A DNA stretch of 64,000 nucleotides from Candidatus Limosilactobacillus faecipullorum. GTDB taxonomy: Bacteria > Bacillota > Bacilli > Lactobacillales > Lactobacillaceae. The notes beneath the pieces were generated by a model. The model saw only the letters and a list, made by a program, of their open reading frames with translations. It was not told the origin of the DNA and searched no databases. This document shows positions 1 through 64,000 of this stretch, piece after piece. Made by a program: the position numbers and the translations under genes. The DNA is taken from the NCBI GenBank assembly GCA_019118465.1, contig DWYX01000059.1:1-64000 (forward strand), given 5' to 3'. How positions within the stretch are numbered: the stretch's first letter is position 1; each line of letters opens with the position of its first letter.

Positions 1-136
1 AACTACAGGAGGAAATAACCTATACCAGTTGACCAAAGCCAATGATAATTAGAGGCTATCATGCGGTGACCAGAAAGCAAGTTGTAATGTCACAAAAAAC
101 AAAAGGATTATTTTTAATATACGAGGAGGAAGTTAG
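1..136. other. Window edge and upstream region of the first ABC gene
   Basis: No gene can be assigned here. One plus-strand frame is open from the window edge to a TAG at 50-52 and could be the last 16 codons of an upstream gene, possibly a transporter subunit matching the ATPase that follows, but it is too short to identify. The last 20 bases carry a strong ribosome binding site (GAGGAGG) for the gene at 137. Confidence 0.3.
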
Positions 137-811
137 ATGCCAGTAATCGAATTAAACCAAATCAGTAAGTTCTATGGTGAGGGCGTTGGCCGGGTTCAAG
201 CCCTAAAGAAGATTAACTTCCAAGCATCAGCAGGAGAATTAAACTTGGTAATCGGCCCTTCTGGTTCAGGAAAGAGTACCTTTCTAACCATCACTGGGGG
301 GTTGCAATCCCCTAGTGAAGGACGGGTTTTGATCAATGGAAAGGATACAACCAAGTTGTCAAATAAGGAACGCGACCGGATGCGGCTTGAAGAGATTGGA
401 TTTGTTTTACAATCATATAACTTGCTTCCCTACTTAACGGTTCAACAACAATTTGAACTTGTTGACCGGGTAAAGAAGCAGGGAAATCTGTCCCAAGCAG
501 AACTTCAACACTTATTAGAAGAACTTGGGATTAGTCAACTCGTCCATAAGTATCCAGATCAACTCTCAGGCGGTCAGAATCAACGGGTGGCAATTGCTCG
601 GGCCTTATACGCTAACCCACCAATTATCTTAGCTGACGAACCAACGGCGGCTTTAGATAGTGAACGAGTAAAAATTGTTGGCCAGTTATTTAAAAATTTA
701 GCGACCGAACGGCAAAAAGCCGTGGTAGTGGTAACTCATGATCAACGGTTAATGCCTTTTGCTGACCGGGTTACTAAAATTGAAGATGGCCAATTAATTC
801 AGGTTAAATGA
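137..811 (+). CDS. ABC transporter ATP-binding protein, LolD/MacB type
   Basis: This 224-residue protein is a complete ABC ATPase of the family that energises FtsX-like permeases (LolD, MacB, FtsE and bacitracin-export ATPases). Walker A is GPSGSGKST at about residues 40-48, the signature is LSGGQ in DQLSGGQNQR, Walker B is ILADEP, and the H-loop histidine lies in VVTHDQ. It has no membrane segment, so it needs a separate permease, which is probably encoded before the window starts. The ATG follows GAGGAGG at a normal distance. A second exporter gene of the same superfamily starts about 180 bp downstream behind a terminator, so the two are probably separate units. The substrate is unknown; peptide or lipid export or antimicrobial resistance is inference. 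Confidence 0.9.
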   Translation: MPVIELNQISKFYGEGVGRVQALKKINFQASAGELNLVIGPSGSGKSTFLTITGGLQSPSEGRVLINGKDTTKLSNKERDRMRLEEIGFVLQSYNLLPYLTVQQQFELVDRVKKQGNLSQAELQHLLEELGISQLVHKYPDQLSGGQNQRVAIARALYANPPIILADEPTAALDSERVKIVGQLFKNLATERQKAVVVVTHDQRLMPFADRVTKIEDGQLIQVK

Positions 812-825
812 TGTGGGCTTTTCGA

Positions 826-849
826 CTTGAGTTTCTGAGTAACATGCGG
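826..849 (+). repeat. Short repeat fragment with AGTTTCTGAGTAA core
   Basis: The 13-mer AGTTTCTGAGTAA at 830-842, followed by ATGCGGAGA, recurs on the minus strand at about 26174-26186 and as AGTTTCTGTGTAA at about 46236-46248. Here and at 46.2 kb it sits just before a terminator. It looks like the remnant of a dispersed intergenic element. Confidence 0.4.
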
Positions 850-856
850 AGATAAA

Positions 857-894
857 AAAGGGTGGGAAGAAATCTGAGTTTCTTCTCGCCCTTT
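857..894 (+). terminator. Rho-independent terminator after the first ABC gene
   Basis: AAAGGGTGGGAAGAAA pairs with TTTCTTCTCGCCCTTT over 16 positions with two wobble pairs and a six-base loop. It ends the gene at 137-811. It belongs to the terminator family with the GGGAAGAAA inner stem. Confidence 0.75.
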
Positions 895-991
895 CTTGAC
901 AATTAATGTTTAAAAATCCGCTAGCTGGTCCTTAAGTCGGAGATTGAGTATAATTTAGGCAACTAATCAACATTAAAACGGAGGCGACGAG

Positions 992-2965
992 ATGGCGTTA
1001 TTGGAGTTAACGGATATTCATAAGTCTTATTATCTGGGGAAAGAAGAATTCCCGGTTTTAAAAGGAATTGACTTGCAATTTGAACGCGGAGAATTTGTGT
1101 CCATTCTCGGTGAGTCCGGGGGTGGGAAAACGACCCTCATGAATATTATTGGGGGACTTGACCGTGAGTTTAAGGGAACAGTTAAGGTCGAAGGTCGGGT
1201 TCTCGATCACCAAAAAGAGAAGCAATTAGATGAATACCGGCGAGCAATGGTTGGTTACATTTACCAATCATATAATTTAATTCCTCACTTAACAGTATTG
1301 GACAACGTGATGGTTTCGCTGGAAATGACCACTTTAAGTCCAGCTGAGAAGAAACAACGGGCGATACAATTACTAACCGAAGTCGGCCTTAGTGATCATA
1401 TTAAAAAACATCCCCGCCAGTTATCAGGGGGCCAAAAACAACGGGTAGCGATTGCTCGGGCACTAGCTGCCGACCCGCAAATTATCATTGCTGACGAACC
1501 GACGGGAGCCCTTGATGCGCAAAATACCCAAGAAGTTTTGGAAATCTTGGATCGGATCGCCCAAGATGGGAAGTTGGTGATTGCGGTTACCCACTCAAAC
1601 GAGGTTGCTAATCACGGAACCCGGATTGTTCGTTTGGCAGATGGAAAGATCGAAGCCGACGAACAACTACGGCCAACTTACCCTGTTCAAGAGGTGGAAA
1701 GATTAACCCCCCGGCCATTACCTGCAATTTCAAGTTATCGGACGGCCTTTAAGCACTTGATGTACAACTTCTGGCGCAATTCGTTGATCATGTTGGGGGT
1801 TGGGATCGGGCTTTTTGCAGTGATCCTTTTTAGCGGAATTGGGAATGGGGTCAATGGCTATCTCCAAAACCAAATCAATAGGGTTGCTAATCCAGAAGTA
1901 ATCTCCGTCCTTAAGAATCAAACCGGAAAGAAGATGACCAACGAGCAGTTGCAATCATCAATTCAAAATATTGCCGCTAATTTGCAAGGTTCAACGATCA
2001 AGGCTAGTGAAGTTCACCGGATTGAACGATTAAAGGGGGTTAAAAAGGTTGAAGCTGGGTATATTATTCCAGCTTACCGGTTAACCAACCAAGCCAAAGA
2101 ACAAAGTGGTACGATGATGCAAACCTGGTCCTTAGCTGAGAAAAAAGATCTCCTAAAGGTTGGTCATACGCCAAAAAAAGGGGAGCTAGTCCTAAAAAAA
2201 CAAGATGCAATTGAACTTTTTGGTAACCACCCAATGAAATCATTTGTTGGTAAGACCGTAAAAATGGAATTTCAATGGGTTAATACCCAAAAACAACCAG
2301 TGGTAATTAACCTTGATCTAAAGGTTGCTGGGATTACTGATGGAACGAGTGGGGCAACGGTAATTAATGCTCCAACTGTTCGCCAAGCTTTAAAGCAAGC
2401 AAAGGCAACGTCCTCACCAAACTCACTAGCAGTTAAGGTTAAGTCGCTTGACCAAGTAAACCATGTTGCTAGCCAGATTAATAACTTAAAGACGAATGGT
2501 AAACGGGTCGTCGGGGCAATTACTATCGGTTCGGTTCTTAAGCGGGTCAATACCTACGTTAAACTAGCGGCCAACGTTTTAGCAGCGATTGCCGGAATCT
2601 CGCTATTGGTTTCTGCCTTGATGATTATCGTAACGATGTACATGTCAGTATCGGAACGAACGAAGGAAATCGGGATCTTGCGGGCCTTAGGCGAGCGGAA
2701 GAAAGATATTCGCCGCCTCTTTACTGCTGAATCGTTATTAATCGGCCTTTTTGGAGCAGTTTTTGCCTTGGTTATTTCCTTATTGGTAGCTTGGGGCCTA
2801 AACGCTTCTTTGGCACACTTGATAAAATATCAAATCGTCCAGATTACTGTTGGGAACGCAATTTTTGCCTTTTTGGCAGCGATCATTATTTCTTTCCTTG
2901 CCGCAGTCCTACCAGCCCGTCGCGCAGCAAAATTAAACCCAATTGATGCTCTTGCGGAGGACTAG
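992..2965 (+). CDS. Fused ABC transporter ATPase-permease, MacB type
   Basis: This 657-residue protein joins an ABC ATPase (about residues 1-230) to an FtsX/MacB permease. The ATPase shows GESGGGKTT as Walker A, LSGGQKQR as signature, IIADEPTGALD as Walker B and AVTHS as H-loop. A membrane segment at about 265-287 is followed by an extracellular domain of about 240 residues and three C-terminal membrane segments from about 530. This order is typical of MacB-type macrolide, peptide or lipid exporters and mechanotransmission complexes. The ATG follows GGAGGCGACGAG. No adaptor gene is adjacent. The substrate cannot be told from the sequence. Confidence 0.9.
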   Translation: MALLELTDIHKSYYLGKEEFPVLKGIDLQFERGEFVSILGESGGGKTTLMNIIGGLDREFKGTVKVEGRVLDHQKEKQLDEYRRAMVGYIYQSYNLIPHLTVLDNVMVSLEMTTLSPAEKKQRAIQLLTEVGLSDHIKKHPRQLSGGQKQRVAIARALAADPQIIIADEPTGALDAQNTQEVLEILDRIAQDGKLVIAVTHSNEVANHGTRIVRLADGKIEADEQLRPTYPVQEVERLTPRPLPAISSYRTAFKHLMYNFWRNSLIMLGVGIGLFAVILFSGIGNGVNGYLQNQINRVANPEVISVLKNQTGKKMTNEQLQSSIQNIAANLQGSTIKASEVHRIERLKGVKKVEAGYIIPAYRLTNQAKEQSGTMMQTWSLAEKKDLLKVGHTPKKGELVLKKQDAIELFGNHPMKSFVGKTVKMEFQWVNTQKQPVVINLDLKVAGITDGTSGATVINAPTVRQALKQAKATSSPNSLAVKVKSLDQVNHVASQINNLKTNGKRVVGAITIGSVLKRVNTYVKLAANVLAAIAGISLLVSALMIIVTMYMSVSERTKEIGILRALGERKKDIRRLFTAESLLIGLFGAVFALVISLLVAWGLNASLAHLIKYQIVQITVGNAIFAFLAAIIISFLAAVLPARRAAKLNPIDALAED

Positions 2966-3057
2966 TCATTTTTAAGAAAACGGTTTAGGATAGGATAAAC
3001 GGTTAGTTAAATTAAAAAATGTGCTAAGATAGAAGCGTTAAAAAAGGGGTGTTATAT

Positions 3058-3519
3058 ATGGGAAATAGAGATCGACGAAAATTGATTAAGCAATTAATTG
3101 CAGATTTTAAAATTAGTACGCAAGAAGAATTGTTACAACGTCTAAAAGATGCCGGGGAAGAAGCAACCCAAGCAACGATTTCGCGGGATTTGCATTCACT
3201 CAACGTCGCAAAAGTAAATGATGAAAATGGGCATTCATACTATATCCAAGTTGAAAATGCCGCATCTAAAATTAATCAGCGGATGTATGAGATGATTCGA
3301 AATACGGTTGAATCAATTACCACGGTTCAATTTATAAATGTTATTAAGACAACCCCGAACTCAAATTACGCCACAATTTTAGCAGGACTATTTGATGATA
3401 GTCAGATGCCTGAAGTTACGGGAACGCTAGCGGGAAATGATACCTTTATTACGATTAGTCGGACTCCAGAAGAAGCAAAAAAGATTAACCAATTAGTGCA
3501 AAAGTACATGGAACACTAG
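3058..3519 (+). CDS. argR: Arginine repressor family transcriptional regulator
   Basis: This is an ArgR/AhrC protein of 153 residues from the ATG at 3058, which has AAAAAGGGGTG upstream; the ORF track starts three codons earlier at a GTG with no spacing for that ribosome binding site. The N-terminal winged helix contains the typical stretch QATISRDLHSL, and the C-terminal oligomerisation and arginine-binding domain ends with GTLAGNDTFI. The usual motif is GDDT, so the first aspartate of the arginine-binding pair is Asn here. That change is compatible with the second ArgR paralog found in many lactobacilli, where two ArgR proteins act together. No arginine genes lie nearby, so targets are elsewhere. 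Convergent with the ArsR gene. Confidence 0.9.
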   Translation: MGNRDRRKLIKQLIADFKISTQEELLQRLKDAGEEATQATISRDLHSLNVAKVNDENGHSYYIQVENAASKINQRMYEMIRNTVESITTVQFINVIKTTPNSNYATILAGLFDDSQMPEVTGTLAGNDTFITISRTPEEAKKINQLVQKYMEH

Positions 3520-3529
3520 CAGATACGAT

Positions 3530-3581
3530 AAAAGCGGGAGGCTGAGAAGAAACTTATGTTTCTTCCCAGCCTCCCGCTTTT
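3530..3581. terminator. Bidirectional terminator between argR and the arsR-type gene
   Basis: AAAAGCGGGAGGCTGAGAAGAAAC pairs with GTTTCTTCCCAGCCTCCCGCTTTT with one A-C mismatch and a four-base loop. T-rich flanks on both strands let it serve both convergent genes. Confidence 0.85.
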
Positions 3582-3582
3582 G

Positions 3583-3885
3583 TTACCGGCCCAAACCGGA
3601 ATTTTCGACAGCATCCGCAATGAGGGACATAATTTGAGGGCTAGTTAATTGATAAACCATATTTTTACCATGACGACTAGCTGAAACTAGTTTTTTTTGC
3701 TTTAGTAGCTTTAATTGATGAGAAACGGCGGATTGTTCCCATTCTAGCGAAGCACTAATTTCTGAAACGGTCATCCGATTTTGCATTAGCAGATAAAGTA
3801 ATTGTAGTCGTTTGGGATGGCCAAGAACTTTAAACAGGGAACTAACTCGTTGGAGCTCTTCTTGGCGAAGTGATTGATAATTCAC
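3583..3885 (-). CDS. ArsR-family winged-helix regulator
   Basis: This is a 100-residue small winged-helix repressor. The segments VLGHPKRLQLLYLL and VSEISASLEWEQSAVSHQLKLLK are the helix-turn-helix core of the ArsR/SmtB family. No CxC metal-binding motif is visible in the recognition region, and the protein has no cysteine that I can see, so a classical arsenic or cadmium sensor is unlikely. The GTG start is preceded by GGGAGG. It is transcribed away from the LysM gene and stands alone, so no target can be inferred from neighbours. Related proteins respond to redox state, sulfide or unknown signals. Confidence 0.8.
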   Translation of the reverse strand: MNYQSLRQEELQRVSSLFKVLGHPKRLQLLYLLMQNRMTVSEISASLEWEQSAVSHQLKLLKQKKLVSASRHGKNMVYQLTSPQIMSLIADAVENSGLGR

Positions 3886-3965
3886 CCGGGACTACCTCCC
3901 TTTAAAGAAATTTGTTAAAAAATGAAGTGGCTACACAAGGGAAGCTACTTCATTTTTAGTTTACT

Positions 3966-5921
3966 TTAGAATGATAGTTTTTGACCAACGTAAATGGTAT
4001 AAGGTTGGCTAATATTGTTTTGCAAAGCTAATTGTTGCCAGTTGACGCCCAACTTTGTCGCAATGCCATAAAGCGTGTCACCACTAGTAACGGTGTAGGC
4101 ACCGGAAGCAGTGGTGCTAGTCTTGGTAGTAACATTTGAAGTAGTTGTACCACTAAGCTTTAAAGTTTGACCAACATAAATCATATTTGGATTTGAAATT
4201 CCATTTACCTTTGCTAAGGCTTCATAGGAAGTACCGTGAGCACTAGCAATGCCAGAGAGGGTATCGCCACTTTTGACAGTGTAGGTACCTTGAGTAGTAG
4301 TAGTTGCTTTTGTAGTAGTGCTAGTTTTGGCGGTTGAAGAAGAACTATTAGCGAGCTTTAAAGTCTGACCAACGTAGATTAAGTTTGGGTTGGTTAAGTT
4401 GTTCAAAGTTGCTAGTTTTTCATAAGTCGTGTTGTGACTTGTAGCAATGCTTGATAAGGTGTCACCGGACTTAACCGTGTAAGTGGAAACGCTAGTTGAA
4501 GTTGTATTTGAACTTGTCTTAGCTGTAGTTGAATTAGTAGTTGCCTTAACCTTGAGAACTTGGCCAACATAAATTAAGTTTGGATTAGTAAGTTGGTTTA
4601 GTTTAGTTAGGGTTGAGGTAGTTGTGCTAAATTGGTTTGCGATACCAGAAAGGGTATCCCCCGACTTAACCGTATAAGTAGTTGCATTGGTTGAACTAGT
4701 ACTTTGACTAGTTTGACCAGAGGAAACATTAGTAGAAGCACTAGCTTGACGAACTAATAACCGTTGACCAACGTAAATTAGGTTTGGATTAGCCAGGTGG
4801 TTCAATTGGGTTAAGGTTTGAACGGTGGTACTGTGATTACTTGCAATCCCAGAAAGGGTATCCCCCGACTTAACCGTGTAGTAGTTAGTCCCCCCGGTTG
4901 AAGTTGAGGTTCCGTTGCCTCGATCACTAGTGTTATATGAGGTTCCATTACTAGTGCTGTTGTTCTTAGTGTTAACGGCGGTTGTACCAGAAAGGGCAAT
5001 CGTATCTAAGCGATCAAGACCGTAAGTTTGAACCAACTTGATTAAAGAACTTGCATAGCTAGGATCAGTAGCATAGCCATCGGCACTAAGTTTATGAGCA
5101 ACGCTTGTATAGTTAGTATCTCCAAGTAAGTTGCTGTAACGACTATTTTCGTTTAAGAATGCACCGTGATCTTCAACGGATTCGTTGTTGCTAGCATAGG
5201 AACGGAAGTTGTCGTATACATAAACGCTTCGACCATTGTAAACTTCGCGTGTTTGCAAACGAATTGAATTACCGTTGTAACTCCCCTTGATCCCAAATAA
5301 GTTGTGAGCAGCAGTTGAAAGATAAGAATTTCCCCAACCACTTTCGAGAATAGCTTGGGCAACTGTAATGGAAGGTAATACCTTGTACGTTTGCCAACCA
5401 TTGATTGCCCCTTGAGCGACACTTTCAATGAAGGCTTGGCTATGTGCGTTGGTAGAGAAAGTGATTGAATTTAGATCAACACTAGCTGAGGAATTGGCCG
5501 CTGACGAAGAAGTAGCGACTTTTGATTCAGCCACGTTAGCACTAGTAGCAACTTTTGAATCTGTAACTGCGGCTAAGTTTAGTGTTGTGGTTTCGCTAGT
5601 AGCGGCACTATTTTCACTTACCTGTGAGCTAGCGCTAGTTGCTGACGAAGTAGCTGATGAGGCACTGGAAGTAACTGCACTAGCGGTAGAAGTGCTTTGG
5701 CTAGCGCTTGAAGCCGCACTAGTAGTGGCGCTACTGTCACTGCCATTGGCGCTCGTTGTTTGGACTGCACTATTTGGATTAGCTGTTTGGTCATCGGCGT
5801 GAGCAACAGCTCCGGTTGCTGTTAACAAAGTTAAAGCACAAACGCTAGTAAATACCCACTTGCGACCGCTTTTATACATCTTATAGTGCAGATTAGTAGT
5901 TTCGTATTGAGTGTTTTTCAT
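3966..5921 (-). CDS. Secreted LysM-domain glucosaminidase (peptidoglycan hydrolase)
   Basis: This 651-residue exported protein should cut or remodel peptidoglycan. It starts with a long KxYKxGKxW-like signal peptide ([10 protein letters not shown], then a hydrophobic run and cleavage near AHA-DD). A low-complexity Ser/Ala/Thr linker follows to about residue 150. The glucosaminidase domain (PF01832 type) covers about 155-320, with the hallmark [10 protein letters not shown] and HNLFGIKG. Five LysM repeats at about 345-390, 415-460, 480-525, 545-590 and 607-651 each contain YTVKSGDTL or YTVTSGDTL and IYVGQ, and bind glycan chains. The repeats are separated by Ser/Thr-rich spacers. It is monocistronic and convergent with nothing nearby. 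Activity is either N-acetylglucosaminidase or N-acetylmuramidase; the two cannot be separated by eye. Confidence 0.93.
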
Positions 5922-6027
5922 ATTATAGGGTCCCCTCTGAACAAGTCCTTACTCAATTAATGATCATTCGAAAAAATAATATGTCTTTTAAAAGTTTAAG
6001 AAAATTATAAGGATTCAGCACCTTCAA

Positions 6028-6076
6028 ACTAGCATGATTTTTTAAGAAAATCAACGAATTTTGCTAGTCTTTTTTT
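6028..6076 (+). terminator. Orphan terminator-like hairpin on the plus strand
   Basis: ACTAGCA pairs with TGCTAGT, with an inner GATTTT/AAAATC hairpin, and the 3' arm runs into seven T residues. No plus-strand gene lies upstream (the LysM gene runs the other way), so it could end a small RNA or block antisense transcription. Confidence 0.45.
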
Positions 6077-6164
6077 ACGAAAACGACAAGATACTATGAA
6101 TTGTAAATTAAAAGAAGGAAAATGATTAATAACAATAAAAATGTTGGGCAAAATCAAGCTAGTG

Positions 6165-6202
6165 CAAGGAGCTAATTAACTTTTAAGAAAATTAGCTCCT
6201 TG
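6165..6202. repeat. 13-bp perfect inverted repeat without a T-run
   Basis: CAAGGAGCTAATT and AATTAGCTCCTTG are perfectly complementary with a 12-base loop. Neither strand shows a T-run after the stem, so it is not an ordinary terminator; an operator or RNA structure is possible. Confidence 0.5.
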
Positions 6203-6370
6203 GGGCATATTAAAAATGGACCGTTAACTCTGTAACTTATTTGGTTTTTAACGATTGCTCTAGCAATGAAGTTTTGAGATTGGTATACTGATGGTTAGTT
6301 GAAAATGACAACGCAAACATTGGGTTGTTAGCAGGTTTTCTTAATAATTTTTGTAAGTGGAGTAATAAAG

Positions 6371-7309
6371 ATGGTAGCGAAGTTAAAAGACGTAGCTGAA
6401 TTGGCTGGGGTATCAGTTACAACAGTTTCCCGGGTGATTAATAATTATGGTTCCTTAAGTAAAAAGACTATCTATAAGGTTCACCAAGCGATGCGAGAAT
6501 TAAATTATCAGCCAAACGCATTAGCTCGGGCGATGCAGGGGAAGCCATCAAACTTTATTGGTTTGATTTTTCCAAACTTAACGAATCCTTTTTATGCAGA
6601 ATTAGTTAATGACCTTGAATCACGGCTGTTTGCAAAGGGGTATAAGACAATCATTGCTTCTGCTGCCGAAAATGAACAAATTGAACATGAGTACTTAGGA
6701 ATGCTGATGGCTAACCAAGTTGACGGGATTATTTCGGGATCGCATAACCTAGGAATCGCAGAATATAAGCAGGTTGGGGCACCGATTGTTTCCTTTGACC
6801 GTTATTTAGCTGACGGAATCCCAATTGTTACTTCGGATAGTTATACTGGTGGCCGACTAGCAGCTGACTACCTTGTTAATTGGGGATGTCAAAACTTAGC
6901 AGTATTAATTGATGAGGATACCTCTTCTTCACCAACGATTAATCGGGTACAAGGGGTGGTCGATTACATGAACGAACACGACTTTGAATACACCCCGTTG
7001 GATGTCAACGAAATTCAAATTGAAGATGTCTTCCCTGGCGATTTTGATGGGGTTTTAGCACCGGATGATGAATTTGCCTTACAAATTAAGAGTCTTGCTG
7101 AGCAAGCTGGCAAGACCTTTGGTAAAGATTTTATTGTGACTGGTTACAACGGCTCTCGCCTTGTCCAAAAGATTGCGCCGGAATTGCCAACGGTGGTTCG
7201 GCCAGTCGATGATTTAGCCGAAGAGCTGATTGATACCTTATTAAAGCGGATTGCAGATCCATCGAAGCCGCTTCCATCAAAGGAATTACCGGTGATTTTT
7301 AAAAAATAG
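6371..7309 (+). CDS. LacI-family sugar-responsive repressor, ScrR-like
   Basis: This is a full-length LacI/GalR protein of 312 residues. The N-terminal helix-turn-helix and hinge read KLKDVAELAGVSVTTVSRVI and NYQPNALARAM, followed by a periplasmic-binding-protein-like effector domain starting at GLIFPNLTNPFYAEL. The wording is closest, from memory, to sucrose repressors (ScrR) of lactobacilli, but no sucrose genes are adjacent, so the symbol is withheld. The ATG follows GTGGAGTAATAAAG. It stands alone, with a terminator directly downstream. Confidence 0.85.
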   Translation: MVAKLKDVAELAGVSVTTVSRVINNYGSLSKKTIYKVHQAMRELNYQPNALARAMQGKPSNFIGLIFPNLTNPFYAELVNDLESRLFAKGYKTIIASAAENEQIEHEYLGMLMANQVDGIISGSHNLGIAEYKQVGAPIVSFDRYLADGIPIVTSDSYTGGRLAADYLVNWGCQNLAVLIDEDTSSSPTINRVQGVVDYMNEHDFEYTPLDVNEIQIEDVFPGDFDGVLAPDDEFALQIKSLAEQAGKTFGKDFIVTGYNGSRLVQKIAPELPTVVRPVDDLAEELIDTLLKRIADPSKPLPSKELPVIFKK

Positions 7310-7318
7310 TTATATACA

Positions 7319-7360
7319 TTAAAGCCGAGGAGAAACAGGCTTGTTTCTTCCCGGCTTTAA
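7319..7360. terminator. Terminator between the ScrR-like gene and the small minus-strand gene
   Basis: TTAAAGCCGAGGAGAAACA pairs with TGTTTCTTCCCGGCTTTAA with one mismatch and one wobble. The T-run is weak, but the stem has the same GGAGAAA/TTTCTTCC inner part as other terminators here and lies between convergent genes. Confidence 0.6.
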
Positions 7361-7372
7361 TGAACTTTAGGC

Positions 7373-7561
7373 TTATTTTTGTGAAGCCATAAACTTCCGT
7401 AATAAACCAGCTTCTTCTTCAGTTGCTTCACTAGCTTGTGACTTGATGTCATGAACCCGTTCAACTGAGATTTGACTCCCAAATGCCACTTGATTGTCGA
7501 TCATGTCATGGTCCTTTTCAAAGTTAATGATTTCCATTGAAAGGTTATTTGATTCGTCCAT
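7373..7561 (-). CDS. Small acidic hypothetical protein
   Basis: This 62-residue protein is not recognised. The ATG has a good GGAGGATTTACA upstream. The sequence is soluble, acidic and rich in Glu, with no membrane segment or known motif. Its position convergent with the ScrR-like gene and divergent from the membrane-anchored gene at 7.7 kb gives no functional clue. The ribosome binding site and terminator context make it a probable real gene. Confidence 0.6.
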   Translation of the reverse strand: MDESNNLSMEIINFEKDHDMIDNQVAFGSQISVERVHDIKSQASEATEEEAGLLRKFMASQK

Positions 7562-7708
7562 TGTAAATCCTCCAGTATGGTGTAAATTAGTAACTCGTTA
7601 TATTTTACCCCATTGCAGAAGGCATTTTCAAAAAAATTAACCAAATGTGGTACAATTTAGTGATGATAACGAAAAAAGATTGATAATGCTAAAAGGATGG
7701 TTAGAAGA

Positions 7709-8329
7709 ATGACATGGAATTGGTTAGGCTGGCTTCTTTGGTTAGGGGCATTAGTCTACTTGTGCTGGGTAATCCACTATATTCGGGTTCACCAACTAAT
7801 GTTAATCGCAAAAACTGGAAATCGCGTTAATAAAACCTTGATGGCTAAATATATTGGCTTCTTAATCATTGCCTTGATTTGGGTTGGTGGGATGTATTAT
7901 ATGACCTTTAATCGCAAGGTTGACTATACAGATCAAACGGTAGTAAAAGTTAAGACTAATTATGCCCCATTACAGTTGATGGCTTCAGGAAATGACTACT
8001 ATTACGTCTTAGGAAATCGGAGTGAGGGTAGTCGGCATCACCTTGCATCATACACTTATTCAACGGCAACCCGCCGGAATACAGTTAGTTCACGCTATGC
8101 AACAGTTGTGACTGGAGATAGCTTAATTCCAAACGATGCCCGTCAATATCCATGGAATCAGAAACAATTAACAACGGAAGATAATAATTCTAGTCATGCC
8201 TTTGTTGCTGAAATGGATGTGACCTACCGGAATACGATGATTAACGGGATTGGTCTTCGTGCAAATCGGCCGGCTAGCCAATATAATTTAATCCGAATTC
8301 CAGCAACAAACCTTTTAAAGGAACAATAA
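7709..8329 (+). CDS. Membrane-anchored hypothetical protein (LVIS_2131-like)
   Basis: This protein of about 206 residues has two N-terminal membrane helices (WLGWLLWLGALVYLCWVIHYI and YIGFLIIALIWVGGMYYM) joined by a short basic loop, then a soluble domain of about 130 residues that should face outward. It resembles a conserved Lactobacillaceae family that I recall as LVIS_2131; this is memory, not a search. I prefer the ATG at 7709 because AAGGATGG lies nine bases before it; the track start at 7697 overlaps that site. It lies about 100 bp before efp and may be co-transcribed with it. Confidence 0.65.
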   Translation: MTWNWLGWLLWLGALVYLCWVIHYIRVHQLMLIAKTGNRVNKTLMAKYIGFLIIALIWVGGMYYMTFNRKVDYTDQTVVKVKTNYAPLQLMASGNDYYYVLGNRSEGSRHHLASYTYSTATRRNTVSSRYATVVTGDSLIPNDARQYPWNQKQLTTEDNNSSHAFVAEMDVTYRNTMINGIGLRANRPASQYNLIRIPATNLLKEQ

Positions 8330-8430
8330 TAACTAGCCATGCGAAAATTGCATGATATAATTGTAAAGAATGCCACGGTTGTGTGATAACAACCACGGAA
8401 GAAATTACTTTTAATGAAGGAGATAAAACG

Positions 8431-8988
8431 ATGATTCAAACGATTGACTTGAAAAAAGGTATGGTTTTTGAACGTGATGGTAAGTTGCTTCGGGTTTTGC
8501 AAATTAACCACCACAAGCCAGGTAAGGGGAACACTTTGATGCAAATGGACATCCAAGATCTCCGTTCTGGTTCAATTGTTCACACGACGATGCGGCCATC
8601 TGAAAAGGTTGAACAAGTTAATGTTGACAAGCGGAATGCTCAATACCTTTACGACGAAGGTAACACGTCCGTCTTCATGGACCTTGAAACCTACGAACAA
8701 TACGAAATTGACCAAGCCCAAATTACTAACGAAAAGAAGTACTTGGTTGAAAACATGGAAGTTTTGATGGAATTCGTTGGCAGTGAATTAGTTGGGATTG
8801 AATTACCAGCTACGGTTACCCTTGAAGTTGTGGACACCCAACCTGAAATCAAGGGGGCTACCATTGATGGTGGTGGGAAGCCAGCTACCTTGAACACGGG
8901 CTTGGTTGTTAACGTGCCATCCTTCATTAAGAACGGGGACAAGATCATTGTTAACACCGCTGATGGTGCTTACAAGTCGCGGGCTTAA
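8431..8988 (+). CDS. efp: Elongation factor P
   Basis: EF-P relieves ribosomes stalled on polyproline. The protein is 185 residues from the ATG at 8431, which follows GAAGGAGA; the track start at GTG 8383 adds 16 residues that do not belong to the family. It has the normal three-domain length, ending with the conserved GDKIIVNTADGAYKSRA. The loop that reaches the peptidyl-transferase centre is HHKPGKGNT, so the modifiable residue is lysine. No EpmA/EpmB or EarP gene is present in the window, so its modification state is unknown. A strong terminator follows. Confidence 0.97.
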   Translation: MIQTIDLKKGMVFERDGKLLRVLQINHHKPGKGNTLMQMDIQDLRSGSIVHTTMRPSEKVEQVNVDKRNAQYLYDEGNTSVFMDLETYEQYEIDQAQITNEKKYLVENMEVLMEFVGSELVGIELPATVTLEVVDTQPEIKGATIDGGGKPATLNTGLVVNVPSFIKNGDKIIVNTADGAYKSRA

Positions 8989-9024
8989 TATTAGGTTGAG
9001 AAAAAATCTTTCTCATTTTTAGAT

Positions 9025-9081
9025 AAAAAACGCAAACTTTAAATTTGGCAGTTAAGGCTCAAATTAAGTTTGCGTTTTTTA
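9025..9081. terminator. Bidirectional terminator between efp and nnrE
   Basis: AAAAAACGCAAACTT pairs with AAGTTTGCGTTTTTT, with a second inner AATTTG/CAAATT pairing in the loop. The A- and T-runs allow termination of both convergent genes. Confidence 0.85.
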
Positions 9082-9099
9082 TAATTTCAAATTATAAGC

Positions 9100-9732
9100 T
9101 TAAATATCGTAAATCCCAACTTTATCAGCAATAACAATCCGGCCAGCAAAACCTTCTCCACTAGGAGTTGTGAGGCCAAGCTTTGTGTATGCTAAAGTAA
9201 CGGTTGAAGCGGCTTTAACAGCGACGCCCATCGCTTCTCCAGTATCAGTATTTAAACCGGAAGGGATATCAACTGCAACGACTGGAGCAGGGGCTTGGTT
9301 AACGGCTTCGATAACTTCGCGGTAGTGCCCCGTAACTTCGCGGTCAATTCCAATCCCAAAGATTGCATCGACAATTAAAGTTGCATCTTTGAGAGCTGCT
9401 AAATCAGTAGTTGCCGGAATTTGATAGTAAGCACAGGTGTGTTGTTGAACCCGGTTTTCTTCAGATGCTTGGGCCGGTGGCATTACAAATAGGAGTTTGA
9501 CTGGGGTGCCGGCTAAGTGAAGGAGCCGAGCAACGGCTAAGCCATCGCCACCGTTATTTCCGTTACCGACAACAACGACGACTTGATGGCGTTTTTCCTT
9601 TGGTAAGGCTAAAATATGATCAGCGATTGCTAATGCTGCCCGTTCCATTAATACTAGCGCCGGAATTCCAACTTCATTAATGGTATGGTGATCAAGGGCG
9701 CGCATTTCTTTTGCGGTTACAACTTTTGTCAT
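9100..9732 (-). CDS. nnrE: NAD(P)H-hydrate epimerase (YjeF N-terminal domain)
   Basis: This enzyme epimerises the damaged R-form of hydrated NAD(P)H so that the ADP/ATP-dependent dehydratase can repair it. The protein has the YjeF_N Rossmann-like domain alone, with VVVGNGNNGGDGLAVARLL (substrate-binding GNGGNGGDG-type loop), VDAIFGIGI and AVDIPSGLNTDTG. At about 210 residues it lacks the C-terminal dehydratase domain, so NnrD must be encoded elsewhere. The ATG at 9732 is preferred because GAAGGG lies nine bases upstream; the track start at 9741 is immediately next to it. Confidence 0.93.
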   Translation of the reverse strand: MTKVVTAKEMRALDHHTINEVGIPALVLMERAALAIADHILALPKEKRHQVVVVVGNGNNGGDGLAVARLLHLAGTPVKLLFVMPPAQASEENRVQQHTCAYYQIPATTDLAALKDATLIVDAIFGIGIDREVTGHYREVIEAVNQAPAPVVAVDIPSGLNTDTGEAMGVAVKAASTVTLAYTKLGLTTPSGEGFAGRIVIADKVGIYDI

Positions 9733-9818
9733 CAGTTTCATCCCTTCCTTGATGTTGGTACCCTTATCTTACCACGAAATAAAGCGGTTGCAGTTATAGA
9801 AATTGAGGTTAATTTAAA

Positions 9819-10139
9819 TTGAGTAAGAAAAATCAGTATGACGTTTTAAAATTTTACGGTTTACCAGTTGAAATGGATAATTCTGGCAAATATCGAATCA
9901 AACTTGACCATGATGGATTCGCTAAAATTCATACTTGGCGAATTGGAAAGCATACGAAGGGCAAATTTACTCATCCGGGTCAATTAATGCTTACTGAGAA
10001 TAACTTAACGGTTTTAATTCTCAAGGCTGAACCAATGGCTTTTAAAGATCGCCACAGTGAAACCCCAATGCAAAGGTTCTTAACCGTTGAGGTTACCCCT
10101 GATACTTTAAAGCAAGGACAGTCTTTAATGGAGGAATAA
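9819..10139 (+). CDS. Hypothetical protein, first gene of a small operon
   Basis: This 106-residue soluble protein starts at a TTG with GAGG about 11 bases upstream. It contains no motif that I recognise; the segment WRIGKHTKGKFTHPGQLML is basic and the overall fold looks beta-rich. It ends one base before the TTG of the quinone-reductase gene, so the two are translationally coupled. Function unknown; it may act with the reductase. Confidence 0.65.
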   Translation: MSKKNQYDVLKFYGLPVEMDNSGKYRIKLDHDGFAKIHTWRIGKHTKGKFTHPGQLMLTENNLTVLILKAEPMAFKDRHSETPMQRFLTVEVTPDTLKQGQSLMEE

Positions 10140-10140
10140 T

Positions 10141-10824
10141 TTGAAAACATTAGTCGTGATCGGCCATCCTAAATTAGCCGATTCAGAAACCCAACCCTTT
10201 TTAAAACAAGTTGGTAAAAACTGGGCAACTTTTCATGAACTTGAAGCACCATTTGATGTTACTACTGAACGGCAATTAATTTGGCAAGCCGAGCGGGTAA
10301 TATTGCAGTTTCCGTTTTATTGGTACAGTGTTCCAGCAATTATGAAGCAATGGCTAGATGAAGTTTTTGACGATGAATTGCTAGGTCCCCACCATGACCG
10401 GTTAACTAATAAAGAACTTGGGGTTGTAGTTAGCTTAGGAAGGCCAATTAGCGAGTTTCAAAGCGGCCAGAAACAGGCTTTTACAATTGATGAGTACCTC
10501 CGGCCATTACAAGGGCTGGCTTTAGCAACGAAGATGAAATGGCTCTCGCCGCTGGTAGTTAGTCAATTTGTTTACCAGAGCGATTTGGCTCAGCAACAAC
10601 TAGCGATTTCTTATCAACAATACTTAGACCTACCTCAGCCAATTCATTTCAAAGACCGGGTAGCTTGGTTAGCTGAGCGATTAGAAGCAATGCAAGCTAA
10701 CACCCAAGATGAAGTGGCTCGACAAGAATTGCAACAACTAGCGTCACTGCTGCTGATGAAACAGGACCAATTAGAGGACTTAAATGATAACTTACGATTG
10801 GTTCGGGAAACGGAAGGTTTTTGA
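10141..10824 (+). CDS. NAD(P)H-dependent quinone reductase, flavodoxin fold (YwrO/KefF-like)
   Basis: This 227-residue protein has the flavodoxin-like fold of the NQO1/YwrO/KefF group. VVIGHPKLADSETQ near the N-terminus is the FMN phosphate-binding loop, and LQFPFYWYSVPAIMKQWLDEV is the strongly conserved flavin-binding stretch of the family. It should reduce quinones, nitro- or azo-compounds with NAD(P)H. The C-terminal 45 residues are a Gln/Leu-rich helical extension beyond the usual domain. The TTG start follows GGAGGAATAAT. It sits between two small unknown genes in an apparent three-gene operon. Confidence 0.85.
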   Translation: MKTLVVIGHPKLADSETQPFLKQVGKNWATFHELEAPFDVTTERQLIWQAERVILQFPFYWYSVPAIMKQWLDEVFDDELLGPHHDRLTNKELGVVVSLGRPISEFQSGQKQAFTIDEYLRPLQGLALATKMKWLSPLVVSQFVYQSDLAQQQLAISYQQYLDLPQPIHFKDRVAWLAERLEAMQANTQDEVARQELQQLASLLLMKQDQLEDLNDNLRLVRETEGF

Positions 10825-10826
10825 GA

Positions 10827-10997
10827 ATGGACGAGTGGACAGATAAAACTCTAAAAGACTTAGAGCAACGTTTGCCAAATTACCTTAATCAAGCAACTCT
10901 AGGTGAATTAAGGCGGCTGTTGGTGGAACAAACTAAAAGAATCGATCGGGCAGAAGGTGAGCTCGACGGTCGGGCGTGGAGTAAACAAAATTGGTAA
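10827..10997 (+). CDS. Small hypothetical protein missing from the ORF track
   Basis: A 56-codon ORF starts with ATG two bases after the quinone-reductase stop and reads MDEWTDKTLKDLEQ... to ...GRAWSKQNW. It is helical and charged (many Lys, Glu, Arg and Leu), with no membrane segment. Tight spacing with the upstream gene suggests translational coupling; the purine-rich end of the upstream gene (GGAAGG) could serve as its ribosome binding site. No homolog is recognised. It is below the length cut-off of the track. Confidence 0.5.
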   Translation: MDEWTDKTLKDLEQRLPNYLNQATLGELRRLLVEQTKRIDRAEGELDGRAWSKQNW

Positions 10998-11085
10998 AAA
11001 GCGAACGATTGTTGTGCTCTGAAAGATAAAAGTCCCTTTATAATTGGTAATTAACGAAAAAATTTAAATAAAGTTCCAATTTTTC

Positions 11086-11114
11086 TTTACAAAGTTAAGC
11101 GAATATTATAAGAT
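11086..11114 (+). promoter_or_regulatory. Probable promoter of the purine permease, with a possible PurBox
   Basis: TTTACA (11086-11091) and TAAGAT (11109-11114) are 17 bases apart. GCGAATATTATAA within it resembles the CGAAC-containing PurR box of Firmicutes, and a second inverted half (TTCG, 11131-11134) follows; the box assignment is weak. Confidence 0.4.
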
Positions 11115-11158
11115 AGCTTCTGTAATTTTGTTCGTGAAAACGGAAAGGGAGAAAGATT

Positions 11159-12469
11159 GTGACTTGGCTTAATCGCTATTTTGAATTAGACAAACTTAGT
11201 ACAACCGTTAGGAGAGAAATTTTAGCGGGGATAACGACTTTCATTTCAATGTCGTATATTCTTTTTGTAAATCCGAACGTTCTTGGGGCAGCTAAGATGA
11301 ATGCTGGGGCGGTCTTTACAGCAACAGCTCTGGCAAGTGCTTTAGGGTGTTTTTTGATGGGCTTTTTGGCCCGTTATCCAATCGCAACGGCGCCAGCGCT
11401 CGGGATTAATGCCTTTTTCTCTTACTCAGTTGTCATTGGAATGGGAGTTAACTGGCAAACGGCCTTAGCGGGGGTATTTGTTGCCTCCTTGATCTTCCTT
11501 TTGATCACGGTTTTTAAGTTGCGGGAAATGATTATTAATGCCATTCCAAGTGATTTAAAGTATGCTATTTCGAGTGGGATTGGTTTGTTTATTGCTTTTC
11601 TGGGGCTTCACCAAGGGGGCTTGGTTGTTGCTAATAAGTCTACGGTGGTTGGCTTAGGTTCCTTTACGACGCCAACGACTTGGTTAACTATTTTTGGGTT
11701 GATTATTACGGCAATTTTAATGATCCGGAAGGTTCCGGGAGCGATCTTCATTGGGATGTTTTTAACCTCAATTTTGGGACTGGTGACTGGGCTAATTAAA
11801 ATGCCAGCGCACTTAGTTTCCGGAGCGCCAAGTCTGGCCCCAACATTTGGGGTTGCTGTTAAGCACGTCGGGGCAATTAGTACCCCTCAAATGTGGGTTG
11901 TGGTCTTAACCTTCCTATTAGTAACCTTCTTTGATACGGCGGGGACCTTGGTTGGACTTGCCCAACAAGCTGGTTTTATGAAGAACAACCAAATGCCACG
12001 GGTCGGCAAGGCTTTAATGTCAGATTCTACGGCGATGTTAGCTGGTTCATTACTCGGAACTTCACCAGTGGGAGCTTATGTTGAATCATCTGCTGGGATC
12101 GCAGTTGGTGGTCGTTCGGGATTAACCGCTATTGTGACCGGAGTTTGTTTCTTAATTGGAATGTTATTCTCGCCATTGTTAACGGTGGTAACGGACCAAG
12201 TAACAGCACCAGCTTTGATCATCGTTGGGGTTTTGATGGCTCAATCGCTTAAGTATGTTGATTGGGGACATTTGGAAGTTGCCATTCCTTCATTCTTAAT
12301 TGTTTTAGGAATGCCTTTAACCTACAGTATTTCAGATGGGATGGCGCTTGGGTTAATTACCTACCCAATTTGCATGATTGCAGCAAAGCGGGGGCGGGAA
12401 GTTCACCCGATTATGTATGGTCTCTTCTTTATCTTCATTATCTTTATGTGGGTATTGACGGTCGGCTAA
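11159..12469 (+). CDS. NCS2-family purine (adenine/guanine/hypoxanthine) permease
   Basis: This 436-residue polytopic protein belongs to the AzgA/PbuG branch of the NCS2 (NAT) transporters, which import adenine, guanine or hypoxanthine by proton symport. Family features are TTFISMSYILFVNPNVL near the N-terminus, the SALGCFLMG and APALGINAFFSY stretches, FFDTAGTLVGLAQQAG, and GTSPVGAYVESSAGIAVGGRSGLT. About 12-14 membrane helices are evident. The GTG start is preceded by AAAGGGAGAAAG. A single-gene unit is likely, with a promoter upstream and a terminator behind. Confidence 0.93.
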   Translation: MTWLNRYFELDKLSTTVRREILAGITTFISMSYILFVNPNVLGAAKMNAGAVFTATALASALGCFLMGFLARYPIATAPALGINAFFSYSVVIGMGVNWQTALAGVFVASLIFLLITVFKLREMIINAIPSDLKYAISSGIGLFIAFLGLHQGGLVVANKSTVVGLGSFTTPTTWLTIFGLIITAILMIRKVPGAIFIGMFLTSILGLVTGLIKMPAHLVSGAPSLAPTFGVAVKHVGAISTPQMWVVVLTFLLVTFFDTAGTLVGLAQQAGFMKNNQMPRVGKALMSDSTAMLAGSLLGTSPVGAYVESSAGIAVGGRSGLTAIVTGVCFLIGMLFSPLLTVVTDQVTAPALIIVGVLMAQSLKYVDWGHLEVAIPSFLIVLGMPLTYSISDGMALGLITYPICMIAAKRGREVHPIMYGLFFIFIIFMWVLTVG

Positions 12470-12485
12470 TTATTAATAAAGTTAG

Positions 12486-12526
12486 AAAGAGTGCAGTGAG
12501 CCGGAGGTTTGCGAGCACTCTTTTTT
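12486..12526 (+). terminator. Terminator of the purine permease gene
   Basis: AAAGAGTGC pairs with GCACTCTTT across a loop of about 20 bases, followed by six T residues. Confidence 0.8.
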
Positions 12527-12585
12527 AATTTTAGTGCTTCTTCGTTATAATAGAACTTAGACAAAAAATTAACGGAGGGATTGAA

Positions 12586-14481
12586 ATGGCAGTTAATTTA
12601 GAAGCTGTACGTCAAGATCTGTATGAAGCAGTAAATGGTGATTGGGTGGCCCAAGCCAAAATCCCAGCGGATAAACCGGCAACTGGGGGTTTTAATGATT
12701 TAGTTGATGAAATCGAAGAAACCTTAATGGCCGATTTAGACCAAATGGAAAAAGAAGCGCCTACGGATCCTAAGTTGGCGGAGGCCGTTAAACTCTATAC
12801 TTTGACAAAGGACTTTGACCGACGGGAAAAGGAAGGAACGGTTCCTTTGAAAGCTCGCTTAGCGGAACTTGAAAAACTACAAAGTTATCAAGATGTACAG
12901 GAACACCTTGTTAATTGGGCGCTTGAAGGTGATGCCTCACCAGTTAGTTTTGATGTTGATGCTGATATGAAAAACGCAACGGTTAATGCCTTATTTGCAG
13001 GAGCGCCAGGACTAATTTTGCCAGATAAGACTTACTATGCTAAGGATAATCCGCAAGGCCCACAACTCTTGGCTTTATGGAAACAAATGGTTTTAAAGTT
13101 GTTGGTAAAGCTTGATTACCAAGAGGCAAGTGCTAAAGACTTAATTGAAAAAGCGGTCGCCTTTGATGCTTTAATTGTTCCCCATGTTAAGAGTAGTGAA
13201 GAAGCAGCGGACTACAGTAAGATGTACAATCCCCAAAGCTTTGATGAATTTGTAGCCCATACGGATCAGCTCGATTTTAGCCAAGTAATTACAAGTTTAG
13301 TGGCAACTAAACCAAGTCAAATCATTGTGACTGAACCAGCCTATTACGAAGCCTTAAATGACATTTTAAAGGGTCACTTTACTGAATTTAAGGCTTGGCT
13401 TTTAGTTAACCGAGTAACGGGGGAAGCTGGACTCTTAAGTGATGACTTCCGGATCCTTGCCGGTGAATACGGTCGGGCGCTTTCTGGAAAGAAGGAAGCG
13501 CCAAACCAACAAAAGTATGCTTACCGCCTTATTAACGGAATGTTTAACCAAGTCGTCGGTGCCTACTATGCTCGCAAATATTTCGGTGCCGATGCTAAGG
13601 CTGACGTTGAACACATGGTTCGCCAAATGATTAGCGTTTACGAAGAACGGTTAAAGAAGAACGATTGGCTAAGCCCGGAGACTCGTGAAAAAGCCATTAC
13701 GAAGCTTGAACATTTAGGGGTTCAAGTGGGTTATCCAGATAAGATCCCAGCGGTTTACGATCATCTTAAGGTTGATCCAACTAAGTCTTTATTGGAAAAC
13801 CTCGTGATTATGAGTAGGATTGTCGCTCGCAATCAATTTGCTCACTTTGGTAAGCCGGTTGATCGGATGCGGTGGGAAATGAGTCCTGCAACGGTTAACG
13901 CTTATTTCCATCCTTTTAAGAACGTTATTGTTTTCCCGGCAGCTGTTCTTCAAGCGCCATTTTATAGTTTGAAACAAAGCAGTAGTCAAAATTATGGCGG
14001 AATTGGGGCGGTAATTGCTCATGAAATTTCGCATGCTTTTGACAACAATGGTTCCTTATTTGATGAATATGGGAATTTAAATAACTGGTGGACGAAAGAG
14101 GATGCGGCTCACTTTAAGGAATTGGCTCAAGCGATGATTGATGAGTTTGATGGGTTGCCGTTTGCCGGTCAGAAAGTAAATGGGAAGCTAACCGTTTCGG
14201 AAAACATTGCTGATGCTGGCGGCTTGAGTTGTGCTCTGAGTGCGGCTAAAAAAGAAGGTGATTTTGATGCACAAGCCTTCTTTATTAATTGGGCTCGGAT
14301 TTGGCGGACTAAGGCTCGGAAAGAGTACCAACAATTACTGCTCTCAATTGATGTTCATGCGCCTCAAAAATTACGGGCAAACGTCCAAGTTAAGAATTTA
14401 GCAGATTTCTATGAAGCTTTTAATATTCAATCAGATGATCCGATGTACTTGGCTCCAGAAAAACGGGTTACCATTTGGTGA
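12586..14481 (+). CDS. pepO: Neprilysin-like oligo-endopeptidase PepO (M13)
   Basis: PepO is a zinc endopeptidase that trims oligopeptides inside lactic acid bacteria. The 631-residue length and lack of a signal peptide match intracellular PepO. The zinc-binding HExxH is HEISH in AVIAHEISHAFDNNG at about residue 478, and the third zinc ligand lies in ENIADAGGL about 60 residues later. The conserved substrate-binding HAPxKLR stretch appears as VHAPQKLRANV and the C-terminus ends in Trp as usual. The ATG has GGAGGGATTGAA upstream. The macrodomain gene begins immediately after the stop. Confidence 0.95.
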   Translation: MAVNLEAVRQDLYEAVNGDWVAQAKIPADKPATGGFNDLVDEIEETLMADLDQMEKEAPTDPKLAEAVKLYTLTKDFDRREKEGTVPLKARLAELEKLQSYQDVQEHLVNWALEGDASPVSFDVDADMKNATVNALFAGAPGLILPDKTYYAKDNPQGPQLLALWKQMVLKLLVKLDYQEASAKDLIEKAVAFDALIVPHVKSSEEAADYSKMYNPQSFDEFVAHTDQLDFSQVITSLVATKPSQIIVTEPAYYEALNDILKGHFTEFKAWLLVNRVTGEAGLLSDDFRILAGEYGRALSGKKEAPNQQKYAYRLINGMFNQVVGAYYARKYFGADAKADVEHMVRQMISVYEERLKKNDWLSPETREKAITKLEHLGVQVGYPDKIPAVYDHLKVDPTKSLLENLVIMSRIVARNQFAHFGKPVDRMRWEMSPATVNAYFHPFKNVIVFPAAVLQAPFYSLKQSSSQNYGGIGAVIAHEISHAFDNNGSLFDEYGNLNNWWTKEDAAHFKELAQAMIDEFDGLPFAGQKVNGKLTVSENIADAGGLSCALSAAKKEGDFDAQAFFINWARIWRTKARKEYQQLLLSIDVHAPQKLRANVQVKNLADFYEAFNIQSDDPMYLAPEKRVTIW

Positions 14482-14486
14482 TCAAG

Positions 14487-14993
14487 ATGGTTAAATTAAA
14501 AGTTAAACTTGGCGATATCACTAAGGAAAAAGTTGACGCTATCGTTAATGCGGCCAACACAACCTTGCTCGGTGGTGGTGGAGTTGATGGGGCAATTCAC
14601 CGGGCGGCTGGTCCAGCATTGAATGTTGCTTGCGCTCGTTTTCACGGTTGTTCAACTGGGGAGGCGCGAATTACTCCCGGTTTTGAATTGCCAGCTCGCT
14701 ATATTATTCATACGCCAGGGCCAATTTGGCAGGGTGGCAATCATGGGGAAGCAACCTTACTGGCTAATTCGTATCGGAATAGTTTGAAGTTAGCAATTGA
14801 AAATGATTGCCAAACGGTCGCTTTCCCTTCGATTAGCACGGGGGTCTATGCTTATCCCTTGGCTCAAGCAGCCCAAATTGCAGTGAAAACGATCCAAACT
14901 GTTTTAAAGCAACAGCCACAACTTGAAGTGACAATGGTTTGCTTTGATTCAAAAACCTATCAAGCTTACTTAGATGCGTTGAATGAAAAATAA
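14487..14993 (+). CDS. Macrodomain protein, probable O-acetyl-ADP-ribose deacetylase (YmdB-like)
   Basis: The protein of about 168 residues is a single macrodomain that binds ADP-ribose and probably removes acetyl groups from O-acetyl-ADP-ribose or ADP-ribose from proteins. The signature regions are DAIVNAANTTLLGGGGVDGAIHRAAG (loop 1, with the catalytic Asn and Asp positions) and FPSISTGVYAYPLAQAA (loop 2). The ATG at 14487 lies five bases after the pepO stop, with GGTGAT as a modest ribosome binding site; the track start is an upstream TTG that overlaps pepO. Co-transcription with pepO is likely. No sirtuin gene is in the window. Confidence 0.9.
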   Translation: MVKLKVKLGDITKEKVDAIVNAANTTLLGGGGVDGAIHRAAGPALNVACARFHGCSTGEARITPGFELPARYIIHTPGPIWQGGNHGEATLLANSYRNSLKLAIENDCQTVAFPSISTGVYAYPLAQAAQIAVKTIQTVLKQQPQLEVTMVCFDSKTYQAYLDALNEK

Positions 14994-14997
14994 AAAA

Positions 14998-15030
14998 GCA
15001 GAGGATTCCAAGTTATGGAACTCCTCTGCC
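14998..15030. terminator. Terminator between the macrodomain gene and the PnuC gene
   Basis: GCAGAGGATTCCA pairs with TGGAACTCCTCTGC around a short loop, with T-rich flanks on the plus strand and six A residues before it on the other side. The converging genes can share it. Confidence 0.75.
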
Positions 15031-15032
15031 TT

Positions 15033-15048
15033 TGTTTCACATGAAACA
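15033..15048. promoter_or_regulatory. parS-like palindrome
   Basis: TGTTTCACATGAAACA differs at a single base from the Firmicute parS consensus TGTTTCACGTGAAACA bound by ParB/Spo0J. The outer seven bases on each side are perfectly inverted; the change is in the central CACGTG, which becomes CACATG. It lies in the convergent gap between the macrodomain gene and the PnuC gene. It may be a real, weaker ParB nucleation site or a coincidence; no origin or parAB genes are in the window. Confidence 0.55.
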
Positions 15049-15051
15049 TAA

Positions 15052-15801
15052 CTATTCTAAGCCAATTGATTTGGCATAGGCGCTTTCTTGGGTAGCTACC
15101 CGTTGCCGTTCTTTTTCGTTATACCATGGTGAAATGGTAAAGGCTAAAATATCATTAATTAGGTAAATGGAACTGTTAATTGCCATTGCAAGGGTTGCAG
15201 AACCTTGGCGGAATGAAACGAACCAAAGAACTAACTGGGCAAGGCCAGAAGCTAGCCACCAGAAGTATTGGTTGTTAAAGCGCAAGAAGCAGATCACACC
15301 AGCAGTTAAACTAATTGAGAAGCTAATCGCATCAATCCATGGTCGAGGGTCATCGGTAAAACGACCGATAAGACTTCCTGATACTAGATAAACCACAATG
15401 GTTGCGAGAATTGCAATTGTCCAACTTTTAGCAGTAAAATGGCGAATCTTAGCAGCCATGTTAACGTTCCAGTTAGCAGAAAGAAGAACCGGAATGTCTA
15501 AGGTAATAACATAGGCAAGTTGTTCAAGAATACTAAGGTAATTTTTAGCGTTTAAGCCCGCAATAATAAAGCAAATTGCTGATAGGATTCCAAGCCAGCC
15601 ATTAACGGACTTAGCAGCGTTAATGGCTAATACGCATAGAACCCCAAGGGTCGTACCAATAAAAGTGATTACGGTCACCCAAGTGATTGGGGCATTCACT
15701 AAGTTCATTAGTTGACAACCAAGGCTAAAGTAAAATAGATAATAGTTTTGCTTGGGCCAACCTTTTAATTGGTGGGTTAGGAAATTAATATAATTTGTCA
15801 C
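15052..15801 (-). CDS. PnuC-family nucleoside transporter, possibly PnuN (deoxynucleosides)
   Basis: This 249-residue membrane protein belongs to the PnuC family, facilitators that move unphosphorylated vitamin-type nucleosides which are then trapped by a kinase. Seven to eight hydrophobic segments, the aromatic stretch YFWWLASGLAQLVLWF and a C-terminal NDILAFTISPWYNEKER match the family. Classical PnuC takes nicotinamide riboside; relatives take thiamine (PnuT), riboflavin (PnuX) or deoxynucleosides (PnuN). The leader carries two NrdR-box-like sites and no riboswitch-like element, which favours PnuN. No nadR-type kinase is adjacent. The GTG start has AGAGG about ten bases upstream. Confidence 0.85.
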   Translation of the reverse strand: MTNYINFLTHQLKGWPKQNYYLFYFSLGCQLMNLVNAPITWVTVITFIGTTLGVLCVLAINAAKSVNGWLGILSAICFIIAGLNAKNYLSILEQLAYVITLDIPVLLSANWNVNMAAKIRHFTAKSWTIAILATIVVYLVSGSLIGRFTDDPRPWIDAISFSISLTAGVICFLRFNNQYFWWLASGLAQLVLWFVSFRQGSATLAMAINSSIYLINDILAFTISPWYNEKERQRVATQESAYAKSIGLE

Positions 15802-15821
15802 TCGTCATCATCCTCTTTTCT

Positions 15822-15837
15822 CTTCTATATCTTGTGT
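15822..15837 (-). promoter_or_regulatory. Candidate NrdR box 2 (proximal)
   Basis: Read on the minus strand this is ACACAAGATATAGAAG, matching the NrdR consensus acaCwAtATaTwGtgt at 12 of 16 positions. It lies 30 bp from the second box, close to the usual tandem spacing of three helical turns. Confidence 0.5.
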
Positions 15838-15851
15838 TTTGATTTGATAAT

Positions 15852-15867
15852 ACACAAGATTTTGTGT
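15852..15867 (-). promoter_or_regulatory. Candidate NrdR box 1 (distal)
   Basis: ACACAAAATCTTGTGT on the minus strand matches the NrdR consensus at 14 of 16 positions and is palindromic in its outer six bases. NrdR represses ribonucleotide reductase and linked deoxynucleotide genes when dATP is high. Confidence 0.55.
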
Positions 15868-15886
15868 CTAAAAGACGACGAAAACT

Positions 15887-15914
15887 AGTATAACAGTTTG
15901 AATTTAGAAAACAA
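15887..15914 (-). promoter_or_regulatory. Probable promoter of the PnuC-family gene
   Basis: On the minus strand TTGTTT and TATACT are 16 bases apart. A start about seven bases downstream would put both NrdR-like boxes in the early transcribed region, so repression would work by blocking or by an overlapping second promoter. Confidence 0.4.
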
Positions 15915-16013
15915 GAAGATTTGCATTGATTAATCTAGTGATATGTTATAATCACTGCTTACTTAGATTTAATGAAAACATTTTCTTTTAAAATCAAAAA
16001 GTTTTTCAGCCAA

Positions 16014-16499
16014 TTAATTTTCTTGGTTAGCTAATCGAATGTTAAGGATTTTAACTTGATAATTACCATCAGGAGCTGAAACGGTAACCGTTGCGCCTAC
16101 TTGCTGATGACTAAGGGCATTGCCGAGTGGTGAATCAAAAGCAAGTTTGTTAGTTTGAAGATCAGCTTCTTGGCGTCCAACTAATTGGTATTCGATTTGA
16201 CTATGATCGTCCAAAAATTCAATGGTTACGAAGCTACCGAGATCAACTTTACCGTCTTCTCTAGGAATGATAATTTGAGCGTATTTAAGCTGTTTATCAA
16301 GATAACGAAGCCGACTTTCCAAGTGACGTAAGTCCCGTTTAGCACTACTGTATTCTGTGTTTTCGGAAAGATCGCCTAAAGCGCGCGCGGCTTTCAAGCG
16401 AGCGATTAGGGTTGGTCGTTTTTGCTTTAGTTCTTCAATTTGGGTTTCAATCTCGTGATACCCAGTTGGAGTCATTTTTTGAAAATAAATTTCTGCCAT
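16014..16499 (-). CDS. GreA/GreB-family transcription elongation factor
   Basis: Gre factors rescue backtracked RNA polymerase by stimulating transcript cleavage. The protein is 161 residues from the ATG at 16499 (MAEIYFQKMTPTGY), which follows GAGGTGGAAAAG; the track start 29 codons earlier is spurious. An N-terminal coiled coil with the tip signature ARALGDLSENTEYSSAKRDL carries the acidic residues needed for cleavage, and the C-terminal FKBP-like domain contains SPLGNALSHQQVGATVTV. The sequence is more divergent than the usual GreA and is probably the second Gre paralog seen in lactobacilli. It is divergent from the small gene at 16.6 kb. Confidence 0.85.
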   Translation of the reverse strand: MAEIYFQKMTPTGYHEIETQIEELKQKRPTLIARLKAARALGDLSENTEYSSAKRDLRHLESRLRYLDKQLKYAQIIIPREDGKVDLGSFVTIEFLDDHSQIEYQLVGRQEADLQTNKLAFDSPLGNALSHQQVGATVTVSAPDGNYQVKILNIRLANQEN

Positions 16500-16575
16500 T
16501 CTTTTCCACCTCAATTTGTTTTCACCACAATTATGGTAAGATGGAAGGCGGAAAACAAGTGGAAGGGAGAAAATT

Positions 16576-16899
16576 ATGAGTGTCACAGTACCGGAGAATA
16601 TGGAAGAAGTTGCAATGAAGATTGCGCAACATCAAGTCCGTGGTGAACAGCTAACGGTTCAGAAAGTAATTGAAGATGCAGTAAAAGAAATTCTACAAGC
16701 CTTTATGGATGAAGCTTTGGAAGGCCATTATGATGACGTTAAACTTGAGGGCCAGACATTAGTGGTTTATGACTTCATGGGTAAGGAGGAAGGCCAGGTT
16801 ACGCCAGAAAAGGATTGGGTAACGGACTTTCAAGTAGATGCGGATGCAGTGATTGATCGCCTAGAGGAAGCTGTTGGAAAAATTGTGCGGGGACGATAA
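16576..16899 (+). CDS. Hypothetical small protein
   Basis: This 107-residue acidic, helical protein is not recognised. The ATG has GGAAGGGAGAAAATT upstream. It begins as if it contained a short amphipathic helix pair (VPENMEEVAMKIAQHQVR) and ends with another (ADAVIDRLEEAVGKIV). There are no membrane segments, cysteines or catalytic-looking motifs. It is divergent from the Gre factor and lies just upstream of the amino acid ABC operon, which has its own promoter, so a functional link is not implied. Confidence 0.6.
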   Translation: MSVTVPENMEEVAMKIAQHQVRGEQLTVQKVIEDAVKEILQAFMDEALEGHYDDVKLEGQTLVVYDFMGKEEGQVTPEKDWVTDFQVDADAVIDRLEEAVGKIVRGR

Positions 16900-16915
16900 A
16901 ATCAGTTCCTTTTGC

Positions 16916-16944
16916 TTGACCTTTCTTAAGGCTTTCGTTAAAAT
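16916..16944 (+). promoter_or_regulatory. Promoter of the amino acid ABC operon
   Basis: TTGACC and TAAAAT are separated by exactly 17 bases, about 50 bp upstream of the start codon of the binding-protein gene. Confidence 0.7.
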
Positions 16945-16992
16945 TAACTTATTATTTGTAAGTTTTTTAAATTTGAAGGAGGATTTTTCCCG

Positions 16993-17790
16993 ATGAAGAA
17001 ATGGATGAAACGCTTGGGAATTGCAGTTGCCGGGGTATTGATGGTAGTAGGCTTGGCAGCGTGTGGCAAACAAGCTAATTCCAGTCAACCACAATTGGTT
17101 AAAAAGGGAACCATCACTGTTGGGATGGAAGGAACGTATGCTCCTTACTCCTACCGGGAAAACGGAAAATTAACTGGGTTTGAAGTTGAATTAGCGCAAA
17201 AACTTGGTAAGAAGATGGGTTACAAGGTAAAGATTGTGCCAACCAAATGGGATTCATTAATTGCTGGGGTTGGTTCCAAGAAACTCGACATGGCAATTAA
17301 CGATATTGCAATGACTCCTGACCGGAAGAAAGCTTATCTTTTCTCTGATCCTTACATTTACTCAAAGTCTGCTTTGATTATGAAGAAGGATAATACTTCC
17401 ATTAAGTCGATTAGTGATATTAAAGACAAGAAAATTGCAGCTGGGACCGGAACGGCTAACGCTGACAATGTTAAGAAATTCAAAGGTCAAACGGTAGCAT
17501 CAAGTGACTTTTCAACTTCGATGAGCCTAATTCGGCAAGGCCGAGTTGAAGCGGCGTTGAACTCTAAAGAAGCCTTTCTTTACTACCAAAAGTCGACTGG
17601 TGCAAATGACTTGAAGTATGCTGAAGTACCAACCAACAAGATTCCTGAACAATCGATTGGGATTTTGATGGGTAAGAACAACAAGGGGCTTCAAAAGAAG
17701 GTTAACAAGGCTTTGGCTGAGTTGCGGAAAGATGGAACTTTGAAGCAATTATCTGAAAAGTACTTTGATGGCGACGTTACTGAAAAGTAG
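16993..17790 (+). CDS. Polar amino acid (possibly cystine) ABC transporter, substrate-binding lipoprotein
   Basis: This 265-residue lipoprotein captures an amino acid outside the membrane for the permease and ATPase encoded next. The signal peptide ends in the lipobox LAAC at about residues 21-24. The mature part is an SBP_bac_3 domain with GTYAPYSYRENGKLTGFEVEL and AINDIAMTPDRKKAYLFSDPYIYS, the latter covering residues that contact the amino acid backbone. The pattern resembles cystine-binding TcyA/TcyJ proteins, but glutamate or another polar amino acid cannot be excluded. GGAGG lies just upstream of the ATG. Confidence 0.88.
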   Translation: MKKWMKRLGIAVAGVLMVVGLAACGKQANSSQPQLVKKGTITVGMEGTYAPYSYRENGKLTGFEVELAQKLGKKMGYKVKIVPTKWDSLIAGVGSKKLDMAINDIAMTPDRKKAYLFSDPYIYSKSALIMKKDNTSIKSISDIKDKKIAAGTGTANADNVKKFKGQTVASSDFSTSMSLIRQGRVEAALNSKEAFLYYQKSTGANDLKYAEVPTNKIPEQSIGILMGKNNKGLQKKVNKALAELRKDGTLKQLSEKYFDGDVTEK

Positions 17791-17869
17791 TTTCGATAAG
17801 CGCTGAAATTGGGTCGTGGCAAAGGGTGACTTTTGTTGCGGCCCTTTTGCAAATTAGAAAGGAATACCT

Positions 17870-18565
17870 ATGTGGGAAATTATTCGAAGTACCACCCCAG
17901 AAATTGTGTGGGCGGGAATTAAATATACCATTCCAATTGCGGTGATCTCATTTGCGATTGGGTTAGTGATTGCAGCGATTACAGCTTTAATTCGGATCTC
18001 AAAGCCACGAGGGAATGGTTTGGTAAAGGGCGTTTGGTACCTTGTTAAAGTAATTTTTTCTTTTTACGTTTGGCTTTTCCGGTCAACCCCGTTGTTAGTT
18101 CAATTATTCATTGTTTTCTTTGGGCTTCCAAATATTGGGATCCAATTTAATGCCTGGACGGCAGGAATTATTACCTTTTCCTTGAATACTGGGGCCTATG
18201 CTTCGGAAACGATTCGGGGGGCAATTAGTTCCCTGCCAAGTTCACAGTGGGAAGCGGCTTATTCATTAGGGATGACATATACTCAGGTGCTTTTTCTAAT
18301 CATCTTTCCGCAAGCGCTACGGGTAGCTTTACCGCCGCTTTCTAACTCATTTATTGGCCTGGTTAAGGATACTTCCTTGGCTAGTTCAATTACGATCTTG
18401 GAAATGTTCATGGTTAGTCAACAGATCGCGTCACATAACTACCAACCATTATTAATGTATTCAATTGTGGCGGCAGTTTATGCGGTTTTCTGTACAATCT
18501 TAACAATCCTACAACATCTACTAGAAAAACGAGCTAACCGTTACGAGGTTGCCGAGGGGGAATAA
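17870..18565 (+). CDS. Polar amino acid ABC transporter permease
   Basis: This 231-residue permease of the HisMQ family has about five membrane helices. The EAA-type cytoplasmic loop that docks onto the ATPase is seen in SSLPSSQWEAAYSLGMTYTQVLFLIIFPQALR. The segment WLFRSTPLLVQLFIVFFGLP is also typical. A single permease gene implies a homodimer. It follows the binding protein by about 80 bp and ends three bases before the ATPase gene, confirming one operon. Confidence 0.92.
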   Translation: MWEIIRSTTPEIVWAGIKYTIPIAVISFAIGLVIAAITALIRISKPRGNGLVKGVWYLVKVIFSFYVWLFRSTPLLVQLFIVFFGLPNIGIQFNAWTAGIITFSLNTGAYASETIRGAISSLPSSQWEAAYSLGMTYTQVLFLIIFPQALRVALPPLSNSFIGLVKDTSLASSITILEMFMVSQQIASHNYQPLLMYSIVAAVYAVFCTILTILQHLLEKRANRYEVAEGE

Positions 18566-18568
18566 GGA

Positions 18569-19303
18569 ATGATTAAGTTAACGAACGTTGATAAGCAATA
18601 CAAAGAACACCATGCTTTGGATAGTGTTACGGTTGAATTTCCTGAACACGAAACGACAGTTATTTTAGGACCGTCCGGAGCCGGGAAATCAACGTTATTA
18701 CGGGCAATTAATCTTTTGGAACGACCTCAAACGGGAACCATGACGATTGGGGATTTAACTGTTGATTTCAGTAAGAATCTAAGTAACCACGAAGTCTTGG
18801 CTTTGCGCCGGAAGACGGCAATGGTCTTTCAAAGCTGGAATCTTTTTCCACACTTAACGATTTTACGGAACATCACTGAAGGTCCGATTCACGTTTTAAA
18901 ACAAGACAAGGCGACTGCTGAAAAGCACGCCATGGAATTGCTTGAGCAAGTTGGTTTAGCCGATACGGCAAATCGGTATCCAAATCAACTTTCTGGAGGG
19001 CAACAACAACGGATTTCAATTTGTCGGGCATTAGCAATGAATCCTTACTATATCCTGTTTGATGAACCAACAAGTGCCTTAGACCCTGAGCTTGAAGCCC
19101 AAGTTCTCCGTGTGTTGCAAGACTTGGCAAAGAGCCAACACTCAATGATTGTTGTGACTCACAATATGGAATTTGCCCGGCGGGTGGCAGATAAGATCGT
19201 TTTTGTTGAAGAAGGACGAGTCGAATTTGCGGGGACGAGTGAAGCTTTCTTTAACCGGCCAACCGAACGGATTGCTACTTTCTTGGATGCAATGAAGTTT
19301 TGA
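18569..19303 (+). CDS. Polar amino acid ABC transporter ATPase
   Basis: This 244-residue ATPase of the GlnQ/TcyC group powers the importer. It shows Walker A GPSGAGKST, the Q-loop in MVFQSWNLFPHL, signature LSGGQQQR, Walker B ILFDEPTSALDPE and H-loop VVTHN. The length and the absence of a C-terminal regulatory domain fit this family. It is the last gene of the operon, followed by a strong shared terminator. Confidence 0.94.
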   Translation: MIKLTNVDKQYKEHHALDSVTVEFPEHETTVILGPSGAGKSTLLRAINLLERPQTGTMTIGDLTVDFSKNLSNHEVLALRRKTAMVFQSWNLFPHLTILRNITEGPIHVLKQDKATAEKHAMELLEQVGLADTANRYPNQLSGGQQQRISICRALAMNPYYILFDEPTSALDPELEAQVLRVLQDLAKSQHSMIVVTHNMEFARRVADKIVFVEEGRVEFAGTSEAFFNRPTERIATFLDAMKF

Positions 19304-19308
19304 TTTTA

Positions 19309-19355
19309 TAAAAAACTGAGTTATGAAGCTGCAAAGCAACATAACTCAGTTTTTT
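19309..19355. terminator. Bidirectional terminator after the amino acid ABC operon
   Basis: AAAAACTGAGTTATG pairs perfectly with CATAACTCAGTTTTT across a 14-base loop, with A- and T-runs on either side. It serves the ABC operon and the convergent small gene. Confidence 0.9.
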
Positions 19356-19358
19356 GTT

Positions 19359-19583
19359 TTAAAGTTTTCTTTGAACATCATAAGGCTTTGAGGCTTTATG
19401 GTCAGCGGGGAGAGCATCTTTAGTGTAAAAGATGGCGTACTCTTCGTCATTGGGTCCCTTGGCAATTACGAGGTCGTCAACATGTTTCTCTTTTTTGTAA
19501 ATTTGTCCTTTCCGGACCGCTTCATCATAGTCGTGAATATTGGCAATTGAATCGCCCGGATTAAAGAAAATACGGTTATCCAT
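19359..19583 (-). CDS. Small hypothetical protein at the end of the esterase-phosphatase cluster
   Basis: From the ATG at 19583, which has AAAGGAG at a good distance, this is a 74-residue soluble protein; the track start is 13 codons earlier, inside the upstream gene. The sequence includes FFNPGDSIANIHDYDEAV and DDLVIAKGPNDEEYAIFYTK, which look beta-rich. No known family is recognised. It is the last of four minus-strand genes with short gaps, so it is probably expressed with the PEBP-family gene. Confidence 0.6.
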   Translation of the reverse strand: MDNRIFFNPGDSIANIHDYDEAVRKGQIYKKEKHVDDLVIAKGPNDEEYAIFYTKDALPADHKASKPYDVQRKL

Positions 19584-19599
19584 CAAATCACTCCTTTCA

Positions 19600-20112
19600 T
19601 TAAGCTTGGCAAGGAAGTTCAAGCTTTGCCTTTGCTAGAACATGGCCTTGAATTGCGTGACGGAATTCGTTGAGCCAGTAACCGTTTTGGAGTGGCAGGT
19701 TAGTGTCAAGAGCATATACGGTTAAGGTGTAATCGTGAGCTTTGTCCGGTGGTTGAGGGCCATTGTACCCAACTTGGACATCAGCTTCCCGCGGCGAGAA
19801 TTTATTGGCACTGCTGTTCTTCCCCTGAATGAACTGTTGCCGTAATTTAGGATCAAAACTGGCATTTTCCGGAATGGTTTGCCATTCAACTGGCAAGTTA
19901 GCGGCTAACCAGTGGATCCAAGTAAAGCCGCAAACGGGTGTTGAATCAAAATCCACAAAAGTTAGGGCAAGCGACTTAGCGCCAGTTGGAACATCCTTAA
20001 TGTGAATTGGAAAGGACCGGTTAGGAACCCCATGGTAAATATCTGTAGCTGGGGCATGTTTTGTGAAACGGTCAGGCAGATACTGGTTTTCTAATGTAAC
20101 TGAAATTTCCAT
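19600..20112 (-). CDS. YbhB/YbcL-type phosphatidylethanolamine-binding-like (PEBP) protein
   Basis: This 170-residue protein belongs to the bacterial PEBP (Raf-kinase-inhibitor-like) family. The ligand-pocket stretches appear as FTWIHWLAANLPVEW and GYNGPQPPDKAHDYTLTVYALD. Members bind small anionic ligands, but their role in bacteria is poorly known. There is no signal peptide, so it acts in the cytoplasm. It lies between the tyrosine phosphatase and a small unknown gene on the same strand. Confidence 0.85.
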   Translation of the reverse strand: MEISVTLENQYLPDRFTKHAPATDIYHGVPNRSFPIHIKDVPTGAKSLALTFVDFDSTPVCGFTWIHWLAANLPVEWQTIPENASFDPKLRQQFIQGKNSSANKFSPREADVQVGYNGPQPPDKAHDYTLTVYALDTNLPLQNGYWLNEFRHAIQGHVLAKAKLELPCQA

Positions 20113-20150
20113 TTTCTCACCTCTTTCTGTTATCTTACTATCATTATAAC

Positions 20151-20936
20151 CTATTGCGTAAACTTGACACGAAAATCATGCAGATCCGTCTTACTAAGGC
20201 CGAGAGTGGTGGTTAAGAATTCTTCTAAGCCCCCAAATTGATTATCAATCGTATTGAAAGCTTCGTTAAGATAATCAATGTTAACCCCGGCAACGTCCCG
20301 GAAATTCTGTAAGAAAAAGTCAGTGCGGCCCTCAGCTTTAATTCGTTGAACCGTTTTGTCAATGATAGCTTTTGTAGTTTGATTTGAAAGCAAGTAGTCG
20401 GTTTGAATAGTTTTCTTTGGAACGCCAAGGGTAGCTAGTAAAAGGGCAGCCGATACCCCAGTACGGTCCTTACCCGCAGTACAGTGGAAGATCAAACTTT
20501 GGTCATCGTTAAGACTAAGCGCAACTTCAAACAACTTCTTAAAAGCAGCTTGACCACTCGGGAAAGTGATCATTTCATGATAGACGTTTTTCATGTGCTG
20601 GTAGCCAACGTTGGGGTCGTAGTCGGCCTTGGGGCCATAACCAGCGAGTCCTTTTGAGGAACGGGTTTTGTCAGTATCGAAAACGGGATTAAACCAGTAT
20701 TTGGTTTGATCAGGATAACGGTCGGGCTCATTTTTAACTTCGGCTGGGGAACGTAAGTCAATATCGGCTTTCAAGTTTAAGCTATGCAGAAGTTTTAAAT
20801 CGTTTTGGTCTAAATCGGCTAATTTTCCGCTCCGTAATAACCGGTGCCAGCTAACGATTTTTCCATTGGTAGTTTGATAACCACCAAGATCGCGAAAATT
20901 GTAACCATTTGTAATTGGTAAAAGACGATTCGGCAT
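20151..20936 (-). CDS. Tyrosine-protein phosphatase, Y_phosphatase3/PtpB type
   Basis: This 261-residue protein is a cysteine-based phosphatase. The P-loop is HCTAGKDRTGVSAALLL at about residue 150, fitting CX5R, with the N-terminal ITNGYNFRDLGGYQT typical of the family that includes LipA/MptpB-like enzymes acting on phosphotyrosine and phosphoinositides. No signal peptide is present. The ATG overlaps the stop of the SGNH hydrolase gene by one base (TAATG), so the two are translationally coupled. The coupling suggests a joint role in removing modifications, but the substrate is unknown. Confidence 0.9.
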   Translation of the reverse strand: MPNRLLPITNGYNFRDLGGYQTTNGKIVSWHRLLRSGKLADLDQNDLKLLHSLNLKADIDLRSPAEVKNEPDRYPDQTKYWFNPVFDTDKTRSSKGLAGYGPKADYDPNVGYQHMKNVYHEMITFPSGQAAFKKLFEVALSLNDDQSLIFHCTAGKDRTGVSAALLLATLGVPKKTIQTDYLLSNQTTKAIIDKTVQRIKAEGRTDFFLQNFRDVAGVNIDYLNEAFNTIDNQFGGLEEFLTTTLGLSKTDLHDFRVKFTQ

Positions 20937-21892
20937 TAATTTTCTCCTTTCAGCAGGGATTGAACTGCATTTGCAAAGTGTTTTCCAAGGGCAATTGAAC
21001 CAACTTGGTCTGGATGAAGGCCATCGGTTGTTGAAGTTAACCAGCCATCTGTTTCGATAACTGGAAAGTTAAAGTCATGTCCCAATTGACGTAATTCTGG
21101 AACGAAGGCTTGGGCAAAGGGGATCAAGATGGCAATGTGGCCACTAAAATAATTCTTTAGTTGGGTGAAGTAGGCTCGGGCGGCTATTAAAAATTCATGT
21201 GAACTAAATTGTCGGTCGTTCACTCCTAGAGCAACGATGATCCACTCGCTAGTGGGTAAGGAGCAAGTGGTTTGAGTATCAATGTGGGTAAGCCAGTGAA
21301 TCGCTGGGGGTACTTGACCGGTTCCGGGACGGAGGAAACCAGCTGCTGAATAAGCGATCCGGCCAATGGGCATTTGTAGTTGTTCGCTGGTAATTCCAAT
21401 GTAGTTACTTTCCGGATGGTAGTCAACGCTTGCGTGTTTACCTCCAACCCAACAACCAGCGGTAATTGAGTCGCCGATTACCGTAACTCGAGGAACGGTA
21501 ACAAGTGGTTGCCATTGCCCTTCGTCAGCGATTTCAATCCCGGTTAAAGTAAAACCTTGATGATTTTTCCAAACTTGATCCAGATCACAATTTCCTCCAG
21601 TCATAATCGTAACACTGGCAGTTTCTGGAAGCGAAATGGTATAAGGTTGTCCAGCATAAAAACTAGCCCACTTTCCATCGTTGACCTTAATTATAAATTT
21701 AGCGGCTGGGCTATACTGGTTAGCGCGATTTTGACTATTGATCGTAATTGAAGGACTTTTTTTGATGTTAATGGTAAAAGAATTACCGAGTAATGGGGTA
21801 TATAAGCTTGGTTGGTGCTCAAAGGTCTTAACTTGCCACCGACTTCCCGGGTAAGTTGCGGTAATTAGTTGCTCCGGACTTAAAGTTTTCAT
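20936..21892 (-). CDS. SGNH/GDSL esterase with N-terminal beta-domain (CE2-like)
   Basis: The 318-residue enzyme is a probable carbohydrate O-acetyl esterase. Residues 1-130 form a beta-rich domain like the jelly-roll seen in CE2 esterases, and the SGNH hydrolase domain follows. Block I is VTVIGDSITAGC with the catalytic Ser, block III is ALGVND and block V is DGLHPDQVGS with the catalytic Asp and His. There is no signal peptide, so the substrate is probably an imported oligosaccharide. It is the first gene of the minus-strand cluster and divergent from galK. Confidence 0.88.
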   Translation of the reverse strand: MKTLSPEQLITATYPGSRWQVKTFEHQPSLYTPLLGNSFTINIKKSPSITINSQNRANQYSPAAKFIIKVNDGKWASFYAGQPYTISLPETASVTIMTGGNCDLDQVWKNHQGFTLTGIEIADEGQWQPLVTVPRVTVIGDSITAGCWVGGKHASVDYHPESNYIGITSEQLQMPIGRIAYSAAGFLRPGTGQVPPAIHWLTHIDTQTTCSLPTSEWIIVALGVNDRQFSSHEFLIAARAYFTQLKNYFSGHIAILIPFAQAFVPELRQLGHDFNFPVIETDGWLTSTTDGLHPDQVGSIALGKHFANAVQSLLKGEN

Positions 21893-21964
21893 AATTTTAC
21901 CTCCACTTTTTAATTATACCGTAAGACCAGTTATCATCACGAATTTAAAGGATTTTTCTAAAAA

Positions 21965-22007
21965 ATGTAAGCGGTATCTTGACCAGGATGGAAAAGGAGA
22001 GTAACAT
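21965..22007 (+). promoter_or_regulatory. galK promoter with upstream cre/GalR-like operator
   Basis: TTGACC (21979-21984) and TAACAT (22002-22007) are 17 bases apart. Directly upstream and touching the -35 is ATGTAAGCGGTATCT (21965-21979), which fits the CcpA cre consensus WTGNAANCGNWNNCW throughout. It closely matches a 14-mer upstream of lacS, so it may instead, or also, be read by the GalR encoded downstream. Confidence 0.7.
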
Positions 22008-22061
22008 TATTTTAGTAAAGTTTTATTAAATTTAACCAGGAGATTTTTGGAGGTTAATAAA

Positions 22062-23228
22062 ATGAAGAAGGAAGAACTGCTCAAGAGCTATGAAGAAACT
22101 TTCCACACGGCAGGTCAAGATGTCTTTTTCTCACCAGGTCGGATTAATGTGATTGGGGAACATACTGACTACAATGGTGGTCGGGTTTTTCCATGTGCAA
22201 TTAGCTTAGGGACTTATGCTGCTTATGGTCCTCGGGATGATGACGAAGTTCAATTGGCTTCCTTGAACATGGACGGTAAGATCGTTAGTTTCAAGATTGA
22301 CGATGACAAGCCAGAAACCGAAGATGATCGGAAGTGGACCAACTACTTTAAGGGAATGTTAGTCTACCTGCGGCAAAAGGGCTACAAGATTGACCACGGA
22401 TTCAATCTCTTAGTTCATGGGAACTTGCCATATGGGGCTGGGCTTTCCTCTTCGGCTTCCATTGAAATGTTAATGGGGGAAGTTTTAAAGGAAGAATTTA
22501 ACCTTGATATCGAACAATTAGACCTTGTTAAGCTTGGTCAAAAGACGGAAAATGATTTCGTCGGTTTGAACTCTGGGATCATGGACCAATTCGCTGTTGG
22601 AATGGGGAAGAAGGATAACGCGATCTTCCTTGACTGCAATACCTTGGAATACAAGTACATGCCCCTTGAACTTGGCGACTACGAAATTGTTATCATGAGT
22701 ACGAACAAGAAGCACTCTTTAGCTGGTTCAGCTTACAATGAACGGGTTGCTCAATGTCAAGAAGCTGTTAAGCGTTTGCGAGCTAAGTTAGATATTCAAA
22801 CGCTTGGGGAATTAAGTTCCGAAACCTTTGATGAATACTCCTACTTGATTAACGATGATGTATTACTCCGCCGGGCTCGCCACGCGGTTTTTGAAAATGA
22901 ACGGACGGTTAAGGCGACTGAAGCGATGAAAGCTGGAGATCTTGAAAAGCTTGGTCGTTTAATCAACGCTTCTCACGTTTCCCTTCACTTTGACTACGAA
23001 GTTTCTGGGATGGAATTAGATACTTTAGCTGAAGCCGCATGGCAACAACCAGGTGTTCTTGGTGCCCGGATGATTGGTGGGGGCTTCGCCGGAAGTGCCA
23101 TCGCAATCGTTAAGAAGGACCAAGCTGAAAGCTTGAAAGAAAAGGTTGGTAAGATCTACGAAGAAAAAGTTGGCTATGCGGCTAGCTTCTACGACGCTGA
23201 AATCGTAGATGGCCCACACAAGCTCTAA
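22062..23228 (+). CDS. galK: Galactokinase
   Basis: GalK phosphorylates alpha-galactose at C1 with ATP, the first step of the Leloir pathway. The protein is 388 residues from the ATG at 22062, which has GGAGG eight bases upstream; the track starts five codons earlier at a TTG. The galactokinase signature is GRINVIGEHTDYNGG, the GHMP ATP-binding motif is GAGLSSSAS and the C-terminal GHMP motif is GGGFAGSAIAIV. It is first in the galK-galT-galR run. Confidence 0.97.
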   Translation: MKKEELLKSYEETFHTAGQDVFFSPGRINVIGEHTDYNGGRVFPCAISLGTYAAYGPRDDDEVQLASLNMDGKIVSFKIDDDKPETEDDRKWTNYFKGMLVYLRQKGYKIDHGFNLLVHGNLPYGAGLSSSASIEMLMGEVLKEEFNLDIEQLDLVKLGQKTENDFVGLNSGIMDQFAVGMGKKDNAIFLDCNTLEYKYMPLELGDYEIVIMSTNKKHSLAGSAYNERVAQCQEAVKRLRAKLDIQTLGELSSETFDEYSYLINDDVLLRRARHAVFENERTVKATEAMKAGDLEKLGRLINASHVSLHFDYEVSGMELDTLAEAAWQQPGVLGARMIGGGFAGSAIAIVKKDQAESLKEKVGKIYEEKVGYAASFYDAEIVDGPHKL

Positions 23229-23255
23229 TCTTGGTAACTGACCTCAAATGACACA

Positions 23256-23301
23256 AATAACGTCTTCGTGCCACTAGTAGGTAGTGGAAGGCGTTATTTT
23301 T
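23256..23301 (+). terminator. Terminator-like hairpin inside the gal operon
   Basis: AATAACGTCTTC and GCCACTA pair with TAGTGGAAGGCGTTATT around a short loop, followed by five T residues. It lies in the 113-bp gap between galK and galT, where no second promoter is obvious, so it probably causes partial termination or stabilises the galK end of the mRNA. Confidence 0.7.
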
Positions 23302-23341
23302 GTTAAAGCTGACAAAAAAGATAATAAGGGGAATTTTAAAC

Positions 23342-24793
23342 ATGGGTGTAATTGCTGAATTCGCACAAAAGACAATTGATGCAGGGGCTTTTGAAGCACT
23401 AGACAAAGTGTATGTTGAAAATAAGATTCGGGCATTAGTTGGGGATGAAGATGTCCCAGCTAAGGCGGGAAAGTTAGTTCCACAATTGGTTGAACTAGCG
23501 GTTAGTCGTGGAAAAATTGAAGATGGCCAAACTGCCCGGGAAATCTTGAATGATCAGCTCTATGACTTGATGACCCCACGGCCAAGTGTGGTCAACCACG
23601 AATTCTGGCAAAAACATACGGTTTCACCAGAAACGGCAACAGACTGGTTCTATGACCTTTGTACCAGTAATGACTATGTTAAGGTTGATGCCATCAAGAA
23701 GAACGTGGTCTTTAACGAAAAAGTTAAGGATGGCAATGAACTTGAAATTACGATCAATCTGTCAAAGCCGGAAAAGGATCCGAAGGCCATTGCGGCGGCA
23801 GCTCATGCAACGGCTAAGAAGTACCCACAATGTGCCCTTTGCCTTGAAAATGAAGGTTACTTGGGACGCTTAGGCCAAGCAGCCCGGAGTAATCACCGGG
23901 TGATCCGGTTAAATGTCGGCGGGCAAAAGTGGGGGATGCAATACTCACCATATGCTTACTTTAATGAACACTGCATTTTCTTGGACACCAAGCATGAACC
24001 AATGAAGATTGATCAACAAACGTTAATTAACTTGGTTGAAATTGAACGGCAATTCCCACACTACTTTGTCGGGAGTAATGCCGACTTGCCAATTGTTGGA
24101 GGTTCAATGTTAGCTCACGAGCACTACCAAGGGGGACGGCATACCTTCCCGATGATGAAGGCTAAGCTTAAAAAGTCGCTTCACTTCTCTGATTTTCCAG
24201 CGGTAGAAGCCGGGATCGTTGACTGGCCAATGAGCGATATTCGCTTAACGAGTGAAGATACGATTCAATTAATCCAATTAGGGACCTACATCATGGATAA
24301 GTGGAACCACTACGATGACGAAAGACTTCAAATTAAGGCTTTTGGGGCTGATGGTGAACGCCACCACACAGTTACCCCGATTATGCATCGGGAAGGGGCT
24401 ACTTACGTCTTGGACCTTGTTTTACGGGATAATAACACCAACGGTGATTATCCACTGGGCATCTTCCACCCCCACGCTGAAAAGTGGCACATTAAGAAGG
24501 AAAATATTGGGTTAATTGAAGTAATGGGCCGGGCAATCTTGCCAGCGCGGTTAAAGAGTGAGTTAAACGAAGTTAAGAAGTTCTGGCTCGGGGAAGTAAA
24601 CGAAATTACGGATGCTCATCTTCCGTGGGCTAAGGAAGTTCAATCCCGGCGAGAAATCACCAAGGATAATGTTGACCAGGTGCTTCGTGAAGAAGTGGCC
24701 CAAGTCTTTGGGGATGTTTTAGCTGATGCTGGGGTCTTTAAGAATGATGAAGCTGGTCAAGCCGGCTGGGAACGGTTCTTGCAAATTCTTTAG
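23342..24793 (+). CDS. galT: Galactose-1-phosphate uridylyltransferase, class II
   Basis: GalT exchanges galactose-1-phosphate with UDP-glucose. This 483-residue protein is the long class II form found in lactobacilli and other Firmicutes rather than the 350-residue class I. It contains SRGKIEDGQTAREILNDQLYDLMTPRP near the N-terminus, LAHEHYQGGRHTFPM, and the active-site region GIFHPHAEKWHIKKENIGLIEVMG. The ATG at 23342 follows AAGGGG; the track start is 14 codons too early. galE and galM are not in the window. Confidence 0.95.
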   Translation: MGVIAEFAQKTIDAGAFEALDKVYVENKIRALVGDEDVPAKAGKLVPQLVELAVSRGKIEDGQTAREILNDQLYDLMTPRPSVVNHEFWQKHTVSPETATDWFYDLCTSNDYVKVDAIKKNVVFNEKVKDGNELEITINLSKPEKDPKAIAAAAHATAKKYPQCALCLENEGYLGRLGQAARSNHRVIRLNVGGQKWGMQYSPYAYFNEHCIFLDTKHEPMKIDQQTLINLVEIERQFPHYFVGSNADLPIVGGSMLAHEHYQGGRHTFPMMKAKLKKSLHFSDFPAVEAGIVDWPMSDIRLTSEDTIQLIQLGTYIMDKWNHYDDERLQIKAFGADGERHHTVTPIMHREGATYVLDLVLRDNNTNGDYPLGIFHPHAEKWHIKKENIGLIEVMGRAILPARLKSELNEVKKFWLGEVNEITDAHLPWAKEVQSRREITKDNVDQVLREEVAQVFGDVLADAGVFKNDEAGQAGWERFLQIL

Positions 24794-24820
24794 ACTTGTA
24801 AGACAATTAGTAGATATTGA

Positions 24821-25834
<1,014 letters not shown>

Positions 25835-25853
25835 ATCAGATTAATAATTTTAG

Positions 25854-25899
25854 AAAAAGCCAGGATGAAGTTCATTACGAAACTTCGTCCTGGCTTTTT
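25854..25899 (+). terminator. Terminator of the gal operon
   Basis: AAAAAGCCAGGATGAAGTT pairs with AACTTCGTCCTGGCTTTTT with one wobble, and ends in a T-run. Confidence 0.88.
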
Positions 25900-25916
25900 G
25901 TGTCGGAAGTAGTTGA

Positions 25917-26190
25917 AAAGGGGAGGATGGGAAAGGCCACTAATTTAAAGGTTGGAACGTAGCCAAGTGGGTTCGCGGCCGACCGGCAACCTGTCTAGCT
26001 CACCGTAACTTAACCTTTATTGGTGGCCGTTTGTTTGTAACCTAAGTCACTAATCAGCTATGCCAGATATTGTTACTATCTTCTTCGGCTTGCATGGGCT
26101 CACAGACGCCAAGCAAGGCCCTGGCTAATGGCTGAGACTTTTCCTATCCTCTTCGCATCTTCGAATCTTACTCAGAAACTAAGGCCGGCG
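25917..26190. other. Structured non-coding element A (possible RNA or MITE-like repeat)
   Basis: This gene-free stretch between galR and melA can form three strong helices. Outer: GGGGAGGATGGGAAAG (25920-25935) with CTTTTCCTATCCTCTTC (26138-26154). Inner: GGCCACTAAT..AAAGGTT (25935-25953) with AACCTTTATTGGTGGCC (26012-26028). Third: TCAGCTATGCCAG (26054-26066) with CTGGCTAATGGCTGA (26121-26135). Several pairs are G-U, so an RNA fold is conceivable. The 19-mer TAAAGGTTGGAACGTAGCC recurs at 53584, and TTACTCAGAAACT recurs in inverted form at 830. No ORF, tRNA or known RNA motif is recognised. Either an unidentified RNA or a decayed mobile repeat is possible. Confidence 0.45.
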
Positions 26191-26210
26191 AGAAGGTTTC
26201 ATCCCGCTCC

Positions 26211-28430
26211 TTATTTAACAGCTTTAACCACAAAGAGGTGAGCGTAGAAGTCAGCTGGATCCTTTTCGGGTTGGGTCCGGTCCATTACCCGTGGCACGAA
26301 GTAACCAGCGTTCATCAATTCCGCCCCCGAGTAAGTTTCAGGGTCATCGTTAACGTGGTAGTTCATTTCAGGGTTCAAACCAGTGAAGTAGTAACGAATG
26401 TAGGCCGGGTTAGCACCGTTCAGAATTTGGAACCGCGCGCCGATAGCTTCAGTTTGGTCGTCGTTGACAACTTCCCAACCGTAAACATTATCATTCGTAT
26501 CTGGTGTTTCTAAGCGGTAGAAGTTTCCAAATTGGAAGAGGGAACGGTATTGTTTGTAGAAGGCTACTTGTTCCTTAATCGTCGCTTGTTCCTCAGCACT
26601 TAACTTAGTAATGTCAAGTTCGTAACCAAAGTCACCAAAATAAGCAACCTTAGCCCGGGTATCAATCGAAGTAACCCGCGCAACTTGGTCATTTGGTACA
26701 GCTGAAACGTGGGCGCCCCACATGTTTGGCCGGTAACCGTAAGAAGTTCCATCTTGAACCAGAATCCGTTCAATGGCATCGGTATCGTCACTAGCCCATG
26801 CTTGAGGAGCGTAGTACATCATCCCAAGATCGAAACGACCACCACCAGATGCGCAGGATTCAAAGAGAACGTTTGGATAAGCCTTGATTAGGCGATCATA
26901 GAGCTTATAAACCCCGAGGATGTACCGGTGAGCAAATTCGAGTTGTTGGTCAGCTGGCAGAGCTGCACCGTACATTTCAGTGATGCTCCGGTTCATGTCC
27001 CATTTGATGTAATCAAGCTTTGTTGTTTCGATAACTGCAGAAATCTTTTCAACTAGGTAATCAACGACTTCTGGCCGGGTCATATCCAAAACAAATTGGT
27101 GCCGAGCAGGGGTCGCGGTCCGGCCTGGGGTAGTGATCATCCATTCAGGGTGGGCATTGTGTAATTGGCTATCAATGGAAATCATTTCGGGTTCAAACCA
27201 AAGGCCAAATTTCAAACCGAGATCATGTACCTTTTGGGCAAAGCCGCCAATGCCGTTGGTGAACTTCTTTTCATCAGTGAACCAATCCCCAAGGCTAGAA
27301 CGGTCGTCATCCCGATGACCAAACCAACCGTCATCAAGGACAAACATTTCAATTCCGAGTTCCTTTGCCCGCTTAACAATTGGCATCAGCTTATCTTCAG
27401 TAAAGTCCATGAAGGTTGCTTCCCAGTTGTTAATCAGAATTGGCCGTTCTTGCTTAACAAAGTGTTGGTTAAGCAAGTGGTGATCATAGAAGCGACCTAA
27501 TTGTTGACTCAAAGCGTTTAGCCCATCAGTGGTGTAAGTAAGAACAGCTTCTGGGGTTTGGAAGCTTGTATTAGCTTTCAAGTTCCAGCCAAATTCGGTT
27601 GGGTTAATTCCAACCATTACCCGCGCGGTATCGAATTGGTCAACTTCGATTTCATCCTTAAAGTTCCCGGAATAAATAAAATTAAATCCGTAAGCTGCCC
27701 CTTGGTTATTATCTGTGTGAGGACGAGCTAAGATAAAGAATGGGTTTTCTTGGTGACTTGAATGGGCCCGAACAGATTCGATGCTTTGGCTTCCTGGCCG
27801 TAGGTGATTTCGGTAAAGATGCCGTTCCCGCGCCCATGAACCAGCAAATTGAAGGAAGTCGTAATCAGCATCTGGTAAGTCAAGTTGAGCACTAGCTACC
27901 CGGTTGATAAAGACATCGTCACCATTGTTGGTGAAAGTAGCGCTTCGAACGATAACATCTTCATCTTCAAAGACGGTGTAGTGTAAAGCTAAGTTAATTT
28001 GTAAGAGCTTATCAACTAAAGTAATCGTCAGAGTTTGGCTATCGTGGTGATCATCATCAAAGCTTGATGGTTGATCGGCAAGCCGCTGTTTTCCATCAAC
28101 TAATTGGTAACCTTGGTATTTAAATTCGCTAATCCGGGAGCCGTTAGTAGCTGTGATTTGGTAAGCCGGTACCCGGTAGTCCCCCTTCCCAAGGCTAGCG
28201 TATTCTTGCTTGATTAATTCGAGTTGGAAGTCGGTTTGTTGTTCATCGAGGGTGTTGGTACAATCGTGTTCTTCCATTCGGGTTAAGTTATCATAGCTAG
28301 CCTTAACGGGGACTTTGGCTCCATAATAAACTTGGCCGAGTTCGCCATTTGCTAACACCCGGAAGATGTAGCTAGTCTTTTTAGTTTGGAGATGGAAAAC
28401 TTTTGAACTTTCATTAACATGAATTGACAT
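26211..28430 (-). CDS. melA: Alpha-galactosidase, glycoside hydrolase family 36
   Basis: The enzyme releases galactose from raffinose, melibiose and stachyose inside the cell. It is about 739 residues from the ATG at 28430 (MSIHVNESSK), with AAAGGAAC upstream; the track start is too early. The GH36 nucleophile lies in DYIKWDMNR and the acid/base in ASDDTDAIERI, with FVLDDGWFGHRDDDRSSLGDW and ESCASGGGRFDLGM binding substrate. There is no signal peptide. It lies behind lacS on the same strand; galactose released here feeds GalK and GalT from the opposite strand. Confidence 0.97.
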   Translation of the reverse strand: MSIHVNESSKVFHLQTKKTSYIFRVLANGELGQVYYGAKVPVKASYDNLTRMEEHDCTNTLDEQQTDFQLELIKQEYASLGKGDYRVPAYQITATNGSRISEFKYQGYQLVDGKQRLADQPSSFDDDHHDSQTLTITLVDKLLQINLALHYTVFEDEDVIVRSATFTNNGDDVFINRVASAQLDLPDADYDFLQFAGSWARERHLYRNHLRPGSQSIESVRAHSSHQENPFFILARPHTDNNQGAAYGFNFIYSGNFKDEIEVDQFDTARVMVGINPTEFGWNLKANTSFQTPEAVLTYTTDGLNALSQQLGRFYDHHLLNQHFVKQERPILINNWEATFMDFTEDKLMPIVKRAKELGIEMFVLDDGWFGHRDDDRSSLGDWFTDEKKFTNGIGGFAQKVHDLGLKFGLWFEPEMISIDSQLHNAHPEWMITTPGRTATPARHQFVLDMTRPEVVDYLVEKISAVIETTKLDYIKWDMNRSITEMYGAALPADQQLEFAHRYILGVYKLYDRLIKAYPNVLFESCASGGGRFDLGMMYYAPQAWASDDTDAIERILVQDGTSYGYRPNMWGAHVSAVPNDQVARVTSIDTRAKVAYFGDFGYELDITKLSAEEQATIKEQVAFYKQYRSLFQFGNFYRLETPDTNDNVYGWEVVNDDQTEAIGARFQILNGANPAYIRYYFTGLNPEMNYHVNDDPETYSGAELMNAGYFVPRVMDRTQPEKDPADFYAHLFVVKAVK

Positions 28431-28450
28431 AACGACGTTCCTTTCCTGGT

Positions 28451-28491
28451 AAAAAACGGACCCGGACAAGGTTTAACTTGAGCGGATCCGT
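28451..28491 (-). terminator. Terminator-like hairpin between lacS and melA
   Basis: On the minus strand ACGGATCCGCTCAAG pairs with CTTGTCCGGGTCCGT and runs into six T residues. It lies within the lacS-melA gap ahead of the melA start, so it should reduce melA expression relative to lacS unless melA has its own promoter. Confidence 0.75.
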
Positions 28492-28525
28492 TCAGCGCTA
28501 ACTAGTTTCTAAAGATACTAATTAA

Positions 28526-30460
28526 TTATTTATTATCGATTTCAAGAACCTTTTCACCGTGCTTAACAGTGCCAGATTCCTTAGTGAACTTAAGCTCGTA
28601 GTCTGGTGTATTATCTGCCTTTGTGAAGGCAACCATCACAGTGTCATCGTGACCAGCTTTGGTGATTGCTGGAGCCCAGAATTCAAGCAACTTGTCACCG
28701 GCCTTAACGTGTTGTCCCTTTTCAACGTAGGAAACAAAACCAGTACCGTGCATTTGAATCGTATCAACCCCAACGTGGATCAATACGGGAACCCCGTTTT
28801 CGCTCCGCAAACCAATTGCGTGACGGGTTGTAGGGAAGTCTGCAACAACTTCACCATCAAATGGTGCGAAGACTTGACCATCGCTAGGCTTGATGGCGAA
28901 TCCTTCACCCATAGAACCGTTAGCAAAGGCAGGTGCGGCAACGGATGATAATGGTTCGATTTCACCATCAACTGGAGCTTGGAATTGGATCGTTTCAGCC
29001 TTAACTTCAGCGATTGCTTCGGCTTCGCTTTCACCTTCAAGGTGTTGGTGCCAAGTCTTTTCCAATTCTTCCACGATTTCGGCGTGCATCTTTTCGTCCA
29101 ACTTAACCTTGCGGATGAAGACCGTAGTCCCAATCAAGATCAAAGCAGCTGGAACTAAGAACATCATGGACTTGAAGATGATTGCTCCGTGAGTGGTAAT
29201 GTCAGCGTAAGTGTGCCCAGAAATCATGCCGGCAGCAGCGGCCGTGGAACCAACGATCCCACCGGAGATAGCGCCACCGAACTTATCGAGCAATGGCCGA
29301 ACAGAAAGGATAACCCCTTCGTCACGGTGCCCAATCTTTAATTGTCCGTATTCCACGGAGTCGGTGATAATCATCAAAACAACCAAGAAGATCAATGGTT
29401 GTGGCAACATGAAGATAACCCCACCGGTGATAACCATAGCAAGGGACTTGCCTGCGAAGCCGAAGATTACCAAACCGACCAACATAACTAAGATGGAGTA
29501 TAAGAAGACCTTCCGCCGACTAAACTTCTTGGCTAAACCAGGGAAGAGAGAAACCGTAACAATCCCGATTAAACCGTTGATTAAAGCGTAAACCGTGTAA
29601 GTTGCGGCGTGTCCTAAGATGTAGGTGAAGTAGTAAAGTTGGAAGGAGTTCATCAAGGTTGCCCCGGTCGTGTAGAACACGTACGTTAAGGCGATGGCCA
29701 TTAATTGGTCGTTCTTGATCAAAATCCCAATAACCTTCCGGAAAGTAGTCTTTTCAGTGTTCTTCCGGAGTTCGTTATCCTTTTCGTGGGTGAAGAGCCC
29801 AACACCAATGGCAGTTACCGCAGCGATAGTGGCAACGATAGCGGCGAAGGCAAACCAACCGCGACTGTCTCCTGAGCCTCCGTTAGATTGGAGGGAGAAG
29901 AAGAGGACGATTGGCATAACGATAACCCCAACTAATTGGCCCCCTAAGGTAGAACCAACCCGGGCGAATGTAGCCGTCTTTTCCCGTTCAGCTGAATCGA
30001 ACGAAATGGCTGGAATCATACCCCAGAACGCAATATCGTTGAAGGAGTAGAAGATATCCATGGTAATGTAAAGAATTGCAAAAATGACTAAGTAAAGCCA
30101 TGGATTCTTGTAAGTTAAACCACCCATGTCCGTGAAAAGAATTGCGATCGCAACAGCGGAGACAACCCCACCACCGACAACCCACGGCTTGAAGTGGCCC
30201 CACTTAGTATCGGTGTTGTCAATAACGTTCCCGATAAATGGGTCAATAACCAATTCGACAATCCGCAGGATCATAATAATCATGGAGATGTAGTAGACCA
30301 TTCGGGTCGCTTCTCCACCAGCGTTGCTACTGAATAAGTGTCCAGTAACAAACATCATGAAGTAAGTCGAGAGCATCCCGTAGAACATATCGTGCCCGAA
30401 AGCACCGAATGAGTACGCAATCCGGGAACCCATCGTCTTACCTGAGCTACCTTCACTCAT
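28526..30460 (-). CDS. lacS: LacS-type galactoside permease with C-terminal PTS EIIA domain
   Basis: This 644-residue GPH-family symporter imports lactose, melibiose or raffinose-type galactosides with protons or in exchange for galactose. About 12 membrane helices fill residues 1-470, followed by an EIIA-Glc-like domain of about 150 residues with the phosphorylatable His in VPVLIHVGVDTIQMHG. HPr phosphorylates this domain, tuning uptake to sugar supply. The ATG at 30460 follows GAGGAGG; the track start adds 18 foreign residues. Alpha-galactosidase downstream suggests raffinose or melibiose as main substrate, so the name lacS describes the family rather than the sugar. Confidence 0.92.
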   Translation of the reverse strand: MSEGSSGKTMGSRIAYSFGAFGHDMFYGMLSTYFMMFVTGHLFSSNAGGEATRMVYYISMIIMILRIVELVIDPFIGNVIDNTDTKWGHFKPWVVGGGVVSAVAIAILFTDMGGLTYKNPWLYLVIFAILYITMDIFYSFNDIAFWGMIPAISFDSAEREKTATFARVGSTLGGQLVGVIVMPIVLFFSLQSNGGSGDSRGWFAFAAIVATIAAVTAIGVGLFTHEKDNELRKNTEKTTFRKVIGILIKNDQLMAIALTYVFYTTGATLMNSFQLYYFTYILGHAATYTVYALINGLIGIVTVSLFPGLAKKFSRRKVFLYSILVMLVGLVIFGFAGKSLAMVITGGVIFMLPQPLIFLVVLMIITDSVEYGQLKIGHRDEGVILSVRPLLDKFGGAISGGIVGSTAAAAGMISGHTYADITTHGAIIFKSMMFLVPAALILIGTTVFIRKVKLDEKMHAEIVEELEKTWHQHLEGESEAEAIAEVKAETIQFQAPVDGEIEPLSSVAAPAFANGSMGEGFAIKPSDGQVFAPFDGEVVADFPTTRHAIGLRSENGVPVLIHVGVDTIQMHGTGFVSYVEKGQHVKAGDKLLEFWAPAITKAGHDDTVMVAFTKADNTPDYELKFTKESGTVKHGEKVLEIDNK

Positions 30461-30492
30461 TAATTTGTACCTCCTCAAAATAAAAAATATGA

Positions 30493-30506
30493 AAATACCG
30501 TTTACA
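30493..30506 (-). promoter_or_regulatory. Operator-like site downstream of the lacS promoter
   Basis: TGTAAACGGTATTT on the minus strand resembles both cre and the TGTAAGCGGTATCT at the galK promoter, differing only at two purine/pyrimidine transitions. It lies just after the expected lacS transcription start, a good position for repression by GalR or CcpA. Confidence 0.55.
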
Positions 30507-30512
30507 TTAAGC

Positions 30513-30541
30513 ATTTTAAGCGCTTACACAGAATAGGTCAA
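30513..30541 (-). promoter_or_regulatory. lacS promoter with cre site in the spacer
   Basis: On the minus strand TTGACC and TAAAAT are exactly 17 bases apart. The palindromic TGTAAGCGCTTAAA (30515-30528) fills the spacer and fits the cre pattern with one deviation, so catabolite repression of lacS-melA is likely. Confidence 0.75.
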
Positions 30542-30601
30542 TGCTTTTTACTAAAAATTTTACTCACTTTTTCTTAGTTTTGAGAATTGACAATTATCTG
30601 A

Positions 30602-30649
30602 TAAAAATAATTCCCATTACCTATACCAATTTAGTAAGGAAATGGGAAT
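30602..30649 (-). terminator. Terminator of the YczE/YitT-like membrane protein gene
   Basis: ATTCCCATT (30610-30618) and AATGGGAAT (30641-30649) pair with further weak pairing in the loop, and the minus strand continues TTATTTTTATC. Confidence 0.6.
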
Positions 30650-30708
30650 AAAAAAGATAATATTTATTTTTTAAATTAATCTATAGAAAACGCAGACTCT
30701 CCCGATCT

Positions 30709-31398
30709 TTAATTTTTGACATCAATATGGTGATGCAAAATTGGGAGAAAGTGTTTATCTGCCCAACCAATGATGGCACCTTGGGTTAGGATGTTATATA
30801 AGGTCCCCCAACCAAAGGAATAGAGTTGGTGGGTGATGATAAAGACGATTAAAACAATCACGAGGGGTGGAACGTTACTCAACCACTGGGAAGTAACCGG
30901 TGATCCGTGAAGGAAGCGAAAACGAAGAATATATGGCATGTCATCATTTGGATGCATGATTAAATTCGCTCGTTGGTAAAGAGAAACTGCGCAAGCCACC
31001 CCGAAAAGGCCTACCACATCAAAAAGGATTCGCCAGCCAAGCCCGAGGTTTGGGACCCCGATAATTACAAAGATGTGTTCAAAAAAAGCTAATAAATAGG
31101 AGAAGGGAGTAATGAATAGTAGATTACGGATCAAACGGAAATAATCAAACCGCCCGAGTAAGAGTAAATTAACAAAGGCAACGATTACCCCTTCGAGAAA
31201 AAGGATGTTACCGAGGGAGCAATGCAACCAACTACTTAAACTGACGGCCGAGGCGGTCCAAATCGCACTCCCTAGATGGGTTGAAACTGTTAAAGCATTG
31301 AAAAAACTATTGATTAAAATTGAGAGGACTAAAAAAGCTAGGCGCCCATTAAAACTATTTGCCCGAGTTACCCGGGAGGATTGGGGTGAGATTTGCAT
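30709..31398 (-). CDS. Multi-pass membrane protein, YczE/YitT-like
   Basis: This membrane protein of about 229 residues has five or six hydrophobic segments, including FLVLSILINSFFNALTVST, WLHCSLGNILFLEGVIVAFVNLLLLG, DVVGLFGVACAVSLYQ and PPLVIVLIVFIITHQLYSFG. It resembles the YczE/YyaS group of uncharacterised Firmicute membrane proteins; this assignment is tentative. The ATG at 31398 has GAAGGGAG upstream. It stands alone between lacS and the symporter gene. The substrate or partner is unknown. Confidence 0.6.
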   Translation of the reverse strand: MQISPQSSRVTRANSFNGRLAFLVLSILINSFFNALTVSTHLGSAIWTASAVSLSSWLHCSLGNILFLEGVIVAFVNLLLLGRFDYFRLIRNLLFITPFSYLLAFFEHIFVIIGVPNLGLGWRILFDVVGLFGVACAVSLYQRANLIMHPNDDMPYILRFRFLHGSPVTSQWLSNVPPLVIVLIVFIITHQLYSFGWGTLYNILTQGAIIGWADKHFLPILHHHIDVKN

Positions 31399-31602
31399 TA
31401 AAGAAACTCCCTTCAAAAAATAAAATCACTTTTACTCTACCACAGATTCAATTGTGGTTGTTAATGTTCGGGAATTTCTTTAATTGTGATCCTAATTAGG
31501 CTAATTTTTAGGACTTTTTAAGTAAAAGGATTAAAGTTTGGTTAAAAATACAAAAGCATGTGGTAAAGTAGAATTATTAAACATTTAGATGGAGGGAAAA
31601 GA

Positions 31603-32886
31603 ATGAAGCATTACCGGTTAAACCGCCTTTCTTTGGGGTGGCAAATTGTAATTGGGCTTGTTGTTGGGATTATTGTTGGGGCAATGTTTTATAAAAATCA
31701 AACTGCCATTACAATTCTCCAAAGTTTAGGAACGATCTTTTTGCGGATGATCCAAATGATCGTCATGCCAATTGTGATTTCTTGTTTAACAGTTGGGATC
31801 GCTAATATTGGTGACATTAAGAAACTCGGACGGATCGGGGGAAAAACGTTAATCTACTTTGAAGTTTTGACCACGATTGCAATTGTTTTAGGGTTAATTG
31901 TTGGGAACCTTGCCCACCCAGGAAGTTTTATTGATATTCATAAGCTCCAAGCAACGAGTATTTCTTCATACATGGCCAGTGCTAAGACAGCTTCTCATAC
32001 CGGCTTTTGGGATACTTTGTTAGCTATTATTCCAACTAATATTTTTAAGTCGATTTCTGACGGTGATATGATGCCGGTAATCTTCTTCTGCGTCTTCTTT
32101 GGTCTTGGTTTAGCCGCAATTGGTGAACAAGCTAAGCCAGTTATTAACTTTTTAAATACGGTTGCCGAAGTAATGTTTAAGGTTACTAATTGGGTAATGA
32201 AGTATGCACCGATTGGGGTTTTTGGCTTGATTGGGATGACGATTGCTCAAATGGGACTAAGGGCACTGTTACCACTTGGCTACTTTATTTTGATTGCTTA
32301 TTTGACGATGTTCTTCTTCTGCGTGGTCGTCCTTGGAATTGTGGCCAAGATCTTCCATTTACATTACTGGAAGACGATGAAGGTGGTTGCAAGCGAAATT
32401 ATTTTAGCTTTCTCAACGGCCAGTTCAGAAGTTACGCTTCCTCGGTTAATTGATAAGACCCAAAAGATGGGAGTTGAACAGGGGATTACGTCCTTTGTTA
32501 TCCCAACGGGGTACACTTTTAACCTCGATGGTTCCGCAATTTATCAATCCCTAGCGGCCCTTTTCTTGGCCCAAGCCTATGGGTTACATTTGACCTGGGC
32601 ACACCAATTTACTTTACTGGTGGTCTTAATGATTACCTCCAAAGGGATGGCTGGGGTACCAGGGGCCTCCTTTGTGGTCTTGTTAGCGAGTGTTTCGACA
32701 ATTGGAGTACCAGTCGCTGGTTTAACCTTCATTGCTGGAATTGACCGGTTTGTTGACATGGGGCGGACAGCAGTTAACGTGGTTGGGAACTCAATTGCGA
32801 CCTTGGTTATTGGGGAGTCAGAGAAGGCCCTCGACCGCGATAAATATGAACACTATCTAGATAATTACACGAAAGTGCAGGGATAA
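31603..32886 (+). CDS. Dicarboxylate/amino acid:cation symporter (DAACS, GltP/GltT type)
   Basis: This 427-residue transporter belongs to the DAACS family that imports glutamate, aspartate or C4-dicarboxylates with protons or sodium. Family motifs are the serine-rich AFSTASSEVTLPRLI (re-entrant loop 1), FVIPTGYTFNLDGSAIYQSLAALF, and KGMAGVPGASFVVLLA (re-entrant loop 2), then GIDRFVDMGRTAVNVVGNS. The ATG follows GGAGGGAAAAGA. The oligopeptidase gene pepF begins two bases after its stop, so peptide breakdown and amino acid uptake are co-expressed. Confidence 0.93.
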   Translation: MKHYRLNRLSLGWQIVIGLVVGIIVGAMFYKNQTAITILQSLGTIFLRMIQMIVMPIVISCLTVGIANIGDIKKLGRIGGKTLIYFEVLTTIAIVLGLIVGNLAHPGSFIDIHKLQATSISSYMASAKTASHTGFWDTLLAIIPTNIFKSISDGDMMPVIFFCVFFGLGLAAIGEQAKPVINFLNTVAEVMFKVTNWVMKYAPIGVFGLIGMTIAQMGLRALLPLGYFILIAYLTMFFFCVVVLGIVAKIFHLHYWKTMKVVASEIILAFSTASSEVTLPRLIDKTQKMGVEQGITSFVIPTGYTFNLDGSAIYQSLAALFLAQAYGLHLTWAHQFTLLVVLMITSKGMAGVPGASFVVLLASVSTIGVPVAGLTFIAGIDRFVDMGRTAVNVVGNSIATLVIGESEKALDRDKYEHYLDNYTKVQG

Positions 32887-32887
32887 G

Positions 32888-34690
32888 ATGACGACACAAT
32901 TACCATTACGAAGTGAGGTTCCGGCAGAATTAACCTGGGACCTTACCCTCTTATATGAAAACGACGAAGCAATGCAAACAGCCTTAAAGGCGACGGCAAA
33001 GAAGGCAGAACAACTAGCTGCTTTTAAAGGGCAGCTTAATTCGGCTAAACAATTAGCAACAGTTTTGACTTTGGCTAAGGAAATTGATGAAGAACTAGAG
33101 AAAGAATACGTTTATGCCTTTTTGCGCCGGGATAGCGATACAACAGACGCTACAGCGACGGCTCTATTTGGGCAAGCTGCACAAACAGCAACCAAAATTG
33201 AAACCCAGCTAGCCTTTATTGATCCAGAAATTTTAGCGTTGAGCGATAAACAAGTGGCTGACTGGCAAGCGAAGGAACCTGCTTTGGCCGAATTTGAATT
33301 TCAATTAGCAAGTTTACAAAAACAAAAAGCTCACGTCTTAGCTAGTGATCAAGAACGTCTTTTATCACGGCTGAACCATGCTTTAGATGGGGCTAGTGAA
33401 ATTTATAATACCTTGAATGATGCGGATTTGGACTTTGGTAAGGTTCACGATGAAGCCGGCAACTTGGTTCAATTAACTCATGGGAACCGGAGCCAATACA
33501 CCGAATCGACGAATCGCAAAGTTCGTGAGGAAGCGGCTTTAGCTTATCAAAAGCCATACTATCAACTACGCCATACTTTTGCGGCCACCCTCAATAGTTT
33601 TATTGATAGTGAAAATGCCTTAGCGGAATTACGTAACTACCCTTCGGCCCGGGCAGCTGCGCTAGGGCGTAATCAAATTGATGAAGCAGTATATGACAAC
33701 CTAGTTAAGACGGTCAACGCCCATCTTGATTTAGCCCATCGTTGGTACGCCTTAAAGAAGAAGTACCTCAAATTAGATCATTTCTACCAATATGATATTC
33801 CGACGCCACTGGCCGGAACGGATATTTTAAAGACTAGCTACGAAGATGGTAAAAAGATGGTCCTCAATGCAATGGAAGTGTTGGGGGATGAATACGTTGC
33901 TGGTTTGAAAAAAGAATTTGCGAACCGTTGGGTCGATGTTGCTGAAAATAAAGGAAAGCGATCTGGCGGTTACCAAATTAGTGTTTACCAAGCTAATCCC
34001 TTTATTCTTTTGAACTGGACAGATAAGCTATATTCAACCTTTGTTTTAGCTCATGAATCAGGACATGCTATGCACTCCTGGTTTAGTCAGCATCATCAAC
34101 CATCTGAGTATGCTGATGCGCCAATTTTTTTGGCGGAAGTGGCCTCAACGTTTAACGAAAATATCTTAACGGATTGGTTACTAAAGAATTATGATGATCC
34201 AAAGGTTCAACTTTATGTCTTGGAACAATCAATTGATGGTTTTATTGGGACCATTTACCGGCAAACCCAATTTGCGGAATTTGAGCATCAAGCATACACG
34301 ACCCAACAAACGGGGCAGACCTTAACCGCTGATTACTTGGATCAAGTAAATGAGAAGTTACTAAAGAAGTACTATGGTCCTGCGGTTGAACTAGCAGGAA
34401 CTTTAACCCAAAGTTGGGCCTATGTACCGCACTTCTACATGAACTATTACGTTTATCAATATGCTACTTCCTGGGCGATTTCCACAAGTTTAGCTGCAGC
34501 AGTTCTTGCTGGAGAATCTGGGGCCAAAGAACGTTACCTAGATTTCTTGTCAGCCGGTGGTTCAGCAACCCCCGCCGAAATTCTTAAACGAGCTGGAATT
34601 GACGTGACGAATACAGAATACCTTGAACGAGCCTTAAAGGTCTTTGAACACCGACTCGATCAAGTTGAGGCTTTGTTAGCCAAGATGTAG
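32888..34690 (+). CDS. pepF: Oligoendopeptidase F
   Basis: PepF is a cytoplasmic M3-family zinc endopeptidase for peptides of about 7-17 residues. The 600-residue length matches the family. The zinc motif HExxH is HESGHAMHSW at about residue 389, and the third ligand lies in FLAEVASTFNENIL about 25 residues later. The C-terminal YVPHFYMNYYVYQYATSWA is also typical. The ATG overlaps the ribosome binding region of the symporter stop (GGGATAAGATG), with a two-base gap. Confidence 0.95.
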   Translation: MTTQLPLRSEVPAELTWDLTLLYENDEAMQTALKATAKKAEQLAAFKGQLNSAKQLATVLTLAKEIDEELEKEYVYAFLRRDSDTTDATATALFGQAAQTATKIETQLAFIDPEILALSDKQVADWQAKEPALAEFEFQLASLQKQKAHVLASDQERLLSRLNHALDGASEIYNTLNDADLDFGKVHDEAGNLVQLTHGNRSQYTESTNRKVREEAALAYQKPYYQLRHTFAATLNSFIDSENALAELRNYPSARAAALGRNQIDEAVYDNLVKTVNAHLDLAHRWYALKKKYLKLDHFYQYDIPTPLAGTDILKTSYEDGKKMVLNAMEVLGDEYVAGLKKEFANRWVDVAENKGKRSGGYQISVYQANPFILLNWTDKLYSTFVLAHESGHAMHSWFSQHHQPSEYADAPIFLAEVASTFNENILTDWLLKNYDDPKVQLYVLEQSIDGFIGTIYRQTQFAEFEHQAYTTQQTGQTLTADYLDQVNEKLLKKYYGPAVELAGTLTQSWAYVPHFYMNYYVYQYATSWAISTSLAAAVLAGESGAKERYLDFLSAGGSATPAEILKRAGIDVTNTEYLERALKVFEHRLDQVEALLAKM

Positions 34691-34699
34691 GTTGACAGG

Positions 34700-34750
34700 G
34701 TGAACCAATTTAAACTAGAACTAAAAAGTAAGTTTAATAAGTCGTTTTAA
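34700..34750 (+). other. Possible 16-codon leader peptide upstream of the GNAT-MATE pair
   Basis: A short ORF from GTG reads MNQFKLELKSKFNKSF and ends 27 bases before a terminator-like hairpin. TTGACA at 34692-34697 is a possible -35 with TAGAAC 18 bases on. The ribosome binding site is weak, and if that promoter is real the ORF would start inside it, so this is only a possibility. Confidence 0.2.
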
Positions 34751-34777
34751 GCACCTTTGGGTGGTTAAAGTTAATTC

Positions 34778-34841
34778 AGCACCAACTATCTTTCTTAAGG
34801 GCGTATCAATTAGGTATGGGAAAGATAGCGGGTGCTTTTTT
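34778..34841 (+). terminator. Long terminator hairpin just before the GNAT gene (possible attenuator)
   Basis: AGCACCAACTATCTTTC pairs with GAAAGATAGCGGGTGCT at 15 of 17 positions, then six T residues. It ends only 17 bases before the GNAT start codon, leaving no room for a promoter behind it. An upstream AAGCACC (34749-34755) can compete for the same 3' arm. It may simply end pepF, or act as a leader attenuator for the next genes. Confidence 0.75.
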
Positions 34842-34858
34842 GGGAAAAGGAGGGTTTC

Positions 34859-35323
34859 GTGGTGAACGTAAAAGTTAATCAGTTAAGTGAGTTAAGTAGT
34901 CAAGAATTTTTTGAAATTGCTAGGGAACGGGTAAAAGTATTTGTCGTTGAGCAGACTTGCTACTACCAGGAAATTGATGATGGAGATGCCACTGCTTACC
35001 ATTTGCGCTTATTCGATGATCAAGGCTACTTAGTTGGCTATACCCGAATGATGGATGAAGGGACATATGCTACTTTTGGCCGGGTACTGGTACCTAAGGC
35101 TGAGCGCGGTCATGGTTATGGCCGACGACTTGTCCAGGTCACGATTGAGCAGACGAAGCAATTATTTCCTGGGAAATTAATCGCCATTGAAGCCCAAAAT
35201 TATCTTCGGGATTTCTATGCATCATTTGGGTTTAAGGCGGTTTCAGATGTCTTTTTGTTAGATGGCATTCCGCACGTTAAAATGCAATTGGACGGAGAAG
35301 GAAAAAATGGAAACGGCAATTAA
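34859..35323 (+). CDS. GNAT-family N-acetyltransferase, ElaA-like
   Basis: This acetyltransferase of about 154 residues transfers acetyl from acetyl-CoA to an unknown amine. The ElaA-type start reads FFEIARERVKVFVVEQTCYYQEIDDGD, and the acetyl-CoA pyrophosphate loop is VPKAERGHGYGRRLV, close to the Q/RxxGxG/A motif. The GTG at 34859 (or the next GTG) follows AAAAGGAGG; the track start is in the terminator stem. The MATE transporter gene overlaps its 3' end by 17 bases, so the two are coupled. Confidence 0.85.
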   Translation: MVNVKVNQLSELSSQEFFEIARERVKVFVVEQTCYYQEIDDGDATAYHLRLFDDQGYLVGYTRMMDEGTYATFGRVLVPKAERGHGYGRRLVQVTIEQTKQLFPGKLIAIEAQNYLRDFYASFGFKAVSDVFLLDGIPHVKMQLDGEGKNGNGN

Positions 35324-36626
35324 AAAAGAAATTAATCATTATGTTTTGCGGAATATTTTAGCAAACGTTGGGCTATCAACTTATGTAATCATTGATACCC
35401 TTTTCATTGCGATTGCAGCCGGTTCAATGGGGCTAACGGTTTTAAACTTGGCCTTGCCACTTTTTAATATTTTTAACGCGACCGGCTTATTACTTGGGGT
35501 TGGTGGGGCAACCTATTTCTCATTAAACAAGATTAAGCACCCTCAACGGGTACGAACCCTCTATAGTCAGCTAATTACTTTTGCTTTTATCTTAGGGATA
35601 ATTGAAATCATCTTAATCATTACCTTTTTGGATCCAGTTTTACATCTACTTGGAGCAAATAGCCAAACCTTAGCTCTAGGGCGGACCTACGTCGGCTTCA
35701 TGTGTTTTAGTGCTCCTTTGTATATGTGTAACTACATCACAATTAACTTTGTGCGAAATGATGGTAACCCTAGCTTAACGATGATGGCGACCTTAACTGA
35801 AACGGTTTTTGTGATTATCATTGATTGGTTCTTTATTTTTAAGTTAGGACTACACATGGAAGGGGCTGCCTTAGCAGTAATTTTTTCACCGTTATGTAGC
35901 TTGTTAGTTTTAAGCCAACACTTACGTTTCAAAAAGCGCCAGCTTGAATGGCACTGGTGTTTACCGAAATGGCATACGCTAACGACCGCAGCTCGACTGG
36001 GGATTGCCCCGTTTTTGAACGAGATGAGTAGCGGGGTCAGTGTCTATGTGTTTAACTGGATGTTGCTTTATTTAGCTGGTAACTACGCGGTTGCTGCCTA
36101 TGGGGTGGTCGCTAATATTGCAATTATTACCTTAGCAGCGGCGAACGGAGTGGCTCTAGGAGTCCAACCAATTGCTAGTCGGGAGTTTGGTAAGCATGCA
36201 ATGAAAAACGCCGTCACAGCTTTTAAACATGGTCTGAGGATAACGATTGGCTTAGCGTTAGTCCTAATGATTGGCTTAATTATCTTTAAACGGCCAGTGA
36301 TAGATCTATTTAACACGGAACGTCAGCCCCAATTGTTGTCTTATGCACTGGTTGGAATGCCGATTTACTTTACCAGTACCATCTTTACGGCGATTAATAT
36401 CTTAATTATTATTTTCTTAACCGCTATTAATCAAGGAAGTACTTCTTTTCAGCTTTCCTTGTTACGGGGGTACGTAATTTTGATTCCGTTAATTGTGATC
36501 CTTGCCCTTACTATCGGAGTAAACGGAGTCTTCGCAGCGATGCCGATTAATGAGATCATCGTGATGATTTTAGGTGGGATTATCATGCGCAGTAAGCTTC
36601 GGGAAATGCAGGGAAGATCTTTATAA
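35307..36626 (+). CDS. MATE-family multidrug efflux transporter
   Basis: This polytopic protein of about 439 residues and 12 membrane helices belongs to the MATE family (NorM/DinF/MepA group), which exports cationic compounds using proton or sodium gradients. ADJACENT features include SMGLTVLNLALPLFNIFNATGLLLGVGGATYFS in the first half and the matching GVVANIAIITLAAANGVALGVQPIAS in the second half, as expected for a two-lobe transporter. The ATG at 35307 follows GGAGAAGG. Coupling with an acetyltransferase suggests modification plus export of one compound, which is inference. Confidence 0.88.
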   Translation: METAIKKEINHYVLRNILANVGLSTYVIIDTLFIAIAAGSMGLTVLNLALPLFNIFNATGLLLGVGGATYFSLNKIKHPQRVRTLYSQLITFAFILGIIEIILIITFLDPVLHLLGANSQTLALGRTYVGFMCFSAPLYMCNYITINFVRNDGNPSLTMMATLTETVFVIIIDWFFIFKLGLHMEGAALAVIFSPLCSLLVLSQHLRFKKRQLEWHWCLPKWHTLTTAARLGIAPFLNEMSSGVSVYVFNWMLLYLAGNYAVAAYGVVANIAIITLAAANGVALGVQPIASREFGKHAMKNAVTAFKHGLRITIGLALVLMIGLIIFKRPVIDLFNTERQPQLLSYALVGMPIYFTSTIFTAINILIIIFLTAINQGSTSFQLSLLRGYVILIPLIVILALTIGVNGVFAAMPINEIIVMILGGIIMRSKLREMQGRSL

Positions 36627-36640
36627 GTGAGCGATTAAAA

Positions 36641-36672
36641 AAGCGGCTAGGGAATTTCTTCCTTAGTCGCTT
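36641..36672 (-). terminator. Terminator of the Lrp-type regulator gene
   Basis: AAGCGACTAAGGAA pairs with TTCCCTAGCCGCTT with wobbles on the minus strand and is followed by six T residues. Confidence 0.75.
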
Positions 36673-36681
36673 AGTTATTTT

Positions 36682-37149
36682 CTAATGCTCTGCTGGTTCA
36701 TCGATTTCGGGATTGTTAAAGGTAATTCCACGATGATCAACACTGGTTGAGAAGACAATTTGTGTACTTGTTTTACCGAACCGCCGTTGTAAATCGTTGA
36801 TGAATTCGTCAAGATCGGCAGTGGATTTAAAGACTACTTCAAGAAGTTCAGAGTAATCGCCAGTTACACAATTGCATTCAATAATGTTTGGAACTTTCTC
36901 GACAAAGGGATAAAATTCACTTTTTTGCCGGGGTTCAAGTTGGATTTGGATAAAAGCCTTTACGTGGTAATTAAGCTTTTCAAAATTAACGCTAGCATGA
37001 TAACCAGTAATGATACCGCTTTTTTCTAATTTTGCAATGCGGGCGGCAATCGCTGGAGAAGAGATGAAGCAAGCTGCTGATAATTCTTTAAGTGAGGCCC
37101 GGGCATTTTTTTCGAGCATATTTATGATCTTGCGGTCGATTTGGTCCAT
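36682..37149 (-). CDS. Lrp/AsnC-family regulator
   Basis: This 155-residue protein has an N-terminal helix-turn-helix (DRKIINMLEKNARASLKELSAACFISSPAIAARIAKLEKSGIITGYHASV) and a C-terminal RAM domain with GDYSELLEVVFKSTADLDEFI that binds amino acids. Lrp-type proteins control amino acid metabolism and transport. It is convergent with the MATE gene and divergent from the universal stress protein gene. No linked target operon is visible. Confidence 0.9.
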   Translation of the reverse strand: MDQIDRKIINMLEKNARASLKELSAACFISSPAIAARIAKLEKSGIITGYHASVNFEKLNYHVKAFIQIQLEPRQKSEFYPFVEKVPNIIECNCVTGDYSELLEVVFKSTADLDEFINDLQRRFGKTSTQIVFSTSVDHRGITFNNPEIDEPAEH

Positions 37150-37332
37150 GTAAAGATACTCCTTTTCCGAATCGTTAGCCGATAAGTTAAACTACGTCGA
37201 TTGTAGAACAATTTATAGGTTGAAGTCAACGACAACCGAAGAACGGAAACATTTTCATCAATTTTCGTTCAGTTAAAGAGTAAGCAATATGGTACAATAG
37301 CAGTAAGAGTTGAGCGAATGGAGTGAAAAAGT

Positions 37333-37800
37333 ATGGATCAAGAATACGAAAACATTCTTGTGCCGGTTGATGGATCAGCACAAGCGGAAATGGCTTTGCG
37401 GAAGGCCTTAGCGGTTGCTAGCCGGAATGGGGCGCATGTGGATCTTTTGAACGTCATTGATACCCGGGCAATGTCATATAACTTTGCTGGGATGTCTGAT
37501 GGAAGTATTGCCTACCAATTAGTAGACAAGGCCCGTGAATACTTGCTTAGCCTACTTGAAAAGGCCAAGCAAGACGGTTTTGATAACCTCGATATCCACA
37601 TTCGGTTGGGAAATCCTAAGACGGTGATTTCTTTTGACTTCCCGCGGGACCACAACAATGATTTAATCATGATGGGGGCCAGTGGGATGTCTCGGCTTCA
37701 ACGGGCGATGGTTGGTTCTGTCACCTCATTTGTTAAGCGGAATGCAGCGATCGATGTCTTAGTTGTTCGAACAGACTTACAAGCTAAGCCGGAAGAATAA
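37333..37800 (+). CDS. Universal stress protein (UspA family)
   Basis: This 155-residue protein is a single Usp domain. It begins YENILVPVDGSAQAEMALRKALAVA and ends with the ATP-binding type loop MGASGMSRLQRAMVGSVTSFVKRNAAIDVLVVR, fitting G-2x-G-9x-G(S/T), so it probably binds ATP. The ATG follows GGAGTGAAAAAGT, and TACAAT at about 37295 is a likely -10. Function is general stress survival, with no specific partner indicated. Confidence 0.92.
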   Translation: MDQEYENILVPVDGSAQAEMALRKALAVASRNGAHVDLLNVIDTRAMSYNFAGMSDGSIAYQLVDKAREYLLSLLEKAKQDGFDNLDIHIRLGNPKTVISFDFPRDHNNDLIMMGASGMSRLQRAMVGSVTSFVKRNAAIDVLVVRTDLQAKPEE

Positions 37801-37812
37801 ATTCATTATCAA

Positions 37813-37872
37813 ATTAGTAAAATCGAGCTAGGGAAGAACCTTGAGTTTCTTTCCTAGCTCGATTTTACTAAT
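37813..37872. terminator. Very stable bidirectional terminator between usp and the glycerate kinase gene
   Basis: ATTAGTAAAATCGAGCTAGG pairs perfectly with CCTAGCTCGATTTTACTAAT (20 bp), continued by the GAAGAA/TTTCTT inner stem. It overlaps the last codon and stop of the glycerate kinase frame. Confidence 0.88.
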
Positions 37873-39011
37873 GGGTTGCTTTAATTAAACGGGCTACATT
37901 TTCTGCCGTTTGAGCAATATCATTAGTTGCATCTTTTAAGGCCTGATTAAGGTTCTTGGCGCCAGCGGGAGTGGCGAAAATTGCATCAATGCCATCTGGT
38001 GAATACAGGCTATCGATTCCTTTGCCAACATTACCGGCTAAAACAATCACGGGAGCATAAGGGGCGACTGCTTTGGTAGCCTTAGCCACCCCCCAAAGGA
38101 GTTTTGCCAAATTTGGTTTGGAAATCAATGCCACCTTCACCAGTAATTACGAAATCAGCTCCGCGGGCTTTTTCTTGAAGATGAGTTGCTTGGATGACAA
38201 GTTCGATTCCGCGGGCCATTTTAGCTTGAGTAAAGGCAAGTAAACCACCTCCCAGGCCTCCAGCGGCTCCGGCGCCAGGAACTTGTTCGATGTCAACGCC
38301 ACTGAATTGCTTAATTACAGTAGTGTAATGGTGTAAATTGGTATCGAGGGTTGCGATCATCATTGGGGTTGCCCCTTTTTGTGGGCCAAAAACTGCGGCA
38401 GCGCCGTTTTTGCCAGTCAGGGGATTTGTGACATCAGACGCAATTTGAATAGTTGTAGTTTTAAGCCGGGGATCGAGGTGATCAAGCTTAATGGTTACTA
38501 GTTGATTTAGTGCACCACCCCCAAGGCTAATTTCGTGACCATCCTTATCAAGAAGTTGCGCTCCCAAGGCTTGGGCCATCCCAGCACCTCCATCGGTAGT
38601 TGCACTTCCCCCAAGGCCAATAATAATTTTTTGAACTTGGTGATTAAGGGCATCTAAAATCAGTTCCCCCGTTCCATATGTTGTAGTTACTAGGGGATTA
38701 GCGGTCTGGCGATTAACAAACTGGAGGCCACTAGCTTGAGCCATTTCGATAACAGCGGTTTGCTGGTCACCAAGGATCCCATATTGAGCATCAACTAATT
38801 GGTTTAGCGGATTATGAACTTTAGTGGTAATTAACTGGCCGGCGGTTGCATCGACTAGTGATTGGACGGTCCCTTCACCTCCGTCAGCCATCGGAATAAG
38901 AGTATACTCAGCTTTAGGGAAAACCCGTTGAAATCCTGCTTTGATAACTTCAGCGGCTTCCTTTGCGGTTAGACCGCCTTTGAACGAATCAGGAGCAATT
39001 ACAAATTTCAT
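37868..39011 (-). pseudogene. glxK: Glycerate kinase with a +1 frameshift in a G6 run
   Basis: Two overlapping frames together make one GlxK/GarK-type glycerate 2-kinase of about 380 residues. The first (39011-38082) starts MKFVIAPDSFKGGLTAKEAAEVI, includes GLGGSATTDGGAGMAQALG and ITGEGGIDFQTKFGKTP, then ends early with LGGG-stop. The second (38140-37868) supplies the missing end GVAKATKAVAPYAPVIVLAGNVGKGID. The frames switch at six consecutive C on the plus strand (38090-38095); with five, the reading would be KTPLGVAKATKA, as expected. This may be a true inactivating mutation, slippage that still yields some protein, or a sequencing error. Confidence 0.88.
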
Positions 39012-39103
39012 GTTGTTATCCTTTCTATTTAATTATCCAGGTTTATTATAACGAACAACAGCAAAAGTTAATGAAATTCGTGATTGATATTTTGGAATGT
39101 AAA

Positions 39104-39137
39104 AAAAGCGACGAGAAAATTCATTCTCGTCGCTTTT
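39104..39137 (-). terminator. Terminator of gnd
   Basis: AAAAGCGACGAGAA pairs perfectly with TTCTCGTCGCTTTT (14 bp) around a six-base loop, and the minus strand runs into seven T residues. Confidence 0.9.
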
Positions 39138-39156
39138 AGTTTTCAACTCACGTTGA

Positions 39157-40593
39157 TTATTGTTCTTCGTACCAAGTGTAGTGGTAGTTACCTTCACGGT
39201 CAGTCCGTTCGTAAGTGTGAGCACCGAAGTAGTCACGTTGTGCTTGAAGCAAGTTTGCAGGAAGAACTTCTGCCCGGTAGGAGTCGTAGTAGCTAATTGC
39301 GGCTGCAAAGGCAGGAACCGGAATCCCGGCCTTAACAGAAAGCGCAACGACTTCGCGGATAGCCTTTTGGTACTTAGCAGTGATGTCCTTGAAGTAGTCA
39401 TCCAAGAGCAAGTTCTTCAATTCAGGATCCTTTTCAAAGGCGTCCGTGATCTTTTGTAAGAATTGAGCCCGGATGATGCAACCTTCACGCCAGATTTGTG
39501 CTAATTGGCCATATTGAAGGTTCCAGTCGTAACGTTCGGAGTCGATCCGCATTTGTTCGAATCCTTGAGCGTAGGACATAACCTTACCGAAGTAGAGGGC
39601 TTCACGAATCTTTTCGATGTATTCCTTCTTTTCATCGTCAGAAAGGTTAACCTTTTCAACATCTTCAGGAAGAACCTTGCTTGCGGCAACCCGTTCGTTC
39701 TTCAACATGGAGATGTAACGAGCGTAAACCGCTTCCGTAATAACTGATTGTGGGGCACCACCGTCAAGGGCAGTTTCAGAAGACCACTTACCAGTACCCT
39801 TGTTAGCACCACGGTCAAGAATCATGTCAACGATTGGCGTGTTCTTGTCGCCTAAGTCATCCTTACGAGTAAGGATGTCAGCCGTAATTTCAACAAGGTA
39901 AGAGTCCAATTCACCCTTGTTCCAGTCAGCGAAGATGTCAGCCATTTCGTCAACTGAAAGGCCAAGGACGTTACGCATAACGTTGTATGCTTCGTCGATT
40001 AATTCTTCGTCCCCGTATTCAATCCCGTTGTGGACCATCTTTACGTAGTGGCCGGCACCGTTAGGGCCGATGTAGGTAACACATGGCTTACCGTCTTCAG
40101 CCTTAGCAGCGATCTGAGTAAGGATAGGAGCAACCAAGTCGTAAGCTTCCTTTTGGCCACCTGGCATCAAGGAAGGACCTTGGAGGGCACCGAGTTCACC
40201 ACCGGAAACCCCCATACCGATGAAGTTGATTCCGGACTTGTCCAACTTAGCGTTCCGAGCCATGGTGTCGTGGAAGTTAGTGTTCCCACCATCGATCAAA
40301 ACGTCACCTTCGTCAAGTAATGGAATTAATTCGTTGATAACGGCATCAGTACCCTTACCGGCCTTAACCATCATGAGAATCCGGCGAGGCTTTTCCAAAG
40401 AATTAACGAAGTCTTCGATCGTGTAACTTGGAACAAGCTTCTTTTCACTGTGGTCACGCATCATTTCGTCAGTCCGTTCACGGTGACGGTTGTATACACC
40501 GACCGTGAAACCGCGACTTTCGATGTTGAGGGCAAGGTTCTTACCCATAACGGCAAGACCGATAACACCAATTTGTGCCTTTTGATCTGACAT
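39157..40593 (-). CDS. gnd: 6-phosphogluconate dehydrogenase (decarboxylating)
   Basis: Gnd oxidises 6-phosphogluconate to ribulose-5-phosphate, CO2 and NADPH, the step before the phosphoketolase route in heterofermenters. The 478 residues are full length. [29 protein letters not shown] is the dinucleotide-binding fold, [12 protein letters not shown] and [22 protein letters not shown] bind substrate and cofactor, and [16 protein letters not shown] holds the catalytic Lys. The C-terminal tail reads [21 protein letters not shown]. It has its own promoter and terminator, with zwf upstream on the same strand behind a terminator. Confidence 0.97.
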
Positions 40594-40638
40594 TGTGTTG
40601 TCACACTCCTTAATCTAAATAAACATATTACGGCCCCT

Positions 40639-40644
40639 ATTATA
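40639..40644 (-). promoter_or_regulatory. -10 element of gnd
   Basis: TATAAT is present on the minus strand 46 bases upstream of the gnd start codon. The expected -35 position reads TTTCCG, which is weak, so an activator may help. Confidence 0.55.
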
Positions 40645-40702
40645 GCAGATCAAAAATAAAACGGAAATGTTTTTGATAATCGTTGAGCAAACTTGTTTTT
40701 GG

Positions 40703-40716
40703 TGCAAGCGCTAACA
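40703..40716. promoter_or_regulatory. Consensus cre site upstream of the gnd promoter
   Basis: TGCAAGCGCTAACA fits the CcpA cre pattern at every defined position. Its centre is about 78 bases before the predicted gnd start, a position more typical of CcpA activation than repression. Confidence 0.65.
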
Positions 40717-40781
40717 TCAAAGATATAGCGGGGTTTGATCTCGAAAAAGACATTTAAAAATTTTTTCGCAAGGGATTAAAA

Positions 40782-40815
40782 AAACAGGGAAGAAAGGTAA
40801 ATTTCTTCCCTGTTT
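40782..40815 (-). terminator. Terminator of zwf
   Basis: AAACAGGGAAGAAA pairs perfectly with TTTCTTCCCTGTTT around six bases, and the minus strand continues with a T-run. It has the exact GGGAAGAAA family core. Confidence 0.88.
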
Positions 40816-40869
40816 CTAATGTTGTACAGGAATTCAAGTAGTCAAGAAGGCGTTATCCTGACCGCTTTC

Positions 40870-42351
40870 CTATTTGTTCAACTTGTAGATCCAAGCCCGA
40901 CCATCACGAGCAAGCAATTCGTCAGAAGCGGCTGGTCCCATTGAACCTGGGGCGTAGTTAGGGAATTGAGGTTCTTCAATGTCCCAAAGCTTCCGAACAA
41001 CATCAACAAACTTCCAAGCGTAGGCAATTTCAGCCCATGAAGCGAAGTTAGTGTGGTTGCCTTCCAAAGCATCGTGGAAAAGCCGTTCGTATGGTTCTGG
41101 TGCTTCCTTCTTTTCGTCAGCTGATTGCAAGAACTTAAGGTCAACTGGTTCCGTCTTGAAGCCTTGACCGGCACTCTTAGCGTTAACCCGCAATGCAAAC
41201 CCAGATTCTGGTTCAACATAAATCGTCAGAACATTACTCTTAAGAGATTGTTCTGATACCATCCGTGGGTTAGCAAAAATGTCGATTAATGGCTTCCGGA
41301 AGACAACATCGATCCGGGTAAACTTGTCAGCCAACTTCTTCCCAGTCCGAACGTAGAATGGCACACCAGACCAACGGTAGTTGTCAAACATAAGCTTAGC
41401 AGCTACGAAAGTTTCCGTTGATGAGTCTGATGGTACCCCGTCTGCGTCACGGTAAGCTGGAGTGTTGTCGCCAGCATCGTATTGACCACGAACAAAGTTA
41501 GCGGCTGCTTCGGATGGGGTGTAAACCCGTAAGGAACGAAGGGCCTTGATCTTTTCAACCCGAACATCACTGTCAGTGAAGGAAACCGGTTGTTCCATTG
41601 CCAATTGGGCAACCACTTGCATAATGTGGTTTTGAACCATGTCCCGAAGGGCACCAGAATTGTCGTAGTAACCAGCCCGTTCTTCGACCCCAAGCTTTTC
41701 ACTTAAGGTAACTTGGATGTTGTCGATGTAACGGTTGTTCCAAAGAGATTCAACGATCGTGTTACCAAACCGAAGAGCTTGGATGTTTTGAACCATTTCC
41801 TTTCCGAGATAGTGGTCAATCCGGAAGATTTGGTTTTCATCGAAAGTTTGTGACAATTCATCGTTCAAAGTCTTAGCAGAAGCAAAGTCACGCCCAAATG
41901 GCTTTTCCATGATCAAACGGTTGTAGCCTTCATCAGTCAAGAGATTTTGCTTCTTAATGTTCATGGCAATCGTTCCAAAGAATTGTGGAGCAACTGACAT
42001 GTAGAAGAGGCGGTTACCTTGCGTTCCGAATTGTTTATCTAACTTAGCCAAACGTTCCTTAAGCACATCATAGTGTTCAGGCTTAGTAACGTCGTGGGCT
42101 TGGTAGAAGAAGTGCTTCGTGAAAGCAGTAGCTTCGCCATTCTTCGTTTCAGGAATATCCTTAATCGAATCAGCAACTAAAGCTTGGAATTCTTCGTCTG
42201 ACTTTTCCCGACGAGAAGTACCAAGTAAAGCAAAGTGGTCTGCAAGGTATCCCTTCTGGTATAGCTTAAAAAGGGATGGGTAGAGCTTACGGTGGGCAAG
42301 GTCACCGGCAGCCCCAAATAAAGTAATCAAAGCAATGTTTTCCGTAGCCAA
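40870..42351 (-). CDS. zwf: Glucose-6-phosphate 1-dehydrogenase
   Basis: Zwf oxidises glucose-6-phosphate and makes NADPH at the entry to the 6-phosphogluconate/phosphoketolase pathway. The protein is about 493 residues. TLFGAAGDLAHRKLYPSLFKLYQKG is the coenzyme loop and RIDHYLGKEMVQN holds the catalytic region. I prefer a TTG start at 42351 (LATENIAL), eight bases after GGAG; the track start includes 16 residues that do not fit the family. It is expressed next to gnd but separated by a terminator. Confidence 0.96.
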   Translation of the reverse strand: MATENIALITLFGAAGDLAHRKLYPSLFKLYQKGYLADHFALLGTSRREKSDEEFQALVADSIKDIPETKNGEATAFTKHFFYQAHDVTKPEHYDVLKERLAKLDKQFGTQGNRLFYMSVAPQFFGTIAMNIKKQNLLTDEGYNRLIMEKPFGRDFASAKTLNDELSQTFDENQIFRIDHYLGKEMVQNIQALRFGNTIVESLWNNRYIDNIQVTLSEKLGVEERAGYYDNSGALRDMVQNHIMQVVAQLAMEQPVSFTDSDVRVEKIKALRSLRVYTPSEAAANFVRGQYDAGDNTPAYRDADGVPSDSSTETFVAAKLMFDNYRWSGVPFYVRTGKKLADKFTRIDVVFRKPLIDIFANPRMVSEQSLKSNVLTIYVEPESGFALRVNAKSAGQGFKTEPVDLKFLQSADEKKEAPEPYERLFHDALEGNHTNFASWAEIAYAWKFVDVVRKLWDIEEPQFPNYAPGSMGPAASDELLARDGRAWIYKLNK

Positions 42352-42542
42352 TGTGTTCACTCCTCTAGAATTTAAATAAATTCGCTCTAACGGTAACAAT
42401 TATATACTCTCTTGCCCAGCTCTGCACGAAAAACAGGGTTTAGAAACTCTAAAAACAAAAACTTTGAAAAATGGAATGGCTGGAGTGAAACGGTAGTTGG
42501 CGGTAATTGTTAAATGTCGATCAAAATTGGTCTAGCTTAAAA

Positions 42543-43727
42543 TTATTTTTCGATAATCTGATCATGCCGTTCGCTAAATAAGCCAAAAATCGTGAAGATA
42601 ATCGAAATCAAAATCGTAACGATAATGGCCACTTGCCAATTTCCAGCAGTTGCCTTCAAGTTTCCAGTTAACCAAGGGCCAATTGCGGCTAATAAGTAAC
42701 CAAGGGATTGCACCATTCCGGAAAGGGAACGAGTATCAGCAGGATTACTAGTTTTAAGGCCAAAGAGAGTCATGATTAAGCCAAATGTTGAAGCAGTTCC
42801 TAAACCTAAAAGTAGGGCAATTAGGACGTAGTAGGTAAAACTGCTAGTTGGGAGAAGCAGGCCAACGTAGCCTAAAGTTGTAAGTAATCCGGCGACAAAG
42901 ACGATGCTCCCACGTTTTTTAACTTTAGTTGCTAACATCGGGACGATAAAGGCAGTTGGCATCGAGAAGAGTTGGAAGAGTCCAGCAACTAGACTCGCAT
43001 TATTACTTGAAAGGCCATGGTCCATGGCGATACTTGGGAGCCAAGCAACAGTAGTGTAGAAGACGAATGAAGACAGGCCAAAGTAAAGGAGTAAGTACCA
43101 AGCCCGGGGGTTAGTGTACATATTGTTGCCCTTTGCAAGCTTGGCAGTCTGGATAATTGGCCGACTTCTCCTTGCCGTGGGGAGCCATAGGATCAAGGTG
43201 ACCGTAACCAAGAGGGTTAGGATAGTGATTCCAAATTGCCAGCTATTGGCGTGAGCGATTGGAGTGATCAGATAGGCTCCTAAGGCGCTAAACATGGTAA
43301 GAGAAACATTGTAGAGACTAGTCATTGGCCCGATTCGGTCGGGCATTTTTTCGGTGATGATCGCTGGTAATAGGACGTTAATGAAAGTGGTGGCGATCCC
43401 AATTAAGACAGTCCCAATCATTAAGGCTGAAAGTGAGAAGATCCGTAAAATTGAACCTAAGATTAGAATTGCTAAGGCGAGGGCGATGGTAATTTCGTTA
43501 CCAAACCGCCGACTCAGTCCCGGAACTAGTGAAGAAAGTACTCCAAAGCAAATCAAGGGGATGGTGGTTAAGATTCCTAACTCGGTTACCGGAATGTGGA
43601 AACTAGTAGCGATTTCATTTACAACAGATGGTAGTGAGGTAAACGGTGACCGCATACAAGCTCCAAGAAGAAAGAGCCCAAGGACTAAGAAAAAGCTTTG
43701 ACGTTTGGTTTGGGTCAAAGTGGTCAT
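42543..43727 (-). CDS. MFS transporter, CynX/NimT type
   Basis: This 12-helix major facilitator of about 394 residues resembles the cyanate-permease-like CynX/NimT branch, with GACMRSPFTSLPSVVNEIATSF near the start and repeated hydrophobic segments. Substrates of this branch range from cyanate and nitroimidazoles to unknown compounds. The ATG at 43727 is immediately behind AAAGGA, so the TTG three codons later could be the true start. It stands alone after zwf. No substrate can be inferred. Confidence 0.82.
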   Translation of the reverse strand: MTTLTQTKRQSFFLVLGLFLLGACMRSPFTSLPSVVNEIATSFHIPVTELGILTTIPLICFGVLSSLVPGLSRRFGNEITIALALAILILGSILRIFSLSALMIGTVLIGIATTFINVLLPAIITEKMPDRIGPMTSLYNVSLTMFSALGAYLITPIAHANSWQFGITILTLLVTVTLILWLPTARRSRPIIQTAKLAKGNNMYTNPRAWYLLLYFGLSSFVFYTTVAWLPSIAMDHGLSSNNASLVAGLFQLFSMPTAFIVPMLATKVKKRGSIVFVAGLLTTLGYVGLLLPTSSFTYYVLIALLLGLGTASTFGLIMTLFGLKTSNPADTRSLSGMVQSLGYLLAAIGPWLTGNLKATAGNWQVAIIVTILISIIFTIFGLFSERHDQIIEK

Positions 43728-43893
43728 TCCTTTCGTATTAAAGTCACTATATTTTAGCACATATAACGTTTTACTAAAACCATAACTATTGAGTCAACAA
43801 GGAAGGACTAATTTTAAATCTTGAATTTTGGAGAAATTGACGAAACCGTTACAAAATAATACAATAGTTGAGATCTTAAATCGGAGGAAAATG

Positions 43894-44313
43894 ATGACGG
43901 CAAAATTATATCCGTTTTTAACTTTTGAAAACGCAAAGGAAGCAATGGCCTACTATGCGGAAGTTTTCGGGGCCCAAATTATTACTCACAACCCGCTTAG
44001 CGAAGCGCAAGTGACGAACTTGGGGTTGGAAGTTTCAGATCTTGAAGAGACAACCGCATTAGGTGAGTTTACGGTTGCAGGGCAAAAAATTATTTGTGCG
44101 GATGCAACAATGAATAATCCACAACCTTCATCCTTAGTGGCGATTCTATTAAATTTTGATGGTGATGAAGGAGCTGCCCGGGAATTTTTTGATCGGTTAG
44201 CTAGTTCAGAAGAATTACGGGTGACAATGCCATTCGGACCTCATCAATATTATGGCCAATTAGGTCAAATTGTGGACCGTTACGGGATCACGTGGTATGT
44301 AGTTTCTGAATAA
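43894..44313 (+). CDS. VOC-family protein, PhnB/glyoxalase-like
   Basis: This protein of about 139 residues is a single VOC (glyoxalase/bleomycin-resistance) fold of the PhnB-like type, starting KLYPFLTFENAKEAMAYYAEVFGAQI. It ends with FGPHQYYGQLGQIVDRYGITWYV, typical of this subfamily. A metal-dependent enzyme or small-molecule binder is possible; the reaction is unknown. The ATG at 43894 has GGAGG six bases upstream, with another ATG directly before it; the track start is far upstream. Confidence 0.83.
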   Translation: MTAKLYPFLTFENAKEAMAYYAEVFGAQIITHNPLSEAQVTNLGLEVSDLEETTALGEFTVAGQKIICADATMNNPQPSSLVAILLNFDGDEGAAREFFDRLASSEELRVTMPFGPHQYYGQLGQIVDRYGITWYVVSE

Positions 44314-44329
44314 TATTCAGAGATGAAAT

Positions 44330-44366
44330 AAAGACCAGGAAGAACTCGCTTCTTCCCGGTCTTTTT
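44330..44366. terminator. Bidirectional terminator between the VOC gene and nrdI
   Basis: AAAGACCAGGAAGAA pairs with TTCTTCCCGGTCTTT with one mismatch around five bases, followed by T residues. It overlaps the nrdI stop. Confidence 0.8.
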
Positions 44367-44838
44367 ACTTTTCATCTGCAAATTCACTTGCCCGTTGCTT
44401 AAGAACACCATAAATTCGTTCGATATCTCGATCCGTTCCCCGGAGTTCATAGTCAGCAAGAAAAGGTAAATTAAACTTGGCAGAATATTTGCGAGCCGTC
44501 AAGCAATACTGCTCGTTGAAATTTTTATTTCCAGAACCAACAATTCCCATGCAACGTTTGATATTGTCGTTTTGTTCTACATATTCTCCCAAAGGATTAG
44601 TCAGCATTTCGGTAAAGCCAGAATCAAAGCCGTTACCACCGTCGAGGTAAGTCGGAACGAAGATAAAGAAGGGCTGGGTTTCCTTAGCTGGTAAGGTTTG
44701 TTCGGTAATTTCTTTTAGAGTAACTGCCGGATTAGCCTTATTGATGATATGTTGTTGTTCAGCGTATGAAGCCAAGCGTTTTAAAAAGGAGCGGGTATTT
44801 CCTTCAATTGAAATGAAAAGAATGCTAAGATCGTTCAT
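44365..44838 (-). CDS. nrdI: NrdI-family flavodoxin
   Basis: NrdI is the FMN protein that makes the oxidant needed to build the dimanganese-tyrosyl cofactor of class Ib ribonucleotide reductase. The 157-residue protein shows SIEGNTRSFLKRL (phosphate loop), FVPTYLDGGNG and GIVGSGNKNFNEQYCLTARKYSAKF, close to the conserved GSGNRNFG..F of NrdI. The related nrdE, nrdF and nrdH genes are not adjacent, so this is an orphan copy. No NrdR box was found in front of it. Confidence 0.88.
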   Translation of the reverse strand: MNDLSILFISIEGNTRSFLKRLASYAEQQHIINKANPAVTLKEITEQTLPAKETQPFFIFVPTYLDGGNGFDSGFTEMLTNPLGEYVEQNDNIKRCMGIVGSGNKNFNEQYCLTARKYSAKFNLPFLADYELRGTDRDIERIYGVLKQRASEFADEK

Positions 44839-44936
44839 GTTAATTACCTCATTCAGTTAGTCTTCGATAATCTATTGTACGCGCTTTATTGAGAAATTAA
44901 AATAAAAGAAGCTTTATTTTTGCGAGGAAATTTATC

Positions 44937-45455
44937 ATGGTTGAAATTAAATTAATTGATGAATCGGTTGCTGGTCTAGGGAAACAGATTAGTTCATTGG
45001 TTGGCTGTGAGCTAATAAAAAATTGGCAAATTAATTTTTCGCCTGACTTAGTTTTGGGGTGGATTCCAAATTTCAATACGCCAAATTTGGGGGTTGAGAA
45101 GTTAGTGCAATGGGTTGATCAGGCACCCGCTAAAGTAAAAAAAATTGTGATGCTTGCGCCGGCGGGAACTGCGGATGATGCTACTGTTGATCAGTTGACA
45201 GTTTGGTATGGTCAAAAAGCTCAGCAGTTAATGCTTGATGGCCTTTATGCAGTCAAAATGGTTGATGAATTGGAATTCCCTTACACTGTTATACGAGTTT
45301 TACCGCTAACTAAACAAAAGGTTGCGGGAAAAATTTATCGGGAAGGACAGTCGTTACTAGGTCAAGTTACTCCCCAAGATACCTTGGTAAAAGTTTTTGT
45401 AGAAGCGTTGACGACCGATAAGTACCTGAATCAATCAATTGGGATTGCTGATTAG
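44937..45455 (+). CDS. Hypothetical protein with a Rossmann-like layout
   Basis: This 172-residue protein resembles the middle of NAD(P)-binding SDR/NmrA-type proteins: alternating strands and helices with KVKKIVMLAPAGTADD, then a YxxK-spaced tract (WYGQKAQQL), and FPYTVIRVLPL, similar to the post-motif region of atypical SDRs. The N-terminal glycine-rich GxxGxxG loop is missing, so it probably does not bind NAD(P) in the normal way. GAGG lies upstream of the ATG. It is divergent from nrdI and upstream of a DUF1836 gene. Function unknown. Confidence 0.6.
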   Translation: MVEIKLIDESVAGLGKQISSLVGCELIKNWQINFSPDLVLGWIPNFNTPNLGVEKLVQWVDQAPAKVKKIVMLAPAGTADDATVDQLTVWYGQKAQQLMLDGLYAVKMVDELEFPYTVIRVLPLTKQKVAGKIYREGQSLLGQVTPQDTLVKVFVEALTTDKYLNQSIGIAD

Positions 45456-45543
45456 TAAAATAGCTAGTTTGAAAAACCAGCTAATGGATAACCGAAACTA
45501 GTTAAGGTATAATTAGGTGGATAAAAGTGAAGGGGGCTTTAGC

Positions 45544-46065
45544 GTGGAACTCAAAAAATACGAAGCTTGGCGGAAGCGGTTAGCTTCAAGTCAGTTGCGG
45601 CGTTGGGAAGAATTACCTGAATTGAATCTTTACATTGATCAATTAATTGCAGTGATTAATGATCGTTGTGCTAGTTTGGGTGTAAGTCCCATTACCAAGT
45701 CGATGATTAACAATTATGTTAAAAAGGGTGTTATTATGGCGCCAGTAAAAAAGAAGTATTCACGGTATCAAGTCGCTGCGGTCATGGTAATTGCTTTGTT
45801 AAAGAACATTTATCCATTAACAGCGATTAAGGAAGCGCTAGACCAATTAACAATTAACGATTACCCACAAGCAACTTACAATCGCTTTGTGGAGCACTTT
45901 AATGCTTTACTATTAGACGAAACGGCTCCCCAGGGGAATGTTAATCCTGCTAATGATGAACTTTTGCGGTTAGCCGCGCAAACAGCTTACCAACGGATGC
46001 TATCAACTAAGCTTCTAGAAGAAATGAAGCGGCAACAGCAACCCGTCGAAGTGAAAAAGGGTTAA
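45544..46065 (+). CDS. DUF1836 protein, MerR-like DNA-binding layout
   Basis: This protein of about 173 residues carries the DUF1836 core: ITKSMINNYVKKGVIMAPVKKKYSRYQVAAVMVIALLKNIYPL. That segment resembles the winged helix-turn-helix of MerR-type regulators with a Lys/Arg-rich wing. The GTG start at 45544 follows GGGGG; the track start is nine codons earlier. A TATAAT at about 45510 is a probable -10. The family is conserved in Firmicutes, and its targets are unknown. Confidence 0.85.
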   Translation: MELKKYEAWRKRLASSQLRRWEELPELNLYIDQLIAVINDRCASLGVSPITKSMINNYVKKGVIMAPVKKKYSRYQVAAVMVIALLKNIYPLTAIKEALDQLTINDYPQATYNRFVEHFNALLLDETAPQGNVNPANDELLRLAAQTAYQRMLSTKLLEEMKRQQQPVEVKKG

Positions 46066-46068
46066 GAA

Positions 46069-46250
46069 AAAGGCTCTACCGGGAAAGCGGTGGGGAGCAA
46101 GTCTCCTTAACGGCCTGGTGGGGATAAGGAGCGGCAAGGCTGATTCTAAAAGAATCGTTCTGTTTGGCGTTTGTGAACCTACGCAATTGTACGATCAGCG
46201 GAAAATTATTCTTTAAGGTAGTGGCTTTCGCCCCGAGTTTCTGTGTAATA
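46069..46250. other. Structured non-coding element B
   Basis: This gap between the DUF1836 gene and codA has no convincing gene. AAAGGCTCTACC (46069-46080) can pair with GGTAGTGGCTTT (46217-46228) to close the region. Inside, CTCCTTA/TAAGGAG (46103-46109 with 46125-46131) and GCTGAT/ATCAGC (46139-46144 with 46194-46199) form further stems. Near its 3' end AGTTTCTGTGTAA matches the short repeat at 830 and 26.18 kb. An unrecognised RNA or a relic of a repeat is possible. Confidence 0.4.
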
Positions 46251-46252
46251 TC

Positions 46253-46295
46253 AAAAAGGTTGGGAAGAAGTTTTTGGCTTTTTCCCAACCTTTTT
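46253..46295. terminator. Bidirectional terminator between the DUF1836 region and codA
   Basis: AAAAAGGTTGGGAA pairs perfectly with TTCCCAACCTTTTT, with a GAAG/CTTT-rich loop. It suits codA on the minus strand and the DUF1836 unit on the plus strand. Confidence 0.85.
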
Positions 46296-46297
46296 CC

Positions 46298-47536
46298 TTA
46301 ATTTACATTTAACTCAGTAACTGCCGGAGTCGTCTTAGCAATCACCTTACCGTGACGAATGTTATAGAGGACTTCAACGTGTTCGTTGAGGGCATTGTAG
46401 AAGTCGCTTTGGTTTAAGAGAATGCAGTCACCGGGTTTACCGACTTCAATGCCGTATTGGTCTTCGATGTGAAGAGTCCGAGCGGCATTGGTCGTTACGA
46501 ACTTGTAGGAATCCTGGATTTGGCCGTAACCCATTAAATGGGAAATGTAGACCCCCATGGTAACGGCGTCGAGCATATTGCCATTACCAAGTGGATTCCA
46601 TGGATCCTTAACGTCGTCTTCCCCAAAGGAAACATTAATCCCGGCAGCGTTAAGTTCCTTAACCCGGGTAACTCCCCGTCGTTTAGGATAGGTGTCAAAT
46701 CGGCCGCCAAGGTGAACGTTAACTAAAGGATTAGCCACAAAGTTAATCCCACTCATTTTAAGGAGCCGGGAGAGTTTGTAGGTGTAAGCATCATTGTAAC
46801 TTCCCATGGCCGTGGTGTGACTAGCTGTTACTCGCGAACCCATTTGCCGTTCGTAAGCTTCAGTAGCTAAAACTTCTAAGTTCCGGGAAGCAGGGTCGTC
46901 AATTTCATCACAGTGGACATCGACCAATTTATCGTACTTATCGGCCAGGGCCATTAAGAAGTGAACGGATTGCCAACCATATTCGGTTGTGAATTCAAAG
47001 TGTGGAATCCCCCCGACAACGTCAACCCCTTCTTTAACGGCTTGTTCCATTAGTTCCTTGCCATGAGGGAAGCTTAAAATTCCTTCTTGAGGGAAAGCAA
47101 CTAGTTGGAGGTCAATACTGTCCTTCATTTCTTCCCGGAGTTCGAGAAGTGCTTCGGTAGCGATAAGATGGGGATCAGTGACATCAACGTGACTCCGGAC
47201 GTGTTGGATTCCATGACCAATCATGTTTAACAAGGTTGCCTTGGCCCGCTTCTTTACATCGGCCTTGGTCAGATCCTTTTTCCGTTCACTCCAGATCCGG
47301 ATACCATCAAATAGGGTCCCAGTTTCATTCCATTCTGGTTCGCCGGCGGTTAAAGTTGAGTCTAAATGAACGTGAGAATCAATGAATGGAGGGAGTAATA
47401 ACTTACCTTCCCCATCAATTACGGTTTCGCCGGGTTTAGCGGTGAGGTTAGTCTCAATTTGGGAAAACTTACCATCCTCAATTTGAACGTCGGTAACTTC
47501 CTTTGCGTTATTTACGTGGACATTTTTAATTAACAT
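46298..47536 (-). CDS. codA: Cytosine deaminase
   Basis: CodA converts cytosine to uracil and ammonia for pyrimidine salvage. The 412-residue amidohydrolase shows the metal site PFIDSHVHLDST, then HCDEIDDPASRN, TASHTTAMGSY and VSFGEDDVKDPWNPLGNGNML, which match E. coli-type CodA and hold the catalytic Glu and Asp. It follows codB with a three-base gap and shares its leader. Confidence 0.95.
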   Translation of the reverse strand: MLIKNVHVNNAKEVTDVQIEDGKFSQIETNLTAKPGETVIDGEGKLLLPPFIDSHVHLDSTLTAGEPEWNETGTLFDGIRIWSERKKDLTKADVKKRAKATLLNMIGHGIQHVRSHVDVTDPHLIATEALLELREEMKDSIDLQLVAFPQEGILSFPHGKELMEQAVKEGVDVVGGIPHFEFTTEYGWQSVHFLMALADKYDKLVDVHCDEIDDPASRNLEVLATEAYERQMGSRVTASHTTAMGSYNDAYTYKLSRLLKMSGINFVANPLVNVHLGGRFDTYPKRRGVTRVKELNAAGINVSFGEDDVKDPWNPLGNGNMLDAVTMGVYISHLMGYGQIQDSYKFVTTNAARTLHIEDQYGIEVGKPGDCILLNQSDFYNALNEHVEVLYNIRHGKVIAKTTPAVTELNVN

Positions 47537-47539
47537 AAG

Positions 47540-48901
47540 CTACTTCCTTTCTAAAAAACGCATCAGGACTGCATAGAGCAGGGCTGAGAATAACATGTCG
47601 ATGAAGGTCATCCCCACAGTGTTCACAAAAATTGGTAATTGGTGACCCGCTAAAAAGAGAGCGACCCCCGCAACAAAAGTGATAATAGCACTGAGGTTGA
47701 AACCACCCCGGTACCAGTATTCGCCATTAATTTTACCAAATTCGGTGACGTGATAATTACCATGGTTAATAAAGTAAAAGTCGGTACAGATAATAGCAAT
47801 TGTTGGACCAAGGACCATGGCAACGTAGTCAAGGAAGCTTTCAAAGGTGGTTAAGAAACTCCCAACAAACATTGGAATGAAGGTAACGAGAGTTGCCAAG
47901 GCTACGACGGTCCAAAGGGAGTACTTGAGCCGTAGCTTGGGAAAAATATTAGAAAGAGCAGATCCGGCCCCCAGTAAGTTAACCGCATTGGCCGTCATGG
48001 AAGTTAGGATAATAACGAGCAGGGCGATCACTCCAAGGCCCAGCTTGCTGGCGATGGTTGAAGGATCAGAGTTGTTGGCGTCGTAAATTCCGCTGGTAAT
48101 GGCAATTCCGATCGTTGAGATTAAACCGATAAAGGCAAACCAAACCACCCCAACCATCGCGCCTAACCAAGGCGAAAGGACGGAATTATGCTTGTCAGCA
48201 GTAAAACGAGTGAAGTCAGCCCCGGCCGTTACCCAAGCTAGGTTAAAGGCGGCAACGTAGTCAATGGCGGCCCCAGTTGCCATCTTTTGTTTGAGCGGAA
48301 CGGACCAATGAGCGATTTGGCTTAGAGAAACCGTCTTGAAGACCGCCACGGATTCCCAAATTACAAAGATTAAAACGACGATGATTCCGATCCGTTCAAT
48401 CATTTGGATCGAACGGGAACCGCTAGCAACACTAATAATGTGGAGGATACTCATGATTAAGATCCCAACCACGAGGCCCCATTCACCGTTCGGTTGGCCC
48501 CAAACCGGCCATTTAAAGAGGTCATGGAAAAGGAGACTAACTGACTGGGCGGCGATGAAGGTGTTAACGGCGGTCCAACCAATAAATTGGGTGATGTTGA
48601 CTAGCGATGGAAGGTAACTTCCCCGTTCACCAAAGGAAGCACGGGCGATGGTCATGGTTGAAACTCCGGTTTTATAACCGATGTAACCAACTAAACTTAA
48701 GAACAAGTATGAGAGGGCCGATGAAAGGACTAAGACCTGCATTGCGACCGCAAACCCGCAAGCAGCGATTACCCCTCCAACGAACCAGGTTCCGTTATTG
48801 GCGTTTGCGCCGACCCAGGTCGCAAACATATCCCAGCGGGTGGTGTGCCGGGCGTTTAGGGGAATCGGCGTAATTTCACTCGAACTTTGTTTTTCAGCCA
48901 T
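47540..48901 (-). CDS. codB: Cytosine permease (NCS1 family)
   Basis: CodB imports cytosine with protons or sodium. The 453-residue protein has 12 membrane helices and begins with the family pattern PIPLNARHTTRWDMFATWVGANANNGTWFVGG, continuing with GYKTGVSTMTIARASFGERGSYLPSLVNITQFIGWTAVNTFIAA. It is first in codBA, with GGAGG close to the ATG. Expression is controlled by the promoter and attenuator-like leader described separately. Confidence 0.95.
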   Translation of the reverse strand: MAEKQSSSEITPIPLNARHTTRWDMFATWVGANANNGTWFVGGVIAACGFAVAMQVLVLSSALSYLFLSLVGYIGYKTGVSTMTIARASFGERGSYLPSLVNITQFIGWTAVNTFIAAQSVSLLFHDLFKWPVWGQPNGEWGLVVGILIMSILHIISVASGSRSIQMIERIGIIVVLIFVIWESVAVFKTVSLSQIAHWSVPLKQKMATGAAIDYVAAFNLAWVTAGADFTRFTADKHNSVLSPWLGAMVGVVWFAFIGLISTIGIAITSGIYDANNSDPSTIASKLGLGVIALLVIILTSMTANAVNLLGAGSALSNIFPKLRLKYSLWTVVALATLVTFIPMFVGSFLTTFESFLDYVAMVLGPTIAIICTDFYFINHGNYHVTEFGKINGEYWYRGGFNLSAIITFVAGVALFLAGHQLPIFVNTVGMTFIDMLFSALLYAVLMRFLERK

Positions 48902-48916
48902 GATAACCTCCAGAGA

Positions 48917-49035
48917 TAAAAAAAGTCCTTCCCCGATTGGGCAAGGACGGTAATTTTTCGCTCTGGTAGTCTTAGCCTAGCTATAGGTTACCTTGAAAAG
49001 CTTTACTGGTCATTTGCGCCTCACGGGACTGCATT
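48917..49035 (-). promoter_or_regulatory. PyrR-type attenuator leader of codBA
   Basis: On the minus strand the leader contains AGTCCCGTGAGGCG (49030-49017), close to the PyrR-binding loop AGUCCNGNGAGGCU of pyrimidine attenuators. It ends with a strong intrinsic terminator, GTCCTTGCCCAATCGGGGAAGGAC (24 bases with a 10-bp stem) and seven T residues (48948-48918). UMP-bound PyrR would favour the terminator and shut off codBA when pyrimidines are plentiful. Motif agreement is by eye. Confidence 0.75.
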
Positions 49036-49065
49036 AAATGCCAAACTGAATTTTAAGTTGTAACG

Positions 49066-49094
49066 AGTATAGCGGTTTTAATTGGGGATGTCAA
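49066..49094 (-). promoter_or_regulatory. Consensus promoter of codBA
   Basis: TTGACA and TATACT are exactly 17 bases apart on the minus strand, about 165 bases before the codB start, leaving room for the attenuator leader. Confidence 0.85.
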
Positions 49095-49097
49095 TTG

Positions 49098-49415
49098 TCA
49101 CCGCTTTACTTCGTGGCGGAGCCGGTCTAATTCGAGATGGTTAAAGCCACTATATTCAAAGGTGAAGTGGTATTGCTGACGAACCACGTTTAAGACAGCG
49201 ATTAGTTCATCAAAGTCCAGGTCATTTAAAATGGCGATTGGCCAGGAGCGTTGCCAGTGGTGGGGTCGGCGGGAATTAAAGAAAAGGTTATAACAATCGT
49301 CCGGAGAATAATAAGCCACCGCAATCCAGTAGCGAGTTTGGCGGGTCTGTTTGAAATGACGGGCGATTTGTTCACAGATCTTTTTACCGATTGGTTGGGG
49401 ATTAAAACTATTCAA
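49098..49415 (-). CDS. Small protein coupled to the Y-family polymerase
   Basis: This protein of about 105 residues starts at a TTG (49415) eight bases after GGAGG and overlaps the polymerase gene by eight bases, so it is translationally coupled. It contains KKICEQIARHFKQTRQTRYWIAVAYYSP and DLDFDELIAVLNVVRQQYHF. In Firmicutes, UvrX/UmuC-like polymerases are often followed by a small YolD-like gene; this protein may be a divergent equivalent, but I cannot confirm the family. Confidence 0.65.
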   Translation of the reverse strand: MNSFNPQPIGKKICEQIARHFKQTRQTRYWIAVAYYSPDDCYNLFFNSRRPHHWQRSWPIAILNDLDFDELIAVLNVVRQQYHFTFEYSGFNHLELDRLRHEVKR

Positions 49416-50706
49416 AGCTCTGACCTCCACCGTGACCCCCAACTAGCTTTGACCGGGAAATAAAAGTACCACCTTTTTCGAGACTACTTGCCTTCATAAT
49501 GGCAGTTTTACCGAATTTTTGGCGAATTTCATCCATCGTGTTTTCAACATCAATCGCCACGGTTGCAGCTCGACTTTGAAAGAGGTTTAATTGTTCGCCA
49601 AATCGTTCGCTAAGCCGGCTTGCGCTAACACTAATATGACGGACGGGTTGGCCTTGCCAATGTTGCTCAAAGAGGTCCAAGATTGGAAGAATTAATTTTC
49701 GCTCATCAGCAGTCGAAACGTCGAGCTTCTTAGAGTGAGCAAAGCCGGTCCGGCCGTCTTCATCGATGACGCCTTTGGCATAACCGATCCCGAGGTAAAC
49801 CCCGTTCGCCTGTTTGTGCCGGGCCCGGAGGCGGGAAGCGACTTGGGCCGTAATTTCTTTAATTACCAATTCAATTTCGCCCTTTTTTACGTAATCCCGG
49901 GGAAGGACCTGGGAATTACCAATTGATCGGTCACGCTTGAGCGGTTGGTGACTAAGCACAGTCCGGTCAATTCCCCAGGCGGTGGCGTACAAACGGACTC
50001 CAATTTGCCCCAGTTCACGCTTGAGTAAATGGGGATCAGTATGGGCTAGTTCATACATATTAGTAATTCCAATGTTATTTAAGCGATTAGCCATCCGGTG
50101 ATTAATGCCCCAAACATCCGTTAGGTTATCAATCTCCCAAATTTTTTGAGTGGCGATATTGTTGGTAATGACCCCAATTCCTTCTTTGTTATGCTTAGAG
50201 TAAACGTCTAAGGCGATCTTAGCTTGGAGAGGATTATTACCAACCCCAATGGTAGTAACGAGGTGTAGGCGATCATGGACCGTAGCTTGAATGGCTGTAA
50301 TAACATCATAAATATTACTTGAAGTTAGTTGCCAAGAATGGGTGAGATTGAGCAGGGATTCGTCAATTGAGTAAGGAAGAATGTCTTCTGGGGGGATGAA
50401 TTGTTGGTAGATGGCATTGACTTCCAGGTTCTTTTTAATATAGAGATTCATCCGGGGTGGGACCACCAACAGCCGGTCATCAGCTGGTAAATCTCGGGCC
50501 CGGTTAACATTATGCAAGTCAAAAAGCTTCTTAGCTGCAGGAGAAGAAGCTAAAATGAGACCACTCCCCGTGTTATCCGCCTCAGACATTACAACCAAGG
50601 GGGTGGTTAGGGGGTCGAGGTTACGAGTAGTACACTCCACCGTGGCGTAGAAAGATTTATTGTCGATCATTAGGTAAACGCCACTCGGCTCTTTTGAATA
50701 GTCCAC
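49408..50706 (-). CDS. Y-family DNA polymerase (UmuC/UvrX-like)
   Basis: This translesion polymerase of about 432 residues copies across damaged DNA. The catalytic site starts YLMIDNKSFYATVE, followed by DNTGSGLILASSPAAKKLF and the second acidic site YSIDESLLNL. A helix-hairpin-helix region (VWGINHRMANRLNNIGITNMYELAH) and the little-finger domain follow. The lack of the steric or aromatic pattern is not judged. The GTG at 50706 has GAGGTG upstream. A LexA-like operator sits in its promoter, so it is probably SOS-induced. Confidence 0.9.
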   Translation of the reverse strand: MDYSKEPSGVYLMIDNKSFYATVECTTRNLDPLTTPLVVMSEADNTGSGLILASSPAAKKLFDLHNVNRARDLPADDRLLVVPPRMNLYIKKNLEVNAIYQQFIPPEDILPYSIDESLLNLTHSWQLTSSNIYDVITAIQATVHDRLHLVTTIGVGNNPLQAKIALDVYSKHNKEGIGVITNNIATQKIWEIDNLTDVWGINHRMANRLNNIGITNMYELAHTDPHLLKRELGQIGVRLYATAWGIDRTVLSHQPLKRDRSIGNSQVLPRDYVKKGEIELVIKEITAQVASRLRARHKQANGVYLGIGYAKGVIDEDGRTGFAHSKKLDVSTADERKLILPILDLFEQHWQGQPVRHISVSASRLSERFGEQLNLFQSRAATVAIDVENTMDEIRQKFGKTAIMKASSLEKGGTFISRSKLVGGHGGGQSFE

Positions 50707-50726
50707 GTCTTCACACCTCACTCAAA

Positions 50727-50738
50727 AAACAAACGTTC
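50727..50738 (-). promoter_or_regulatory. LexA (SOS) box upstream of the Y-family polymerase
   Basis: GAACGTTTGTTT on the minus strand matches the Gram-positive LexA core GAACNNNNGTTC at seven of eight defined bases. TTGTTT and TAAAAT 17 bases apart just upstream form a possible promoter. Confidence 0.65.
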
Positions 50739-50761
50739 TTGATTCTATTTTATAAAAGAAC

Positions 50762-50994
50762 AAAAGAGAAAACAAGAGGTCGGGAGGAAACCTTTTCGAT
50801 AGCCTGAAAAGGATAAGTAGGACAAAGGTTGATTTACAGCAATCAAGGTAACTTTGAGCGTATTTCTATTACTCTGATATCGTGGTAAGAAGGTACGATC
50901 CTTATAGATAAGTCAGCCGGAGAAAATTTGTTTTGAAAATTTAATTTCGGTCTTTCCTTATCTCACAGGACCGTTTGAAAGTTTTCTTACCAAC
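50762..50994. other. Structured non-coding element C
   Basis: No gene is seen here. TGGTAAGAA (50883-50891) pairs perfectly with TTCTTACCA (50984-50992), enclosing CGGTC/GACCG and AAATTT/AAATTT stems. Upstream are hairpins CCTTTTC/GAAAAGG and TTGATT/AATCAA. The right-hand arm touches the rlmD stop, so part may be the rlmD 3' end. There is no good T-run on either strand and no recognisable RNA motif. Confidence 0.35.
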
Positions 50995-52374
50995 TCAATT
51001 CAAAGTTAATTTAACCACTGCTTCACACCGTGGAGTTTGTGGCAACATGTCAACGGGTTGGATGTAGTCGACCCGGTAGGTTGAGGTTAAGCGCGCTAGG
51101 TTCCGGGCTAAGGTTGCCATATTACAAGAAACATAGGCAAATTTCCGGGGTTTTTCAGCTAAGATGGTGTCAATTAATTTTTGATCGAGTCCGGTCCGGG
51201 GTGGGTCAACGACTAAGGCATCGAAGTGTTGCCCAGCTTGGCGCCACTTTGGTAATAGTTCTTCGGCCGCCCCACATTCATAATGGGCATTACTAATACC
51301 ATTCAACTTGGCGTTTTCATTAGCGTCATCAACGGCGGCTTGAATGGTTTCCATCCCCAAAACTCGTTTAACTTGACTGGCAAAGGAAAGCCCAATCGTC
51401 CCAATTCCGGCGTAGGCATCGATTAAAGTATCTTCCTTAGTTAAGTCCAAGGCTTTAGCGGTTTCTTCATAGAGGGTTTCAGTTTGAACCGGGTTGAGCT
51501 GTAAGAAGGACCGCGCTGAAAGTTGGAAATCCAGGCCCATTAAACTTTCCGTGACATAGTCTTTACCAGCTAAGTTAAGGGTTTGATCGCCCCAAACTAA
51601 GGGGGTGTCCCCAGGGTTAACGTTTTGCATGACTGAGGTCACCATTGGTAATTCGGCTTTAATGCGGGTTAAAAGTTGATGTTTTTTGATTAATTTCGGG
51701 GTATTAGTGATGAAAGTGACCTGGACTTCGCCCGTGGTAGTTTCTCGAATCGCAATCGTTTTAAGAATCCCACTGTGATTGCGCTCTTCATAGGTGGGGA
51801 TTTGTAATTCTTCGATAAACGTTACTAACGCCCGCATGACCGTCATGGTTTGGGGCATTTGGATGGCACATTCCTTTAAGTCAACTACTTCATGACTATT
51901 AGCCCGGTAAAGGCCGGCCACCACATGTCCGTCAACGGTCCGAACTTGGAATTGAGCCTTGTTACGATAACCGTATCCCTGGGGGCTTGGAAGAGTTGGT
52001 TTAACCTGGTAGTACTTGTAACCTTGGGGTTTAAACTTTGCCAGACTATCAAGGACGACTTGGCGCTTAAATTTGAGTTGGGCAGGATAAGCAAGGTGCT
52101 CTAATTCAAAGCCCCCCGCGATACCAGCAACGGCGTCCTTCGGCGTAACTCGATCCTTACTTGGCCGCTTAAGCCGATGAATCTTAGCGGTTAAGTAGCG
52201 TTCTTGGACAGCAGTAACTTCAGCCACGATAACTTCACCTGGTAAGGCCCCAGGAACGAAGCAAACCTTATGCTTAAAATAGCCGATACCTTGACCTTCA
52301 ATTCCTAATTTTTTGATTGTTAAAGGGAACCGTTCACCAACGGTAACGTGGACGGGGGTCGTTTGATGTTTCAT
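50995..52374 (-). CDS. rlmD: 23S rRNA (uracil-5-)-methyltransferase, RlmD/RumA type
   Basis: This SAM-dependent enzyme methylates a uracil in 23S rRNA (or a related tRNA site). The 459 residues begin with a TRAM RNA-binding domain (LTIKKLGIEGQGIGYFKHKVCFVPGALPGEVI). The methyltransferase core shows DAYAGIGTIGLSFA, VVDPPRTGLDQ and the catalytic cysteine loop YVSCNMATLARNL. The four-cysteine iron-sulfur motif of E. coli RumA is not seen, as in many Firmicute homologs. The ATG at 52374 follows AAGGAG; the track start adds 12 residues. Confidence 0.9.
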   Translation of the reverse strand: MKHQTTPVHVTVGERFPLTIKKLGIEGQGIGYFKHKVCFVPGALPGEVIVAEVTAVQERYLTAKIHRLKRPSKDRVTPKDAVAGIAGGFELEHLAYPAQLKFKRQVVLDSLAKFKPQGYKYYQVKPTLPSPQGYGYRNKAQFQVRTVDGHVVAGLYRANSHEVVDLKECAIQMPQTMTVMRALVTFIEELQIPTYEERNHSGILKTIAIRETTTGEVQVTFITNTPKLIKKHQLLTRIKAELPMVTSVMQNVNPGDTPLVWGDQTLNLAGKDYVTESLMGLDFQLSARSFLQLNPVQTETLYEETAKALDLTKEDTLIDAYAGIGTIGLSFASQVKRVLGMETIQAAVDDANENAKLNGISNAHYECGAAEELLPKWRQAGQHFDALVVDPPRTGLDQKLIDTILAEKPRKFAYVSCNMATLARNLARLTSTYRVDYIQPVDMLPQTPRCEAVVKLTLN

Positions 52375-52607
52375 GGGAAAACTCCTTCGATCTATAATGC
52401 TGGTTACCATTCTAGCATTATTGGGGGATGATTGCCCGGGAAATAAAAGGATAGAAGATGATCAGAGAAAATATTTGAATTGGAGGAACTACTTACATTA
52501 TTGCTAATTAACTCAAAATTCCAATCACTTATCTTTTTGATTGACGATAATTAATTATCGTTTTACAATAACAATGTAAAATAATAGAAAAGAAAAGAGG
52601 TAAGATC

Positions 52608-53144
52608 ATGTTAAACTGGTTTGAAAAGCTCAATTGTAAAGTTATTATTCCTCTGATCCATCTTTCGCTAGGAATAACAATGATCATAACTGTATTAGGT
52701 GGGCTCGCCTACCTAATTGTTGGTTTAATTGCTATCATTAGTCCTTCAATTATGGCTGATATCATTGAGACATCACCACAATGGGCGAGCGATAATCGGC
52801 TTTTACTTATCCTGGCCTACTTGATTGGGCTGGCATTTATCCCAGTTATTCTCGGGATAACCTACTACCTCAATGAACTAATTGGTGTAATTACTTCAGA
52901 TTCACCATTTAGTGAAACTAGTTTAGTTGCAATTCAACGATTGTTCTATAGCACGCTGGCCTACGTTATTTTGCAAGTTATTGTCGGTCTAGTACAAGTT
53001 TTCACAAGGGCGTTTACTACCAAACTTGGGATTGATATGAAGCTTGATTTAAGTAGTGTTAGTATTTTAGTGATCTTAGATATTATTTACATGATCTTCA
53101 AGCGAGGGGTGGCACTCCAGAAAGATAATGACCAGATGATTTAG
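52608..53144 (+). CDS. DUF2975 membrane protein
   Basis: This 178-residue protein has four predicted membrane helices (IIPLIHLSLGITMIITVLGGLAYLIVGLIAII, LLLILAYLIGLAFIPVILGITYYL, LAYVILQVIVGLVQVF, VSILVILDIIYMIF), matching the DUF2975 family. Such proteins are usually encoded just before a small Cro/YozG-type regulator, as here. The pair may form a regulator with a membrane anti-regulator. GAGGTAAGATC lies upstream of the ATG. Confidence 0.85.
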   Translation: MLNWFEKLNCKVIIPLIHLSLGITMIITVLGGLAYLIVGLIAIISPSIMADIIETSPQWASDNRLLLILAYLIGLAFIPVILGITYYLNELIGVITSDSPFSETSLVAIQRLFYSTLAYVILQVIVGLVQVFTRAFTTKLGIDMKLDLSSVSILVILDIIYMIFKRGVALQKDNDQMI

Positions 53145-53155
53145 GAGGAACTGCG

Positions 53156-53359
53156 ATGATCGAAGTGGAATTGGATGTGATGTTAGCGAAGCGCAAGATG
53201 ACCTCGAAAGCCCTTGCTAAACAGATTGGAATAACGCCAGCAAACCTTTCAATTCTTAAAAATAATCGGGCTAAAGGGATTCGGTTTCAGACGCTTGAAA
53301 AAATTTGTGAAGTACTAGAGTGTCAACCAGGCGATATTTTAATCTATAAAGAAGACTAA
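53156..53359 (+). CDS. YozG-type small Xre/Cro regulator
   Basis: This 67-residue HTH protein reads MLAKRKMTSKALAKQIGITPANLSILKNNRAKGIRFQTLEKICEVLECQPGDILIY, the complete helix-turn-helix of the HTH_26/YozG type. The ATG follows AGGAGGAACTGCG. It starts 11 bases after the DUF2975 gene and precedes a small membrane protein, so the three are one operon. It probably controls its own operon. Confidence 0.92.
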   Translation: MIEVELDVMLAKRKMTSKALAKQIGITPANLSILKNNRAKGIRFQTLEKICEVLECQPGDILIYKED

Positions 53360-53375
53360 CCAAGAGGATAATCAA

Positions 53376-53558
53376 ATGAAATTTAATCAACGATTTTACA
53401 AAAATGGGTATTTTTGGAGTGGAATCATCATCCTCATCTTGTCGACTGAAATATTTAGCGAACGAATTTTTTCGGTTTGGTGGTTTATTGACATTATCTT
53501 TATTACTTTGGGCATAATTGATATTACTTATTCGCTTTTAAATAGCCAGAGAGATTAG
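53376..53558 (+). CDS. Small two-helix membrane protein
   Basis: This 60-residue protein has two hydrophobic segments (YFWSGIIILILSTEIF and WWFIDIIFITLGIIDITYSLL). AAGAGGATAATCAA is the ribosome binding region. It follows the YozG-type regulator by 16 bases. No family is recognised; it may be a partner of the DUF2975 protein. Confidence 0.7.
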   Translation: MKFNQRFYKNGYFWSGIIILILSTEIFSERIFSVWWFIDIIFITLGIIDITYSLLNSQRD

Positions 53559-53583
53559 GAAGGAACGAATTAGAACACCAATC

Positions 53584-53602
53584 TAAAGGTTGGAACGTAG
53601 CC
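53584..53602. repeat. 19-bp fragment shared with element A
   Basis: TAAAGGTTGGAACGTAGCC is identical to 25946-25964 in element A and preceded by similar sequence (CACCAATC versus CACTAATT). It looks like a truncated copy. Confidence 0.6.
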
Positions 53603-53613
53603 GACGCAACTAT

Positions 53614-53653
53614 AAAAAAAGCAACTTGATCATTGCGACCAAGTTGCTTTTTC
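53614..53653. terminator. Bidirectional terminator after the dlt operon
   Basis: AAAAAGCAACTTG pairs perfectly with CAAGTTGCTTTTT around 11 bases. It ends dltD on the minus strand and the DUF2975 operon on the plus strand. Confidence 0.88.
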
Positions 53654-54946
53654 CTATTTATTCAAATGTTGTGCCTTAAACTGTTGGAGATTAGTTTCCG
53701 TTGGCTTAAGGTTTTGCCAGTCTTTGGAAAGGAAGGCGCTGTTCATGTGGTAGTGTGGGGATGGTTGGGGATTATCCAAGAATGGTGAAATCCGATGGTC
53801 AAAGTCGACCCAACCAGCCCAACCAATATGGATGGTATCGTTCATGAAGCCCTTCTTATTTCCGGCATGAGAGTAATCGATAATGTGGTTGAAACCTTGC
53901 GATTGCAACTGGAACTTAATCTTATCGGTAGTTTGGTAGTACATATGCATGTTCAAACCAGTCCGCTTTTCCCACTTAGTATTAACTGGGGTAATCATGA
54001 AGACGACGTTAGTATTGGTCTTCTTTAATTGATTCAAAACTACTTGTAAGTCCGCATATTCTGGACTTTGTAAGTAGGAGAAATGTTTTTGCGTGCCGTT
54101 AATGTGCTTTGCGTGCCGTACCCGGCGGTTGTAGAAATCATTTACAATGCCCATGTTATTGTTGCTTGAAGCCTTAGCATGGGCATTAATGGCGTGTTGG
54201 TAAAGGTCCTGGTAGTTATATGGTTTTGGCAATAGCTTTTCCTTTGGAAGGATGCGTTTCCCATAGTTGTCCTTTAAAAAGTAGCCTGAAAAAAGGTTAT
54301 CTTCGTGACTCAAAAGGGCAATCCGGACCTTTAAGTTTGCCTTTTCAAAACTGTTTAGGGCTTCCCCCCGTTCAATCTTGTAGGCATAACTAGCGACCGT
54401 GCCACTATTTCCAAGAAGTTGGCCAAGCCGCTTAGCCGTATACCGATCATAAGGTGACTTCGGGTTGGCTTGGTTTAACCAAACTAAGTTGGCGTAAGTC
54501 CCGTTGTAGTACTGGAAAGCTGCTAGCATAACCCCTTTTTTAACAAACCATTGGGGCGAAATAACGAAAACGGCTTTGCCATTTTTCATTTGGGGTGCCA
54601 TCATGGTCATGTTAAAGAGTTGGGGCAGGGATTGGGTCCCCCGCGAACCAAACATAAATGGCCGGTAATGGTGGTAACGGGCCGCCATCGTGGCCGGATA
54701 GTACCGGTCCATTCGGTTAAATTCGCTTGAACCAAAGAAAGGTATATAGTGGTCCTTTTTATCACTTAAAGCTTGAACCTTTAGCGCCCGGTTTTTAAAG
54801 ACATTCGGACTTAACGAAACGGCTGCTTTTTGTAAGGTCGCCTGTGAACTTTTGCTCTTCCATGGCAAGGCAAAAACTAAGAGGGCTAGGACCCCGGCAA
54901 CAATGACTGGGCCAAAGATTGACCACAGTTGGTGTTTCTTAGTCAT
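53654..54946 (-). CDS. dltD: D-alanyl-lipoteichoic acid biosynthesis protein DltD
   Basis: DltD works on the outer face of the membrane in transferring D-alanine to lipoteichoic acid. The 430-residue protein has an N-terminal membrane anchor (GPVIVAGVLALLVFALPW). The esterase-like active region shows FFGSSEFNRMDRYYPAT with the catalytic Ser, and the C-terminal FMNDTIHIGWAGWVDFD holds the Asp-His pair. It overlaps the dltC 3' end by eight bases. Confidence 0.95.
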   Translation of the reverse strand: MTKKHQLWSIFGPVIVAGVLALLVFALPWKSKSSQATLQKAAVSLSPNVFKNRALKVQALSDKKDHYIPFFGSSEFNRMDRYYPATMAARYHHYRPFMFGSRGTQSLPQLFNMTMMAPQMKNGKAVFVISPQWFVKKGVMLAAFQYYNGTYANLVWLNQANPKSPYDRYTAKRLGQLLGNSGTVASYAYKIERGEALNSFEKANLKVRIALLSHEDNLFSGYFLKDNYGKRILPKEKLLPKPYNYQDLYQHAINAHAKASSNNNMGIVNDFYNRRVRHAKHINGTQKHFSYLQSPEYADLQVVLNQLKKTNTNVVFMITPVNTKWEKRTGLNMHMYYQTTDKIKFQLQSQGFNHIIDYSHAGNKKGFMNDTIHIGWAGWVDFDHRISPFLDNPQPSPHYHMNSAFLSKDWQNLKPTETNLQQFKAQHLNK

Positions 54947-55178
54947 TTTGGAGTTCCTTCACCCGATCTGTAATCTTATCAACGGTGTTCCAAGCGTCCC
55001 GGTCAAATTCAGAAACAGGAACTTGGATGTCAAATTCATCTTGTAGGGAGAGTAAGAATTGGACCGTCGCCATGGAATCAAGCATTCCGTCAGCGTAAAG
55101 GTCTGCTGAGTAGTCAGCGAAGTCAGCGGCGTCACGGCCAGTAGCTTGGGCTAAAAGTTCTTGAATTTGTTCTTGCAT
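54939..55178 (-). CDS. dltC: D-alanyl carrier protein DltC
   Basis: DltC carries D-alanine on a phosphopantetheine arm from DltA to DltB/DltD. The 79-residue acyl-carrier fold has the attachment serine in DGMLDSMATVQFLLSLQDEF. The ATG at 55178 (MQEQIQELL) has GGAGG eight bases upstream; the track start is five codons earlier. Confidence 0.95.
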   Translation of the reverse strand: MQEQIQELLAQATGRDAADFADYSADLYADGMLDSMATVQFLLSLQDEFDIQVPVSEFDRDAWNTVDKITDRVKELQND

Positions 55179-55209
55179 GATAAATTCCTCCAAATTTAAT
55201 AGTTAATGT

Positions 55210-56439
55210 TTAGTGCTGTCCGGGGAAGCCAAACCATAGCTTATCTAAGAAGCCACAGAAGACTAAGAAGGTTAAGACAACAAAGTTAAAAGTAATAAAA
55301 CCAGCGATGAACTTGGTCAACTTCGTGGATTTAATCTTAAGGTGCTTCCGTTTGTACCGGAGCCACCAGTCGTCAACCACGAGGGCCAGGCCATGCATGA
55401 AACCATAGAGAATGTAGTACCAGGTTACTCCGTGCCAGAACCCCATTGTTAACATGTTAAGCATGTAAGCAACTGAGGAAAGAACATTTCGGTTCTTGAA
55501 CCACTTTTTCTTGGTTGCCATAAAGACAAACCGCATGAAAATGTAGTCCCGGAACCAGAAGGAAAGGGTCATGTGCCACCGGTTCCAGAACTCTTTGATG
55601 TTCTTGGAAAGGAATGGCTTATTAAAGTTCATCGGCGTTTCAACCCCCATTAAGTAGGAGATCGCCACGGCGAAGAAGGAGTAACCCGCAAAGTTAAAGT
55701 ATAAGTGACCAGCATACGTATAAGCGACGCCGACCACCCACCAGCTTAAGTGGGGAGCGTACATTAATGCCCGTTGTTCCATAAAGGGATACCAAACTTG
55801 GCCAAAGAAATAGTCGATCACAAATTCATAAACGAACCCGATAAAGAGGTAAGGGATCGCTTTTTCGACGAGGCCAAGATACTTTTCTCGGTTCGGGACC
55901 TTTTGATAGTCCTTTGAGAACCGCCGATAACGGTCGATTGGCCCGGAAGTGATGGTTGGCATGAAAGCCATAAAACGGATAAATTTCCACCAATTTAGGT
56001 CCTTGACGACCCCATCCCGGGTTTCGATAATCGTTCCGGCTGCCCGGAAAGTTAAGTATGAGATCCCCAAGAAACCAAGTAAGGAGTTATGGCCGACCAT
56101 CGCTGGTGAAAATTTAACGATAATAATTGGTAGTAGTGATAAGAAAGTAATTAGGTAAAAGACCCAACTTGCGTTTTGCTTTTGCCGGTAATGGAAATAA
56201 CCAATTACAATCACGGTTTGGTAAACAATATAACCGATTAAGGAGAAGGCCTGTAAATAACTTTGCCCATCAAACATCAAAAAGATGAAGACAAAGCTAA
56301 TCAAGGCTTCATACCACTCAAACCGCTTGCCAAAGTACAAACCAATTCCTAAAGGTAGGATGGCAATTAGCAAGTAGATGAAATAGGTTGGTGTTCCATA
56401 TGCCGTAAAGTTAGGCATATCTTGAATCCATTGCAACAT
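55210..56439 (-). CDS. dltB: D-alanine transfer protein DltB (MBOAT)
   Basis: DltB is the membrane O-acyltransferase that moves D-alanine across or at the membrane from DltC. The 409-residue multi-helix protein carries the MBOAT histidine in TMGFWHGVTWYYILYG and the conserved MSFWFRDYIFMRFVF-like stretch TLSFWFRDYIFMRF. Its start overlaps the dltA stop by one base. Confidence 0.95.
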   Translation of the reverse strand: MLQWIQDMPNFTAYGTPTYFIYLLIAILPLGIGLYFGKRFEWYEALISFVFIFLMFDGQSYLQAFSLIGYIVYQTVIVIGYFHYRQKQNASWVFYLITFLSLLPIIIVKFSPAMVGHNSLLGFLGISYLTFRAAGTIIETRDGVVKDLNWWKFIRFMAFMPTITSGPIDRYRRFSKDYQKVPNREKYLGLVEKAIPYLFIGFVYEFVIDYFFGQVWYPFMEQRALMYAPHLSWWVVGVAYTYAGHLYFNFAGYSFFAVAISYLMGVETPMNFNKPFLSKNIKEFWNRWHMTLSFWFRDYIFMRFVFMATKKKWFKNRNVLSSVAYMLNMLTMGFWHGVTWYYILYGFMHGLALVVDDWWLRYKRKHLKIKSTKLTKFIAGFITFNFVVLTFLVFCGFLDKLWFGFPGQH

Positions 56440-57971
56440 TACTTGTTAGCCTCCGCGATAATTTGCTTAACGGCGATCTTACCGTTAGCGGACTTCGGGA
56501 AGCTATCAACGTAGATAAATTGCGTTGGCATCATGTAGTCCATGATTTTATCCTTTAAGCTTTGGCGGATCGCCTTGGTTAAATCAGCATTTTTTTCAAA
56601 GTCGTTTGGTTCCGCAATAATGTAGGCAATCAAGTGGGAAGCCTTCCCGTTCTTATCATACTTTGGTACCGCCACGGCTTGTTTAACCAAGGGACTTAGT
56701 TCGAGGCTTGACCGTACTTCATCAAGTTCCACCCGGAAACCGTGGAGCTTAATTTGAAAGTCCATCCGCCCGATAATGTGGCGAACCCCATCTTCGTCGA
56801 TAAAGCCGGCATCCCCAGTCCGGTAAGATTGGACCCCGTTGACCTTAAAGAAGTTTTTGGCGGTCTTTTCTGGATTGTTGAGGTAACCCTTGGCAACACT
56901 GTCCCCAGTAATGATGATTTCCCCGTGTTCACCAGGAGTCGTAATTTGCGTATCGCCATCCCAGATTGAGGTTGTAACTCCCGGCTTGTCATAGCCGATT
57001 GGGAGCCGTTTCATCGTTTCAGCCATTTCCTTGGTAATTTCACAACTAGTGATGGCAACGGCCGCTTCAGTTGGCCCATAGGTATTGAAGATCTTAACGT
57101 CTGGGAACTTGGCAAAGAGCCGCTTTACCGTTGAAGGCGTTAATTCTTCGCCACAAAAAACCATGTGGGTGAGTTGGGGCATGTGTTCGGCATTGAAGGC
57201 CGGGCTTAGCAACAACATATCAGCAAAGGATGGTGTCCCAACGAAAACGTTGAAGTCAAGTTCCGGGAGGACCTTAAAGAGTTGTCCGAAGTTTTGGACC
57301 ACGTGGAGTGGCAAAGCTTTGACCGTTGAGCCCGCAAGTAAAGCGTCTAACCAATAGAAGTTAGAAATGTCAAAGGAGAAAGGTGCTTGCCCTAAGTAGT
57401 TAGTTTGGGCTGGGAGGTTAAAACTTTCCCCGAGTACCCAATTGACAAAGGATTGAATGTTATCATGGGTTACTTCAACCCCCTTTGGTGAACCGGTCGT
57501 TCCAGAAGTGAAAAGAATGTAGAAGGTGTCGTCGCCGGTTAGTTCATGACTTAGTTGGTAGTCTGCCGGCGTGGTAATGATCTTCGTGAATTCATCCTTA
57601 CTTAAAACTTGACCGTCATAATCGACGTCATCGTTTGGAAAATCATCAATTGCAACCACTAAGCGGGGATTAGCCGTATTAATGATTGATTGAAGCCGGG
57701 GCAGAGCCGTTCCAACTTCAACTGGAATGTAAGGATGTCCAGCCTTGGCACCCCCAAGAAAGCCAACCGGCATTTCAAATTGGTGATCCCCATAATAAAG
57801 AATAGGACTCTTGGCTGGTAAATCAGCCTTGCGGTCGAGCCAACTAGCAAATGCATTGGTGTAGTTTAACAGCTCTTGGTAAGTATGGGTTGTGCCTAAT
57901 TCATCATAAGCAATCCGATCGAGGTTAGCTTGAGCTACTTGATCGATGGTTTTAGTAATGTTGTTAACCAT
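56439..57971 (-). CDS. dltA: D-alanine--D-alanyl carrier protein ligase DltA
   Basis: DltA activates D-alanine with ATP and loads it on DltC. The 510-residue adenylate-forming enzyme shows the ATP-binding FILFTSGTTGSPKGVEVTH-like motif YILFTSGTTGSPKGVEVTH, NTYGPTEAAVA, YRTGDAG and the C-terminal catalytic lysine in PKSANGKIAVKQI. Only one ATG fits; GGAGG lies about 14 bases upstream, a longer gap than usual. dltX precedes it. Confidence 0.96.
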   Translation of the reverse strand: MVNNITKTIDQVAQANLDRIAYDELGTTHTYQELLNYTNAFASWLDRKADLPAKSPILYYGDHQFEMPVGFLGGAKAGHPYIPVEVGTALPRLQSIINTANPRLVVAIDDFPNDDVDYDGQVLSKDEFTKIITTPADYQLSHELTGDDTFYILFTSGTTGSPKGVEVTHDNIQSFVNWVLGESFNLPAQTNYLGQAPFSFDISNFYWLDALLAGSTVKALPLHVVQNFGQLFKVLPELDFNVFVGTPSFADMLLLSPAFNAEHMPQLTHMVFCGEELTPSTVKRLFAKFPDVKIFNTYGPTEAAVAITSCEITKEMAETMKRLPIGYDKPGVTTSIWDGDTQITTPGEHGEIIITGDSVAKGYLNNPEKTAKNFFKVNGVQSYRTGDAGFIDEDGVRHIIGRMDFQIKLHGFRVELDEVRSSLELSPLVKQAVAVPKYDKNGKASHLIAYIIAEPNDFEKNADLTKAIRQSLKDKIMDYMMPTQFIYVDSFPKSANGKIAVKQIIAEANK

Positions 57972-57992
57972 AGTTAAAGTTTATTCCTCCGC

Positions 57993-58130
57993 TTAGAATT
58001 CGTTGTAGATAAATGGCGCTTGACCAATTCCAAAGTAACCATACATATAAATCAGTAGCATTAAGACAATGAAGTATAGCACGGTTTTGATTACAAACGA
58101 AGCTATCGGATGGTCTTTTAGGGCCTTCAT
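57993..58130 (-). CDS. dltX: Teichoic acid D-Ala incorporation peptide DltX (missing from the track)
   Basis: This 45-residue membrane peptide is the first gene of the dlt operon and too short for the ORF track. It reads MKALKDHPIASFVIKT, one hydrophobic helix, and ends YFGIGQAPFIYNEF. The C-terminal FIYNEF is the conserved end of DltX, which takes part in D-alanine transfer with DltB and DltD. It lies 21 bases before dltA. Confidence 0.92.
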   Translation of the reverse strand: MKALKDHPIASFVIKTVLYFIVLMLLIYMYGYFGIGQAPFIYNEF

Positions 58131-58421
58131 TCCATTAAGTGTCCTTTCAAAATAGAAAATTAAATATCGCTCTTAAGTTTAACGCGATTCAAAATTTTGA
58201 CGCAAAAAAATTCTTGAAATTTAACAAATGTTAAAGTGTTTTTGAACGTCCTTGATTTTACAATAAATAACTAGCTGATGCAATGAGAAGCTCAGTACAC
58301 TGGGTCTTTGTAAGTAAATCCTTAATTTGGTATTTCTAGCTATGGTGTTACCATCCTCATTATCAGAACGTATATGTGGTAAAATTTGAAATAGCAAAAA
58401 TAAGTTTTGGAGGACGAAAAG

Positions 58422-59543
58422 ATGCGGTTTTTACATACCGCCGATTGGCATATTGGCAAGCGGCTAAACGGGTTTGATTTGTTAGCTGATCAAATGGCGA
58501 TGTTTAAGCAGATTGAAGAAGTTGCAAAGGCGGAAAAGGTCGATGCGATTGTAATTGCGGGGGATCTTTTTGACCGTTCCGTTCCAAGTGAAGCGGCGGT
58601 TCAAAAATTGCGGCAGATGTTAAGTCAGTTAAATTTGGCAGATCAATTTCCCCTATTAGCGATTAGTGGGAATCATGATTCAGCCCCCCGTTTGGGGATG
58701 GCCAGTGACTGGTACGTGGCCAATGGCTTTCATTTGGTGACGGAATTTAAGGATGCTTTTCAACCAGTAATGATCGGGGATACCCAATTTTTCTTATTAC
58801 CATTCTTTGGTCTCCAAACCGCTCGGAATTATTTTCAAGATGAGCATTTAAATGATATTAATCAGATCATGGCAAAAGTTGTCGCCGCAATGCAAGCGCA
58901 ATTCGCTTCTGATAAACACCATGTGCTGATAGCTCACTTTTTTGCGGCGGGGAGTCACCGGACGGCCGACTCGGAAACGCTAGCGGAAGTCGGGGGCTTA
59001 AGTGCGGTTGATACTAGTTTGCTAGCGCCATTTGACTACGTCGCCTTGGGGCACTTACATAACTATCGCGCTCTCCTTGAAGATCGGATTAAGTATAGTG
59101 GCTCGCCCCTCAAACTATCAGCTTCGGAGGCGGAAACTGAAAAAGGGGTTTGGATTGTTGATACCGAGCCTTTCAAAGTTCGATGGCATCCCCTTCACCA
59201 GTCGCCAGAGATGATCAAAAAGACTGGTTCTTTTGCGGAATTAACGGCTCCTCAAGTTACTGAACAAATTGATCCCGCTGATTACTATTTACTAACCTTA
59301 ACTGATCAGGGGGATATTCCGGATGTCATGGCGAAATTACGGGAATATTATCCGAAAATTTTGAGCCTTAGTTGGACCCGAGAAACCCACCGCCCAGTTG
59401 CCCAAGAACTAAAGAAGTTAAACCAACTGGACCCGCTGACCTTACTCGGGGATTTTTATCAGCAAACCACTGGTCATGAATTGACTGCTCAGCAACAAGC
59501 TTGGGCTCAGGCAGCCTTAAATCAAGTCGAGGAGGAAAACTAA
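58422..59543 (+). CDS. sbcD: Exonuclease SbcCD, nuclease subunit SbcD
   Basis: SbcD (Mre11-like) is the manganese nuclease that, with SbcC, opens DNA hairpins and trims ends. The protein is about 373 residues from the ATG at 58422, with GGAGGACGAAAAG upstream. Metal-binding motifs are MRFLHTADWHIGKRLNG, AGDLFDRSVPS, AISGNHDSAPR and ALGHLHNYRAL. Its stop overlaps the sbcC start. Confidence 0.95.
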   Translation: MRFLHTADWHIGKRLNGFDLLADQMAMFKQIEEVAKAEKVDAIVIAGDLFDRSVPSEAAVQKLRQMLSQLNLADQFPLLAISGNHDSAPRLGMASDWYVANGFHLVTEFKDAFQPVMIGDTQFFLLPFFGLQTARNYFQDEHLNDINQIMAKVVAAMQAQFASDKHHVLIAHFFAAGSHRTADSETLAEVGGLSAVDTSLLAPFDYVALGHLHNYRALLEDRIKYSGSPLKLSASEAETEKGVWIVDTEPFKVRWHPLHQSPEMIKKTGSFAELTAPQVTEQIDPADYYLLTLTDQGDIPDVMAKLREYYPKILSLSWTRETHRPVAQELKKLNQLDPLTLLGDFYQQTTGHELTAQQQAWAQAALNQVEEEN

Positions 59544-62500
59544 TGCGGCCCTTAACACTTGAGCTAAAAAACTTTGGTCCCTATGCCCACACGGTAGTAG
59601 ACTTTCAAGAGTTTACTAACGCCCCGTTATTCTTAGTCACTGGAAACACGGGGAGTGGGAAAACAACGCTATTTGATGCCATGGTTTTCGCGCTCTTTAA
59701 TGAAACTACAAATAATCAGGAACGAAATGCGGCAGCCTTACGGGCGGATTTCGCCCCGGTTACGGAAGAAACCTGGGTTGAATTTACTTTTGAACATGCC
59801 GGGATAAACTACACGATTAAGCGCCGTCCTAAGCAAACAATTCAAAATAAGCGGGGGAAATTAATTGATCGGGGCTCCAAAGCGGAACTAACTTTTGAAA
59901 AGGACGGGGAAATAACTGAGCTAACGCAAATCAAAGAGGTCGATGGTTTTATTACCGACTTACTTCAGTTAGATAAAGACCAGTTTAAGCAATTAGTAAT
60001 GTTGCCCCAAGGTCAGTTTCGCCAAGTTTTGGCTTCCTCAAGCAGTGAGAAGGAAACCCTCTTGGAACAACTTTTTCAAACGAGTTTATATCGCCAGTGG
60101 ACGGCAAGCTTAAAGCAACAATTAAGCGATCAAAATCAAGCCATGCAAGCTCAAAGACAACAGCTTCAAACCCTTAAACAGAGTGAATCAACGGTTGATG
60201 ATCAATTACCAACGCCGGCTTGGCTAACGAAGGTACAGGAGCTTCAAGCTCAGTCCCAAATGGAATTAGAAAAAATTTCCCGGGAAATTAATCAACATCA
60301 AGCAAAGGTAACAAAGGCCCAAAACCAACTTAGTATTGCGAAAAATAAAGTCCAAGCTGAAAATGAAATGCTCCAGTTGAAACGGACCGCTTCGACTTTG
60401 ATGGCGCAAGAACCAGAGATAAAAACTAAAAGGAAGACCATTTCCCAATTGACCTGGTATCAAGGAATTCAAGCTGACTTTTTAAACTGGCAAACGGTCC
60501 AAGCAACTTACGAGCAGGTCCAAACGGCGCAACCAAAAATTGAAAAACAATTAGCTCAAACCCAGCAAGAAGTTGAACGAACCGTCCAGGTTGCAACTCA
60601 ATTAGCTCAGCAGGTGTCGTTGATTGACCAGCACCGGCAAGCTAAATTAGCTTTAGAACAAAAGGTGCCAGATTTTGAACAACGGGAAACCCTCAGTCAA
60701 CAGGTAAAGAAGCAGCATAAATTAGTAACCATTACTCAAGCACGGTTAACCACACTAAAACAGGAGCAAGCAGAGAAAGAAAGCCATCAAGTCGAACTTC
60801 AAAAACAATTGCCAGACCGAGAGCAACTGGCCGAAAAAGAAATCCAGCTTAACCGGGCCTTAACCCAACTGAAAAACTGGCAAACTGAACAAGAGCAACT
60901 AAAAGAGGCACAAAAGAGAATTGAAGCGGCTAAGCAAACTTGTGAGCAAACACAATTGATAAAGCAAAAACTGGAACAAAGTCTTAAGGAGGCTAAGGCG
61001 AACTTAGCTCAGTTAAAAGACTTGTTTGCCCGGAATGCAATTGCGCGCTTAGCAAAGGATTTATTGCCAGGCGAGGCCTGTCCAGTTTGCGGTAGCTTGG
61101 ATCATCCGCACGTTGCTACGATCAAGCCGAGCGAAAAAGTGGTCACTGAAGAAGCAGTCCAAACAGCTCAAGTTAGTGTTGATCAAGCCCTCAAAAAGTT
61201 TAGCCAGGCCCAAGCGGACGAAAAGCATGCTCAAAAAAGTCTTGCAACCGCAGAGCAAACAATGGTGGAGCAACTAACAAAGCTAGCAACGGAACTAGGG
61301 GTGGAAACAAAAGTTACGGAGGTTGAACAAGCAATTACAGCCCACGGAATGGACCTTGCTACCCAACAAGAAGCTATCCAGGCAGAAAAACAGCAATACC
61401 AAGCAACTCAAACTGAATTAACGACTTTAGCGACGCAATTGACAGCTTTGAGGGCTCACGTTGATCAGCAAAATCAACAATTACAGCTAGCCAAAGAAAA
61501 GTTGGTTGGTGTGGAAGGGCAACTAGCCAGTCTTGACCAGCGGTTAGGTAAGCAGACTTTAGCGGAAGTCCAAACTCAAATTGCAGAACTAGCAAAGCAA
61601 ATAACAGCATTTGATCAACAACTCCAGGCTAATCAGCGGCAGCAACAGGCCGCTAAAGAAGCACTTGCGGTTGCTAAAACAAAATTGGCTCAGCTCCAAG
61701 ACCAGGCGCAAGCCGCTGATCAACGCCGGCAAACCTTACAGCAGGTATTAACCACGGCATTAGCGGAATTTGATCCCGGCTTGGATTGGGAATTTTTAAC
61801 CAGGGCGCAAAAGCAAATTGACCAACTCCCAGATCTTCAAGCGGTAGTTAACCAATATCAGCAGGCAGTCGCTGCTAACCAGGCCCAACAAGCCCAGGTG
61901 CAAGCTCGACTCACGGAACTTACTTCTGCCTTGTCAGTTGAAACGGCGCAAACAGCTTTAGCAGACGCCCAAAAAGAATTAAATACGTTACTAGCAGGTC
62001 AAGGGCAGCAACAAGAACAAATTAAGCGGCGGCAAAACTTACTTAAAAAGGTAAAGGAAATCGTCGCAAAACAGGCGGACCAATTGGCGCAACAAACCGA
62101 GCTGAATACCTTGGTAAAGGTCGTGACTGGTAACAGTGAAACAAAACTAAGCCTAGAACGTTACGTTTTAAAGAGTTACTTTAGTCAGGTTTTACAGGTT
62201 GCCAATGAATATCTCATCCGCTTATCCCAACAACGGTACGAATTTAAACTTGATGATCAAGTTGGCCACGGTAATGGGCAAAAATGGGCTGGTCTTGAAA
62301 TTAACGTCCATGATAATCACGTCGGGCGAGATCGGAGTGCCCGGACCCTTTCGGGAGGGGAAAGCTTTATTGCGTCCCTTTCCTTAGCGCTTGGCCTTAG
62401 CGAAGTCATCCAACGGCAAGCGGGGGGAGTAAAAATCGAGGCCCTCTTTATTGATGAAGGTTTTGGTTCCCTCGATCAAACCGCTTTGCAGACGGCCTTG

Positions 62501-62647
62501 AATGCCCTACTTGAGATTCAAGGTTCACGGATGATTGGGGTTATTAGCCACGTTACGGAATTAAAAGAGCAGATTGGCGATCAGTTAGTGGTAACTAGTC
62601 AGAACGGACGGAGCCAGGTTTCATATCAGCACGGCAATGAAATTTAG
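59543..62647 (+). CDS. sbcC: Exonuclease SbcCD, ATPase subunit SbcC
   Basis: SbcC (Rad50-like) is an SMC-type ATPase with a long coiled coil. The 1034-residue protein starts with MRPLTLELKNFGPYAH and Walker A VTGNTGSGKTTLFDAM. A Gln-rich coiled coil follows, with the zinc hook CPVCG at about residue 512, then a second coiled coil. The C-terminal lobe has the signature TLSGGESFIASLSLALGLSEVI and Walker B ALFIDEGFGSLD. The ATG overlaps the sbcD stop (TAATG). Confidence 0.96.
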   Translation: MRPLTLELKNFGPYAHTVVDFQEFTNAPLFLVTGNTGSGKTTLFDAMVFALFNETTNNQERNAAALRADFAPVTEETWVEFTFEHAGINYTIKRRPKQTIQNKRGKLIDRGSKAELTFEKDGEITELTQIKEVDGFITDLLQLDKDQFKQLVMLPQGQFRQVLASSSSEKETLLEQLFQTSLYRQWTASLKQQLSDQNQAMQAQRQQLQTLKQSESTVDDQLPTPAWLTKVQELQAQSQMELEKISREINQHQAKVTKAQNQLSIAKNKVQAENEMLQLKRTASTLMAQEPEIKTKRKTISQLTWYQGIQADFLNWQTVQATYEQVQTAQPKIEKQLAQTQQEVERTVQVATQLAQQVSLIDQHRQAKLALEQKVPDFEQRETLSQQVKKQHKLVTITQARLTTLKQEQAEKESHQVELQKQLPDREQLAEKEIQLNRALTQLKNWQTEQEQLKEAQKRIEAAKQTCEQTQLIKQKLEQSLKEAKANLAQLKDLFARNAIARLAKDLLPGEACPVCGSLDHPHVATIKPSEKVVTEEAVQTAQVSVDQALKKFSQAQADEKHAQKSLATAEQTMVEQLTKLATELGVETKVTEVEQAITAHGMDLATQQEAIQAEKQQYQATQTELTTLATQLTALRAHVDQQNQQLQLAKEKLVGVEGQLASLDQRLGKQTLAEVQTQIAELAKQITAFDQQLQANQRQQQAAKEALAVAKTKLAQLQDQAQAADQRRQTLQQVLTTALAEFDPGLDWEFLTRAQKQIDQLPDLQAVVNQYQQAVAANQAQQAQVQARLTELTSALSVETAQTALADAQKELNTLLAGQGQQQEQIKRRQNLLKKVKEIVAKQADQLAQQTELNTLVKVVTGNSETKLSLERYVLKSYFSQVLQVANEYLIRLSQQRYEFKLDDQVGHGNGQKWAGLEINVHDNHVGRDRSARTLSGGESFIASLSLALGLSEVIQRQAGGVKIEALFIDEGFGSLDQTALQTALNALLEIQGSRMIGVISHVTELKEQIGDQLVVTSQNGRSQVSYQHGNEI

Positions 62648-62655
62648 GCTTTTAG

Positions 62656-62684
62656 TTGAACTTAGGTTAGAAAACAGCTAAAAT
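62656..62684 (+). promoter_or_regulatory. serS promoter
   Basis: TTGAAC and TAAAAT are exactly 17 bases apart, just before the T-box leader. Confidence 0.75.
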
Positions 62685-62690
62685 AACTGT

Positions 62691-62915
62691 CAGAATATTA
62701 AACACGGAACGTACTTTAAGTAGGTTTGGCAGAGAACTTCTGGTTGGTGGAAAGAAGAAACCGAAATTCCGGTACGGTAAATGTGGGCGGGTAATGCCGC
62801 ACGGTCAATGGCCGTTATCCATCTTTTGAGGGTGCTTTTTAAGCAAACTTGGGTGGTACCGCGGAACAGGAGTCATTTCGTCCCAATGATTTGGATGAAT
62901 GGCTCCTTTTTTGAT
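62691..62915 (+). promoter_or_regulatory. T-box leader of serS
   Basis: The leader has the T-box hallmark TTGGGTGGTACCGCGG (62849-62864), which pairs with the acceptor end of uncharged tRNA. Upstream AGAGAACTTCTGGTTGGTGGAAAG fits stem I. A terminator follows: AGGAGTCATT pairs with AATGGCTCCT, then six T residues. Uncharged tRNA-Ser should allow read-through. UCC in GAAATTCCGG is a possible specifier codon, not confirmed. Confidence 0.92.
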
Positions 62916-62943
62916 ACCTAAGATATGATTTGGAGGAATTGCA

Positions 62944-64000
62944 ATGTTAGATTTAAAGAAGATCCGGCGGCAACCAGATTGGTACAAGGAAAAGTTAGCA
63001 ACCCGGGGCGTTAAGGCCGAAGAAATTGATGAAGTTTTGGCGCTCGATACTAAGCGACGGGAATTATTACAAAAGACTGAAACCTTGAAGGCGCAACGGA
63101 ACGAAGCTTCCAAACGGATTGGGGAAGCTAAGCGGAATGGTGAATCAGCTGACGAAGCCATTGCGGCCATGCAAAAAATTGGGGGCGACATTAAGGAACT
63201 TGATGAACAAGTTGCGCAAAATGATGAAGTCTTATTTGATAAGATGTCGCGCTTACCAAACGTTCCACATGAAGGAGTCCCAGTTAGCCTAACTGAAGAT
63301 GGGGCTAAGGAACTTCGTAAAGTTGGCGAAATTCGTCACTTTGACTTTGAACCAAAGCACCACTGGGACATTGGGGAACAACTTGGGATCCTCGACTTTG
63401 ACCGGGCCGCTAAGGTTTCTGGGGCACGGTTCGTTTACTACGTTGGTTTAGGGGCTCAATTGGAACGGGCCGTTTACAACTTCATGTTGGATGAACACAT
63501 GAAGGAAGGCTACACTGAAGTCTTACCACCATACATCGTTAATGCTCACTCAATGTACGGGACGGGGCAATTCCCGAAGTTCAAGCAAGATGTTTACCAA
63601 GTTAACGGGGAAGACATGACCTTAATTCCAACTGCCGAAGTACCGTTGACAAACTACTTTGGCAACGAAGTCATTCCAGCTGAAAAGCTACCAATCTATG
63701 TAACGGCCTTAACGCCAAGTTTCCGGTCTGAAGCAGGTTCTGCTGGTCGGGACACCCGGGGCTTGATCCGGATGCACCAATTTAACAAGGTTGAAATGGT
63801 TAAGTATACGAAGGCTGATCAATCATGGGATGAACTCGAAAAGATGACGGCGAATGCTGAAAACATTTTGAAGAAGCTTGGCTTGCCATACCACGTAATT
63901 ACCTTGACGACGAGTGACATGAGCTTTACGGCTTCTGAAACCCATGACCTTGAACTTTGGATGCCAGCCCAAAACAAGTACCGGGAAGTATCTTCTTGCT
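62944..64000 (+). CDS. serS: Seryl-tRNA synthetase (3' end cut by the window)
   Basis: SerRS charges tRNA-Ser. The ORF is open to the window end and therefore missing from the track. The ATG follows [34 protein letters not shown] and the long charged coiled-coil arm begin the protein, and class II motif 2 appears as [27 protein letters not shown]. About 352 of an expected 420-430 residues are present. Confidence 0.97.

Follow-up and report, generated by a model that had tools for sequence, protein, structure and literature searches.

The window, 64,000 nucleotides of a Candidatus Limosilactobacillus faecipullorum contig, carries on its minus strand the gene pnuN (15052..15801), which encodes a PnuC-family membrane transporter of 249 amino acids. 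The gene matches PF04973 (1.5e-29) and is the only one matched by this family in the genome (1.52 Mb, 88% complete). A probable ribosome-binding site (AGAGG) together with the GTG start is assigned by sequence to 15799..15816 (minus strand), and an earlier start is excluded because an in-frame TGA lies just upstream of the GTG. Two NrdR boxes are found in the leader on the same strand. Box B, ACACAAAATCTTGTGT (15852..15867), is promoter-proximal and strong, while box A, ACACAAGATATAGAAG (15822..15837), is start-proximal and weaker; they take the top two ranks in the window, box B before box A, when it is scanned with a motif learned from leaders. They match the consensus acaCwAtATaTwGtgt at 14 of 16 and 12 of 16 positions, respectively, and the spacer between them (15838..15851, 14 bp) is within the permitted NrdR spacer lengths. 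A tandem pair with these match counts, 30 bp apart and followed by a PnuC-family gene, had been proposed in the first-pass annotation. Both the pair and the gene proved to be as described, the 30 bp being the start-to-start distance. The C4/G13 base pairs, which are contacted by NrdR in Streptomyces (PMC9110341), are present in both window boxes and likewise in 119 of 126 boxes of relatives.

A probable extended -10 element, TGtTATACT, is located at 15887..15895 (minus strand). It was missed by a stricter promoter scan; the form TGnTATACT is shared with the leaders of L. alvi and L. ingluviei. Judged from this -10, transcription of pnuN probably starts near 15880 and the boxes would lie just downstream, at about +14 to +59, where bound NrdR would therefore block early transcription. 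An RNA element of a known class in the pnuN leader, such as a riboswitch, was considered and rejected, since the Rfam search of the window gave zero matches. Near 20 other PnuC-family genes, no RNA pointing to NAD or thiamin was found.

PnuN is 70-98% identical to its counterparts in 80 named relatives, and the closest of these by protein is Limosilactobacillus alvi (98%). The nicotinamide riboside transporter model TIGR01528 scores PnuN at 78.6 bits, above its cutoff of 42.45; this model cannot tell a PnuN role from a PnuC role. The AlphaFold2 model of PnuN (pLDDT 89.9) has a single significant match in the PDB, PnuC 4QTN, with a TM score of 0.73-0.74. We take Asn189 of 4QTN to be a binding-site residue. 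The residues W182, W185 and N189 of 4QTN correspond in PnuN to Tyr or Phe, Trp, and Gly, respectively; the window protein has Y179, W182 and G186 and thus departs from the PnuC binding site. WxxW is the substrate-binding motif of PnuC (PMC7162841). It is retained in the nadR-linked PnuC clade.

Single boxes are common in this genome. With up to three mismatches the consensus matches 102 times, and the reversed control 126 times, so a genome-wide significance of single boxes, showing no excess over the control, is unconvincing by itself. Only two single-mismatch sites exist genome-wide, and one of them is box B of pnuN. The motif was trained on 78 distinct boxes from the pnuN leaders of 63 other species; the L. 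alvi leader scored under the selection threshold and is therefore absent from the training set. Scanning the window with this motif gives a score of 30.1 for the pnuN pair and 10.1 for the next pair elsewhere, and the highest pair score among 2000 shuffled leaders is 14.6. The box pair is far beyond chance. The ribonucleotide reductase (RNR) leaders of the same genome score 31.2 (nrdDG) and 28.2 (nrdHEF), both with 15-bp spacers. A motif learned from pnuN scores them equally well and thus predicts RNR leaders. A separate observation concerns the 16-mer CTACAATATCTTGTTT, which occurs at four places in the genome (C13:71591, C37:2178, C54:8190 and C56:17); four copies suggest a repeated or mobile element and not regulation.

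The leaders of 80 named relatives span Limosilactobacillus, Levilactobacillus, Lactiplantibacillus, Pediococcus, Loigolactobacillus, Paucilactobacillus, Secundilactobacillus, Apilactobacillus and Enterococcus. Loss of the boxes in relatives had been named as an argument against the proposal; the pair is kept in 78 of the 80 leaders, each scoring above all 2000 shuffles. These 78 are pnuN leaders or, in six Enterococcus, leaders of operons of a deoxynucleoside kinase (dNK) and pnuN. None of 30 leaders of other Lactobacillaceae PnuC-family genes carries the pair (scores of at most 1.3). Of the tested leaders, 63 served for training and the others did not; independent tests of the motif come from the RNR leaders, from the other PnuC-family genes and from the distant lineages. 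A motif-free count of consensus matches agrees, with at least 25 of 32 positions in 63 of 80 leaders, 0 of 30 others and 6 of about 4800 shuffles. NrdR is reported to bind when the spacer is 14-17 or 24-27 bp long, and roughly a hundred times more weakly at other lengths (PMC12051234). A search open to any spacer of 2-44 bp places all 79 boxed leaders (window included) in two classes, 14-16 bp (n = 24) and 24-27 bp (n = 55), and the spacer class has changed at least four times on well-supported branches of the protein tree. In a further genus, which may be that of L. acidophilus, the pnuN-like genes are 62-64% identical and are boxed among those listed.

Some loci of relatives depart from this arrangement. 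Two Enterococcus pnuN orthologues (L118 and L139, about 3000-4010) have no boxes and lie beside a divergent gene, named P450-like by eye; these two are sister species and seem to have lost NrdR control. In a congener (L186, 2835-3647), the place that pnuN has here, between greA and the macro-domain gene, is taken by a PnuC-family gene of only 29% identity, which is preceded by a tandem box pair with a score of 28.9 and a spacer of 15. Here the gene would have been replaced or have diverged fast while the control was kept.

The genome was searched for boxes by pattern and for companion genes by family. Absence of nrdR had been regarded as fatal to the proposal; an intact NrdR is present (TIGR00244 5e-60, 201.8 bits, cutoff 124.65). 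The search for reductase and kinase genes, suggested at the same time, yielded a class III NrdD/NrdG and a class Ib NrdE/NrdF with NrdH, both systems preceded by boxes, as well as two deoxynucleoside kinases and one nucleoside deoxyribosyltransferase. No NrdR boxes are found ahead of the genome's own dNK or nrdR genes. Full-length NadR is not found in the 88%-complete genome, which gives only a partial match of 25 bits. Elsewhere in Lactobacillaceae, PnuC beside nadR recurs. None of 19 family genomes with PnuN has full-length NadR, but compared with 151 genomes this gives a Fisher p of 0.08, and mutual exclusion of NadR and PnuN was set aside as statistical evidence.

A linkage of pnuN to dNK is observed in other genomes. 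In six Enterococcus, pnuN follows dNK by about 50 bp and lacks boxes of its own, and the pair, with a spacer of 25-26, precedes the kinase. At 29 dNK loci without a nearby pnu gene, no box pair is found. A distant genus of Enterococcaceae has a boxed pnu-dNK operon in all five genomes (L193, L194, L195, L248 and L249), with a transporter 27-28% identical to PnuN. This transporter scores 215 bits with TIGR01528, as a canonical PnuC, and has FxxW in place of WxxW. One tree joins the L193-L195 lineage to PnuN and a second tree joins it to PnuC, and the operon is possibly a second, independent recruitment.

PnuN homologues are encoded in 110 phage records, mostly of phages of lactobacilli and enterococci, often next to genes for a deoxynucleoside kinase, a deoxyribosyltransferase or a reductase; the annotation of most of them reads NMN or nicotinamide riboside transporter. 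Among the records read, the gene order is nrdD-kinase-pnuN-nrdH in EFDG1 and EfsSzw-1, ndt-dGK-pnuN in VPE25, dNK-pnuN in 9181 and 3-521, and dGK-ndt-nuclease-pnuN in Lb338-1; a glutaredoxin gene and ndt are near pnuN in ATCC 8014-B2. No such gene is annotated near pnuN in Nyseid, LpeD, LP65, SAC12B, LfeInf, Semele and WCP30. All 15 phage pnuN genes examined begin the TM6 motif with Tyr, and the nadR-linked phage gene begins it with Trp. This latter gene belongs to EFDG1, which has a second PnuC-family gene, with WxxW, adjoining nadR. In this one genome, each of the two PnuC-family genes thus has its own partner (L254, 1834-5919 and 7721-9593). Box pairs are found at the start of nrdD in EFDG1 (score 23.7, spacer 26) and in EfsSzw-1 (L253, 2815-6916; score 25.3, spacer 25), with the second box overlapping the annotated start in both. 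Immediately ahead of the phage pnuN copies, no boxes were found.

Published expression data exist for Levilactobacillus brevis, whose orthologue (L085) carries the box pair. Between 6 h and 18 h, expression of the gene annotated there as 'NrdR-regulated deoxyribonucleotide transporter, PnuC-like' goes up by log2 4.67 in strain Lbr-6108 and 3.22 in Lbr-35 (PMC8419935). In the same strains, in that order, the class II RNR rises by 4.41 and 2.86, and the class Ib RNR by 3.10 and 2.80 (beta) and 2.52 and 2.64 (alpha) (PMC8419935). The joint rise is consistent with control by NrdR; the link is one of co-expression, in late growth and amid many other changes. PnuN itself was predicted by Rodionov and Gelfand (2005) in Lactobacillus acidophilus, so far as the citation in PMC7749635 conveys; the precedent named in the first-pass annotation is real. 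Our literature search found no transport, NrdR-binding or repression experiment on PnuN.

Taken together, it is very probable that the gene is pnuN, a PnuC-fold importer of deoxynucleosides that would be controlled by NrdR and work with dNK. PnuC itself operates by facilitated diffusion, its substrate being trapped by NadR (PMC7221760). By analogy, PnuN would let deoxynucleosides into the cell, presumably also by facilitated diffusion, and the deoxynucleoside kinase would trap them as deoxynucleotides, as NadR does with nicotinamide riboside imported by PnuC. Such a pairing would explain the dNK-pnuN operons. At high dATP, an NrdR tetramer is expected to occupy both boxes downstream of the promoter, and pnuN, nrdDG and nrdHEF would be switched off; a drop in dNTPs would turn on uptake and, with it, ribonucleotide reduction.

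The boxes could instead be a chance pair of palindromes or belong to another regulator, as single boxes are common in this AT-rich genome. This is extremely unlikely: the boxes are paired and obey the spacing rule, they are conserved from genus to genus and from family to family, and the RNR leaders of the same genome carry the same motif. The gene could also be a PnuC of the usual kind, importing nicotinamide riboside for NAD salvage, that happens to have come under NrdR. The PnuC fold of the predicted model and the TIGR01528 score above cutoff are consistent with this, but we consider it quite unlikely: full-length NadR was not found in the genome, while PnuC-nadR adjacency recurs elsewhere in the family; the first Trp of WxxW is replaced by Tyr or Phe and Asn189 by Gly in PnuN; and in EFDG1 the YxxW homologue lies beside dNK/nrdD and the WxxW homologue beside nadR. 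The first-pass annotation had likewise preferred deoxynucleotide supply to NAD salvage, a preference that is favoured by the dNK linkage, the failure to detect a full-length nadR and the RNR co-expression (PMC8419935).

A broader nucleoside transporter under NrdR, accepting ribonucleosides as well as deoxynucleosides, or bases, is unlikely too. Substrates of PnuC relatives vary widely, with thiamin and riboflavin being carried by some (PMC7749635). Deoxynucleoside kinases and deoxyribosyltransferases work beside general nucleoside salvage. Against such breadth stand the control by the RNR repressor and the linkage to enzymes specific for deoxynucleosides and not for ribonucleosides.

Beyond the assignment of pnuN as a deoxynucleoside importer, we lean towards a wider reading, in which PnuN and dNK form a transport-and-trap pair parallel to PnuC/NadR, placed under the RNR repressor in lactic acid bacteria and acquired several times by phages, sometimes within a phage RNR cluster with NrdR boxes at nrdD. 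The spacer would have changed repeatedly by one turn of the helix, which would be natural support for the helix-phase rule of NrdR at a non-RNR gene. If pnuN is an NrdR-controlled importer of deoxynucleosides, the RNR repressor would balance the synthesis of deoxynucleotides against their import, both in bacteria of food and probiotics and in the phages of these bacteria. A widespread annotation would then also need correcting, as the NCBI model and many phage records name these proteins nicotinamide riboside or NMN transporters.

A transporter of the PnuN kind is already known from the 2005 prediction, and the role exists in annotation; the proposal of the first-pass annotation is correct and has more support than could be known from the sequence at first sight. 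In the L. acidophilus prediction as in the present case, a lactic acid bacterium has a gene of the PnuC family behind tandem NrdR boxes, and the predicted role is the same. Nothing essential differs, and what is new is the species, the 14-bp spacer (as in L. alvi) and the evidence from kinase operons and phages. Compared with PnuC of Neisseria mucosa (4QTN) and of E. coli, the fold, the Pfam family and the length are alike. The identity of PnuN to 4QTN and the other PnuC-family genes compared is about 20%, and PnuN differs from PnuC in having YxxW for WxxW, Gly for Asn189, NrdR boxes and no nadR linkage seen. With the NrdR regulon of Lactobacillaceae (nrdDG and nrdHEF), pnuN shares the same 16-bp boxes, with spacers of 14 or 15 bp in this genome; unlike these targets, it encodes a transporter and not a reductase.
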